A stretch of 49,263 nucleotides of DNA from a bacterium. Its GTDB lineage: Bacteria; Patescibacteriota; Minisyncoccia; Minisyncoccales; CG1-02-41-26. The number at the start of each line of letters is the position of its first letter. Positions within the stretch are counted from its first letter, which is position 1. A program made the position numbers and the translations under genes. Below, one piece after another: positions 1 through 49,263 of the stretch. The DNA lies in assembly GCA_030648255.1 (NCBI GenBank), contig JAUSHZ010000025.1:1-49263 (forward strand), in the 5' to 3' direction. The notes under the pieces were generated by a model. It was not told the DNA's origin, ran no database searches, and saw only the letters and a program-made list of their open reading frames with translations.

Positions 1-2
1 AT

Positions 3-55
3 GTGTGAGTCGTTCATTGTGATAGTCATATACCCCAATGATAACGATTCACACA
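3..55. repeat. Imperfect inverted repeat (GTGTGAGTCGTTCATTG ... CAATGATAACGATTCACAC)
   Basis: Arms read directly; the right-arm reverse complement GTGTGAATCGTTATCATTG differs by one substitution and a 2-nt indel. Confidence 0.5.
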
Positions 56-63
56 CTACCGCA

Positions 64-90
64 CAAATGAGCCTTTCAGGCTCATTTTGC
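64..90 (+). terminator. Intrinsic-terminator-like hairpin
   Basis: AAATGAGCCTttcAGGCTCATTTTG. Confidence 0.5.
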
Positions 91-250
91 GTTAGAATGA
101 GGACTCATTTCACACGCATTTTGTATTGGATAAGACTCGCCATTTCAAGCCGATAATCAATATGCTAAAATTAACCTGTGTCTAACAAATATGTGGTCGT
201 GGTCGTAACCGCATATTAAACTAAAAAATAAATAATTAAATATAAAAATT

Positions 251-604
251 ATGGACTCATATAACTCTCCCTCCACAAAGCCCCTATACCGCGGTACTCA
301 AATTACCTGGTATATTCTGGGGCTTCTTGAAGTGCTGTTGGCGTTTCGATTTGTTTTAAAACTACTTGCCGCCAACCCTTCAGCTGGCTTTAGTAGCTTT
401 ATTTACAATGTCAGTTATCCTTTTGCCGCTCCCTTTCTCGCTGTCTTTCATATCTCAAAGATAGCGGGCAGTATTTTTGAATGGACCACCCTTTTGGCTA
501 TGTTGGTCTACTGGCTGATTGCTTGGGGCATTGTTAAGTTATTTTTTATGAGCAAAACAGTATCCACGCCCGAAGCCGCGTCTAAATTAGAGGATAAGAA
601 ATAA
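251..604 (+). CDS. YggT-like small integral membrane protein
   Basis: 117 aa ORF, two hydrophobic segments, YggT-like 'LLEVLLAFRFVLKLL...NPSAGFSSFIYNVSYPFAAPF'. Confidence 0.7.
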   Translation: MDSYNSPSTKPLYRGTQITWYILGLLEVLLAFRFVLKLLAANPSAGFSSFIYNVSYPFAAPFLAVFHISKIAGSIFEWTTLLAMLVYWLIAWGIVKLFFMSKTVSTPEAASKLEDKK

Positions 605-621
605 CATTAGGGGACAAAATA

Positions 622-662
622 AACTAAAAAACCTTTTCAAAAAAGGTTTTTTAGTTTATTTT
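622..662. terminator. Bidirectional intrinsic terminator
   Basis: AAACTAAAAAACCTTTTcaaaAAAGGTTTTTTAGTTTATTTTT between convergent genes. Confidence 0.85.
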
Positions 663-665
663 TAA

Positions 666-1091
666 TTATCGTGCCGCTTTTTTAGCCATCTTTTTAACAC
701 CTTTCACTGCTTTACGCTTCACGGCTTTTTTTGAACCAGTAAGTGTTTTCCAGTGCTTTTTTAAACCTGAAGCCAACTCGCTTATTTCTTCGTGGCTAGC
801 CTTCATTCCTTTCTCGTACTCCCCAGCTACAGAATCAATAATATCATGATAAACAGCCTCGCTAACTTCGCTGGCTGTTTCAAGTTTCTCTATAACATCT
901 CCTTTCATTTTAATGGCCCAAGCCTTGGCATGTTTCTGATTTGTCTTTCCTTTTGGCCCAAAGAAAAAGTAAGCTGTAGCTGCCAAGCCAGCCAGACTTG
1001 CTCCTAAAATAGCTCCGCCCACTACACTTGAAGCACTTGAACCGCTCTTTTTTACTGTTTTTTTTGTTGTCATATATTTTTTTTCAGCCAT
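666..1091 (-). CDS. YtxH-like protein with lysine-rich histone-H1-like C-terminus
   Basis: TM segment 'GGAILGASLAGLAATAYFFFGPKGK' then Lys/Ala-rich tail. Confidence 0.5.
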   Translation of the reverse strand: MAEKKYMTTKKTVKKSGSSASSVVGGAILGASLAGLAATAYFFFGPKGKTNQKHAKAWAIKMKGDVIEKLETASEVSEAVYHDIIDSVAGEYEKGMKASHEEISELASGLKKHWKTLTGSKKAVKRKAVKGVKKMAKKAAR

Positions 1092-1118
1092 AGGCTGACC
1101 CGCCTTAGGCGGGAATTA

Positions 1119-1379
1119 TTATTTACGACTTTTTTTACGACTTTTCCGCGATGGAGGAAAAAATATCCGAAAAATTATATTATCTTCCAAGCGAGTTTTA
1201 AGTTCGGCTATGAACTCTTCCGAATCTTTGAAGCCATCCTCAAGCGCTTTTGAAATTTTATATAAAATTTTTCCTGCTTTAATTAAATAAACCAAAAGAA
1301 CAGAAGCTAAAATCGTTAATACGACCGTTGCCACAGAAGATATAAAAAAGAAAACATCTACTTTTATTAATGATTCCAT
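1119..1379 (-). CDS. Small membrane protein of unknown function
   Basis: 86 aa ORF with N-terminal TM and basic C-terminus. Confidence 0.5.
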   Translation of the reverse strand: MESLIKVDVFFFISSVATVVLTILASVLLVYLIKAGKILYKISKALEDGFKDSEEFIAELKTRLEDNIIFRIFFPPSRKSRKKSRK

Positions 1380-1422
1380 GAATTAATTTTATCACATTTA
1401 TCAAAAAAATAACAAGATGATG

Positions 1423-1824
1423 CTAAAAAATATCAATTACTGCACTCACAACAAGAGCAATAAGAGAAACAAAAAATATGAAGGCTGAATTAATCCTTGC
1501 CTTGGAAGTGAGGGTAGTTTTTATCAAGTATGAAAGAGCTGGTTTTTCTTTTTCGTTTATATCGCTTTTTTCAATAACTTCAACTAGATTATGGTCCTTT
1601 ATAAGGTTTGCTCTTTTTCTTTCAATATCTGAGCGGTGGCCAAAGTATAAAATAAAGCCTATGGTTCCTATGTACCAAGAAACTTTTATCCAAAAAGGAT
1701 CTAGTAGAAATATTATTCTATAGGCAATAGTTGCAATTATCCCCGATAAAAAGAAGAAAAGACGTAAAAATTTTGAACTAGGTTCTACTTGCATATTCTT
1801 AATTATACTAAAAAATTGCCTCAA
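1423..1824 (-). CDS. Membrane protein of unknown function
   Basis: 133 aa ORF with several hydrophobic segments. Confidence 0.5.
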   Translation of the reverse strand: MRQFFSIIKNMQVEPSSKFLRLFFFLSGIIATIAYRIIFLLDPFWIKVSWYIGTIGFILYFGHRSDIERKRANLIKDHNLVEVIEKSDINEKEKPALSYLIKTTLTSKARINSAFIFFVSLIALVVSAVIDIF

Positions 1825-1836
1825 GGGCTAACCCTG

Positions 1837-3294
1837 TTATAACCCTCCTAAATCTAATGTAAAGTCAGCTCTTACTTTTTCCACAAAATCTTTGTTATGA
1901 CTCACCAATATCATAGCCCCATCAAAATCATTAATTGCTTTAGCGATTACTGGAATATGGCGAAAATTAATATGATTCGTTGGCTCGTCAAGAATAAGCA
2001 AGCCCGGCTTTTCTAAAGCAATAGTGGCAAAAGCAACAAGCCCTTTTTGGCCTTCTGATAAAGACCCTATTTTCGCCTTTAATATTTCGCTATCCAAAAG
2101 AAACCCGGCTGCGTGAGCTCGAAGTACTTGCTCTGTGCCATCGCTTCCCATTGCATTTGAAAGCGCTTCATAAACAGTTGCATTAAAATCTAGTGTTGAA
2201 AAATCTTGCCTATAATATCCAATTTTAACGCCCTCTTTTATAGACGCTCCTTTTGCGCTTCCCATGACCAGCTTTTCTAAAAGTGTAGTTTTGCCAATTC
2301 CATTTGGCCCAATTAAAAGCAATCTTTCTTTCTTATTTAGGGTTATATTTATTTTTTTATCTACAAATTTATGATTTATAGAAACTGCCACAGAGTCTAA
2401 TTGTAAAATTACACCTCCAATATCTTTTTGTGATGGAATAATAAACTTTTTTATTGTTTTATCTTCGCGTCTCAAGTCAACAACTTCACCCTCCAGCTTC
2501 TGTATCTCCTTTCTCATAGTTGAGGCAACATCTCTTAAATGTCCTCCTTTTTGGGCAAAAAAGTTTGCCTGCTCCTTTCTATGGGAAATATCTTTTTCTA
2601 ATCTAGCGTTTGTCATTCGCTCTCTTTCCAAGCGTATCTTGATTTCTTTAACAACAGAAAAATAATCGCCCGTATACTGCTCAACTTTTTTCGAAAATAT
2701 ATCTAAATACAAAACTCCTTGGGTAAAAGTATTTAAAAAATCAGCATCATGAGAAATAACAATACAGGTCTTTGGATACTCAACAATAAATTTTGTTAAG
2801 TGAGAAATGCCTGCCTTATCTAAATTGTTTGTTGGCTCGTCTAATAAAAGCAGGTCTGGATTTTGGATTAAGGCCGAAGCTAAGAGAATTCGCGCCCCTT
2901 GCCCACCAGAAAGATTTTTAACTACCCTATTATGGGGGAGAGCAAGATTTACCACTTCTAAGACATCGTCAATTTTTTTATCAATGTTATATATTTTTTC
3001 TGAAAAACATTTTTCAAAAAATTCTTTTATAGTTAACTTTAGATCTTCGCGGGAAATTACTTGTTTGGATATAGCTATTGTTAAGCCCTTGTCTATGTTA
3101 ATTGAGCCCGAGTCGGGGTTTGCTTCTCCAGTTATTAATTGAAAAATTGTGCTTTTGCCAGCGCCGTTCTGCCCCATTAAAGTAATTTTTGAATTTCGCC
3201 GAACTGAAAGACTCGCCTCATTTAGAATAGGTTTATTTTGACTCCACTCAAAAGAGACTTCTTTAAATCTTATAATTGTTTCGTCGGTTGGCAT
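1837..3294 (-). CDS. ABC-F family ATPase with duplicated ABC domains
   Basis: Two Walker A motifs (GQNGAGKST, GPNGIGKTT), LSGGQ and LSEGQ signatures, two LLLDEPTN/LILDEPTN Walker B. Start moved to MPTDETIIRF because the ORF-track start (3327) lies inside a hairpin. Confidence 0.9.
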   Translation of the reverse strand: MPTDETIIRFKEVSFEWSQNKPILNEASLSVRRNSKITLMGQNGAGKSTIFQLITGEANPDSGSINIDKGLTIAISKQVISREDLKLTIKEFFEKCFSEKIYNIDKKIDDVLEVVNLALPHNRVVKNLSGGQGARILLASALIQNPDLLLLDEPTNNLDKAGISHLTKFIVEYPKTCIVISHDADFLNTFTQGVLYLDIFSKKVEQYTGDYFSVVKEIKIRLERERMTNARLEKDISHRKEQANFFAQKGGHLRDVASTMRKEIQKLEGEVVDLRREDKTIKKFIIPSQKDIGGVILQLDSVAVSINHKFVDKKINITLNKKERLLLIGPNGIGKTTLLEKLVMGSAKGASIKEGVKIGYYRQDFSTLDFNATVYEALSNAMGSDGTEQVLRAHAAGFLLDSEILKAKIGSLSEGQKGLVAFATIALEKPGLLILDEPTNHINFRHIPVIAKAINDFDGAMILVSHNKDFVEKVRADFTLDLGGL

Positions 3295-3307
3295 ATCAGT
3301 AGATATA

Positions 3308-3340
3308 TTAACATAAAAAACCGCCAAAAGGCGGCTTTTT
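3308..3340 (-). terminator. Intrinsic-terminator-like hairpin between the 46-aa ORF and the ABC-F gene
   Basis: AAAAAACCGCCaaaaGGCGGCTTTTTAAA. Confidence 0.7.
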
Positions 3341-3353
3341 AAAAACTTTATTT

Positions 3354-3494
3354 TTATTTACGCTTTTTGTTTCTATTTTTACTCTCCCTTTCTTTCTTCG
3401 CTGTCAACATAACCTTTTTTATTTCTAACCGCTTTTTGGTTTTGTGGGAATGTGTTTTTCTCTGCTTTCCCACCCCATTAGCTCTTTTTGCCAT
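3354..3494 (-). CDS. 46-aa highly basic protein (not in ORF track)
   Basis: Manual translation MAKRANGVGKQRKTHSHKTKKRLEIKKVMLTAKKERESKNRNKKRK*. Confidence 0.55.
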   Translation of the reverse strand: MAKRANGVGKQRKTHSHKTKKRLEIKKVMLTAKKERESKNRNKKRK

Positions 3495-3568
3495 ATATTT
3501 TTATCTAGTTAATTATTCCTACTATTTAAGTATAGCATAAAAAATAGATAGAGGTATAATAATTTAAT

Positions 3569-4651
3569 ATGACTGTTTTAGCCACTATTATTTTAATTGC
3601 CACTTTGGTAAATCTTTTTCTAGTTGTATTGGCTTTAGCAAGCAAGCCACGCCAAAAAATCCATTATTTGTTTAGCGGTTTTTTCTTAGTTTTCACGCTT
3701 TGGATATTTGCTAATTTTTTGTTGATTATTTTGCCCTCAACCTTTTGGATAAAAAGTACTTACGCCTTTGGGTTTTTGGCGGCTCTGAGCGCTCTTTTTT
3801 GGATATGGAAAATATGCGATAAAAAGATTACGAAAACCAAAATTATTATTGTTTCTGTTGTGGCAATTTTTGCAGTATTTGCTTGCTATTTTTTACTAAC
3901 CGTACCCGGACACAGCGCGGAAGAAATAAGCAATGCGTATGAGGGTAGCATTGAATACTCGGGAAACCAAATATTTTTTTCAATTTATTTTCCTTCTTTG
4001 GCTGGAATTTTCATCATCCTTATTGCCACATTAGCGTTTGGCTACAAGCGCGCTAAAGACCTTCAAAAAAAACAAATTGGCTATGTTTTAATTGGCCTCT
4101 CTATCAATATTTTTTGCGTTGCCGTGTCTAACTTTGTTTTCCCGTATTTAAACTTATACAAGCTTACGCCGATTTTTGATAGCCCAACCTCTTTATTTTT
4201 CTCTATTTTTTCTTTACTGGCAATAAGCAAGTATCGCCTCCTAGAAACCAAAGTTATTTTAACAGAAATTTTAGTTGTTATTACTGGGCTTGTTTTGCTA
4301 ACATTGCCATTTTTGATGGAAACTCCTGTTTTAATAACAACTACTGCAGTGGTTTTTGGTATTTTTTGCATTTGCGGCTATATGTTAGTAAAAAGCGCTG
4401 TTAAAGAAAGCCATTATAAGGATAGGTTAGAAAAAGAGGTTGCCTTGCGCACCGATGACCTAAAAATTGCCATAATTAAAGCCGAAGCCCGCGCCGAAGA
4501 AGCAGAAAAAGCAAAAAATCTTGCTGAACAAAGAATGCAAGAAATAAACAAAAGAAAAGAGGAATTGGAAAAATTTTATAAACTCACTGTTGGAAGGGAA
4601 CTAAAAATGATTGAACTAAAAGAAAAAATCAAAAAGCTAAAAGATGTTTAA
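3569..4651 (+). CDS. N-terminal 7TM-region (histidine-kinase-type) membrane protein with C-terminal coiled coil
   Basis: 360 aa, about 7-8 hydrophobic segments, C-terminal charged heptads; no kinase domain; TATAAT just upstream. Confidence 0.6.
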   Translation: MTVLATIILIATLVNLFLVVLALASKPRQKIHYLFSGFFLVFTLWIFANFLLIILPSTFWIKSTYAFGFLAALSALFWIWKICDKKITKTKIIIVSVVAIFAVFACYFLLTVPGHSAEEISNAYEGSIEYSGNQIFFSIYFPSLAGIFIILIATLAFGYKRAKDLQKKQIGYVLIGLSINIFCVAVSNFVFPYLNLYKLTPIFDSPTSLFFSIFSLLAISKYRLLETKVILTEILVVITGLVLLTLPFLMETPVLITTTAVVFGIFCICGYMLVKSAVKESHYKDRLEKEVALRTDDLKIAIIKAEARAEEAEKAKNLAEQRMQEINKRKEELEKFYKLTVGRELKMIELKEKIKKLKDV

Positions 4652-5132
4652 ATTTTACAGTTGCTTTGTCTTTCTTAAAATCAACTAACTGCCATTCTAT
4701 TCCTGGTGTCTCAACGCCATATTTTTGAAAATTTTGATAGCTCTGGCCAGCTAACTTGCTTATAAAAAAGTTTATCAAAAAAGATGGTACTGGCATAAAG
4801 CCATATCTCATCTTTAAAAATTTCGGATAAAGCTTACCATTCTGCGCAGTAATTGAAACACGCGCGAAAATCTTTGCAGTAATCGGTTTCTGGGCAATAA
4901 ATATTGTTTCCGCGTAGCCGTCATAAATTTTTACTGCCCCGCTCTTTATGTATCCCTTTAATTGCCCATTAACAGCGTCTGTAAGTAGCTGGTCAAAATC
5001 TTTCTCATATATTGTCATTTGAATAGCTCCATCAGCGCTCACGGTTTGCTGTATTGTTGCTGCCCAAGCCAAGTTAAATCCAATAATAGTGAACAAGACG
5101 ACTACAATGGCAAAGCATATAATGTTTTTCAT
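4629..5132 (-). CDS. Predicted secreted protein of unknown function
   Basis: Signal peptide 'MKNIICFAIVVVLFTIIGFNLAWAA'; 167 aa. Confidence 0.5.
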   Translation of the reverse strand: MKNIICFAIVVVLFTIIGFNLAWAATIQQTVSADGAIQMTIYEKDFDQLLTDAVNGQLKGYIKSGAVKIYDGYAETIFIAQKPITAKIFARVSITAQNGKLYPKFLKMRYGFMPVPSFLINFFISKLAGQSYQNFQKYGVETPGIEWQLVDFKKDKATVKFKHLLAF

Positions 5133-5155
5133 ATTTTTATTATACCAAATTTTGC

Positions 5156-6100
5156 TTATTTAATCCTGCATTTATTTTCTAGGGCTGTGAGGTCATCTGC
5201 TGTTAAGTTATCGTTCACGCCTTCATTTAGGTAATACATAATGGCTTTGGGGTTATCAATATGCGAAAGAATCAAAGCGTGCCCAAGCTCGTGGGCTAAA
5301 ACCCTCACAAGCTGGCTATTGTTGTTAAATTCAAAAATATTAATTGTTGCTCCTCCGGCTTTGCTTATATATTCGCCCTCGTTAAATTGTTTGCCAGCTG
5401 ATGAGCCAACTGTATTGTATTTGCTCACCTGAAGATTAAGCGTGGCAATTAATTTGTTAAGAATTATCTCTGTTGAATTTATAGTATTAACCAATCCATT
5501 AAAAGAATCCTTAACTTGATTAATTGCTATAACCTGATTATTTAAATCAGCCCTTCTTTGCTCTAACATTTTGTATTCTTCTTTCGGCGCTCCGCCCCGA
5601 GTATTCCAATAGCTAACATCTTTTTCAAAAGCGCTTTTGTCTTGGTTATAGGTTGCAACCAAGGCATCTATTTGCGTTTTTTCTTTATTATACACAGCAA
5701 TAAGCGAATCATACTTGGCCTTTACTGTGTCGTAGGTAGAGCGGTCGTCTTTAATAACTATGCCTATTTTTCTTAATGCGTCTGTGGCTTCCTGGCGATA
5801 GTCATAAATAAAATTTATCTTTAAATTTCCTGTGGGTGAATATTGAAATAACTGTTTGTTCACTGGCGATTCCCATATTTTTTCAGCCTGTTCTATAGCA
5901 TTTAATAATTCTTCTTTTGTTAAGCCAAAGCGCGGGTCAATACTGGCAATAGAATATGTTATTGGCCTTTGGCAGGGCTGCACTCGATTTAAAATCATCT
6001 GCAAAAAATGGCTAACATTTTCCCTGTAGTAATAGCCAAAACCCAAAAACAACAAGATAATAAACGCCCCAGCAAAAAATTTCCCTTGAAAAATTTTCAT
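5156..6100 (-). CDS. Matrixin-like zinc metalloprotease with coiled-coil insertion
   Basis: HELGHALILSH zinc-binding motif followed by Met-turn-like 'AIMYY'; N-terminal TM. Confidence 0.7.
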   Translation of the reverse strand: MKIFQGKFFAGAFIILLFLGFGYYYRENVSHFLQMILNRVQPCQRPITYSIASIDPRFGLTKEELLNAIEQAEKIWESPVNKQLFQYSPTGNLKINFIYDYRQEATDALRKIGIVIKDDRSTYDTVKAKYDSLIAVYNKEKTQIDALVATYNQDKSAFEKDVSYWNTRGGAPKEEYKMLEQRRADLNNQVIAINQVKDSFNGLVNTINSTEIILNKLIATLNLQVSKYNTVGSSAGKQFNEGEYISKAGGATINIFEFNNNSQLVRVLAHELGHALILSHIDNPKAIMYYLNEGVNDNLTADDLTALENKCRIK

Positions 6101-6108
6101 AAACTTTT

Positions 6109-6130
6109 CCCAGTGTCAGACATATGCCTG
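6109..6130. repeat. Palindromic repeat copy A (CCCAGTGTCAGACATATGCCTG)
   Basis: 21/22 identical to 7273-7294. Confidence 0.7.
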
Positions 6131-6141
6131 CCACTTAATAA

Positions 6142-6435
6142 TTACGGCCTAACTTTAAATGATCGCTTATTGGCTTCTTGAAGAATCCTGATGGTTGCAT
6201 GTACTGAAAGATTATCGCTTGGTAAGAGTGTTAACTTCTCATCTAATTGATTAAGTAGCGGACTTAAAAATTCATCGGCCCATGAAGGTGATAATGTTAA
6301 TACGCCAGAAAAATCTATTTCCAACTCTTCGTCTTTAGGAAGCTCGCGCAAAGTTGGTTGAAATGCCTTGAAAGCTTCACTACCCAATTCCCTTGATATT
6401 AATGTTTGGCCAAACTTTTCTAATTGTAATTTCAT
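6142..6435 (-). CDS. STAS-like DUF4325 domain protein
   Basis: 97 aa 'ELEIDFSGVLTLSPSWADEFLSPLL' typical of DUF4325; adjacent to a GHKL ATPase. Confidence 0.65.
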   Translation of the reverse strand: MKLQLEKFGQTLISRELGSEAFKAFQPTLRELPKDEELEIDFSGVLTLSPSWADEFLSPLLNQLDEKLTLLPSDNLSVHATIRILQEANKRSFKVRP

Positions 6436-6447
6436 ATATTTTTTTTA

Positions 6448-7167
6448 TTAAAACTCTATTTTCGCTAAACATCCTCGCAAAATGTGCTGACCACGGATAA
6501 CCCGAAACGCTTTATCCACGCCTCGCATACGCACTTCTGCATCTCCGCTGGTGTAAAATAAATCAATTGGCTGTTCGGTAACCACCTCCCGAACAAGCTT
6601 AAGTCCATTTCCGCGTTTCTCCGGCGCCCGACCAGAAATAAATTCAGTAAAAGCAACTTCTACCGCCACCACATGACTTGGAAGTTGCGGACGAATCTGA
6701 CGCAATGTTTCTAAAATACCTAATCCTCTATCGGCAAGAACTATGATACGCTTCTCAAGGTCATAACCAAAAAAGATTCCTGCTGTATCTGGCCACTTTC
6801 CTAAATTATGAGCAAACGAATTATCACCGATTTCTCCAGTAATTAAAACAATCAAAGAATACAATTTTTCAAACCCTGGTTTATGCATAAGTACATACTC
6901 CATTTTTGTTAACCTTGCGTTAAAAATCGAACTCGTCTGACAATAAAACGTGCCCGGGAACTCAATACCGTCTTGAATCCATTCGGAGGCAAATTTCATT
7001 AAATCACTGGCAAAAACTTCTAAATCTTTCTCGCGATAATACCGATGAGTTCCGCCATCCTTTTTGATTGCGATTAACTTACCGCTTTCGTCCCAACGAC
7101 GCAATGTATTCAAAGAAACGCCGAGATATTCAGCGGCTTGACCAATTGTAAATAATTTTTCATCCAT
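6448..7167 (-). CDS. MerR-type HTH fused to GHKL (histidine-kinase-like) ATPase domain
   Basis: HTH 'FTIGQAAEYLGVSLNTLRRWDESGKL'; N-box 'EIGDNSFAHN', G1 'DRGLGI', G2 'RGNGLKLV'. Confidence 0.75.
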   Translation of the reverse strand: MDEKLFTIGQAAEYLGVSLNTLRRWDESGKLIAIKKDGGTHRYYREKDLEVFASDLMKFASEWIQDGIEFPGTFYCQTSSIFNARLTKMEYVLMHKPGFEKLYSLIVLITGEIGDNSFAHNLGKWPDTAGIFFGYDLEKRIIVLADRGLGILETLRQIRPQLPSHVVAVEVAFTEFISGRAPEKRGNGLKLVREVVTEQPIDLFYTSGDAEVRMRGVDKAFRVIRGQHILRGCLAKIEF

Positions 7168-7192
7168 ATAGAATATGATAACATATTGTCAA

Positions 7193-7242
7193 AATCTACA
7201 CAAGTAGCGTCTAAATCTACCCAAAAATATATCAATCTACCC
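7193..7242 (-). promoter_or_regulatory. Three direct iterons (minus strand GKGTAGATT) at 20-21 bp spacing upstream of the HTH-ATPase gene
   Basis: AATCTACMC at 7193-7201, 7214-7222 and 7234-7242; TTGACA (minus strand) at 7187-7192. Confidence 0.55.
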
Positions 7243-7272
7243 ATTAACCACCTATAACTCCCCATGATATCT

Positions 7273-7294
7273 CCCAGTGTCAGACATATGTCTG
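7273..7294. repeat. Palindromic repeat copy B (CCCAGTGTCAGACATATGTCTG)
   Basis: Contains perfect 16-bp palindrome TCAGACATATGTCTGA (7280-7295). Confidence 0.75.
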
Positions 7295-7431
7295 ATCCCA
7301 CCATCATTGATTCATTATATTAAACAATAACAATATCTCCAAATTTTCCACCCCGTAAAACCAAAACTCGCCCACAGGCGAGTATTTTTATTTCCCCTTC
7401 TCTCCCTATCCAATTTAATGATGGTATATAA

Positions 7432-7953
7432 TTAATATCTAAAATCTATTAAATTATCGTCGTTAATAAAATCGTTTTTAATAATGTTAAAAAAATCCTC
7501 AAATTCTATTGGCTTGTGTACATTATAATGAGGCGGTACATTATCTAAAACATGTAGATGATCTTTCGGATATTCTTTTCTATTCTCTGCCCTATCCTCT
7601 TTTTGTTCTTTATTCGCATGTGATTCATAGCGAAATTCAAATGTCTTATATCCAGTTTTTTTATTAAGCATGCAAGCAAAAACGTACTCGACATAGGGAA
7701 TTTCAAATCTATAGCTATATTCAACTCTTTTATCATTAATCCAAGTTTCTTGAATTTTTATACAAGAAATAATCTTTTTATGTGTAGATCTTAAAAACAG
7801 AGAGCTATGTATAATCTCATACACGCCCTTGCTAATCGGATTCTCTTTCATTCTTACAACATTCGGTGTTCCATCGCAAAAATATTTTTGATTGTCTGAT
7901 AAAATTTTATTGATTCTGTCAATGTGTCGGCGTAGGTCAGTTATTTTTTGCAT
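7432..7953 (-). CDS. Uncharacterised protein, weak resemblance to DUF6516/TumE-type toxins
   Basis: C-terminal 'FRYESH...DHLHVLDNVPPHYNVHKPIEFEDFFNII'; overlaps the upstream gene by 17 nt. Confidence 0.4.
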   Translation of the reverse strand: MQKITDLRRHIDRINKILSDNQKYFCDGTPNVVRMKENPISKGVYEIIHSSLFLRSTHKKIISCIKIQETWINDKRVEYSYRFEIPYVEYVFACMLNKKTGYKTFEFRYESHANKEQKEDRAENRKEYPKDHLHVLDNVPPHYNVHKPIEFEDFFNIIKNDFINDDNLIDFRY

Positions 7954-8266
7954 ATTCTAAAAATTTGTGCAATCTTGCCCACTCATTAAAATCCAAATTA
8001 TCAAAAGAAGGATTCGTTTTCCAATTTTTATAAAAATCATCTGATTTCATTTTATATCTCTCTTCATAATCTCTAATTTCTTTTTCAATATCTACCAAAC
8101 GTGGTATTTCCATATAATTAAATGCCAACGATTCCATATCATTATCTTTTTCTGTATACACAGTACTAGAGAAATTTTGTCCAAAAACACTAACAGAAAC
8201 CATACCAGGTATAATGATTGGATCGCCTTCTATTTGATTTGTTTCTATGTAAAAGGTATCGTTCAT
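7937..8266 (-). CDS. Small antitoxin-like protein
   Basis: 109 aa; C-terminal 'EKEIRDYEERYKMKSDDFYKNW...LDFNEWARLHKFL' resembles small antitoxins. Confidence 0.4.
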   Translation of the reverse strand: MNDTFYIETNQIEGDPIIIPGMVSVSVFGQNFSSTVYTEKDNDMESLAFNYMEIPRLVDIEKEIRDYEERYKMKSDDFYKNWKTNPSFDNLDFNEWARLHKFLEYAKNN

Positions 8267-8276
8267 AATTATTTGA

Positions 8277-8933
8277 TTATATATTGTAAATTTGATTTAA
8301 CTTTTCTACCAAGACCCTATGGTAATCCCTAAATATAACGATTAGATCGGCGAATTCGGGAATTTTGTCTTCGTAAAAATGAACATTCGTTTGAATAACT
8401 AAACTAACAACACTGGCTAACGCCTCGTCATAATTTGGCATAGAAATTATTTGAATTCTATCTTTATCTTTCATGTAGGAAATATTAATACCATTTCCTA
8501 AGAAATCTTTGTTCTCTATTTCTAAGTTACTTAAATTCAAAAAACTTTTATTCTTCTCCCTAATTTCACTTAATTTATCTTTGTAGTCTGAAAAATCTAA
8601 TAAAAAAGTATAATTAAAACCAAATGCCTTAAGGGGCCTTCCTATTGTTTTTGAAAAACTTATAACAAATCGAATAAAATTATCTAGATCGCGACCTTCA
8701 AACTCTTTTGCTATATCTTGATTTGAAATTATAGATTTTTTCCCTTGCACCACACAATTTAATTGTTGAGTTGGTTCAATAATAGCAACCATATCAGGAA
8801 ATTGAGTAATTATTGGTTGTTTATCCCATAATTCTATAACTTTATTTCTAATATCCACTATTTTTAACTGAACAATATCTGAAATGCTTTCTTCGTAAGC
8901 CTGCGTTATGTTAACCTGCTTTGTTTGAATCAT
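8277..8933 (-). CDS. Uncharacterised protein (possible TIGR04255-like)
   Basis: 218 aa; 10 nt upstream of next ORF; weak resemblance only. Confidence 0.35.
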   Translation of the reverse strand: MIQTKQVNITQAYEESISDIVQLKIVDIRNKVIELWDKQPIITQFPDMVAIIEPTQQLNCVVQGKKSIISNQDIAKEFEGRDLDNFIRFVISFSKTIGRPLKAFGFNYTFLLDFSDYKDKLSEIREKNKSFLNLSNLEIENKDFLGNGINISYMKDKDRIQIISMPNYDEALASVVSLVIQTNVHFYEDKIPEFADLIVIFRDYHRVLVEKLNQIYNI

Positions 8934-8966
8934 AAATTTATTTAAATTTAAAATTTTTAAACCTAC

Positions 8967-10001
8967 TTACTTCCAGCCTTGGGAGATGGGGCGGAAGGCC
9001 ACTTGTTCTTGGGGTATTTGCATTGGACCTTGAGGCGTTTGCTGGGTCATATTTACCTGTTGCTTTTTAAACTCAAGCGAAAGCTCAAAATAATTTGAAA
9101 TTTCCGCGCTTTCAATAAAAGCGATTTTATAACCCTTTGTATTTTGCATAGCATTTTGGCCAAGTTCGTTTTCTGGATTCCATAAAATGCCAAGCTCCAT
9201 TTCATTAGCGTATTCCTCGTATAATTCCGTCATTGTCTTGGAAAGTTCCTCGTCTGCTGGACTTACTGCTTTTAGGCCCAAGTCCTCTTTGGCTTCTTTT
9301 CGGCCAATAAAATACTGGTGAGAGTAAAGCTTTTCTGTAAAATAATCAACGGCTTTATCAATTTCATCATCTTTCATTGGCGATTTGTGGCTTTTTAGCA
9401 ATCGCTTTGCCAAAATTCTAATTAAATTATGGGTTCGATTAACATTGCCCAAAGCCAAAGGATGAATTTGCGGGTTGGCTTCAATAAACTTACCAAAAAT
9501 TTTAGCAAGTTCAGCGTCATTTTTTATGCCAAATTTATTTTTAGCCAAATCGAAGTAAGCCATTACATCTTCTACAGAAATTGGAATTTTATTTTGCGGA
9601 TTTTGCGGGTCTGACGGATTAAAAACATTAGCGGTTGATGGATCAATTGGCGAAAGCTCAGATAAATCGCTCATTATAATTTCATCAGCCCCTAAAGAAA
9701 TCATTGTGGCAGCTGAATGGGCTTTATATGGAATTAAAACAGAAAACTTGTCACAATACTCCCTCATCATTGAAACCAAACGCCATGGCACCATTGTGTC
9801 TCCCCCAGATGAATGTAAAAACAAATCAATATTCTCGGTTTTGCCAATGGCTCGTAAATGTTTGCTGATTATTGGCACTATATCCATGGCGATTTTAGCC
9901 GTTGGTGTGCCTGGGGCTCCTTGCCTGTCGCTTGTTAAATAAGTAATAACCCGCGAATTTCTCAATTTCTCAATTTTTTGTATAAGTTGTTTTTTATCCA
10001 T
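8967..10001 (-). CDS. Serine dehydrogenase proteinase (SDH)-family, ClpP/SppA-fold serine protease
   Basis: 'IDLFLHSSGGDTMVPWRLVSMMREY...VLIPYKAHSAATMISLGADEIIMSDLSELSPIDPS'. Confidence 0.8.
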   Translation of the reverse strand: MDKKQLIQKIEKLRNSRVITYLTSDRQGAPGTPTAKIAMDIVPIISKHLRAIGKTENIDLFLHSSGGDTMVPWRLVSMMREYCDKFSVLIPYKAHSAATMISLGADEIIMSDLSELSPIDPSTANVFNPSDPQNPQNKIPISVEDVMAYFDLAKNKFGIKNDAELAKIFGKFIEANPQIHPLALGNVNRTHNLIRILAKRLLKSHKSPMKDDEIDKAVDYFTEKLYSHQYFIGRKEAKEDLGLKAVSPADEELSKTMTELYEEYANEMELGILWNPENELGQNAMQNTKGYKIAFIESAEISNYFELSLEFKKQQVNMTQQTPQGPMQIPQEQVAFRPISQGWK

Positions 10002-10091
10002 ATTGTTATTATTATTGCTGTTATATTAGCTTATTTACCGCGACTTTTCAACTTCTTTTTCATATCCTCATTATACTCTTTTTGGGATTTT

Positions 10092-10200
10092 CGGGGCACG
10101 CTCGTCAACTTGACAAACGGGTTTGAAATTTGCTATCATATAATTAATACTTACGAAAAAGACCCTTATGTGGCTTTATCCATGTCGGGGGCTTTTTCTT
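10092..10200 (+). promoter_or_regulatory. Promoter-hairpin cassette 1 (predicted short RNA antisense to NYN gene 3' end)
   Basis: GGGCACGCTCGT element, -35 TTGACA 10110-10115, 18-bp spacer, -10 TATCAT 10134-10139, hairpin AAAAAGACCC...GGGGGCTTTTTC. Confidence 0.55.
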
Positions 10201-10696
10201 TTCTAACCTGCAAAATATTTATTTGGTCATTTAAATAAGCAATGGGAACATTTATTCTTTTTAAAAGAATTGAGCAAAGTTTTTTGTTATGAGGCGACAA
10301 TATAGCTTTTAGCTTATCTCTTTCTTTGAGAAATTTTATCAAACTGGCATAATCGCCATCGCTAGTAACAATAATCGCTTTTTCAAAACTATTTTCATAA
10401 GCATCCTTCATAGCTTGAACTACTAAATCGGCATCGCAATTACCCTTTGGCTTGCCATTGTTATCATAGATAACTTCTTTAAATATAAGGGTAAATCCTG
10501 CCTCTTGAAGATACGCATACAAATCTTTATATTTAGGAATAAAACCAAGAAATATATAGGCACGATTCACATTATATTTTTGAGAAAGCCAAACACGAAA
10601 ACGGCCATAGTCAAGCTTCCAGCCAAAACCAGCAACGCCACCGTATAAGTTAGCTCCATCTATGTACGCATAATTATTTTGTTGATATTTCAGCAT
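10166..10696 (-). CDS. NYN domain (PIN-like, LabA/DUF88-type) predicted RNase
   Basis: 'YAYIDGANLYGG', 'NCDADLVVQAMKDAYE', 'AIIVTSDGDYASLIKFL'. Confidence 0.8.
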   Translation of the reverse strand: MLKYQQNNYAYIDGANLYGGVAGFGWKLDYGRFRVWLSQKYNVNRAYIFLGFIPKYKDLYAYLQEAGFTLIFKEVIYDNNGKPKGNCDADLVVQAMKDAYENSFEKAIIVTSDGDYASLIKFLKERDKLKAILSPHNKKLCSILLKRINVPIAYLNDQINILQVRKEKAPDMDKAT

Positions 10697-10726
10697 ATCT
10701 TATTATACTCTTCTTAAAATTTTGTA

Positions 10727-10826
10727 GGGCACGCTCGTGGACTTGACAAGCGGGTTTGAAATTTGCTATTATATAAATACAAATCCTCATCGGATGGGTG
10801 TTTACACCGGTTCGTGAGGTTTTTTG
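10727..10826 (+). promoter_or_regulatory. Promoter-hairpin cassette 2 (predicted short RNA antisense to DUF3800 gene 3' end)
   Basis: GGGCACGCTCGT, -35 TTGACA 10743-10748, 18-bp spacer, -10 TATTAT 10767-10772, hairpin CCTCA...GGTGTttACACC...TGAGGTTTTTT. Confidence 0.55.
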
Positions 10827-11467
10827 TTTTTATTAGCAAAAATCATTGCCTTTGCCTCTTTCCAATTTAACAACTGCTCACTGATAATTTTATCTTTAAT
10901 AAGATTATAAAACTTTTCATTTTTTCCTGTATACTTCCAAAGCAAACTCCCTGCTACCATATCCGCTGAATTTATCTCGGGGTTATCCACGCTACTCAAA
11001 TGCTTCAAAATAAACGGTTCGCCTAACAATTCAAGCAATGTCTCGTTAAATTTTATCAAATCATCTTTTTGTTGAAAATGCTTATCAAAAATCACTTCTT
11101 TAATTTTAATATCTTGATAAAAAACTAAACATTCTTTAAGTAAAATGTAGGCAAGCAAAGCAAAATTATCGGGCGTATCTTTTATGCTTTGATTGTTCTT
11201 TTCAATAATTAAAGCGAAAATATTTACATCAGCCAAAGATAGCTCTTTTAGGTAAACAGTTTTTGTGCGTTCGCCTGCTTTGTAAAACTTAACTTCGGAA
11301 ATAACCTTTTCCTTTTTGTCACATGCCATGCTCTTCCTTGCCTTTTTCAACACAGATAAAAGAACTTCTTGAGTATTCACTCCAACAGCGGCCATAATAA
11401 TCACTTTATTTTTTGGGTCGGGTAGAGTTCCCGACTCGTCTATTAAAATAGAAATTTTTGAGTTCAT
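10802..11467 (-). CDS. DUF3800 domain protein
   Basis: 'ISILIDESGTLPDPKNKVIIMAAVGV', 'NSADMVAGSLLWKY'. Confidence 0.75.
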   Translation of the reverse strand: MNSKISILIDESGTLPDPKNKVIIMAAVGVNTQEVLLSVLKKARKSMACDKKEKVISEVKFYKAGERTKTVYLKELSLADVNIFALIIEKNNQSIKDTPDNFALLAYILLKECLVFYQDIKIKEVIFDKHFQQKDDLIKFNETLLELLGEPFILKHLSSVDNPEINSADMVAGSLLWKYTGKNEKFYNLIKDKIISEQLLNWKEAKAMIFANKNKKPHEPV

Positions 11468-11577
11468 AATTTTTTATTTTTATCATATCCTCATTATACT
11501 CCTCTTTGAAGCTTCGTATTACTTTATTTTACAAAAAATCATCCTCTTGGCGATTTTGTTTGCTATAATTAAACGAT

Positions 11578-13629
11578 ATGAAATTGAAAATCTTGCTTAT
11601 ACTGATTTTTGGCATTCTTATAGTTTCGGGTATTATCACCTTGGGTAGCCTTAACGCAAAATTATTAGCTGTTTATCGCTCCAACCAGTCCTTTTCTCTT
11701 ATTGACCGCAACAATAATATTTTTTTTATTTCAAAAAATCCCAAAGAATATTATGCCCAATATTCCGATTCAATCCCGCCTAATTTCAAAACTTTACTAA
11801 TAAAAAAAGAGGATAGATATTTTTATTGGCATTTTGGTTTTAATTTTTGGGGGATATTGCAGGTTATTGGAAACGAGTTGGGCTTATCACAAAGAAAGGC
11901 CTCTAGCACCATAACCCAGCAATTAGCAAAAATACTTTTAGAAAAAGAAAACCAAAGAAACATTACCAATAAAATAAAAGAATCTTTTTATACTATTAGC
12001 CTAGAGATTTTTAATAGCAAGGAGGAAATTTTAAAAATGTACGCAAACTCAATCTATTTTGGAAACCAATTTCAAGGGATAAAATCTGCAACTCAAGGAT
12101 ACTTTAATGTGTCTCCTGAAAATCTAACCACCGGGCAGATTGTTCAGCTACTCTCCACTATCAACAGCCCAACCAGCTATAACCCAGCAAGTGATTTAAA
12201 TATAGAAAAAGCAAGAATCTTATCCGTATCGCTTGGCGTAAAAACCGATAATTTTATTGAGCCAAAGGAATGCCAAATAAATATACAAAATTATATCTCA
12301 AATAATAAGCCGATTTTGGAATTAGCCCTATATCTTCCTGATGATATTAATAAAAATCTCAAATTAACTATTGATAGCAACCTAATGCAAAAAGCGCGCT
12401 CAATTGTGTCTTCTAACATTGATGTTTTGAAAGACAAAAAAGCAAAAAACGCCGCTGTTGTTATTTTGTCTGTGCCCGACAATCAAATAATTACCTTGAT
12501 TGGCTCGCCAAACCCCAGCTCGTTTTCCGATGGTTATAAAATTGATATGTCCACAAAACCTAGGCAAATTGGCTCAACCATTAAGCCATTTATTTATTTG
12601 CTTGGTTTTGAGGCGGGAATGCGGCCATACACATTAATTGATGACCGCGAATATAAATATACAGGCCCTGGAGGGTATCCTATTTATCCTAAAAATTATG
12701 ACTTTAAATACCACGGCGAAATGACAGCGCATTATGCATTGTCCAACAGTATCAATGTGGCAGCGGTAAAAACGCTTGAGTTTGTTGGAGTTGAAAACTT
12801 TAACCAATTTTTGATAAAGGACTTAGCATATAGCCCTGTTCAGCCCATAGACCAATACCAGCTTGGAATTGCCCTCGGGGGCTTGGAAATGAATTTACTG
12901 GATTTAACTCATTATTTTTCAATTTTCCCAAGCCAAGGAAAGCTTGCTAGCTTAAAAATATTCAGTGATGATGAAGCAATAAATAAAGATATAGCGCCAA
13001 AAGATTATGTTGAACTTATAAACAAAATTTTAAGCGATCGCAAAACAGGAATAGACCAATTTGGCGCTGAAAGCTCTTTAAATCTTTCAGCCAATAATTA
13101 TGCCTTAAAAACTGGCACTTCGCACGACTATACTGACAGCTGGATTGTTGGCTATACGCCAGATTTTTTGGTTGGCGTGTGGGTGGGCAACGCAGACAAT
13201 TCGCCCACCGATGCTGTTTCTGGGCAAATAGGAGCTGGGAGAATTTGGAACGAAATTATGCAAGCAATGCTCAATTCAGATTATAATAAAAATACGCAAT
13301 TTGATTTTTCCAGCGTAAAAGAATACCAAGGTAAAAACGGGGTGGAGTTTGGCTTAGTCAATGATGACTTTGAAAAGTCACAAAATATTATAAAAGAGCA
13401 GGACAAAGCATTTATTTTAAGCCCGCACAACAATGATGTTTTCACCTTTAAGATTGATGCGCAAATTGCTCTGAAAGCAAAAGATTCTGCCACTTGGACA
13501 GTTAATGGCCAAAGTTATGGAACTGGTCAAGAGATATTTTTTTCTCCAAAAAAAGAAGGCTATTATGAAATAACAGCCTCCTCTAAATCGCAAACAGAAA
13601 CTATATTTGTGCGATTTGTTGGTAATTAG
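11578..13629 (+). CDS. pbpC: Penicillin-binding protein 1C (transglycosylase/transpeptidase)
   Basis: GT51 'KKEDRYFYWHFGFNFWGI', 'ASSTITQQLAK'; transpeptidase 'RQIGSTIKPF', 'SNSINVAAV', 'KTGTSHDYTDSW'; C-terminal BiPBP-like domain. Confidence 0.85.
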   Translation: MKLKILLILIFGILIVSGIITLGSLNAKLLAVYRSNQSFSLIDRNNNIFFISKNPKEYYAQYSDSIPPNFKTLLIKKEDRYFYWHFGFNFWGILQVIGNELGLSQRKASSTITQQLAKILLEKENQRNITNKIKESFYTISLEIFNSKEEILKMYANSIYFGNQFQGIKSATQGYFNVSPENLTTGQIVQLLSTINSPTSYNPASDLNIEKARILSVSLGVKTDNFIEPKECQINIQNYISNNKPILELALYLPDDINKNLKLTIDSNLMQKARSIVSSNIDVLKDKKAKNAAVVILSVPDNQIITLIGSPNPSSFSDGYKIDMSTKPRQIGSTIKPFIYLLGFEAGMRPYTLIDDREYKYTGPGGYPIYPKNYDFKYHGEMTAHYALSNSINVAAVKTLEFVGVENFNQFLIKDLAYSPVQPIDQYQLGIALGGLEMNLLDLTHYFSIFPSQGKLASLKIFSDDEAINKDIAPKDYVELINKILSDRKTGIDQFGAESSLNLSANNYALKTGTSHDYTDSWIVGYTPDFLVGVWVGNADNSPTDAVSGQIGAGRIWNEIMQAMLNSDYNKNTQFDFSSVKEYQGKNGVEFGLVNDDFEKSQNIIKEQDKAFILSPHNNDVFTFKIDAQIALKAKDSATWTVNGQSYGTGQEIFFSPKKEGYYEITASSKSQTETIFVRFVGN

Positions 13630-16600
13630 TTGGTCACTTGAAAATTGAAGCTACCTGTGCGGCCAAAATTTTCAGGTGTGTACATTTCTGAAACTATTGC
13701 TGGTAATTGCGAATAGCTACCAGGAACCAAAGCTCTTAAATAATAGTCAAACTCATAAACGCCAGCTTTTAAATTGCTAACATAAACATACGCTCTGTCA
13801 TCGCGTATTTCTTTAAAATCAGGGTAAATTTCCGGAGCTTTTACTTCAATTTGATTAAACCTCAAGTCCTTGCTTTCAGTGGCCAAGCTTAAATCAACAA
13901 TTTCCAAGCCAGCTGGGATAAAATCTTCTATCTGGACATTTCTGCGCTCAACTGGAACCACAACAGTTAAGTGCTCTCTAACAAGATCGCCGGCCTTAGC
14001 TTTTATTAATGGGGTATTTCCAGCCTTATCATCTAAAGCATAAAGTTGCCTTGTAATAGTAAACCCTTCATCTCGTGGCTGTACATTTCCATTAAGATAA
14101 TATTTTAGCGCCATATCATAATATAAAGAGCCAGAACCCGTCTTTTTCAATTCCAAAGTGTTGTAATCATCTATCTTCAAATCGCTAACAGGTATTGTCT
14201 TTTTGTTTTGGTTTAAAATAGTGGAAACATTAAAGCTAAATGTATCAATACTTTTACCATTAATAAGAGTGTCTAAGGTGTAAACAGATTTTGTTTCTTT
14301 TTTCCAGCTAAGATAATCTGTAAATGCTTCAACAACAGCCAAAGTATTTTGCGTAGACCCCCAAGCTCCGTCTTTATCCCTAGAGCTAAGTAGCCATCTT
14401 ATTATCTTGTCTGTTATGGCGGTATCCCGCTTGCCCAAGGAGAGCGATTTAAGATACAAAGCAGTGTCGCCAATGGTTGATTCAAAATAATTATAATAAT
14501 AATTATTTTGTTTACCTTCTAAAAATGCGCCTCGAGAATCTATATTTATTCTGTTATCAAGGCTATTGTTTATTTTTGTCTTAGCAGATGCGTCAAACAA
14601 ACCCATATTAACCAGCACGCCAAGCTCCCCCAATGCTTTTTGGGACAGCTTATCGTTAATCATTGAAGCGTTGTTTATAATAGCGCGCATCTCTCCTGCT
14701 AAATTGCTATTATTTTTATACCTATCAGTTTGCATTAACACTAAAGCCAGAGAAATCTTCTCATCGCTTGTTATATTTCTTTGCGGGTTATTATAATAGG
14801 CATATAAATAATCTGCTCCCCTGTTTAAAGAATCACTGTTAACTGGGTAGTTAGCTTTTTTGAGAGCATTTAACGCATCAACAACTTTAAGGGTTACAAA
14901 ATATTGAGAGCTTCCATATCCCCACGCATTGAAACCGCCATCGTAATTTTGGTTTTTATAAATATCAGCCAAGCCAATATCAACCAATTGGTCAATTGTA
15001 TAAATTTTGTCTTTATACTCAACCTTTTCTAACTTGAACTTGTCGGCTAAATTTGGAATTTGCAAGCCATTCTTTATAATAGCAATGGCTTTTAATTTGC
15101 TGGAAATTTGTTCAGAACAACCATACGGATAATTAATTAAATAATTTAAAGCATCCGACAAAAACACAGCCAAAGTAGCTGAACTTCTTAAGGTTAGATC
15201 GCCATTAATTGGGGAAACATTTTCGGGCAAGTAAATTATTTCTCTAGCTGTATCTCCTTGAGTATAATTTGCGCTGGCTGTAACCTCATAAGTGGAATTT
15301 TGCCTAACAGCAATACTCCCAGCCACAGAATCCTCTAGTCCGTCGCCTTTAGCTGTAATAGTGAAAGTATGCACGCCCTCATTAAATTTCGCTGGGGCTT
15401 TGGCCGCAAAATATATTGTTTTTTGCTCTCCTTTATTAATTCTAACTGTTTTTTCTACGTTATTATCAGAGGATTCCAGCGTATCGCTTTTAAATGTTAC
15501 TTGAAATGTTTTATCACTATCAGATTGGTTGAAAATTTGAGCGCCAACGCTAAAAGTATCTTCTGGCACAATAAACCTGGGCTTTAAAGGAACAACCATA
15601 AGGTCTTTTTTGCTTTGGAATTGAATATAACTAACTCCCAGCTTTGTATCTTTGGTTATTCCTAAAACTTCTGTTTGCCAAGTAGTTAGGTTGTCTGGCA
15701 GTTTAAATGATACTTGAGCCTTGCCATCATCGCCAGTCTGCACCACAGCGCTCCAAAAAGCTGTTTCTCTAAAGTCTCCTCTTGTTTTATTGTCAGCCCC
15801 GCCTCCCCCGCTCCCACCTTTGGTGTTGGATATATCCACAGGGTCAATGCGAACAATCTTGTTTTTTATATTTGAGGCAGTGGAAACTGTAAGCGGGAAA
15901 CCATTGTAAAAAAATATCAAAGGGTCTTTTTTAGGGTTGCCTTCCAAAGCCAAAACGCTCAAATCAACCACAGCCACTGAAACTTCTGTTTTTAGCGGAT
16001 TGCCAGCAGAATCCTTTGCTACAACGCTTAAATTTACATTATCTCCGGGTTTATAGAATTTTTTGTCGGAAAGCACTTCTAAATTAATTTTTGACTTATC
16101 GCTGTTTATTCTAAATTCTTGAGAACCAAATTTTACAGCAGGGTCGGAAGATTGCAGTAACACAGAAACAAAAACATTGGGGCTATAATCATCTGTGGCT
16201 GTGAAATTATATCCTAATATGTTTCCAGTAAAATCAACTATCTTGTAGTCAAATATCTTGCCCCTTTCAATAGTTATTAAGGCCTTAGATTTTAGATAGG
16301 GAGATTTAATAATTAATTGCCCTTGCTCGCCAGCTTTAAGTTCGGTTTTACTAGCTTTTAAGTCTAGAGTTGTGCCGTCGTCAAAATTAAAGCTTGCTTG
16401 GCCCTCTCCATAAACGTAAATGCTAGTTTTGGATTTGATTAAGTTCCCGGGCCGATCGTGAGAAGTTAGCTCTATATCGTATTGGCCTTCTTTATCAAGT
16501 TTTATTTTGTCCTTCCAATCGCCATTGCTATCTGTGCCAAAATTTATTGTCTTGACAATATCTTTTTTCTCTTCCCATTGGTAGCTAAACACTCCGCTAA

Positions 16601-19600
16601 CTTCTTGCCGCTTGGCATATACCCAATTAACTGCATAAATATTGGCGGTTATATTTCCAACGCCTAAATTTTCTCCATTAACATCAACTGTTTTTACTTT
16701 TAAATCAAATTCCTGATTCTTGGCCACAAAGTATGGGTCTGTTTTAACGCCAATATAATAAGCGCCCGCATGCACAATAAAAGATTGCTGGTTTGAGATG
16801 CTCTGTCCTAAATTATTTTTTACAGTTGAATCCACAACAATTATTCTGCTCCCTTGGCTTGCGCTGTTTTTTAGCATTTCCTGCAAATCGAGTTTTTGTG
16901 AGAATTTAAATTTGCCATTTTTGTCAGTTGTTCCACTGTTTCGGGAAATAAATTTATCGCCATAATAATACGAATTTGAGTAGTAATAGTTGTCGTCCCA
17001 TGAGCCGAAATTAAACCACTCTCCGCCTGCATATTTATCAAAATAATAATTTTGGCTGCTAATTGTGTAGCTTACTTGCGCGTTATCAACTGGCGCGCCA
17101 AAATAATAGTTAGCATCAACCTCAAGGTTTGCTGTGTCTTTGGAAATATACTCGCTCTTTGAAGAGCTCTGGCTAACTTGAAAGGCCGAGGGCACGTATT
17201 CTTTTATATCAAAATACGCGCAATTATAACTACCTTTCACGCAAACACTATATGTCCCAAGAGGAGAATTTCTATCTAGCATAAAATCAAGGCTAAAAGT
17301 TCCAAAATCATTAATATCAATATTTTTATCTAAAATAACAGTCCCCTTAGAATCGTTTGCTTTAACTTCTACTGTTTTGTTATTAAACATTTCATAGTTT
17401 CCATCATAACCAATGCGCAAAATACCTTTAATATGAACTGTCTGTTCTGGCCTATATAAAGGTTTGTCTGTGTATATATAGGTTTTTTTATAGTTAGAGG
17501 CATCTTGGGCCCAATTCATCCCGTCATTATCCTGCATAACTATTGTACTGTCATTTCCTAAGCTAGCCACAATATAGCTAACGCCAAGGGCTGGAGCGGA
17601 AAAAGACAAGCCGTCATTGTTGGTTATTGCTGTTCCAAGCAAATTACGGCTCTTTCCATAAAACTTTATAGTAGCTCCGGGCACTGGCTCTTGAGTTTTT
17701 ATATTAGTTACCCAATAAAGATTTTTTAAACTGTTTATTTGTTCTGTGGATAATCGCTCTTCTGATGACCCTAAATAATCAGTAGCTGGAGCAATGGATT
17801 TTTCAGCCACGGCTAAGTTTGTTACTGTAACATAACTGGTAAATTTTCTACCCTTATTATTTGAAAGCAAGGGGTTTGCCAAAGCAACCACATAATTTCC
17901 AATAGGGTCTGTAAAATAATCCGCCAGGTTAACTGGGAAATAATTATTTATCCAATATCTTTCGGGTAGGCCTATTCTTTTGGTTCTATAATCGCTACAA
18001 GCCGAAGCGTTGATATTATTATCTTCGTACATTTTTTCAAAATCTGAAGCCGATGCTTTACAAATTTCTAAATCAACATAAGAAATATTGACAGCGCCAA
18101 AATTTAAAACAGTGTCCTGCGGAGAGGTAACACTATATCTCTGTTGCAAACCAAAAGCATAAGCGCTACTTGGCTCCATAGACCCTGTCATAAAGCTAAT
18201 TTCTTGTTTTATATTTTGGCCAAAAACATCGTTTATGTCTAAATTAAGATTATAATTGCTATTTGGCGCGAATCCTCCGCTTACTCGAGTTATGATAGTC
18301 CCCACTGGGCAGGGAGATGCCTCGTATGCCCAATCTGATTGATAAAAAGAATTTGTCTGAAAATCAAGATTACCCGTAATTTTTTCTTTTAAATCCTTTT
18401 TATCTGGCGCAAGTAAGGGATTATTTGAACACAAGTAAAAACCGTTTAAGTATTTTTTACTTAAATTATCGTATGCTTTTGCCGAATTACCCAAGCTAAC
18501 TTTTAAGGCAGAATAAACTATGGCCTTATTTGAAATCGTGTTTTTGTTTATTTGTAAGCCGTTTATATTAACTATTTTTTCCAAATCAATACTCAAATAA
18601 TCGCCCGGCTTGATGGCCTCTGCTTTAAAATATATATTTATGGCTTTGCTGTCCTGAATTTTTTCGCAATTTGCCCTGTCATAGCTATTTTCATCTTTGC
18701 ACTTTTTTCCATACTCTATTTTTTGCAAGTTTGTGGCTGTGATACGGCTTCTAGATAAATCTATATCTTCAAAAAAAGTTAAAGTTAAATATCCTTGCGG
18801 ATCAAATAAATTTAAACTGGCCAAATTAGTTCTATCTGAAAATGCAGACCATCTGTTCACAACATCAGCTGTGGCAACATCAATTTTTTTAGCAATATCT
18901 AGAATTATATCTCCCTCAATAGGATAAGCTCTATTTATAGTAATAGTGTAATCCTTTTTAAAATCCCAAAACTTAGCTCGGCCAAATGAATCTTTTTGAG
19001 GATAGATTTCAATAGCAGATTGGTCAACTTCCTCTTTTTGGCCAATAGAAAAATCAAAAATATTTGCCATTGTCTGGCTGATTTTAAAACCAAAACTATC
19101 TCCTGTTTTATACTGCGGGTTGTTGTTTATTTCGTCTTTCGTTTTTGCAGCGTATTGAACTACAAAGGGGACTTCTTTATTGGTGCTTTTGTCAATTATT
19201 TTTATTTCTGCTTTTGTTTTATTTAAATTAATTGGCTGATTAAAATATATTCTTACGGGCTGGTCATAAATTTGGCTGTAAATTTTAGGATAAGTTTCTG
19301 TGTCAGCATACCTTAATTTAAGAACCTGAAACGCGCTTTTAAAATCAGAAACCCCCAAGCCGTCTAGAGAAACAAATCCCTTTTTTACTTCAACCGTATA
19401 ATTGGCTGATTTTTTCAAATAATCTTTTGGAATAAATTGTAAAGTATTGGTGCTAATCCATTTAAACTTTCCTTCGGTTGTTGGGCTTATTTTTACAGGA
19501 ATGTCTTGTTTTTCTAATTGGTCAATGGTTGTCACAGGAACCATTGGGCGGTTAAAAACTACGGTAATCTTAGAGTTTGCTGGAGCTTCGGAATTAGTTG

Positions 19601-20141
19601 CTGGGAAAATAGCAGTTACTTCTGGGTCTTGGGCCACCAAAAAATCGCTAGCTAAAACCTTCCCCTCTCCCAAATCAACTTTGATTGCATAATATCTGTT
19701 TAAGTCCAAGGGTTCTTGGGGCTTAAAAACAATAAAATTAGTATTTACTTTTTGTTCTGTTACTGCCGCCATTGCTCTTTGCGCCTGCCACCAAGCAATT
19801 GGCCCATCTTTTACCCAAGCGCCTTTTATTTCCGGGTCAAAAGTAACGGCTTTTTGGGCCAAAGTTTTATCAACGCCCTTGGGCAAAGAAATTCTTATAA
19901 CAGCTGATTGAGAAATTTTCTCCGGGACTAGTCTATAGCTGTCGCTGTAATATATATTTTGGCTAACTTGCCTGTTGGCAAAAAAATATAAGCCACCTGC
20001 CGCCACTAATACAAAAAACGCTCCCATTGCAATATTGCGAAGACGCAATATCTTTGGGAACGTTTTCTTTGTAATAGGTAATTGCGAAGCTGGCTGTGAC
20101 TGAACTTCTAGGGACGGGGGCGTTTCGGGTATTGTTGTCAT
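13626..20141 (-). CDS. Bacterial alpha-2-macroglobulin-family protein
   Basis: 2171 aa; MG2-like region 'TDKPLYRPEQTVHIKGILR'; thioester motif 'YPYGCSEQ'; N-terminal TM. Confidence 0.9.
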   Translation of the reverse strand: MTTIPETPPSLEVQSQPASQLPITKKTFPKILRLRNIAMGAFFVLVAAGGLYFFANRQVSQNIYYSDSYRLVPEKISQSAVIRISLPKGVDKTLAQKAVTFDPEIKGAWVKDGPIAWWQAQRAMAAVTEQKVNTNFIVFKPQEPLDLNRYYAIKVDLGEGKVLASDFLVAQDPEVTAIFPATNSEAPANSKITVVFNRPMVPVTTIDQLEKQDIPVKISPTTEGKFKWISTNTLQFIPKDYLKKSANYTVEVKKGFVSLDGLGVSDFKSAFQVLKLRYADTETYPKIYSQIYDQPVRIYFNQPINLNKTKAEIKIIDKSTNKEVPFVVQYAAKTKDEINNNPQYKTGDSFGFKISQTMANIFDFSIGQKEEVDQSAIEIYPQKDSFGRAKFWDFKKDYTITINRAYPIEGDIILDIAKKIDVATADVVNRWSAFSDRTNLASLNLFDPQGYLTLTFFEDIDLSRSRITATNLQKIEYGKKCKDENSYDRANCEKIQDSKAINIYFKAEAIKPGDYLSIDLEKIVNINGLQINKNTISNKAIVYSALKVSLGNSAKAYDNLSKKYLNGFYLCSNNPLLAPDKKDLKEKITGNLDFQTNSFYQSDWAYEASPCPVGTIITRVSGGFAPNSNYNLNLDINDVFGQNIKQEISFMTGSMEPSSAYAFGLQQRYSVTSPQDTVLNFGAVNISYVDLEICKASASDFEKMYEDNNINASACSDYRTKRIGLPERYWINNYFPVNLADYFTDPIGNYVVALANPLLSNNKGRKFTSYVTVTNLAVAEKSIAPATDYLGSSEERLSTEQINSLKNLYWVTNIKTQEPVPGATIKFYGKSRNLLGTAITNNDGLSFSAPALGVSYIVASLGNDSTIVMQDNDGMNWAQDASNYKKTYIYTDKPLYRPEQTVHIKGILRIGYDGNYEMFNNKTVEVKANDSKGTVILDKNIDINDFGTFSLDFMLDRNSPLGTYSVCVKGSYNCAYFDIKEYVPSAFQVSQSSSKSEYISKDTANLEVDANYYFGAPVDNAQVSYTISSQNYYFDKYAGGEWFNFGSWDDNYYYSNSYYYGDKFISRNSGTTDKNGKFKFSQKLDLQEMLKNSASQGSRIIVVDSTVKNNLGQSISNQQSFIVHAGAYYIGVKTDPYFVAKNQEFDLKVKTVDVNGENLGVGNITANIYAVNWVYAKRQEVSGVFSYQWEEKKDIVKTINFGTDSNGDWKDKIKLDKEGQYDIELTSHDRPGNLIKSKTSIYVYGEGQASFNFDDGTTLDLKASKTELKAGEQGQLIIKSPYLKSKALITIERGKIFDYKIVDFTGNILGYNFTATDDYSPNVFVSVLLQSSDPAVKFGSQEFRINSDKSKINLEVLSDKKFYKPGDNVNLSVVAKDSAGNPLKTEVSVAVVDLSVLALEGNPKKDPLIFFYNGFPLTVSTASNIKNKIVRIDPVDISNTKGGSGGGGADNKTRGDFRETAFWSAVVQTGDDGKAQVSFKLPDNLTTWQTEVLGITKDTKLGVSYIQFQSKKDLMVVPLKPRFIVPEDTFSVGAQIFNQSDSDKTFQVTFKSDTLESSDNNVEKTVRINKGEQKTIYFAAKAPAKFNEGVHTFTITAKGDGLEDSVAGSIAVRQNSTYEVTASANYTQGDTAREIIYLPENVSPINGDLTLRSSATLAVFLSDALNYLINYPYGCSEQISSKLKAIAIIKNGLQIPNLADKFKLEKVEYKDKIYTIDQLVDIGLADIYKNQNYDGGFNAWGYGSSQYFVTLKVVDALNALKKANYPVNSDSLNRGADYLYAYYNNPQRNITSDEKISLALVLMQTDRYKNNSNLAGEMRAIINNASMINDKLSQKALGELGVLVNMGLFDASAKTKINNSLDNRINIDSRGAFLEGKQNNYYYNYFESTIGDTALYLKSLSLGKRDTAITDKIIRWLLSSRDKDGAWGSTQNTLAVVEAFTDYLSWKKETKSVYTLDTLINGKSIDTFSFNVSTILNQNKKTIPVSDLKIDDYNTLELKKTGSGSLYYDMALKYYLNGNVQPRDEGFTITRQLYALDDKAGNTPLIKAKAGDLVREHLTVVVPVERRNVQIEDFIPAGLEIVDLSLATESKDLRFNQIEVKAPEIYPDFKEIRDDRAYVYVSNLKAGVYEFDYYLRALVPGSYSQLPAIVSEMYTPENFGRTGSFNFQVTN

Positions 20142-20146
20142 ATGAT

Positions 20147-21085
20147 TTAATTTGTTAAATATTTTGCTTTATTTATTAAATGCTGGCCTAATGTTGGGGC
20201 AAAGATAGTTTCTCCGCTTGGAGCGCTTAAATAAAACCAGTAATCCGAATTTTTAGGATAAATTGCCCCCATAATGCTTTCTATTCCTGGGTTACAAATT
20301 GGGCCAATAGGCAAGCCAGCATATTTATATGTATTATATAACGATTCAACATTTTTATCAACTAAGCTTGGGTGCTGTGAGGTTAAAAAATACAACAAGG
20401 TTGAGTCAACTTGCAAAGGTAAATTATTTTCTACTCGTTTCCATAAAATTCCAGCTACAATTTTCTTGTCATTGTCTGTTTTAACTTCCTTTTCCAAGAT
20501 TGAGGCCATGGTGATAATATCAAAAACTGTTCGTTTTTGTTTTTTTATTTCTTCTCTTAAATTTTTAGTTAATTTTTTATCAAAATTATTTAAAAATTGT
20601 TTAACAATATCTTCTTGAGTGGCTATGGGGTCAATCAAATAACTATCTGGAAATAAATATCCTTCCAGCCCCACGCCCAAAACCAAATCCAAAAATTCAT
20701 CTTTTTTAACTAAACGCGCTTGGGCTAAAATTCGAGCAATATCATTTGTGGTTTTACCGGGAGCAATTAAAATATTTATGGGGACAGATTGAAATTTTGT
20801 AAATTTTTCTATTAAATCCTTGCTTGTAGAGCCTTTTTTAATTAAATATCTCCCAGCCTTCATTTTTTTAAAATTTCCTGAAGTAACAGCGTCCCAAACA
20901 AACATCAGCCTGCTACCAATATACCCTTGGTTTTTTAAATTACTGGCAATTTGCAAAACATTGTCCCCTCTTTCAACTGTAAAAAACCCTTCAGCTTGAG
21001 GGTTATTCCAAAATATATCTAAAAAAATACCTGCAACCACAGCTATTAAAACAGCAAACAATAAAATTTTAAAATACTTAGCCAT
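20147..21085 (-). CDS. mltG: Endolytic murein transglycosylase MltG (YceG-like)
   Basis: 'LEGYLFPDSYLI', 'ITMASILEKEVKTDNDKKIVAGILWKRVENNLPLQVDST', 'YNTYKYAGLPIGPICNPGIESI'. Confidence 0.92.
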   Translation of the reverse strand: MAKYFKILLFAVLIAVVAGIFLDIFWNNPQAEGFFTVERGDNVLQIASNLKNQGYIGSRLMFVWDAVTSGNFKKMKAGRYLIKKGSTSKDLIEKFTKFQSVPINILIAPGKTTNDIARILAQARLVKKDEFLDLVLGVGLEGYLFPDSYLIDPIATQEDIVKQFLNNFDKKLTKNLREEIKKQKRTVFDIITMASILEKEVKTDNDKKIVAGILWKRVENNLPLQVDSTLLYFLTSQHPSLVDKNVESLYNTYKYAGLPIGPICNPGIESIMGAIYPKNSDYWFYLSAPSGETIFAPTLGQHLINKAKYLTN

Positions 21086-21275
21086 TTCATTTAATTTATT
21101 TTACCAAAAAATCACCTAAAAGACGACTTTTATTTACTCTTCTCTACGGAGTATTGGATTTTTATAAGAAATAATTCGTTCCAATATTTTAGTGGCCATG
21201 CTAAGATAACGAAAAGTGTTTTTAGGTGTTGCTCTTAGATGTCCAGTTTAGCCCTTTAAAAGGAGTGGTGACACA

Positions 21276-21644
21276 ATGTCGAGAAAGAGAAATCGAGATA
21301 ACACAAAACCCTCAACAGACAGAGTGACTCAAGACGAGCATGTTATAATGCTTTTTCATGCAGAACACAAGGCTTGGCATAAACTCTTCAGAGATCGCTC
21401 AATCCGTGAAATAATTAAAGTGCTTCAGAGGATTGAGAAGGGATGCACAACAACGCCAAGAAAGAAACACCGACTAAAAAAAGAGGGTTTAACGAAACAC
21501 CACCTAACTCCAAAAAGTAGAAGATCTAGAGATAGAAATGTCTTAATGCTTTATTGGGAACACCACGAAGCATGGCATCTACTTTTCGGGGACCTTTCAA
21601 TTCATGAAATAATTAAAGTATTACATGATATTGAAAAAAATTAG
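21276..21644 (+). CDS. Small HNH-like protein with internal tandem duplication
   Basis: Two aligned halves 'HVIMLFHAEHKAWHKLFRDRSIREIIKVLQRIEK' and 'NVLMLYWEHHEAWHLLFGDLSIHEIIKVLHDIEK'; 'KHHLTPKSR' before the second half; AAAGGAG SD. Confidence 0.55.
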   Translation: MSRKRNRDNTKPSTDRVTQDEHVIMLFHAEHKAWHKLFRDRSIREIIKVLQRIEKGCTTTPRKKHRLKKEGLTKHHLTPKSRRSRDRNVLMLYWEHHEAWHLLFGDLSIHEIIKVLHDIEKN

Positions 21645-21659
21645 GATAACTCGACTATC

Positions 21660-21700
21660 TAAAACAAAAAGACCTTTTTCAACAAGGCCTTTTTGCTTAG
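21660..21700 (+). terminator. Intrinsic terminator
   Basis: AAAAAGACCTTtttcaacAAGGCCTTTTTG. Confidence 0.7.
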
Positions 21701-21703
21701 CGA

Positions 21704-22469
21704 TCACTTTTTCAGCTTAACAAAGAAAGTTGACCCTTTGTTCTCTTCTGACTTAAGCCAAATCTGCCCTTTGTGTAAGTCAACCACTTGTTTAATATAA
21801 TATAAGCCCAGACCAGTTCCTTGATCTGTGGCAAGGCGAGCGCCTTTTGTTCGGTAAAAACCTTGAAATATTTTCTTTTGCTCCTTTTCGGGAACGCCAA
21901 TACCGTCATCAGCCACAGAAAACAAATAAGAGTCAACGTTGTCTTTAATTGCTAACTGCACTTTGCCCCCTTGTCTTGAATACCTAATGGCATTAGAAAG
22001 CAAATTGCCAAACATCCGTTTTAATCTATCTCTATTACCCGAAATAAAAGCGGTCTCCATGTATGCCTTTATCGCTATTAAAAGCTGCGTGGCATTTAGA
22101 ACTGGCCTTGGGATAGTCCTGTCCCGGAGGTGAATAATCTGGAGAGTTGGGTGGTTCTGAGTCAACAAAAAAGAAAATGTTATTTTCTTTTCTGCCCATT
22201 AAATAAATAAATCTTATGTCGGGATTAACCTTTAAGGCCTTTTGTAAATCATTCTTTAAAGATAAATAATCGCTATTTTGCAAGTCAGATTCTGAGCCGC
22301 TTAAGTTTTTAATAGATTCAACGCTAATCAGTTGAGCAATAGTATTTGCTCTTTTTAACAACGAACTTTCTTCTGATAGCTTAACAGTAAAAAAAACATA
22401 AACAGAGGCGGCCATGCCTAAAACAAAAATAACCACCGCTAATAGATATAAATATTTTTGGCTTTTCAT
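21704..22469 (-). pseudogene. Degraded sensor histidine kinase (deletion plus frameshift)
   Basis: N-terminal sensor ORF (22035-22469) and C-terminal HATPase ORF (21704-22168; 'LSNAIRYS...DDGIGVP...GTGLGLYYIKQVV') overlap in different frames; no HisKA region between. Confidence 0.7.
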
Positions 22470-22571
22470 TATTTTATTCTATATCTTAATTCTATCACAA
22501 CAGCAAAAAACAACAAAAGCCAAAAATTGTGGCTGACCCCATTATCCATTATCCCACAATGTTAGGAGCTG

Positions 22572-25010
22572 TTAATTATTAAACCTGCGTTTATGGTTAC
22601 ACATAATCTTAACTACCTCGGCCCAAAGAGTAACAATTAAAGCAACACTTAAAACCAATAGCCAATGAGTTGGCCTAAGAGGCTGGGTGTCTAAAATTCG
22701 ATTTAAAGCTGGCAAATAAATAGCAACAAAAGTAAGTAAAATTCCATAAAGCACGCCTAAAAACAAAAGCTTATTTTGAAAAAAGTTCTCGGTTTTGAAA
22801 ATAGTTCTTTTTAAATTTTTAAAAGAGAAAATGTAAATTAAATCAACCATAGCAACTGTTGCAAAAATAAGAGTGCGGGCAAAGTTTAAATCTCCGCTTT
22901 TCTTCAAAAAATACCAAAAGATAAGCAAGCAAAGAAGCCCAACAATAAAACTGATTCCAAAAATTAAAAACTTCATTGAATTAGAGAGAATGCTTTCTTT
23001 TTGAAGGTTTTCGGGCCTTTGTTCCATAAGGTCTTTTTCTTTAGGCTCAAAGCCCAATATAATGTCAGATGGCCCGTCGCAAATAAGGTGAAGCCATAAA
23101 ATTTGAACTATTGTAAGAGGGTAAGGCAAATTTAAAATAATAGAGCCGAAAATCAAAAAAATCTCAACAAAAGAATTAGAAAGAACATAGCTTACAACTT
23201 TTTTAATATTGGAAAAAATTAACCTGCCCTCTTCCACAGCCGCAATAATTGTTTTAAAATTATTGTCTAGTAAGATTAAATCTCCAGCTTCCTTAGCCAC
23301 TTCAGAGGCGCTTCCCACAGCAATGCCAATATCGGCTTTCTTTAGGGCTAAAGCGTCGTTTACGCCATCCCCAGTCATTGCCACTACCTCTCCATTGTCC
23401 TGAAGCGCTTTTATTATTTTTTGTTTTTGATGAGGAGTAACCCGAGTAAATAATAAAATATCTTTTATTTTATTTTTTAATTCTTCTTCTGAAATAATTT
23501 CCAGCTCTGCCCCCTCTAACACATTTTTGGGCTCTAAATTAAAACCTAGATTTAAAGCTACTCTTTCGGCTGTTTTCCGATAGTCGCCAGTTACTATTTT
23601 AACTTGAATACCAGCGCTTTTTGCAATTAAAATTGCTTCTTTTGCATCTTTTCTAATTGGGTCAACAACGCCAACCAAGCCAAGCCAAGAGAATTCTTTT
23701 TTCTCCTGTAAGTTCCCTTCTTCTTTAAAAGCCACCCCCAAAACTCTCAACCCTTCGTCTGCCCATTCTTCAATTTTCTCTAAAATTTTTTCTTTCTCTC
23801 CATCCAAGCTCTGGCAAAATGGGAGAATGATTTCTGGAGCCCCTTTTAAAAAAGCGACTTCTTTGCCCTTAACTTCGTTTATAGTTATTGAATATTTCTT
23901 TTCGCTGTCAAATGGTTCTTCGTAAACCCTTTTTGTTTGGTTAAAAATTTTCTGGGGGTCAAACATTTTTTCATTTTTTACATAATCCCAAATAGCAACC
24001 TCCAATCCGCTTCTTTGTTCGTTGTTTAAGGTTAAAGCAAGCAACATATTTTCTTTGTCTGAAAAATCTGTTTTTACAACCTTCATTTTTCCTTCAGTTA
24101 AAGTTCCTGTTTTATCAGTACAAATAACTGAAGCCGAACCCAAAGTTTCAATTGAAATCAATTTTTTAACCAGCCCGTTTCTTTTTAATATCCTCCTCAT
24201 CCCAAGAGCTAAAATAACGGTTATTGCTATTGGTAAACCCTCAGGTATTGCCGACACTGCCAAAATAATAGCAAGCCTAAACATTTCCAAAGTATCTACC
24301 CGATAAAACAACCCTACTAAAAAAATAACCAAGCAAACAATAAGAATAATCTTGCCTAAACTTTTTGAAAATTCATCAAGCCTTAACTGAATCGGCGTTT
24401 TCCTTTCTTTTATCTCGGATAAATTCTTTTCAATTTTCCCAATCTCTGTTTCTTTTCCAGTATTTAAAACTTCCATAATCCCCCTGCCAAAAATCACTAC
24501 AGTGCCCATAAAAGCGAGGTTGCTTTCTTCTTCTACTGTTTTTATTACCGCCTCTTCCTCGCCAGTTAAAATTGCTTCATTTATTAATAAATTGACTCCT
24601 TCAATTATTTTTCCATCAGCTGGAACTTTGTCTCCAGAGTTTAAAATAACCAAATCGCCCGGCACCAATTCCCTTGATTCAATTTCCTTTCTTTTGCCTT
24701 CTCTGATAACTATAGCTTTTGGCTTTAAAATTTTTCTAAGAGCAATTAAGGTTTTTTCAACATGATATTCTTGGAAAAATCCCATCAAGGTATTAAGCGC
24801 CACTACCGACCAAATTAAAATCACATCAAAGTATTCTTTGAAAAATAAAGAAATAAGCCCAATAACAATTAAAATATAAATTAAAGGGCTCTTAAGCTGA
24901 GCCAATAAAATTAAAAACCAGCTGGTTTTCTTTTTAGATGGAATTGAATTTTCACCAAATCTGTTTCTCAGCTCTAAAACTTGTTTTTCGCTTAATCCTT
25001 CTTGCAACAT
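22572..25010 (-). CDS. Cation-transporting P-type ATPase
   Basis: 'CTDKTGTLTEGKM', 'LKGAPE', 'MTGDGVNDALALKKADIGIAVG'; N-terminal cation-ATPase domain. Confidence 0.93.
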   Translation of the reverse strand: MLQEGLSEKQVLELRNRFGENSIPSKKKTSWFLILLAQLKSPLIYILIVIGLISLFFKEYFDVILIWSVVALNTLMGFFQEYHVEKTLIALRKILKPKAIVIREGKRKEIESRELVPGDLVILNSGDKVPADGKIIEGVNLLINEAILTGEEEAVIKTVEEESNLAFMGTVVIFGRGIMEVLNTGKETEIGKIEKNLSEIKERKTPIQLRLDEFSKSLGKIILIVCLVIFLVGLFYRVDTLEMFRLAIILAVSAIPEGLPIAITVILALGMRRILKRNGLVKKLISIETLGSASVICTDKTGTLTEGKMKVVKTDFSDKENMLLALTLNNEQRSGLEVAIWDYVKNEKMFDPQKIFNQTKRVYEEPFDSEKKYSITINEVKGKEVAFLKGAPEIILPFCQSLDGEKEKILEKIEEWADEGLRVLGVAFKEEGNLQEKKEFSWLGLVGVVDPIRKDAKEAILIAKSAGIQVKIVTGDYRKTAERVALNLGFNLEPKNVLEGAELEIISEEELKNKIKDILLFTRVTPHQKQKIIKALQDNGEVVAMTGDGVNDALALKKADIGIAVGSASEVAKEAGDLILLDNNFKTIIAAVEEGRLIFSNIKKVVSYVLSNSFVEIFLIFGSIILNLPYPLTIVQILWLHLICDGPSDIILGFEPKEKDLMEQRPENLQKESILSNSMKFLIFGISFIVGLLCLLIFWYFLKKSGDLNFARTLIFATVAMVDLIYIFSFKNLKRTIFKTENFFQNKLLFLGVLYGILLTFVAIYLPALNRILDTQPLRPTHWLLVLSVALIVTLWAEVVKIMCNHKRRFNN

Positions 25011-25110
25011 AATATTTATTTTACTATACCAAAAAACCGCCTCATTGGCGACTCAGTATTGTATAATACTTTCACTTGCGGCTTAATGAAATTATTAGTA
25101 TCATAATAAA

Positions 25111-26595
25111 ATGCCACCTAATATCAGCCCGCTTAAGGGGAAAATCTCAATAAAACACCTTTTGCTAGTCGTTATGGTAATTCCGTTAATGATTATTAAC
25201 GCCATTGTAGCGGCTGGTTTTTTCTATGTTCTTTACCAAACAATTTACAGTCAAATATTAAATGAAAAAATTGCTCTTTTGCAAAATTTAAATTTTTCGC
25301 TTAACAATCCCAACGATACTATTCACGAACAAGAGCTAGTCCAAAATGCCGCTAAGTCGCCTCATGTTGTATTTATCCGGGTTGTTGATTTATATACTAA
25401 AGAAATCACGCTCGCTACTGACCAAACCAACAAAAACATGGAACTGAAAATTCCCAGCTTTGCAGATAATTTAAGTCACTTTGAATCAGTGATAAACAAT
25501 ACTTCTTTATCAGAGGTAACAGTTAAGGGAAGTGGGAATAAAGGATTATGGCTTGGCTTTGAAACCGACACTATCCAGTTAAAATTTGCTGAACTTGCTG
25601 GATTTCTATTTCTCCTTCTTATAATAGTTAACTCTGCTATTTATTTTTTAATCCAACTCTTTTTCGAAAAATTCTTTTTAAAGCCTCTTGATGAAACCAT
25701 TGTTTTTATGGACAAGCTTAGCAAGGGCGATTTTCAAGCTAAAAATTTAAAAAGCCATAAAATGATCCGAGAAATTGAAAGGTTAGATAATACTTCAGAT
25801 AAAATAGTAACTGAATTCAATGAAAATAAAAAAAGATATGACTTTATTTCGAAAATGAAGTCCGAATTTATATCAATAGCCGCCCACCAGCTAAGAACTC
25901 CTCTATCAGCGATAAAATGGATGATCGAAATGTTAAAAGACGGAGACGTTGGCCCATTAACTGAAGAGCAAAAATCGTTTTTACAAAAAGGCAATGATAC
26001 CAACAATCGAATGATCAATCTTGTAAATGACCTTTTAAAAGCAGAAAAAATCGATGCAGGAATATTTGGATATAACTTTGAGTTTAGTAATCTTGTTGAT
26101 GTGATTGAAAAATCAATAAATGAAAACATACAACTCGCTCAACAACGTAAAGTAGGTGTTGAGTTTACAAAAGGAATAAAGAATTTACCACTCCTAAAAA
26201 TAGACAAAGATAAACTTAAGATCGCCATTGATAACATAATTGGCAACGCTATTAGGTATAATAAAGAAGGTAAAAAGGTTGAAATTAGCATCCAGCCCAA
26301 CACAAACAAATACATAGAAGTTATTATTAAAGATCACGGGATCGGCATACCAAAAAATCAAGTAGATAAAATCTTTTCAAAATTCTTTCGAGGCGTCAAC
26401 GCAACAAAAGTACATACCGATGGCTCAGGGTTGGGTCTTTATATCACTAAGAATATCATCATTAATCACGGTGGAACGGTTTGGATCGAGTCAAAAGAAA
26501 ATATAGGAACAAGTTTTCATTTCACCCTTCCAACCCAGGCCAGTTTAATCCCAAAAACTGAGCTTAAGTTTGATGATTTTATTCAATCCTTATAA
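25111..26595 (+). CDS. Membrane-bound sensor histidine kinase
   Basis: HisKA 'SIAAHQLRTPLSAIKW', HATPase 'DNIIGNAIRYN', 'GIGIPKNQ', 'GSGLGLYITK'. Confidence 0.9.
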   Translation: MPPNISPLKGKISIKHLLLVVMVIPLMIINAIVAAGFFYVLYQTIYSQILNEKIALLQNLNFSLNNPNDTIHEQELVQNAAKSPHVVFIRVVDLYTKEITLATDQTNKNMELKIPSFADNLSHFESVINNTSLSEVTVKGSGNKGLWLGFETDTIQLKFAELAGFLFLLLIIVNSAIYFLIQLFFEKFFLKPLDETIVFMDKLSKGDFQAKNLKSHKMIREIERLDNTSDKIVTEFNENKKRYDFISKMKSEFISIAAHQLRTPLSAIKWMIEMLKDGDVGPLTEEQKSFLQKGNDTNNRMINLVNDLLKAEKIDAGIFGYNFEFSNLVDVIEKSINENIQLAQQRKVGVEFTKGIKNLPLLKIDKDKLKIAIDNIIGNAIRYNKEGKKVEISIQPNTNKYIEVIIKDHGIGIPKNQVDKIFSKFFRGVNATKVHTDGSGLGLYITKNIIINHGGTVWIESKENIGTSFHFTLPTQASLIPKTELKFDDFIQSL

Positions 26596-26617
26596 AATTT
26601 AATATTTATAAAAACTT

Positions 26618-27442
26618 ATGAAACCAACTCTTTTATTTATTATAATTTTTATCTTGATCGTGGCACTTTATTTTTCATTCCTATCCCTGCAAAAGATATT
26701 CCTTTTACCCTTAACCGGATTAACTCATTTAATCGACGGAGTAGTTTCTATTTTATTAGGCATTAAAATATGGCATGACTTAAAAACAGAAAAAAATAGC
26801 GCAGCAACTAAAAAATATTTTACTTATTTTTTCTTGTTCCTTGGAATTTTCCAGCTTATTCTCGCCCTTCCACATTTATCCCTATACTCTAACCAAAGCT
26901 CTTTTCCCACGCTTATGGCTTTAGCATTTATAATTGGCCATATATTTTTATATATCGCGCTTGCCTTCACGCTTCTTGCGTCGCTTGAGCTGTATCTTTC
27001 AAATAAGAAAATAAAATATGCGGCCTTTTCAGCGATTACGCTATTAGGAGCTTTTATAACCTACACTAATATTATAAAACCCAACACTCCTATTTTTGAC
27101 ACAAAAACTGGCATAACATTGCTAAATGCTAATCCTGTTGTTGGGCAGCTTATATTAATAATTGTTCTGCTTGGCTGGGGAGTGTCCGCAATAATCTTTA
27201 TCTATAATGGCATAAGGTTATATCGTGTTAATAATAATGCAACAGCGCGCAATTTATTAATCGCATTAGGGCTCATTTTTTTAATTATAGGGGGACCCCT
27301 GCATGATATCACAAAAAAATCAGTGCATTATTTAATAGCCGACCTGTTGGTTTTAATCGGATTTATGTTGATGGCTTCGGGAGTTTTTTATTGGACAGAA
27401 GAAGATAAATTAACAAACACAGAACCTAATAAACTAGAATAA
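26618..27442 (+). CDS. Polytopic membrane protein (paralogue of 27522-28223)
   Basis: 'LLIALGLIFLIIGGPLHDITKKSVHYLIADLLVLIGFMLMASGVFY'; 22 nt after the kinase. Confidence 0.6.
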   Translation: MKPTLLFIIIFILIVALYFSFLSLQKIFLLPLTGLTHLIDGVVSILLGIKIWHDLKTEKNSAATKKYFTYFFLFLGIFQLILALPHLSLYSNQSSFPTLMALAFIIGHIFLYIALAFTLLASLELYLSNKKIKYAAFSAITLLGAFITYTNIIKPNTPIFDTKTGITLLNANPVVGQLILIIVLLGWGVSAIIFIYNGIRLYRVNNNATARNLLIALGLIFLIIGGPLHDITKKSVHYLIADLLVLIGFMLMASGVFYWTEEDKLTNTEPNKLE

Positions 27443-27467
27443 ATATTATAGATTAAAAAAAGTGAAA

Positions 27468-27503
27468 ACAAAAAAGCTCGGTTTGAAAACCGAGCTTTTT
27501 TGT
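27468..27503. terminator. Bidirectional intrinsic terminator
   Basis: AAAAAAGCTCGGTTTgaaAACCGAGCTTTTTTG. Confidence 0.9.
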
Positions 27504-27521
27504 TTTGCGCAGCTAAACCCC

Positions 27522-28223
27522 TTATCGATTTTGATTCATGTTTATTTTATTTTTGTCCTTGAGGCGAGGTAAATAAACGCCCAACAGCAATATTAATGTT
27601 GCGATTGGGGTTAAAATGTCAGCTAACAAATATTGAATGTTGCTTTTGGCTATATTGTGTAACGGGCCACCAGTTAAAAAGACAAAGATTCCTAATGCAA
27701 AAACCAATGAACGAATTCTATATAACTTTTCTTTCGACTTAATAGCAACAATAATAAACAATATTACCAAAGCCAATAATGTAATCCCGCTGAATGTTAT
27801 AGCTGCTTTTGCTGCGTTCTCTCCTATGTTCCAATTAGTAATGCCATCAGCGAAAATGGGTAAAGGTATTTCCCTCAAAATCATAATCGTAGCAAGAAAA
27901 GCCCCAACCAAAACTACATAAAAAACTGACTTTTCTAATTTCGGAATAAGAAGCCTAAGTGGCAATCGGAGAAAAAACGCTGTGGTTGTGAACAAAAAGA
28001 AATGCGCCGTTACATACAAAATTCCGGCCAAAGAAGAGTTGCTAGAAGAAAATAATGCCCCCAAAGACAACAATACATGCATTACGCCATAACCAAGAAA
28101 AAAAATTGCAAAATACTGTAAAAGCCTGTCTTTCTTTTTCTGCCACGATCTATATGTTGCATAACCACCTGCTAATAAAAAGATTGCAGAAACCGCCATA
28201 CTAATTACGCTTAAATTAACCAT
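27522..28223 (-). CDS. Polytopic membrane protein (paralogue of 26618-27442)
   Basis: 'SLVFALGIFVFLTGGPLHNIAKSNIQYLLADILTPIATLILLLGVYL'. Confidence 0.6.
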   Translation of the reverse strand: MVNLSVISMAVSAIFLLAGGYATYRSWQKKKDRLLQYFAIFFLGYGVMHVLLSLGALFSSSNSSLAGILYVTAHFFLFTTTAFFLRLPLRLLIPKLEKSVFYVVLVGAFLATIMILREIPLPIFADGITNWNIGENAAKAAITFSGITLLALVILFIIVAIKSKEKLYRIRSLVFALGIFVFLTGGPLHNIAKSNIQYLLADILTPIATLILLLGVYLPRLKDKNKINMNQNR

Positions 28224-28300
28224 ATTTTTTATTTTTTAATTAATTTACTATAATTATATCACTTACTATTATAAATATGCAAGACAACACTGTTGAAAAT

Positions 28301-28380
28301 GCTCCGCTCGCTTGCACTGATTGCTGGTGCACTCAGCATCTTCCTCGCCTTCGCTCGTCGAGCTGTTGTTAGAACTTGTT
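28301..28380 (+). repeat. ~80-bp direct repeat copy 1 with internal hairpin
   Basis: GCTCCGCTCGCTTGCACTGATTGCTGGTGCACTCAGCATCTTCCTCGCCTTCGCTC...AGAACTTGTT matches 30066-30145. Confidence 0.8.
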
Positions 28381-28515
28381 TTATTTCTAAATAGAAAACA
28401 GAGTTGACCCCTATTTCCCCTTTATCTAAAATAAAAACGTTTATGCTATAATATATTAAGGTCGAGCTGTAAAATATTTTTATATTTTTAAATTAAATTA
28501 TTGCAATAAAAAAAT

Positions 28516-29979
28516 ATGATAGAAAAACTCAAAAATAAAAAAGTTCGTGTTGGAATGGCATTCGGCGTGGCTGCTATCGCTGGAATAGTGTTGTTCCAGG
28601 GTGCTATACCAAAAGCGGAAAGCTCAGTGAAAATTAATGCAATTTCTCCAAACCAGGGTGCTGCTGGAACGGAAGTTGTGATAACCGGTTCTGGATTTTC
28701 ATCGTCAGTTCAAGGAATCACCGGTACTCAAATAAACGGAAAGGTGTACGCTCCAGGCAACTACATTTTAATTCAAAGTGAGGTTCTCGAACAACCCATT
28801 CTTTCGCCTGACGGCAAAACGCTAACATTTCATGTTACTCTTATTTCCGACAAAGTTAAGGCGGACTGCGCAGCGAGCTTAGCTAAAATAAAGCCTGGAT
28901 CGTGCAAAGTACAAATCAAAGTGGTGAATGCATATGGTAAGATGAGCCTTGGTCAATATTTTACTATCACAAGTCTCGTGAGTAAAAAACTTACGTACAC
29001 AATCGAAAAACTTGATATGCCAGCACCTGCAATTGTTCATGCCGTGATTCCAGGTCAAAGTTGGAAAGGCGACGATGTGATGCGTATTCGGGTTAGTGCA
29101 CCTGCGACCAATGGAGATACAATAACCGGAGTAATATTCTCAATGGCAACGAACCCAGATGCCTTGGGTACCGGTTATCAGCAATGTGCCTATTTTTATC
29201 CCACAAGTACACCTGACAGTTCTCTCGCAAGCGATGGGACGAGAGTACGGATGCAAGAAGATGGATCGACTGGTTATTGGGGTGGGACGCTTGGTATAGA
29301 TGGCGGCGTATTCATATGGGATCCACAACAGATTCCAGTGGGTTGTTTAGCATATATTGGTGGTTTTCCTCTAGCTCCTGGCGAGCATAAGGACTTTACC
29401 GTAAACATGAAGATGTACGCTCAAAATTACGCATTGGAAGCAGATGGAACATACACACCTCCAGTAGGACAGTCAAAGACATTTAATCTTATGGTTAAAG
29501 CTCGCGCATTATATTTCGGAACTGGTGGTTATGTGATAGATAATTCTCCAGAAAACGGCTATGACAGCACCTTCGATTATTCTGCCGGTTATGGTGGCAA
29601 TGAAATGCGTAGGAGTTTAAGCACATTAATCACAAGCGACCCAATCCAAATAATTCCTCAATCAATACCAACGCCAGCCGGATATTTTACGACAGTTGCA
29701 ACGACGCAATACACAGCAACAGGTACTAATCCTCGTATTATGTATTGGTGGGGAAAAGTAAATCAACATACCGATACAAACGGAAATTGGCTTACTGATT
29801 CCGATGGAATTTCTGGAGCAGATCTAGACAAGCTAACATATTGTAAAAAGTTTTATCAAAATACTATCGGCATTGAAGATTATATATTGGAGACGACAGA
29901 CACATGGCGTGATCGTGGGAATGTTGGTGGGCCGTATACTTCAACTAAAATGTCTACAAAGTGTTTGCAATCAAATTGA
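28516..29979 (+). CDS. Surface/secreted protein with IPT/TIG domain
   Basis: N-terminal TM; IPT/TIG-like 'INAISPNQGAAGTEVVITGSGFSSSV'. Confidence 0.65.
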   Translation: MIEKLKNKKVRVGMAFGVAAIAGIVLFQGAIPKAESSVKINAISPNQGAAGTEVVITGSGFSSSVQGITGTQINGKVYAPGNYILIQSEVLEQPILSPDGKTLTFHVTLISDKVKADCAASLAKIKPGSCKVQIKVVNAYGKMSLGQYFTITSLVSKKLTYTIEKLDMPAPAIVHAVIPGQSWKGDDVMRIRVSAPATNGDTITGVIFSMATNPDALGTGYQQCAYFYPTSTPDSSLASDGTRVRMQEDGSTGYWGGTLGIDGGVFIWDPQQIPVGCLAYIGGFPLAPGEHKDFTVNMKMYAQNYALEADGTYTPPVGQSKTFNLMVKARALYFGTGGYVIDNSPENGYDSTFDYSAGYGGNEMRRSLSTLITSDPIQIIPQSIPTPAGYFTTVATTQYTATGTNPRIMYWWGKVNQHTDTNGNWLTDSDGISGADLDKLTYCKKFYQNTIGIEDYILETTDTWRDRGNVGGPYTSTKMSTKCLQSN

Positions 29980-30032
29980 TTCTCAACAAAGAAAGCAAAG
30001 ACCAATATTTTACCATTATAAGTCGCGATACT

Positions 30033-30064
30033 AAAACCCCCAATAAGCATTGGGGGTTTTATCT
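30033..30064 (+). terminator. Intrinsic terminator
   Basis: AAAACCCCCAATaagcATTGGGGGTTTTAT. Confidence 0.9.
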
Positions 30065-30065
30065 G

Positions 30066-30145
30066 GCTCCGCTCGCTTGCACTGAGCACTGGTGTGCTCA
30101 GCATCTTCCTCGCCTTCGCTCCTTGAGCTGATATTAGAACCTGTT
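30066..30145 (+). repeat. ~80-bp direct repeat copy 2 with perfect hairpin CTGAGCAC-TGGT-GTGCTCAG
   Basis: Read directly; see 28301-28380. Confidence 0.8.
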
Positions 30146-30164
30146 TGGTAAAATTTTAAGTATT

Positions 30165-31283
30165 TTAAAAGCAAAAACCCCTTAAGTTTTCTTTATGGAT
30201 TATTTTATAATCATCTTCCCATAAAGAGGGCTTTTTCGTTTTGACGGTTTCGCCCCACTTTATTTCATAGCCAGATAATTTACGGTTCTTCTCCTCAATA
30301 AAATCAACTTCTTGCTTATTAAAACTTCGCCAAAAATATTGTTCAAGATCTATTTGATGATAAGATCTGTATTTCATACGCTCAGCAATAATAAAGTTTT
30401 CCCACAAAGCACCTACATCATTCCTATTTTCTAGGGAATTAAAATCATTAATAATGGCATTTCTAATACCAACATCATAAAAATAAATTTTCTTGAGTTT
30501 AGACATTTCTTTTCTTTTATTTTTAAAAAATGGCCGTAGACGAAAAATAATAAAACTTTTTTCTAAAAGGTCAACATAACGTTCAACGGTATTTTTATCT
30601 AATCCCAACTTGTTCGAAAGCTCTAAATATGAATATTGCGAACCTATCTGCAAAGCTAACGCTTTTAAAAGATTATAAATGATATCTGAACTTTTTACCT
30701 GTTGAAAAGCAAGAATATCTTTATAAACAGAACTTGAGGCCAACTCACGCAAGATAATCTTTTTTTCCGCAAAAGAGGCCTGGCTCACAACCTCTGGATA
30801 TGTCCCGAATATCAAAAGATGATCAATCTCCTTAAGCATTTTTAAATAATCGCCAGAGTAAATCTCCTCCAAAGAAAGTGGAAAAAGATTATAAACATAC
30901 TTTCTGCCCGTTAATGGCTCTTGGGTATTATCTAAAAGATTAATACTAGATGATCCAGTAACAATAATCTGCTTTTTGGTTTTATAATAATCTACCAAAA
31001 GCTTGAGGGTGTTACCGATATCTTCTACTTTTTGGGCTTCATCTATAATAATAATTCTGGCGTTGCCAATTAATTGCTTTAAAAACTCTAAATCTTTATT
31101 TTTTAAATTTTCTCTCTCTGTTATATTGTCGCAATTAAAAAAAACAATCTCGTTAGACTTAAAGCTTTCCTGAAATTCATTGACCAGGGTAGTTTTGCCT
31201 ATTTGGCGCGCTCCAGTAATAATTAAAATTTTACCTTTAAAAAACCTCTTTTTTAACTGTTCTTTTAATAATCTCTTGTACAT
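30165..31283 (-). CDS. AAA+ ATPase with DUF4143
   Basis: 'ITGARQIGKTTLVNEF', 'RIIIIDEAQKVEDIG', 'IIVTGSSSINL', C-terminal 'EVDFIEEKNRKLSGYEIKWG'. Confidence 0.85.
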   Translation of the reverse strand: MYKRLLKEQLKKRFFKGKILIITGARQIGKTTLVNEFQESFKSNEIVFFNCDNITERENLKNKDLEFLKQLIGNARIIIIDEAQKVEDIGNTLKLLVDYYKTKKQIIVTGSSSINLLDNTQEPLTGRKYVYNLFPLSLEEIYSGDYLKMLKEIDHLLIFGTYPEVVSQASFAEKKIILRELASSSVYKDILAFQQVKSSDIIYNLLKALALQIGSQYSYLELSNKLGLDKNTVERYVDLLEKSFIIFRLRPFFKNKRKEMSKLKKIYFYDVGIRNAIINDFNSLENRNDVGALWENFIIAERMKYRSYHQIDLEQYFWRSFNKQEVDFIEEKNRKLSGYEIKWGETVKTKKPSLWEDDYKIIHKENLRGFCF

Positions 31284-31349
31284 AATTTTGTGATTCTATT
31301 CACAATTTTATAATGAATTTTGATGTATGTCAAGCAGGTTTATCCACAA

Positions 31350-31382
31350 CTAAAAAGCCCTTATAAATAAAGGCTTTTTATC
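31350..31382. terminator. Intrinsic-terminator-like hairpin
   Basis: AAAAAGCCcTTATaaATAAaGGCTTTTTAT. Confidence 0.7.
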
Positions 31383-31607
31383 GGTGCTCCGCCTATTAGA
31401 CGAAGCCTGCCCCGTATACAGCTCGCTGTTATGCTGGGGTCCGAACATTATGTACTCCGTGCGCCACGAGTTGCGCCAGTGAAACATCTAACTGGTTTTT
31501 CCCGAATTTTGAGGAATAAAAAAGGGCCTACTATTACATAAATTGTGGCTGACCCCATTTCCTCCATCTCCATTGTTAATAAACATTAAAACTTCTTTAC
31601 ATAATAA

Positions 31608-31640
31608 CTAAAAAGGGGGAGGGTTGATACCTCCTCCTTA
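31608..31640 (-). terminator. Terminator-like hairpin downstream of pyrF
   Basis: Minus strand AAGGAGGAGGTatcaacCCTCCCCCTTTTTAG. Confidence 0.5.
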
Positions 31641-31670
31641 AATTCCAATCTTTTCAAATCGGTTTATAGT

Positions 31671-32441
31671 TTATATTTTAAGAAGCCCTGCTCGAATCTC
31701 TTCCAAAGTTCGCTCAACTGCTTCTCTCGGATTCTGTGGCAACCCCTTGTCGTTTGGTTTGGCTCCTAAAACCGGTCTACCCAAAACAATTCTATCAGCA
31801 CCGCCCTTAATTGCTTTTTCGGGAGTCAAGGCTCTGCTTTTTTCTTGATCGTCGCCCCCAACAAGCGACCATTCAGGACGAATATTCGGCGTATTAAGAG
31901 AAAGCACCAATTCGAATCTTTTAGTTACAATGTCAACCTCTTGAGGAGAAAGAATTAATCCGCCAAGCCCGGCTAATCGAGCCATGCGAGCGAATCTGAG
32001 AACACCAGCTTTAGTTGAACAGGTGAATATAGCCTGGCACTCTTCTTCATCAATGCTGGTTAATACTGAAACCCCAAGCACCTCTGTGGTGCCACCAAGA
32101 ATTTCTTGAACAGCATGCATGCCGTCAATACCAGCACAACACATAACTGTCAGAATCTCTGGCTTTACTTCTGCCAACATCTCACCATCGGTTTGCATCG
32201 TGTGCGGAATATCAATGAGCTTAAGGTCAGCGAATACTTTCAGACCAAGATCGTGAAGTTTAGTGATTAAGCCGTAGCCAACCGCTCGTAAAACCGAGTT
32301 CACCTTGATGTAAACTCCCAGTCCTTGGAGTTCCTTGGCTAAAATCAAAACTTTCGCATCAACCCCACAGATGCCACCGCATTCTTTTGGGGAATAATCA
32401 GCAGCCACAATCAATCTTTCTTCAGGTGTCCATACTTTCAT
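31671..32441 (-). CDS. pyrF: Orotidine 5'-phosphate decarboxylase
   Basis: 'VFADLKLIDIPHTMQTD' (DxKxxDIP active site), 'GADRIVLGRPVLGA'. Confidence 0.85.
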   Translation of the reverse strand: MKVWTPEERLIVAADYSPKECGGICGVDAKVLILAKELQGLGVYIKVNSVLRAVGYGLITKLHDLGLKVFADLKLIDIPHTMQTDGEMLAEVKPEILTVMCCAGIDGMHAVQEILGGTTEVLGVSVLTSIDEEECQAIFTCSTKAGVLRFARMARLAGLGGLILSPQEVDIVTKRFELVLSLNTPNIRPEWSLVGGDDQEKSRALTPEKAIKGGADRIVLGRPVLGAKPNDKGLPQNPREAVERTLEEIRAGLLKI

Positions 32442-32454
32442 GATTCTTTTCCTT

Positions 32455-32786
32455 TCATTTGTTTAGTGATTCAAAAATTCTTCTTACCAAATCTTCCGGA
32501 TCACTATCTATAACAATCTCCGCTTTGCTCGGTTTCTCGGCAGTTCTTATGGAGGGAATTATTATGCTATCAACAAATCCCCCCGAACCCTCAAGCAATC
32601 CAATAACTTTATCCTCGCCCTCGTCATACATAAGGGTAAATTCATTTAATGTGCCGAACCTACCAGCAATAAAAATACCAACATCGCAGGTTCTTGTGCA
32701 AATTAAATCTTGAACTTCTTTTCTAAAACCATAGAAACCTCCTTTCAAATATAACCCCTTAAAAGGGTATTTGTTAATAATGCGAA
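32455..32786 (-). pseudogene. 5'-truncated LOG/TIGR00725-like nucleotide-binding protein remnant
   Basis: 'GIFIAGRFGTLNEFTLMYDEGEDKVIGLLEGSGG' present but N-terminal Rossmann part absent; only TTG start in frame; reading frame opens at about 32786. Confidence 0.5.
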
Positions 32787-32855
32787 ACTTTAATTCAAAT
32801 TCTATCCTAAGCCGATTTTTCTAAAAATCAAGCGCTTGCCAATATTTAAAAATCA

Positions 32856-32888
32856 AAAAGCCGTAATGGTTTCCCATTACGGCTTTAA
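32856..32888. terminator. Hairpin terminator
   Basis: AAAAAGCCGTAATGGtttcCCATTACGGCTTTAAAA. Confidence 0.7.
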
Positions 32889-32959
32889 AATTCCTCAATT
32901 GCTTCTTTGCTTAACGCCATTCCAACCAAAAACGCCATCATTGGCGTTTTGTTTTACGA

Positions 32960-32980
32960 GCTCCGCGGGTAGGATTCGAA
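32960..32980 (-). repeat. Isolated duplicate of the tRNA-Asn 3' end (21 nt)
   Basis: GCTCCGCGGGTAGGATTCGAA identical to 33098-33118. Confidence 0.85.
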
Positions 32981-33069
32981 GAGTTTGCCCGAAGGCATTG
33001 CTCCCTCGCCAGCTGGCTCGGGACAATTCGGGGATAGATTCTCATAACACGCCACACAGAGCAACCAAA

Positions 33070-33093
33070 AACCTCCCTTGTTGGGAGGATTTT
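33070..33093 (-). terminator. Hairpin downstream of tRNA-Asn
   Basis: AAACCTCCCTTGTTGGGAGGATTTT. Confidence 0.6.
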
Positions 33094-33098
33094 GCTTG

Positions 33099-33378
33099 CT
33101 CCGCGGGTAGGATTCGAACCTACAACCTAGAAATTACACTTATCCTATGGTTTCCCAAAGGCGTGGACTATATCTTCACCATGTCCGCTTTTAACGGATT
33201 TAGGTGTCTCGGTATCTAGTCTCTACGGCGTCCTCGCAAAAGCGAGTTCCCACGGTATTACCCATCCGTCTTTTGACGAATTAGGGCTTCACCGTTATCC
33301 CGAGAAGTTCATTTCAAAATTTCTTTTGAAAGCTGCGATATTTCACAGTTTCCCGCGCTACCATTGCGCCACCGCGGA
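33099..33378 (-). tRNA. tRNA-Asn(GUU), interrupted by a group I intron (exons 33345-33378 and 33099-33136)
   Basis: Spliced 72-nt cloverleaf TCCGCGG-TG-GCGC-AATGGTA-GCGC-G-GGAAA-CTGTTAA-TTTCT-AGGTT-GTAGG-TTCGAAT-CCTAC-CCGCGGA-G. Confidence 0.88.
33137..33344 (-). ncRNA. Compact ORF-less group I self-splicing intron (~208 nt)
   Basis: 5' exon ends in U; P1 CUGU:GCAG with U.G at the splice site; R-like GAGACTAGATACCGAGAC; S-like GGTGAAGATATAGTCC (P7 GACTA/TAGTC); terminal G. Confidence 0.87.
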
Positions 33379-33438
33379 TTATCAAATTTAACGAATATTA
33401 AATTTATGTTCTAACTCTAACCTATTTTGTTATTTTTT

Positions 33439-33891
33439 TCAAGAAAAAATACTGATAAATAAAGAGAACGCTATAAAAAAGAATAGGGCAAGTAAAATAA
33501 AACCTATAGTCCAATAAAATATAGTTGCAATGGTGGTCTTTTCTTTCACTTTATTTTTCTTATAACTGCAACCCCTTATAATTGCTATCCCTATCCTAAC
33601 GCCCAATGCAATATTAAAAAGAATAATGAGCGTTCCAACAGTTAACGGAATAAAACTCCTATCTTCATTAACTCCAAAAAATAACCAAATAAACAAAAAA
33701 TCGGTAAAGACAGAGCCGAGCAACCATAAAATTCCGAAAAAAATTACCCATGGCTTCGGTTTATTTTCCAATTTTCTTATTAGTCCGGATAAAAAACGCC
33801 TTTCAGAGTTAATCCTTTGCTGGACAGCATCTTCATTCATTCCTTCAAAAAAATCTTCGTTGCCTTTTTGGATATTTTTATTGTTATTCAT
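33439..33891 (-). CDS. Membrane protein of unknown function
   Basis: 150 aa ORF, three hydrophobic segments. Confidence 0.5.
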   Translation of the reverse strand: MNNNKNIQKGNEDFFEGMNEDAVQQRINSERRFLSGLIRKLENKPKPWVIFFGILWLLGSVFTDFLFIWLFFGVNEDRSFIPLTVGTLIILFNIALGVRIGIAIIRGCSYKKNKVKEKTTIATIFYWTIGFILLALFFFIAFSLFISIFS

Positions 33892-33896
33892 AAAAA

Positions 33897-34214
33897 TTAA
33901 AGGCCGATAAATTTAAAAGCGGTTTCGAAAAACTCTTCTATGCCAAGCATAACGGCTATTAAGAGCAAGAATAAAATGGCAAAAATTAAAAGCTTTTTTA
34001 ATATACTCTTTTCACGGTAAATAATTCCCATTGAGCGCCCGAACCTAGAAAATAAAGTTAGAGCTGCGTAAACTCCAAAAACAATTAAAATTAAAAAGCC
34101 AATTATTCTAGCAAACCATAAGTTTCCAATCCCATAAATTGAAGAAATTGCCAAAACCAAAAACAAAGGAATTGTCAAAACCAGCAGTAATTTAAAAACT
34201 ATTTTGCGAGGCAT
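33897..34214 (-). CDS. Membrane protein of unknown function
   Basis: 105 aa ORF, three hydrophobic segments. Confidence 0.5.
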   Translation of the reverse strand: MPRKIVFKLLLVLTIPLFLVLAISSIYGIGNLWFARIIGFLILIVFGVYAALTLFSRFGRSMGIIYREKSILKKLLIFAILFLLLIAVMLGIEEFFETAFKFIGL

Positions 34215-34216
34215 TA

Positions 34217-35422
34217 TTAATAATCTCTTAATTTTTGCAGGCCTTTTAGTTTGCGGATTTTTTCTAAGGCCTTGGCTTGAATTTGTCTAATTCTTTCACG
34301 AGTTACGCCAAACTCCTCTCCCACTTCTTCTAATGTATGGGTAATATTGTCATCAATGCCAAAACGCAAGCCCAAAATTTTTCTTTCTCTGGCAGTTAGC
34401 TCGGCTGAAATTTCAGCTAGCCGTTCTTTTAACAAATTACGAGCCGCTTCAACCGAAGGAAGCGGAGTTTTATCATCAGGGATAAATTCAGCTAGAATGC
34501 TATCTTTATCGTCATCTCCCACTGGGGTTTCCAAAGAAACAGCTTTTTGTTTTATTTTTCGCAATTGATGGACTTTTTCCACTTCAATGCCCATTTCCGA
34601 AGCAATTTCTTCCGCTAAAGGAGAGCGGCCTAGGGTTTGCAAAAGCCGTTTTCTTACTTTTTCATATTTGCTCAATGTTTCCACCATATGAACGGGTATT
34701 CTGATGGTGCGAGATTGGTCGGCTAAGGCTCTGGTAATGGCTTGCCTTATCCACCAAGTGGCATATGTTGAAAATTTATAACCCTTTGTCCAATCAAATT
34801 TTTCTACAGCGCGGAAAAGCCCTAAGTTTCCTTCTTGGATTAAATCAAGCAAGGTTAAATTTGGGCTTCTACCAACATATTTTTTGGCAATAGAAACAAC
34901 CAACCGCAAATTGGCTTGAGCTAGTTTTTTCTTTGCGTCTAAATCTCCTTTTTCAATCATTCGGGCCAGTTCTTTTTCTTCTTTAGCTGAAATCATTGAA
35001 ACACTGCCAATTTCTTTTAAATACATTTGCACGGAGTCAATTTTTGGGTGGATATTTTCAAGCGCTCTCTTTTTACTTGGAGTAATTGGCTCATCAGCTT
35101 CTAAAAATCCTTTTCTCTCTAAAATATCAATGCCTTCCTGATACAGAGCGTCAAAAAATCTTTCCAAGCCAGGAATGTCTTGCTCAAAATTTGGAAAAAT
35201 CCTTAAAATTTCGCTGGTTGTAACAAAATGCCTAATCTTGCCTTTTTCTAAAATTGGCTGGGTTTTATCCAAAGTAAAAATATCCCCTTTTTTTACTTTT
35301 CTTACTTTTATTTTTTCTTTGGGGTCAACTATTTTTTTAAATGTTGATTTTGCCAGCTTTGCTTTCTTTTTATTTTCTGGGCTTTGATACGGGACAATAA
35401 CTTTTTTTATTTTTTTTGGCAT
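34217..35422 (-). CDS. rpoD: RNA polymerase primary sigma factor (sigma-70)
   Basis: 'DLIQEGNLGLFRAVEKFDWTKGYKFSTYATWWIRQAITRALADQSRTIRIPVHM', 'TLEEVGEEFGVTRERIRQIQAKALEKIRK'. Confidence 0.96.
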   Translation of the reverse strand: MPKKIKKVIVPYQSPENKKKAKLAKSTFKKIVDPKEKIKVRKVKKGDIFTLDKTQPILEKGKIRHFVTTSEILRIFPNFEQDIPGLERFFDALYQEGIDILERKGFLEADEPITPSKKRALENIHPKIDSVQMYLKEIGSVSMISAKEEKELARMIEKGDLDAKKKLAQANLRLVVSIAKKYVGRSPNLTLLDLIQEGNLGLFRAVEKFDWTKGYKFSTYATWWIRQAITRALADQSRTIRIPVHMVETLSKYEKVRKRLLQTLGRSPLAEEIASEMGIEVEKVHQLRKIKQKAVSLETPVGDDDKDSILAEFIPDDKTPLPSVEAARNLLKERLAEISAELTARERKILGLRFGIDDNITHTLEEVGEEFGVTRERIRQIQAKALEKIRKLKGLQKLRDY

Positions 35423-35423
35423 A

Positions 35424-37199
35424 TTAAGCAGGTCTATGTTTAGTTAAGAAATTAATTTTATCCATTACTTCTTTTTGTTTTGATAAATCGCTTGTTCTTT
35501 CTGCTAATTTTAGCTCATCCCCGTATTTTTTCAACTGGTCTTGCCAAGCAACCCTTCTAAAGCCTTCCAAGCAAACTTGAATTTCTTGTTCTGGATCTTC
35601 AACCTCATCACTTTCTGCTTGGAAAAAACAAACATCTAAGGCTGTTTTTATTTCTATGTCGCCTTCAAAATCTTTAATAGCATTTTCTATGGTGGCTATA
35701 TCGCAAACCGCTTTTTCTTTAAAACAAGCGAGCACAGTTTTAAATTGAGGGGAAAACAGGTTAATATCATCTTGGTCCATAAAATCCAGAAGTTGAGGTG
35801 TTTTTAAAGTTAGGGCTAAAATCTTTTCTTCTAATAATTGCTGGCGGTTTTTTTCGTTTTTCGTTAAAACTTCCACATTCGTTGAAGCTTTAGCGGACAG
35901 GTCGGTGGGCAAGGGCAATTTTCTTAATTCTTCAAAAATTGACTCTGTTGAAACTCCCAAGGCGTTTGCAAGTTTTTGCGCCCAATGCGAAACCAAGATA
36001 CTGTTCGGCAATTTTTTAATTTGAGGCAATAATAAATTAGCAATTTGCTTTTTGCTTTGAGGAGTTTGGCCTTTGAATTTTAAAAAAGCGTCTTCAAAGT
36101 AAAATTCGGTTATATCTTTTGCCTCATCAATAGCTTTTTGCCAATTCGCTGGACTCTCAGAGATTATGTCGGCTGGGTCTTTGGTTTCTGGCATTAAAAT
36201 AACTTTTATATCAAAATTTTCTTTCTGGGCTAAGTCAATTCCCCTACCAGTGGCCGAACTCCCAGCTGTGTCTCTATCAAAAGCAGTGTATAAATTGTTG
36301 GTATATCGCTTAATAAACCCGAGCTGAAAATTTGTTAAAGCAGTTCCACTGGCTGCTACCGTGTTTTCAAACCCAGCCTGATGCGACAAAATAACATCCA
36401 TATAGCCTTCGGTTAAAATACAAAAATTATGCTTTCTAATTTCCATTTTGGCAAGATGTAATCCGTAAAGCGCTCGGCTCTTGTCATATAACAAAGTATT
36501 GGGCGTGTTTAAATATTTTGGGCCTTCGTCCTTGTTGCCTTCTATAAAATCTGTTTTCCGAGCGCCAAATCCAATAACCTGTGAATTAATATCAAAAATC
36601 GGAAACATAATTCTGCCCCTAAACCTGTCGTATGGCGTTTGATTATTTTCTTGTGAAACAGCCAAGCCTGCTTTTATAATTTCATCTCTCGTAAATCCCC
36701 TGCCCACCAAAAAATCGCTTAATGCCCGCCACTGGTCAACCGAATAGCCCAACCGCCATTTAGTTATTGTTTCATGAGTAAGCCCTCTTTTTTTAAGATA
36801 CTCTTGGCATTTTTTGCCAGAAACAGTTTCTCCGAATTGTTTTTCAAAAAACTTTGTGGCCAACTCGCAAATTTCCAACAAACGAGTTCTTTCGGTTTGG
36901 TCTTGGGGCTTAAAATCGCTTAATTCAACCCCAGCTCTTTTGGCTAAAATTCTTAAAGCATCGACAAACTCAATGCCCTCGATTTTCATTATAAAATCAA
37001 ACACGGACCCACTTTGACCACATCCGAAGCATTTGAACATTTGCCTGCTTGGGGACACAAAAAAAGAAGGCCCTTTTTCTTGATGAAAAGGACACCTGGC
37101 TCTTAAGTTTATACCAGTTTTTTCCAGCTTTAAATAACCAGAAACCACTTCAACAATATCCAACCGCTCTTTTATTTGTTGAACCTGCGCATTTGCCAT
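35424..37199 (-). CDS. dnaG: DNA primase
   Basis: Zinc finger 'CPFHQEKGPSFFVSPSRQMFKCFGCG', TOPRIM 'LTEGYMDVILSHQAGFENTVAASGTALT'. Confidence 0.95.
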   Translation of the reverse strand: MANAQVQQIKERLDIVEVVSGYLKLEKTGINLRARCPFHQEKGPSFFVSPSRQMFKCFGCGQSGSVFDFIMKIEGIEFVDALRILAKRAGVELSDFKPQDQTERTRLLEICELATKFFEKQFGETVSGKKCQEYLKKRGLTHETITKWRLGYSVDQWRALSDFLVGRGFTRDEIIKAGLAVSQENNQTPYDRFRGRIMFPIFDINSQVIGFGARKTDFIEGNKDEGPKYLNTPNTLLYDKSRALYGLHLAKMEIRKHNFCILTEGYMDVILSHQAGFENTVAASGTALTNFQLGFIKRYTNNLYTAFDRDTAGSSATGRGIDLAQKENFDIKVILMPETKDPADIISESPANWQKAIDEAKDITEFYFEDAFLKFKGQTPQSKKQIANLLLPQIKKLPNSILVSHWAQKLANALGVSTESIFEELRKLPLPTDLSAKASTNVEVLTKNEKNRQQLLEEKILALTLKTPQLLDFMDQDDINLFSPQFKTVLACFKEKAVCDIATIENAIKDFEGDIEIKTALDVCFFQAESDEVEDPEQEIQVCLEGFRRVAWQDQLKKYGDELKLAERTSDLSKQKEVMDKINFLTKHRPA

Positions 37200-37427
37200 G
37201 TTAGAAATTCTTAATTGAATGGCGAACGATTAGTGAGCCGTGAAATTTAGAAATTCTTACACCCCGTTAAGTGCGAGCCTGCCCGCAGTGCTACAGCGTT
37301 GCAGGCGGGCGATGAGCGAGCTACTTAACTGGGGTTATCTATATTCTTATCCACACCCCAGTGAAGTAAAATTTGAGTACAAATTTTAATTTTAAATTAG
37401 CAAATTTAAAATTACTTCACGGGGTAA
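37200..37427. mobile_element. MITE-like relative of the GIY-YIG element (no ORF)
   Basis: Left part resembles 42805-42886; IR acaccccagtgaagtaaaatttgag (37353-) / aaatttaaaattacttcacggggtaa (37402-37427); last 26 nt identical to 43133-43158. Confidence 0.55.
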
Positions 37428-37537
37428 ATTCGCATTACTAAATTTTATTAAAAATTTAGATGCTCATTTACATTACCACTTTAAAAACCCTAAAACAACA
37501 TTGACAAACCAGCAAAAATACATCATTAATAAATTAG

Positions 37538-37570
37538 AACACCAAAAGGGGTTGTTCTATTTTTTATCTC
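37538..37570 (+). terminator. Hairpin with U-tract between a TTGACA promoter and the 108-aa ORF
   Basis: AGAACACCaaaaGGGGTTGTTCTATTTTTTAT. Confidence 0.6.
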
Positions 37571-37591
37571 CCCACGAAAGGAAGTGATAAA

Positions 37592-37918
37592 ATGGAAGAA
37601 AAAGCTTTTACATGGCAAGGATTACCCATTAAGCAGTGGAAAAATATCTCAGTAGCCGTACTTCTGAAAACCTCAATGGACATATTAGAGGTTATTGCCT
37701 CTGCTGGCTGGCCAATTAGAATCTTGAAAGACAATGTCTTTCAATTTGGCCAAGATAATATCGGTACTATAGAAAGCTTCGAAATACAAAGGGGATCTGT
37801 AATAATAAACTTAAAACTTATGAATATAGATCCAGAACTAAAAAGGAGCAACGTCCATGCTGTTAAGCTATCGAAAAAGAATGGTTTCAGCTTGGGATTG
37901 CCAGTATTTAAAAAATAA
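37592..37918 (+). CDS. Hypothetical protein, 108 aa
   Basis: ORF with SD (GAAAGGAAG) upstream. Confidence 0.5.
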   Translation: MEEKAFTWQGLPIKQWKNISVAVLLKTSMDILEVIASAGWPIRILKDNVFQFGQDNIGTIESFEIQRGSVIINLKLMNIDPELKRSNVHAVKLSKKNGFSLGLPVFKK

Positions 37919-37935
37919 AGACAACCCCTTAGAAA

Positions 37936-37998
37936 TAAAAAGGGCTACCATATAATTCTCAAAAATAATTTAGAGAATTGGTTAGCCCTTTTTAGCTA
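37936..37998. terminator. Long bipartite hairpin terminator
   Basis: AAAAAGGGCTacc..ATTCTC..GAGAAT..gttAGCCCTTTTTAG. Confidence 0.75.
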
Positions 37999-38015
37999 CA
38001 AAAATTTTTAAATAT

Positions 38016-38050
38016 TAGCGTTTAAAGTTGGCGGTGATAATGATTTGACT
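38016..38050 (-). repeat. Detached duplicate of mscS 3' end (direct repeat flanking R-M)
   Basis: Minus strand encodes SQIIITANFKR*; ~30/35 nt identical to 39681-39715. Confidence 0.85.
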
Positions 38051-38681
38051 ACTCTTCGTTCCAATAATCAACCCACCTATCATAAGAATTATATTTTATT
38101 TCTTCTCTTTTCCAAAAAATCTCAATCTTTTTAATTTTTGGATTTTTTGTCAATTGGTCTAATGCCGCAGAGCTTAATTCTACTCCTCTTGGATTTGTTC
38201 CTTGCTTTGGAAGCCTTATGTATTTTTTTCTGCCTATTTTTTTCAAAACTTCTTCCTGCACTTCTTTTGGCAAAAGATAAAAATAACCCATACCACCCCA
38301 GTTTATTTGGACTAAAATAGTATCGCAAGTTGGCTTATAGGCCTTACTAAATTCTATCGCTTTTTTAGGATCAACTGTCCAAATTAACTTAACTCCATTT
38401 ATTTTCTTACCAGACGCAGTTTTTATTGATAACGGCTTATTAAATAATATAACATCTGTTTCGGCTTTAGTTATAGGTATATTTGTTTTTACATCTTCTG
38501 ATCCAAATTTATAAATCAGTAATGCGATTACAATTCTTTCTCTTGCTGAACCCACCTCCATACCCAGCTTACCATCTCTTGAGTTATCTATTTCTGCTAA
38601 TTGAAAAAGATATAGTAGCTTCTTTTTTATTTTCTCTACTATTTTTGAATCTTCAAAAATAGATTCTATGCTCTTTTTCAT
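38049..38681 (-). CDS. Type II restriction endonuclease, ThaI-like family
   Basis: 'ETDVILFNKPLSIKTASGKKINGVKLIWTVDPKKA...CDTILVQINWGGMGYFYLLP'; overlaps the C5-methyltransferase gene by 4 nt. Confidence 0.75.
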   Translation of the reverse strand: MKKSIESIFEDSKIVEKIKKKLLYLFQLAEIDNSRDGKLGMEVGSARERIVIALLIYKFGSEDVKTNIPITKAETDVILFNKPLSIKTASGKKINGVKLIWTVDPKKAIEFSKAYKPTCDTILVQINWGGMGYFYLLPKEVQEEVLKKIGRKKYIRLPKQGTNPRGVELSSAALDQLTKNPKIKKIEIFWKREEIKYNSYDRWVDYWNEE

Positions 38682-39676
38682 AAGTATTTATTTAAAAAAT
38701 TTTCAACTTCCCCCGCAATGTGCCAAGCAAAAACAGGAGGAACTGCGTTTCCTATTTGTTTATATGCGCTTGATGTTGATGGATAGAAAATAAAATCGTC
38801 TGGAAAAGATTGAATTCTTGCCGCCTCTCTTGCTGATAATCTTCTTTTTTTGTTCCAGTGAAATTCGATATTGCCATGATGTTCGGCTCTCATTGTTGGC
38901 CCAATTTTGTCTTTATTAACGAAACTATTACCTTGAGTGCCAGCAAAATATTTTGCCTTTGACCAAAAATGATTATGTGCATCGCCTTCTTTTACTTCCT
39001 CTAGATCGCCAATAGCCTCTGACAAAGTTATTCTTTTCTCTTTATTAAGAACTGGCTCAGGAAAAATAAATTTTGGTAAATTTCTTTTCTTATCAATGCC
39101 AATGATAATAACCCTCTCTCTATTTTCTGGTACCCCAAAGTCAGCTACATGAAACAATTTATAATCAACATCGTAGTCAAGATTGGCAAAATCTTCTTTT
39201 ATGGTTTCTATGGCTTTGCCGTTGTTCATACTTAACAACCCCTTTACATTTTCCGCAATAAACAATATTGGCCTAACCCTTCTAACAGTTTCAACCATAC
39301 TCTTATAAAGATTTCCCCTTTTTGTTTCAAATCCTTTTCTTTTACCGGCTAAACTAAAATCTTGGCAGGGAAAACCGCCAACTACAACATCGGCAGATTC
39401 TGGCATCTTAGGACTAAATAAATCTGGATAATTATTATTTAATAATTTTACGATATCTCCACAAACAATTATTTTCTTTAAGTTTTTCCGAAATGTAAAA
39501 CAAGCATTTTCATCAATATCGTTTGCCCAAATAACATCAAAATTTCTTTTTCCAAAATTTTTACCGAAAACATTAAAATTACCAGTTAAGCCCAGATCTA
39601 AACCACCACAACCAGCAAAGAGCGAAACAGTTGAATATTTTTTCTCTTTTTTATTGTTTAGTTTATGTTCTAACAT
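38678..39676 (-). CDS. DNA (cytosine-5-)-methyltransferase
   Basis: 'SLFAGCGGLDLGL', 'GGFPCQDFSLAGKRKG', 'AENVKGL', 'QIGNAVPP'. Confidence 0.95.
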   Translation of the reverse strand: MLEHKLNNKKEKKYSTVSLFAGCGGLDLGLTGNFNVFGKNFGKRNFDVIWANDIDENACFTFRKNLKKIIVCGDIVKLLNNNYPDLFSPKMPESADVVVGGFPCQDFSLAGKRKGFETKRGNLYKSMVETVRRVRPILFIAENVKGLLSMNNGKAIETIKEDFANLDYDVDYKLFHVADFGVPENRERVIIIGIDKKRNLPKFIFPEPVLNKEKRITLSEAIGDLEEVKEGDAHNHFWSKAKYFAGTQGNSFVNKDKIGPTMRAEHHGNIEFHWNKKRRLSAREAARIQSFPDDFIFYPSTSSAYKQIGNAVPPVFAWHIAGEVENFLNKYL

Positions 39677-39679
39677 CTT

Positions 39680-40222
39680 CTAACGTTTAAAATTGGCGGT
39701 GACAATTATTTGGCTGTTGGGCACATAAAATAACTCGTTGTTTTCTCCCCGCAAAACAGTGCGCCTTAAATTAAAATCCTCCACATATCCTGTTTTTCCG
39801 CCAGCCTCTATTTTTTCACCCACTCTGTACTGATCTTCCAATAAAATCATAATGCCAGAAATATAATCTTTGATAATAGCTTGCGAGGCCAAGCCCAAGG
39901 CCAATCCCCCAACCCCCAAAACCGCTAAAACCGGCGCAATATTTATACCAAAAACCGGCAATAATGTTAAAATCGCAATTATCCAAATAGCCGTTGAAAA
40001 AATTGAGCCAAAAGCTTTTTTTAATGTTTCTATGCGCTTTTCGTTCATTGTTTTCGGGTCGGTTGAGGAAATTCTCTTTCTAACCAATCGTTCGGTAATT
40101 TTTTTTACCAAGCCCAAAGAAAACCTATTGGCCAAATAAGCAACCAATAAAACTAAGGCAATCCGCAAGCCCGGAGTTAAAACTGAAGAAATTATTTCAC
40201 TTGCTGTAATGTCATTTATCAT
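39680..40222 (-). CDS. MscS-like mechanosensitive channel family protein
   Basis: 'VLGVGGLALGLASQAIIKDYISGIMILLEDQYRVGEKIEAGGKTGYVEDFNLRRTVLR'. Confidence 0.85.
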   Translation of the reverse strand: MINDITASEIISSVLTPGLRIALVLLVAYLANRFSLGLVKKITERLVRKRISSTDPKTMNEKRIETLKKAFGSIFSTAIWIIAILTLLPVFGINIAPVLAVLGVGGLALGLASQAIIKDYISGIMILLEDQYRVGEKIEAGGKTGYVEDFNLRRTVLRGENNELFYVPNSQIIVTANFKR

Positions 40223-40716
40223 AAATTTGGATTGTAAATTATATTAGCTGGGTCTTCGCCCTTCATTATTCTATCTACCATTTCAAGCTCGCCTAAAAGC
40301 CCCGGGCAAAACTCATAATTTTTTGCTTCTTGGAAGCTTACCCAAGCATAGTCAGTGCTTTCTTCATTTAATTTCACTTCTCCGCTTTTCCAATTGCAAT
40401 AAAAACTCAAAGTAATAACTGGCGTGCCATCGGGCTTGATAAACGCCAAGTCCAGCAAATAATTTATTTTGCCAATTTCAACTCCTGCCTCTTCCATAAC
40501 TTCTCTTTGTAGGCTTTTCTCTAAAGCAAAATACCAACAATCAGAATTTGATTTTGGCGTGTTTATATAATCACTTGGCTCAATACCACCCCCTGGCACC
40601 GTCCATAAACTTGGAAACATTTTTTTGTTCGGGCTTCTTTTGGCAATTAAAAACTTTCCGTCTTTTATGATAATGGCCGAGGCCACAATTCTGTGAAGCT
40701 CTTTATTTATTGTCAT
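40219..40716 (-). CDS. NUDIX hydrolase
   Basis: Nudix box 'GGGIEPSDY...SLQREVMEEAGVEIG'. Confidence 0.85.
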   Translation of the reverse strand: MTINKELHRIVASAIIIKDGKFLIAKRSPNKKMFPSLWTVPGGGIEPSDYINTPKSNSDCWYFALEKSLQREVMEEAGVEIGKINYLLDLAFIKPDGTPVITLSFYCNWKSGEVKLNEESTDYAWVSFQEAKNYEFCPGLLGELEMVDRIMKGEDPANIIYNPNL

Positions 40717-40725
40717 ATATTTTTA

Positions 40726-41979
40726 TTATACTTTAATTAATTGTTTTTTTAAATTTTGTTTTAAAGGCAATATAAGAAACAGGAAAGAGAGAAACCCAAA
40801 AATAGCGCTCATAAAAAACGGGCAGTTTGGCGAAATATAAAACAAAGCGCCAGCAATCAAGGGCCCGACTATCGAGGCCACAGCCCCAATTGATGACATA
40901 ACTCCCATCAATTCGCCCTGATTGTCATCTTTTTCTTTATTGGAAATATTGCTGGTTATTACCACTCGCAAGACGGACTGGGCAAATGTCATAGCTATTA
41001 AACCAATAATAAAAAAGGGCAACTGTGGCAGGGCCATAAACAAAAATCCAATGCCAAAGAAGAATAAAAGATAAAGCTCTAAATCTTTTTCTGTAAAATA
41101 ACGCAGCCAAAAATGCTTTAAAAAAGCTGCCTGATTTAAAACAATAATAATGCCAATAATTGCCATGGCAACTCCAACAAAAACAGAACCAAGCCCAAAA
41201 ACAGCTCCCACATATAAAGCTAAAGTCACTTGCATGCTCACCGTTGCCAAATTAAACAAAAACCAAATAGCAAAATTCTTGCGCAATAGCTTTTTTTTGA
41301 AAGCCCTTATAACTGGCAATAAAGGATTAAATGAGGGCAAGCTTTCTTTGGAAAATATTTCTTTGAAAATTTCTTTTTTAATTTTTTTATTTTTTCTATC
41401 TAAAGCAACTGGATTTGTTTCGGGTATTAAAAAAATTGCTAAAGCGCCGTTAAAAAAAGCTAAAAAACCTACAAACCAAAATGGAAAAGATGGCGACACC
41501 GAACTCAAAAAACCTCCTAACATTGGCCCTAAAATAAACCCCAAGCCAAAAGCCGCGCCAATTAAGCCAATGTTGTGAGTTTTTTCTTTCGGGGTTTTAG
41601 AAATATCAATTAAGTAGCTTTGGGCGGTTGAAAAATTCCCGGCTGCTGCGCCGTCAATAATTCTGCCAACAAACAAAAAAATTGAGTGAAAAGCGCCCGC
41701 AAAAACAAACCAGCCCAGAGAAGTGCTAAAAATACTAACAATTAAAACAGGTCGCCGGCCATATTTATCAGACAAAACTCCCAGCAAGGGGCTGCTAAAA
41801 AAAGAACAGAAAGAAAAAATGGCAAACAATGAAGTTACCATAAAGGCCGATGCCCCAAACGAAGCAACATAAAATGGTAAAACTGGGATAATAATTCCAA
41901 TGCCAATGGCATCAACCAAAACCGTAAAAAAAATAATGGCTTTTTGCTTATCGAACATAAATATAATGCTAATCAACAA
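40726..41979 (-). CDS. MFS transporter (TetA-like drug antiporter family)
   Basis: 'PLLGVLSDKYGRRPVLIVS', 'GRIIDGAAAGNFSTAQSYLID', multiple TMs. Confidence 0.85.
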   Translation of the reverse strand: MLISIIFMFDKQKAIIFFTVLVDAIGIGIIIPVLPFYVASFGASAFMVTSLFAIFSFCSFFSSPLLGVLSDKYGRRPVLIVSIFSTSLGWFVFAGAFHSIFLFVGRIIDGAAAGNFSTAQSYLIDISKTPKEKTHNIGLIGAAFGLGFILGPMLGGFLSSVSPSFPFWFVGFLAFFNGALAIFLIPETNPVALDRKNKKIKKEIFKEIFSKESLPSFNPLLPVIRAFKKKLLRKNFAIWFLFNLATVSMQVTLALYVGAVFGLGSVFVGVAMAIIGIIIVLNQAAFLKHFWLRYFTEKDLELYLLFFFGIGFLFMALPQLPFFIIGLIAMTFAQSVLRVVITSNISNKEKDDNQGELMGVMSSIGAVASIVGPLIAGALFYISPNCPFFMSAIFGFLSFLFLILPLKQNLKKQLIKV

Positions 41980-42039
41980 ATACGCACACCAATGCTACTA
42001 ATTTATTCGTTGCATTAGTTTTTCATTCGTAGATTAGAA

Positions 42040-42804
42040 TTAACTATTTCTACGAAAGATGTGGATTAAATTATACACCGCTATCCGCCAGGCCTCGGGC
42101 AAGAAAAAAAATGCGTATTTAATTAAAACAAAAAAACTCCAACCGCTATAAATTGCTTGGGTTTGGCGCAAAGTAATAGCCCTGCGCAAATCTTGAGCGG
42201 TTTTGCCTTTAAAAACCGTGTATCCCGTGCCAATGGCTTCTGGGATATGAGCGTCTGATGAGCCAATTTCCGCTTTTAATAAAACTGTTTTATTAATTAA
42301 GCTAGCTCGCAAATTTTCATCTTTTAAGGTTGGTGTGGCATTAACAACTTCAATGCCATCTAATTGCTTACCAAATTTTAATAAAGCTTTTAAGCCAATA
42401 CCGTCCATTAAAACAACGCCTGGCCTGCGAAAAGACATTACCTGAAACGGGTGAGCGGCAATTGCCAAGCCGCCCTGCTCGTGGATTTGGCGAATTGTTT
42501 CTTCAACGGTTTGATGCGACTCAATGGTTTTGCTTAAAAACAAGCCAACAATATGCCCTTCAGTAGAATTTATTTCCTCGCCCACAATTAAGTCAAACCT
42601 ATACCCCTTTCCCTGCCATGCTTGTTTTACTTTTAAGGCGTTATTAATTGAGTCATGGTCGGTTATGGCAATAACACTTAAATCAGTTTTTTCTTGAATA
42701 TAATCTAATAAAACTTTTGGGTCGCCCTCAATTAAATGCACATGCAAATCTGCTTTGCCAAGCCCAGCCATTTGCTCAATTTTTTTCAAACTATTCTTTG
42801 CCAT
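42040..42804 (-). CDS. PHP domain metal-dependent phosphoesterase
   Basis: 'KADLHVHLIEGD', 'VIAITDHDSI', 'IAAHPF', 'GSSDAH'. Confidence 0.85.
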   Translation of the reverse strand: MAKNSLKKIEQMAGLGKADLHVHLIEGDPKVLLDYIQEKTDLSVIAITDHDSINNALKVKQAWQGKGYRFDLIVGEEINSTEGHIVGLFLSKTIESHQTVEETIRQIHEQGGLAIAAHPFQVMSFRRPGVVLMDGIGLKALLKFGKQLDGIEVVNATPTLKDENLRASLINKTVLLKAEIGSSDAHIPEAIGTGYTVFKGKTAQDLRRAITLRQTQAIYSGWSFFVLIKYAFFFLPEAWRIAVYNLIHIFRRNS

Positions 42805-43158
42805 GTTAGAAATCGTTAACGAATGAAGTGGCGATTAGCCACGAGTGAATTTACGAGTTCTTACACCCTGTGAAGTAAGATTTGAGGCGACTTTTTAAAA
42901 ATCTATTGCCGTAAGATGTTTTTAAATATTTTTCTCTATGCATAGCATCTTCACGGTCAAGGCATGCTTCGGAATAAATTAGTTGAAGGGGACGTCTACT
43001 TTTGGTTGAAACTACATGCCCCTCCTGATGCTCCTCAAATCTTAATTTTAAATTTTCAGTATAGCCAATATATAATTTTTTATCTTTTTCGGAAAATAAA
43101 ACATAAATATAGTAGAACATGCTTTTTACTGAAAATTTAAAATTACTTCACGGGGTAA
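42805..43158 (-). mobile_element. GIY-YIG nuclease unit bounded by inverted repeats
   Basis: Arms acaccctgtgaagtaagatttgag (42863-42886) and aaatttaaaattacttcacggggtaa (43133-43158); shares both ends with 37200-37427. Confidence 0.5.
42851..43120 (-). CDS. GIY-YIG nuclease family protein
   Basis: 'YYIYVLFSEKDKKLYIGYTENLKLRFEEHQEGHV', 'REKYLKTSYGNRFLKSRL'. Confidence 0.9.
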   Translation of the reverse strand: MFYYIYVLFSEKDKKLYIGYTENLKLRFEEHQEGHVVSTKSRRPLQLIYSEACLDREDAMHREKYLKTSYGNRFLKSRLKSYFTGCKNS

Positions 43159-43311
43159 GTCCTCCGTAATTTCAAGCTTCGCATGGTAGCTCGCTTTCAA
43201 TAACGGATGACTTATTATAGCTTTTTTTAAGCTATTTTTCAAAAAAAATACTCAAAAATAACACCGCCCTAAGGCGGTGTCAACAAAAAACTCTCTATTT
43301 TATAACTAAAA

Positions 43312-43983
43312 TTATGCTTCGCCCTTTAATTCTTTTTTTAATCTCTCAAAAAATTGATTCATAAAATCTAATCTTTGTTTAGCAAATTCTTTGGCCTTCT
43401 CGGTATAAAGCCTGCCTGGAACAAATTTACACTCTGTTTCAAATTCTAAGTTTGGCGCATGCCTTGAAACATCTTTAATCTTTCCATCTAACTCTCCACC
43501 TACCAAATTATCTTTTATGTATTCCTCCAGAGGAACTTCCGAATAAATTTTCTGGCCATACTGCCCGCCAATGGCGAAAGCTCGCGCAATTCCAACGCAA
43601 CCGAGTGAATCTATCTTGTCTGCGTCAAATAAAATTTTAGCTTCAATTGTCTTAGGGTTCCCTCCTTTAAAGCTATGCGCTCTAATGCAATCCATTATAT
43701 GTCTAATTTTTTCTTCTGAAAATTCTAACTCTCCTAAAATAGATTCGGCCATTTCAGCACCCAATAAAGCATGGCTGGTATTACCAGATGAGTCGGTGTC
43801 CTCTTTAGCTCTGGCGATATCGTGCAATAAAACAGCGGCTTCAAGCACTTCTTTATCAATACTTTCACCTTCCGCTAAATTTAAAGCAAAATTATACACC
43901 CTTGTGGTGTGGTCTAAGCTATGCGCAGAACAAGAAAGTTCTTTTTCAACAATTTCTTTAAGTTTTTGAAGCTTATCCTCCAT
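43312..43983 (-). CDS. HD domain phosphohydrolase
   Basis: 'CSAHSLDHTTRVYNFALNLA...AAVLLHDIARAKED'. Confidence 0.85.
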   Translation of the reverse strand: MEDKLQKLKEIVEKELSCSAHSLDHTTRVYNFALNLAEGESIDKEVLEAAVLLHDIARAKEDTDSSGNTSHALLGAEMAESILGELEFSEEKIRHIMDCIRAHSFKGGNPKTIEAKILFDADKIDSLGCVGIARAFAIGGQYGQKIYSEVPLEEYIKDNLVGGELDGKIKDVSRHAPNLEFETECKFVPGRLYTEKAKEFAKQRLDFMNQFFERLKKELKGEA

Positions 43984-44428
43984 GCTTATAAACTTTATTG
44001 TCTGTATAATTTTCTAAAATTTCAGCGCTTGGAAAGAAAAGTTTTTCCGGCAAACTGTCTAGTTCAAACCATTGCCATTGGGTTATTTCATCTGGCTCCA
44101 TTATTTTTGCCTCGCCCTGAAAATCTTGGCATAAAAACCCGATAGTTACAAAGTGGGCGTCTTCCACCCTATCATTGGCAATGCTTATCAATTTTAACTT
44201 TTCTTGGTTTATTATAATACCTGTCTCTTCTTCAACCTCTCGAGCGGCTGATTGCTCAAAGGTTTCCCCAAAGTGCATTTTGCCCCCTGGCATTGTCCAC
44301 GTGCCTTCCCCATGTAATTCTGAATCTGCTTTTTGGGCGTCATCATGGCGCTTGCCCAACAAAACCTTATTGTCTTTTAGAATAAGCACGCCAAACCCCA
44401 CGCCCACTCTTTTATTTTGTTGTTCCAT
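43973..44428 (-). CDS. NUDIX hydrolase
   Basis: Nudix box 'GGKMHFGETFEQSAAREVEEETGI'. Confidence 0.9.
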   Translation of the reverse strand: MEQQNKRVGVGFGVLILKDNKVLLGKRHDDAQKADSELHGEGTWTMPGGKMHFGETFEQSAAREVEEETGIIINQEKLKLISIANDRVEDAHFVTIGFLCQDFQGEAKIMEPDEITQWQWFELDSLPEKLFFPSAEILENYTDNKVYKHGG

Positions 44429-44446
44429 ATTTTTAAAAAAGTTAAA

Positions 44447-44893
44447 TTATTTAGAGACAACCACGCAAGAATTACTTTTGATTTTGTTTATTTTATCACA
44501 AAGCTCAATGTTGTTATCGTAATGTAAACAACTATTATTCTTTTGTATCTCCTCTATCTTATAATCATTTTCATTTTGCCAGAATTCTCTTCTAAAAATA
44601 ACTTCGTCATAATATTTTATATCATTTTTCCTTAAAAAAGAATAAATAATTTTAGCGCATCTTTTATGGGTATAGGTCAAAATAATAACTTTATCTCCCC
44701 CTGCCTTTGAGTGTTTCATTAACTCTATTATTGGCTCGTTTCTCTTACAAAAAAATGTATAAGTAAAAATAAATGATTTAAAATTACTCAAAAAACAAAA
44801 AATAATATAAAAAAACTTTCTTTTAATCAGCTTCCCGCCAGTTTTAAAAACAATAATAGTATCGTGCAAATCAAAGCTAATTGTTTTATTCAT
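44447..44893 (-). CDS. HAD-superfamily-like hydrolase
   Basis: Motif I 'FDLHDTIIV'; motif II-like 'VIILTYTHKRC'; C-terminal 'HYDNNIELCDKI'. Confidence 0.5.
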   Translation of the reverse strand: MNKTISFDLHDTIIVFKTGGKLIKRKFFYIIFCFLSNFKSFIFTYTFFCKRNEPIIELMKHSKAGGDKVIILTYTHKRCAKIIYSFLRKNDIKYYDEVIFRREFWQNENDYKIEEIQKNNSCLHYDNNIELCDKINKIKSNSCVVVSK

Positions 44894-45519
44894 GAATATT
44901 TTTCGTACAATTTTCTTAATTCTTCAGATAATTTTTCAGGTATTGGCGTTTTGAGATTGCTTTCAAAATCAATGCTATACGCATGAACCTCATCTTCCAG
45001 CACCTCTTCATGATAGCCTGCTTTTAAGCTTAGCTCTTCTTTTATGTTTTTAATATCGTCAAATTGAGAAAGGGTTTGTTGAACCTCTAATCTATAACTA
45101 TCCTTAGTATAAAATAGCCCATGAGCAATTTCGTGTTTTAAAAGCTGGTCTTTTATTTTTGATTTTTTATGTACTCCGATAATATAAAACGCACCCCCTT
45201 CATCTTTAAATATGTCTAAAAAATTCTTTTCTTGTTTAGAAAGCGGATTAAACTTGTCATCATAAAAAGGCTTTAAAATATATGATGGAATGTTAAATCC
45301 ATTCCAATCAGAATAATACGTAAAATCCCCAGACGCAACTCCTTTGGGAGAATTTTTAATATACCACTCCTTAAACTCCTCAAGAGAAAAAACCTTTCCC
45401 CTAAAATTTGGCGATTCGTAGTGCTCTTGAAATCTCAAAAAAGTGGAGGTGATGTCCTTCTGATTTTCAAATGTGAGCAAATGAATTTTGTCTGCCAATT
45501 TTTTATGTTCAATATTCAT
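44890..45519 (-). CDS. Zincin-like protein of unknown function
   Basis: 'LLKHEIAHGLFY' HExxH motif. Start reassigned to MNIEHKK; the ORF-track extension reads through a palindrome. Confidence 0.5.
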   Translation of the reverse strand: MNIEHKKLADKIHLLTFENQKDITSTFLRFQEHYESPNFRGKVFSLEEFKEWYIKNSPKGVASGDFTYYSDWNGFNIPSYILKPFYDDKFNPLSKQEKNFLDIFKDEGGAFYIIGVHKKSKIKDQLLKHEIAHGLFYTKDSYRLEVQQTLSQFDDIKNIKEELSLKAGYHEEVLEDEVHAYSIDFESNLKTPIPEKLSEELRKLYEKYS

Positions 45520-45530
45520 AGCTTGGGAAG

Positions 45531-45555
45531 TTTCCACTGGTCTTACCAGTGGAAA
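45531..45555. repeat. Perfect inverted repeat TTTCCACTGGTcttACCAGTGGAAA
   Basis: Read directly; related hairpin at 47562-47590. Confidence 0.85.
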
Positions 45556-45559
45556 TATT

Positions 45560-46258
45560 TTACTTAAGAAATGGTTTAACTTTTCCCCCTTTCCAAAATT
45601 CATACAAGGGACCTATAAAAGCTCCTGCTAAAAAATTCCAAAATAAATCGTCAATTGGAACGCTAAGTATAATAATATCGGGAGTATTTCTAAAATACCA
45701 AAACTCTCTTACCCACCCAGGGGTTATCAAATCCATAATAGAGTAAGTAGCAAAAGAAATTAAAACTACTAAAAAACCAGAAATTAGTGAATTAAAAATT
45801 AAATCCCTCCTCAGTATAAAAATTACTGTGATTCCAAAAATAAAAGTAACGAAAGAAGAGTAAAATGAATTTAAACGAAGTGCAAAAAACCCAATAAAAA
45901 ATAAGACCGCAAAAATGATGGTTAATGATAGAAAACTAATTTCTCTTTTTATTACCACTTGCGGATTGCTTTTTCTAATTGAAACTCTTTTTCTGAGGAT
46001 AACTTCATAGATGACAGCACATATTCCCCCAATAACAAAACCAGACAAAAAATCTTCAATCCCCACGGGAGTATTGGTAATTGTTAACGGCCTCCACCAA
46101 TCTTTAAGGTATATTGGTTCCATCAAGAGGGCAACTGCCCCAAAGCCCAACGACATAAAAAGCATCTCTTTTCTAACATCCTTTCTTAAAACAAATAAAA
46201 TAGTCCAAATAACCAAACCAATGGAATCCATAATAAGATAGGTATACTGATAGCTCAT
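45560..46258 (-). CDS. Lycopene-cyclase-domain-like polytopic membrane protein
   Basis: 'GFGAVALLMEPIYLKDWWRPLTITNTPVGIEDFLSGFVIGGICAVIYEVI', ~7 TMs. Confidence 0.55.
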   Translation of the reverse strand: MSYQYTYLIMDSIGLVIWTILFVLRKDVRKEMLFMSLGFGAVALLMEPIYLKDWWRPLTITNTPVGIEDFLSGFVIGGICAVIYEVILRKRVSIRKSNPQVVIKREISFLSLTIIFAVLFFIGFFALRLNSFYSSFVTFIFGITVIFILRRDLIFNSLISGFLVVLISFATYSIMDLITPGWVREFWYFRNTPDIIILSVPIDDLFWNFLAGAFIGPLYEFWKGGKVKPFLK

Positions 46259-46656
46259 ATAGAAAATGGAGAAAAATCGAGTTGGTATTCTGGGATGCCA
46301 AGCGAAAGGCCATACTGTTTTGCCTCGTTGTATTGCTCTTTGCTTTTTCGGTCTATGTAAAAAACCTCATCACGAAAAATAATATAGTGGTGAGTATTAT
46401 TTTTAAAATCCGCATACCACGAACCCTCGTGGCTATAATCAAGTGATTTGCTGATTTTTTCAGCAACCTCTTTTGCTTTATTCTCTGGAATTTCAACTTT
46501 ATGAAGCGTCCACTGCAAAAGCCAAGGAGTTTTGTGTTTCTCCACAACTTGCTCAACTTTGGTGCTTAAAATTTTTACATCTTCAAGCACGCTTTTGCCC
46601 TCCAAACTTTCCTCAATAATTGTCCCTTGGTAGTTCATAGGTTTAAAATAAATCAC
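46255..46656 (-). CDS. Hypothetical protein, 133 aa
   Basis: ORF overlapping neighbours by 4 and 14 nt (operonic). Confidence 0.5.
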   Translation of the reverse strand: MIYFKPMNYQGTIIEESLEGKSVLEDVKILSTKVEQVVEKHKTPWLLQWTLHKVEIPENKAKEVAEKISKSLDYSHEGSWYADFKNNTHHYIIFRDEVFYIDRKSKEQYNEAKQYGLSLGIPEYQLDFSPFSI

Positions 46657-47014
46657 TAACCCTTGTTAGGGCGAGGCGGTCCATCTCTGCATCGTTATAG
46701 TTATCTATATGGTTGGCAATGCAAAGGAAGGCGATTGTTGCTCCGCTAACAACAAACCATATTCTTGGATATTGGCTAGGCCGCAAGCCCGATTTAATAA
46801 TTGCTAACTCAATTTTCCACATTGTCCAAGTTTCATTTTGCGTAACGCGATGTAATTTGCCTGGATTTATTCTACCCTCTGGACTCGTTGGGTGAAAGTG
46901 AATTTCACACAATTTCTGAAAACCAGCTAAACTTTCTCTTATATGAAATAATCGCCGCTTTTCAAAAACAGCGATTTCTTTTTCAAATGCAGGGTGGTAG
47001 CGAAATTCCATCAT
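46643..47014 (-). CDS. Putative toxin partner of a Panacea-domain protein (RelE-like charge pattern)
   Basis: 'EFRYHPAFEKEIAVFEKRRLFHIRESLAGFQKLCEIHFHP...GKLHRV'; 4-nt overlap with the upstream Panacea gene. Confidence 0.5.
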   Translation of the reverse strand: MMEFRYHPAFEKEIAVFEKRRLFHIRESLAGFQKLCEIHFHPTSPEGRINPGKLHRVTQNETWTMWKIELAIIKSGLRPSQYPRIWFVVSGATIAFLCIANHIDNYNDAEMDRLALTRVSDLF

Positions 47015-47505
47015 AAGTCGCTAAAATCTGTGCCTCGATAATAAGAAAATTCATAGGGTACTTCTTTATATGGCTCTGTTGCCGAATAGGGCGCTTCTGC
47101 ATGAGATAATTCTGCCAACTGCTCGCCATTCAATGCTCCATACTTTTTCGCAATCCTATCAAGCATTTTTATTTCATCTTTGCTAAAAACTGATATGTCT
47201 GGCTTTTTAGAGCATTTAAAAATTTCGGTCGGCGCATATTCCTCGCCCCATTCTTTTTTTGAGCTAACTTCCAATAATCCTTTTTTAGCCATATCTTCAG
47301 TTATTTCACCAAGCATTTTTGGCAAGGGACCTTTTGGGTATGCATTGTAAACATCACCTGTTATTGATTTTTGGAACTTCTCAAAAAAATCAAAATCTAA
47401 ATAGTATAAAAGCTTGGCAAGTTTTTTCTTGCCCCTAATCTCTCCGCCTAATTTAGAGCATAAGTAAATAATTACCTGCTCGTATTTTTTCTTATTGATA
47501 GGCAT
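47011..47505 (-). CDS. Panacea/DUF4065 (SocA/GepA-like) domain antitoxin
   Basis: 'KLAKLLYYLDFDFFEKFQKSITGDVYNAYPKGPLPKML...'. Confidence 0.75.
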   Translation of the reverse strand: MPINKKKYEQVIIYLCSKLGGEIRGKKKLAKLLYYLDFDFFEKFQKSITGDVYNAYPKGPLPKMLGEITEDMAKKGLLEVSSKKEWGEEYAPTEIFKCSKKPDISVFSKDEIKMLDRIAKKYGALNGEQLAELSHAEAPYSATEPYKEVPYEFSYYRGTDFSDL

Positions 47506-47561
47506 ACTTTTATATACTTATACTTTTATTTTACCACAAATTTTCACAGAAACTTACAACA

Positions 47562-47590
47562 ACTTTTCGCTGGTAAGACCAATGGAAAGT
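47562..47590. repeat. Hairpin related to 45531-45555 (ACTTTTCGCTGGTaagACCAATGGAAAGT)
   Basis: Read directly. Confidence 0.6.
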
Positions 47591-47944
47591 TTAAGTAAGT
47601 TCTGACTTATTATTTCTATTGTACGCATCCATTTGAGCATTTTGCCTTGCCTCTTCTTCTTTAGTCCACGAATCCATATGAACTCCAAATTTAATACGAC
47701 TCACTGTTGAGTTTTTACTTTCTTTGCTGATGTCGCCACCTCCTTCAGCGAATTGCAACACACGGATTCCAGCTTTACCGCTTTTAGAATTAGTTTCATG
47801 AACGGCAACCGCAACATCAAATTCGACAGTACGTTGATCCTTGGTATCAGACAGACGGATATCTCTTTTCGTTTCGGACCGAGCACTTTCAACTGCTTGA
47901 TCTATATCAACTAAAACACTTTTAACAAATTCTTGTAAATTCAT
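47591..47944 (-). CDS. Trypco-like (trypsin-co-occurring domain) small protein
   Basis: 'VEFDVAVAVHETNSKSGKAGIRVLQFAEGGGDISKESKNSTVSRIKFGVHM' beta-rich Trypco2-like pattern. Confidence 0.45.
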   Translation of the reverse strand: MNLQEFVKSVLVDIDQAVESARSETKRDIRLSDTKDQRTVEFDVAVAVHETNSKSGKAGIRVLQFAEGGGDISKESKNSTVSRIKFGVHMDSWTKEEEARQNAQMDAYNRNNKSELT

Positions 47945-47947
47945 AAA

Positions 47948-48508
47948 TTAAATTTTTTTACCTTTACTTCTATTACAACTCTCACAAAGTATTTGAATAT
48001 TTCGCTCGGTATTAGCACCACCTTCAACAACTGGAATGATATGGTCAAACTCGATTTTTTCTTTATTGCCACATATTACACACTTACCCTCATCTCGTTG
48101 CCAAACAAAAAGACGGACACTGTCAGAAATGCGATCCCTTTTTGATAGCTGGATTTTGTCAAAATTTTCAAAAGCCTCAATTTCCTTTGAAATTTTTTCC
48201 AACTCTTTTTCTTTTTTTAATACAAAATGCTTCACCCTTAATATTTCGTCTGCCTCAAGTTGTTCTCCAACTCCTTCAATTTCTAAAATAAAATTTTTAA
48301 GAATAAACAGTTTACTACCACAGAATTCCCCATCTCTGAAGAAAATTGGATCATTTTTTTCAAAATCTATAAACTTCGTTATCTTGGGTTCAATTTTTTC
48401 AATTTCCACCTCAAATCTCTCACCAGACGATGACAAGAAAGCAACTACATATCTACCCTCGTTATTTTTTTTAATTCTAGAAAATCTAGAGGACTCTTTA
48501 ATTTTCAT
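47948..48508 (-). CDS. HNH endonuclease with novel N-terminal region
   Basis: 'CVICGNKEKIEFDHIIPVVEGGANTERNIQILCESCNRSKGKK'. Confidence 0.85.
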   Translation of the reverse strand: MKIKESSRFSRIKKNNEGRYVVAFLSSSGERFEVEIEKIEPKITKFIDFEKNDPIFFRDGEFCGSKLFILKNFILEIEGVGEQLEADEILRVKHFVLKKEKELEKISKEIEAFENFDKIQLSKRDRISDSVRLFVWQRDEGKCVICGNKEKIEFDHIIPVVEGGANTERNIQILCESCNRSKGKKI

Positions 48509-48520
48509 ATTTTTATTTAG

Positions 48521-48946
48521 CTAAATGATTCCTACATCTTCCCACACCTCCTCAATAATTGTTTGTAATTTTAAAAAATCACTTTTACAACTATATCTTA
48601 ACTTGAATGTACCCAAGGGGTTAGGCTTAAATCTACCCATCTTAGCGTGTAAAACAATAGTCTTTTGAAATTGAATAACTGGAATGTTGGAAATTTTGGA
48701 CCAATATTTAACTAATTCTTTTTCGTTTAAATCTGGATAAATAAATAATTGACCTCTAACTCTACTCCAATCGGCCTTTATCTCTTTTTGTAAAAAAATA
48801 CTAAAAACTTGAACAATTCTTGGATCAGAATTCGTTAATTCAATAGAGCGTATATACCCATTTTTGGTTCGGGAATCTCTCCTTGCTTTTGTGCCTTCAC
48901 AAACATAAAGCATAGCGCCAATAATTTTTAGTTCTTTTTTAGTCAT
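48521..48946 (-). CDS. LAGLIDADG-like homing-endonuclease-fold protein
   Basis: 'IIGAMLYVCEGTKA...IELTNSDPRIVQVFSIFLQK...YWSKISNIPVIQFQKT...GTFKLRY'. Confidence 0.5.
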   Translation of the reverse strand: MTKKELKIIGAMLYVCEGTKARRDSRTKNGYIRSIELTNSDPRIVQVFSIFLQKEIKADWSRVRGQLFIYPDLNEKELVKYWSKISNIPVIQFQKTIVLHAKMGRFKPNPLGTFKLRYSCKSDFLKLQTIIEEVWEDVGII

Positions 48947-49263
48947 TACGCTATTATAGCGTACAATAAATCTTTGGTAAATAAAAAATAAAAGCGAAGA
49001 TGATTAGACGATGTTCAAACCTAGTGCATATATGTTGCAACGGAGAATTTTTACACAATAATTTTATAATTTAGTAATTGGCCAATAATAAACAACTTTC
49101 TTATTTTTCTTTGATAGGGTAGATTGTGGATTCAGCCCTGAAACCGAACACTTGGGATTAAATTATTGTTTGGTTTGACGATTGAATCTATCATAACAAA
49201 AACATCTGGATTTTTGAATTGGTTGTTCTCCAACATAACCTCTAAAGGTTTCTTAAATCCTAA

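What the first reader, a model, noticed from the sequence alone, without database searches (positions are those of the whole stretch)
38016..39715. R-M module inserted between mscS and its terminator, with duplication of the mscS 3' end
Seen: the ThaI-like nuclease/C5-MTase pair (38049-39676) is flanked by direct repeats TARCGTTTAAARTTGGCGGTGAYAATKATTTGRCT (38016-38050 and 39681-39715). The repeat is the mscS tail: the intact gene ends SQIIVTANFKR* and the orphan copy still encodes SQIIITANFKR*. The orphan copy lies next to a strong hairpin terminator (37936-37998), as expected for the ancestral gene end. Inference: the module arrived by integration or recombination that uses the 3' end of a protein gene and restores it, as tRNA-targeting islands do, but with no integrase in the insert. 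The divergence between copies suggests the incoming DNA carried its own tail.
Basis: partly seen in the sequence, partly recalled or inferred. Interest (0 to 1): 0.75.

Follow-up and report, generated by a model that had tools for sequence, protein, structure and literature searches.

The report
R-M genes inserted behind mscS
A two-gene restriction-modification defence cassette has been spliced in directly behind a membrane-channel gene of a small-genome bacterium, leaving that gene intact but with a second, orphaned copy of its last 12 codons beyond the cassette: a well-documented instance of a known way in which such cassettes move, not a new system.

Summary
A C5-methyltransferase/ThaI-type nuclease pair (38049-39676) sits between two 35-nt copies (30/35 identical) of the mscS 3' end. 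Two congeneric genomes have mscS running straight into the terminator region, with no R-M genes and no second tail, so this is an insertion into an ancestral empty site. The tails differ at six positions, five of them synonymous (P about 0.005 for neutral decay), so they probably diverged as parts of working mscS genes, and one arrived with the insert.

The tRNA-island analogy is not supported. ThaI modules in eight other genomes lie at unrelated sites, none beside mscS; the seven with both edges readable have no flanking repeats. The only tyrosine recombinase found in the genome is Xer-like. The right junction looks like microhomology: the nuclease stop codon TAG coincides with bases of the mscS tail.

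Best reading: incoming DNA carrying an mscS tail plus the R-M pair joined by homology on the mscS side and illegitimately on the other. This resembles the published 'insertion with long target duplication' of R-M systems, with the twist that one copy seems immigrant. The nuclease is under purifying selection (dN/dS 0.07). The immediate donor was not found.

The parts
39680..40222 (-). mscS-type mechanosensitive channel gene, intact, with the upstream (gene-restoring) tail
   Evidence: PF00924/PF21088; 86% aa identity to G001; divergence from G001 uniform along the gene
39681..39715 (-). tail copy 1 (3' end of intact mscS)
   Evidence: direct repeat D1
38678..39676 (-). C5 cytosine DNA methyltransferase; start codon 3 nt after the mscS stop
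   Evidence: PF00145 261 bits; TIGR00675; 88% identical to the MTase in L043
38049..38681 (-). ThaI-family restriction endonuclease; start overlaps the MTase stop by 4 nt; stop TAG coincides with the start of the orphan tail
   Evidence: PF15514 287 bits; PDB 3ndh ThaI E=4.5e-71; dN/dS 0.066 against L043
38016..38051 (-). orphan mscS tail (SQIIITANFKR*), not in frame with the nuclease
   Evidence: contiguous with ancestral 3' flank by alignment to G001
37936..37998 (.). hairpin between the convergent genes, probable bidirectional terminator of the mscS operon
   Evidence: sequence read directly; corresponding region in G001
37592..37918 (+). convergent 108-aa ORF, ancestral right-hand neighbour of the site
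   Evidence: homologues found only in G001 and G002 among 120 relatives, both next to mscS

Best explanation
A type II R-M pair (C5 MTase plus ThaI-family nuclease) was inserted into the mscS-terminator junction by recombination that used mscS itself as the anchor. Incoming DNA carried the 3' end of another mscS allele followed directly by the MTase and nuclease genes. On the mscS side it joined by homology and so restored the gene. On the other side it joined illegitimately, at a few bases of microhomology, inside the resident mscS tail; the 36-nt remainder of that tail is the orphan. Because the MTase start lies 3 nt behind mscS and the nuclease start overlaps the MTase stop, the pair probably rides on the mscS operon transcript and ends at its old terminator. 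Shown: insertion, empty site, orphan tail contiguous with ancestral flank, nuclease under purifying selection. Statistically supported: separate origin of the two tails. Inferred: DNA uptake as the route, homology on one side and microhomology on the other, congeneric donor, operon expression.
For: Empty sites in G001 and G002 with conserved neighbours; the window's flanks joined at the repeat align with G001 continuously except for short gaps around the hairpin. Six tail differences, five synonymous: P(at most 1 aa change | 6 random substitutions) = 0.005; the four changes polarised to the orphan by G001 are all silent, P = 0.003. The two tails are about as far apart (6/36) as either is from G001 (6 and 8), pointing to a congeneric source. 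The nuclease stop is TAA in L043 and L044 but TAG here, coinciding with the TAG in the mscS codons AAT-AGT: a 2-4 nt microhomology. dN/dS 0.066 for the nuclease. Homologues up to 86% identical in another family imply horizontal spread. The genome encodes a ComEC-type DNA channel. Literature: R-M systems can insert with long, variable target duplications (PMC3874152; PMC1643837); homology-facilitated illegitimate recombination is documented in competent bacteria (PMC6382021).
Against: No donor with an mscS'-R-M arrangement was found. mscS shows no mosaic boundary against G001, so the homologous crossover is invisible. The tail test rests on six substitutions in 36 nt and on one close outgroup. 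The junction microhomology is short and could be coincidence. ComEC shows capacity for uptake, not uptake of this DNA.
Confidence: 0.5

Rival explanations
1. One-step insertion with long target duplication: the resident tail was duplicated when the R-M pair inserted, and the copies diverged afterwards, one under selection and one freely.
For: Same final anatomy; published for R-M systems with duplications in the order of 100 bp (PMC3874152). Needs no donor mscS.
Against: The orphan's polarised changes are all synonymous (P about 0.003) and total divergence looks coding (P about 0.005).
Confidence: 0.27
2. Site-specific integration at the 3' end of mscS by a recombinase acting in trans, the insert carrying a gene-restoring attachment site as tRNA islands do.
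For: Gene restored exactly, short imperfect repeat at both ends, diverged tail.
Against: No integrase in the insert; the only tyrosine recombinase found in the genome is Xer-like; other ThaI modules use other sites, without repeats where testable; no second mscS tail clear of chance in eight relatives with wide flanks. Serine recombinases were not searched for genome-wide.
Confidence: 0.08
3. An earlier tandem arrangement mscS-R-M-mscS' lost nearly all of the downstream mscS', leaving only its last 36 nt.
For: Adjacent pairs of mscS-like matches occur in the order (G043, G028); would explain two coding-diverged tails.
Against: Needs an extra step and a deletion ending precisely at the nuclease stop codon; only one mscS match found in this genome.
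Confidence: 0.1
4. Assembly artefact: two strain variants of the locus joined in a draft genome.
For: The genome is in 33 contigs, so probably a draft assembly.
Against: The longest exact stretch shared with G001 at the right junction is 9 nt, short for k-mer joining; both flanks are ancestral and in order.
Confidence: 0.05

Closest known systems
R-M insertion with long target duplication (Nobusato et al. 2000, Helicobacter pylori; as described in PMC3874152 and PMC1643837)
   Same: R-M unit inserted with direct repeats of host sequence at both ends; empty site in relatives
   Different: Repeat here is 35 nt (review: order of 100 bp) and imperfect, with coding-type divergence suggesting one immigrant copy
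ThaI restriction endonuclease (PF15514, PDB 3ndh)
   Same: Nuclease matches over its full length; paired here with a C5 methyltransferase
   Different: Specificity not tested; in L047, L065, L066, L067 and L069 the nuclease lies beside a different, non-C5 methyltransferase-like ORF
tRNA/gene-3'-end targeting genomic islands
   Same: Insert restores the 3' end of its target and leaves a displaced copy
   Different: No integrase in the insert; no repeat use of the site found; target is a protein gene not known to me as an attachment site
Homology-facilitated illegitimate recombination in natural transformation (PMC6382021 and references therein)
   Same: One homologous side and one microhomologous side are what it would leave
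   Different: Homologous crossover not visible here; process not observed

Membership tests
ThaI-family type II restriction endonuclease (PF15514) | Full-length match above the curated cut-off | tested here: met
   287.4 bits against cut-off 25, profile 1-203/203; 3ndh E=4.5e-71
ThaI-family type II restriction endonuclease (PF15514) | Cleavage at the ThaI recognition site | not testable with these tools
   Sequence only; CGCG under-representation is equal in G000 (0.61) and R-M-free G001 (0.58), so uninformative
C5 cytosine DNA methyltransferase | PF00145/TIGR00675 match | tested here: met
   261 bits; 242.5 bits against cut-off 100.65
R-M insertion with long target duplication | Empty site in a relative and flanking direct repeats of target sequence | tested here: met
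   G001, G002; repeat
R-M insertion with long target duplication | Both repeats derived from one resident sequence | tested here: inconclusive
   Coding-type divergence argues against, on six substitutions
Integrase-driven gene-3'-end island | Integrase in the insert | tested here: not met
   The 1.6 kb between the repeats is filled by the two R-M genes
Integrase-driven gene-3'-end island | Same attachment site used by other inserts | tested here: inconclusive
   No second tail clear of chance in eight relatives with 1.7-6 kb read downstream; on 28 relatives reached only 0.6-1.5 kb, too short to see an insert of this size; tail pattern absent from viral contigs

The most novel reading that the evidence does not exclude
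In these small-genome bacteria, defence gene pairs are regularly slotted behind housekeeping genes by incoming DNA that brings its own copy of the gene's 3' end, so that gene tails act as portable landing sites without any dedicated recombinase.
Probability: 0.06. Interest if true: 0.65.

Novelty: new member of a known kind. Interest (0 to 1): 0.3.

Why it matters
It gives a clean before-and-after picture of an R-M pair entering a reduced genome, and the coding-type divergence of the two tails is a small, testable argument that such duplications can be immigrant rather than made on the spot. It does not point to a new mechanism or system.

Tried and rejected
(1) ThaI modules in eight other genomes (L043=L068, L044, L047, L048, L065, L066, L067, L069) checked for boundary repeats. 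None in the seven with both edges readable. L065's contig ends inside its methyltransferase, so only its left edge could be compared, with nothing clear of chance (22/30 against a null maximum of 21). L070 is only a nuclease fragment and was not tested. My notebook checkpoint overstates this as nine genomes and nine sites without repeats, all CPR; L044's record is titled only 'bacterium' and its lineage was not determined. (2) mscS 3' ends of relatives searched for a repeated tail. The first search held only 0.6-1.5 kb downstream in 28 relatives (L028's contig ends at the gene) and missed the orphan in the window's own locus L004, so it is not evidence against inserts of this length. Repeated with wider flanks in eight relatives, with the window as positive control (30/36): best scores 20-23 against null maxima of 20-23. 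L037 (the wider stretch of L008) reaches 23 against 22 and was not pursued. (3) Nuclease in phage, plasmid and viral collections: no match; tail pattern in viral contigs: none. (4) CGCG avoidance as a sign of activity: no contrast with R-M-free G001. (5) Mosaic boundary in mscS: none. (6) Empty site for the L043 module in its genus: neighbours not conserved enough. No structure was predicted, as the family has a solved member.

Full report
Observation. The window is contig 15 of an 846.6-kb genome in 33 contigs. On the minus strand, mscS (39680-40222) is followed 3 nt later by a C5 DNA methyltransferase (38678-39676), whose stop overlaps the start of a ThaI-family nuclease (38049-38681). A 35-nt direct repeat, 86% identical, brackets the pair. 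It is the mscS 3' end: SQIIVTANFKR* in the gene, SQIIITANFKR* in the orphan. The match exceeds shuffled controls, and of 382 ORF tails screened in 318 kb it is the only one with a copy of 30/36 or better.

Empty site. In G001 (same genus, mscS 86% identical) mscS runs into a hairpin region, a convergent ORF related to the window's 108-aa ORF, and dnaG, with no R-M genes. G002 has the same layout downstream of mscS. Joining the window's flanks at the repeat gives an alignment to G001 that is continuous across the site, with short gaps only around the hairpin. The orphan tail is therefore contiguous with the ancestral right flank, and the R-M pair is the insertion. Only G000 of the 24 genomes searched in its family has a ThaI nuclease.

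The two tails. They differ at six of 36 positions; five differences are synonymous, including TAG/TAA, and one is V/I. Random substitution gives at most one amino-acid change in 0.5% of simulations; the four changes that G001 polarises to the orphan are all silent, P = 0.003. The orphan follows the nuclease stop in another frame. The simplest reading is that both tails belonged to functional mscS genes until recently and that one arrived with the insert. The caveats are the short length and a single close outgroup. Distances between the three tails (6, 6 and 8 of 36) suggest a source at congeneric distance.

Junctions. Against G001 the mscS-derived orphan segment starts at 38051, so the nuclease stop TAG is also the TAG in the mscS codons AAT-AGT. 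In L043 and L044 the nuclease ends in TAA. Two to four shared bases at this junction fit illegitimate joining. On the left the MTase start follows the mscS stop by 3 nt, so any promoter of its own would have to lie inside mscS; expression from the mscS operon is inferred.

Is it a targeting element? ThaI nucleases were found in eight other genomes besides a fragment in G553: L043/L068 (the same contig; record titled Candidatus Staskawiczbacteria), L044 (record titled only 'bacterium', lineage not determined), and L047, L048, L065, L066, L067 and L069 from genomes of the window's phylum, class or order. None lies beside an mscS-like gene recognisable in the stretches read. L066 sits between genes that I read as pilB and pilT, and L069, with a split nuclease frame, between genes that I read as enolase and phosphoglycerate mutase; these names come from the ORF sequences, not from family searches. 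Seven of the eight were tested at both edges and show no flanking repeat above shuffles; L065's contig ends inside the neighbouring gene, so its right edge is missing.

Other mscS loci. A first search downstream of mscS in 28 relatives turned out to be too short in reach (0.6-1.5 kb): it missed the orphan in the window's own locus. The repeat of the search on eight relatives with 1.7-6 kb downstream, with the window as positive control, found nothing clear of chance. This covers few genomes, so use of the site by other inserts is not excluded. The only tyrosine recombinase found in G000 is, by my reading of its sequence, Xer-like; serine recombinases were not searched. The nuclease has no match in the plasmid, phage or viral collections as searched.

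Function. The nuclease keeps the residues invariant across seven aligned homologues, itself included, and shows dN/dS 0.066 against L043; the MTase matches PF00145 and TIGR00675. An active type II R-M system is likely. CGCG, the ThaI site by general knowledge, is no rarer here than in G001, so genome composition does not help.

Mechanism and literature. R-M systems are described as able to insert with long and variable target duplications (PMC3874152; PMC1643837 on Nobusato et al.). Homology-facilitated illegitimate recombination in competent cells is described in PMC6382021. The genome encodes a ComEC-type protein, and DNA uptake by bacteria of this kind is proposed in PMC12455944. I favour DNA uptake with one homologous and one microhomologous end; duplication in place is the main rival.

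Verdict. Real, cleanly documented, and of a known kind. The tRNA-island analogy finds no support in what was tested. Interest 0.3.

Noticed in passing
window 37546-37930; L034 about 7400-7850; L006 1070-1420: The 108-aa convergent ORF is bracketed by complementary segments (AAGGGGTTGT / ACAACCCCTT); G002 appears to have a compensated version (GGGTGCTC / GAGCACCC). Read by eye; homologues found only in the genus.
   Followed up: partly
window 37193-37420; L091 190-380, 1362-1540, 2776-2930, 3977-4130: A composite palindromic repeat (ACACCCCGTTAAG...TACTTAACTGGGGT, CTTCACGGGGTAA, TTCTAACATG) recurs between genes, including what look like ribosomal protein genes, often just upstream of start codons; parts of it also in G001.
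   Followed up: partly
window 10094-10146 and 10727-10779: A 53-nt direct repeat, 91% identical, containing a promoter-like sequence, flanks a 176-aa ORF (10166-10696, minus). No syntenic stretch was found in G001, so no empty site could be read.
   Followed up: partly
window 10760-10848; G001:C1:76711-76798: A stretch of about 88 nt with a terminator-like hairpin is 90% identical at another place in G001; no Rfam match at gathering threshold in the window.
   Followed up: no
window 28301-28381 and 30066-30146: An 81-nt direct repeat, 88% identical, flanks a 487-aa ORF (28516-29979); only short matches to this stretch in G001 and G002.
   Followed up: partly
L047, L065, L066, L067, L069: ThaI-type nucleases here lie beside a different methyltransferase-like ORF (TSPPYN motif in L047 and L065) instead of the C5 enzyme, suggesting partner exchange.
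   Followed up: no
L038 6591-11446 and L037 1526-5061: In two genomes of genus g15 a block of glycosyltransferase-like ORFs (my reading) separates mscS from dnaG.
   Followed up: no
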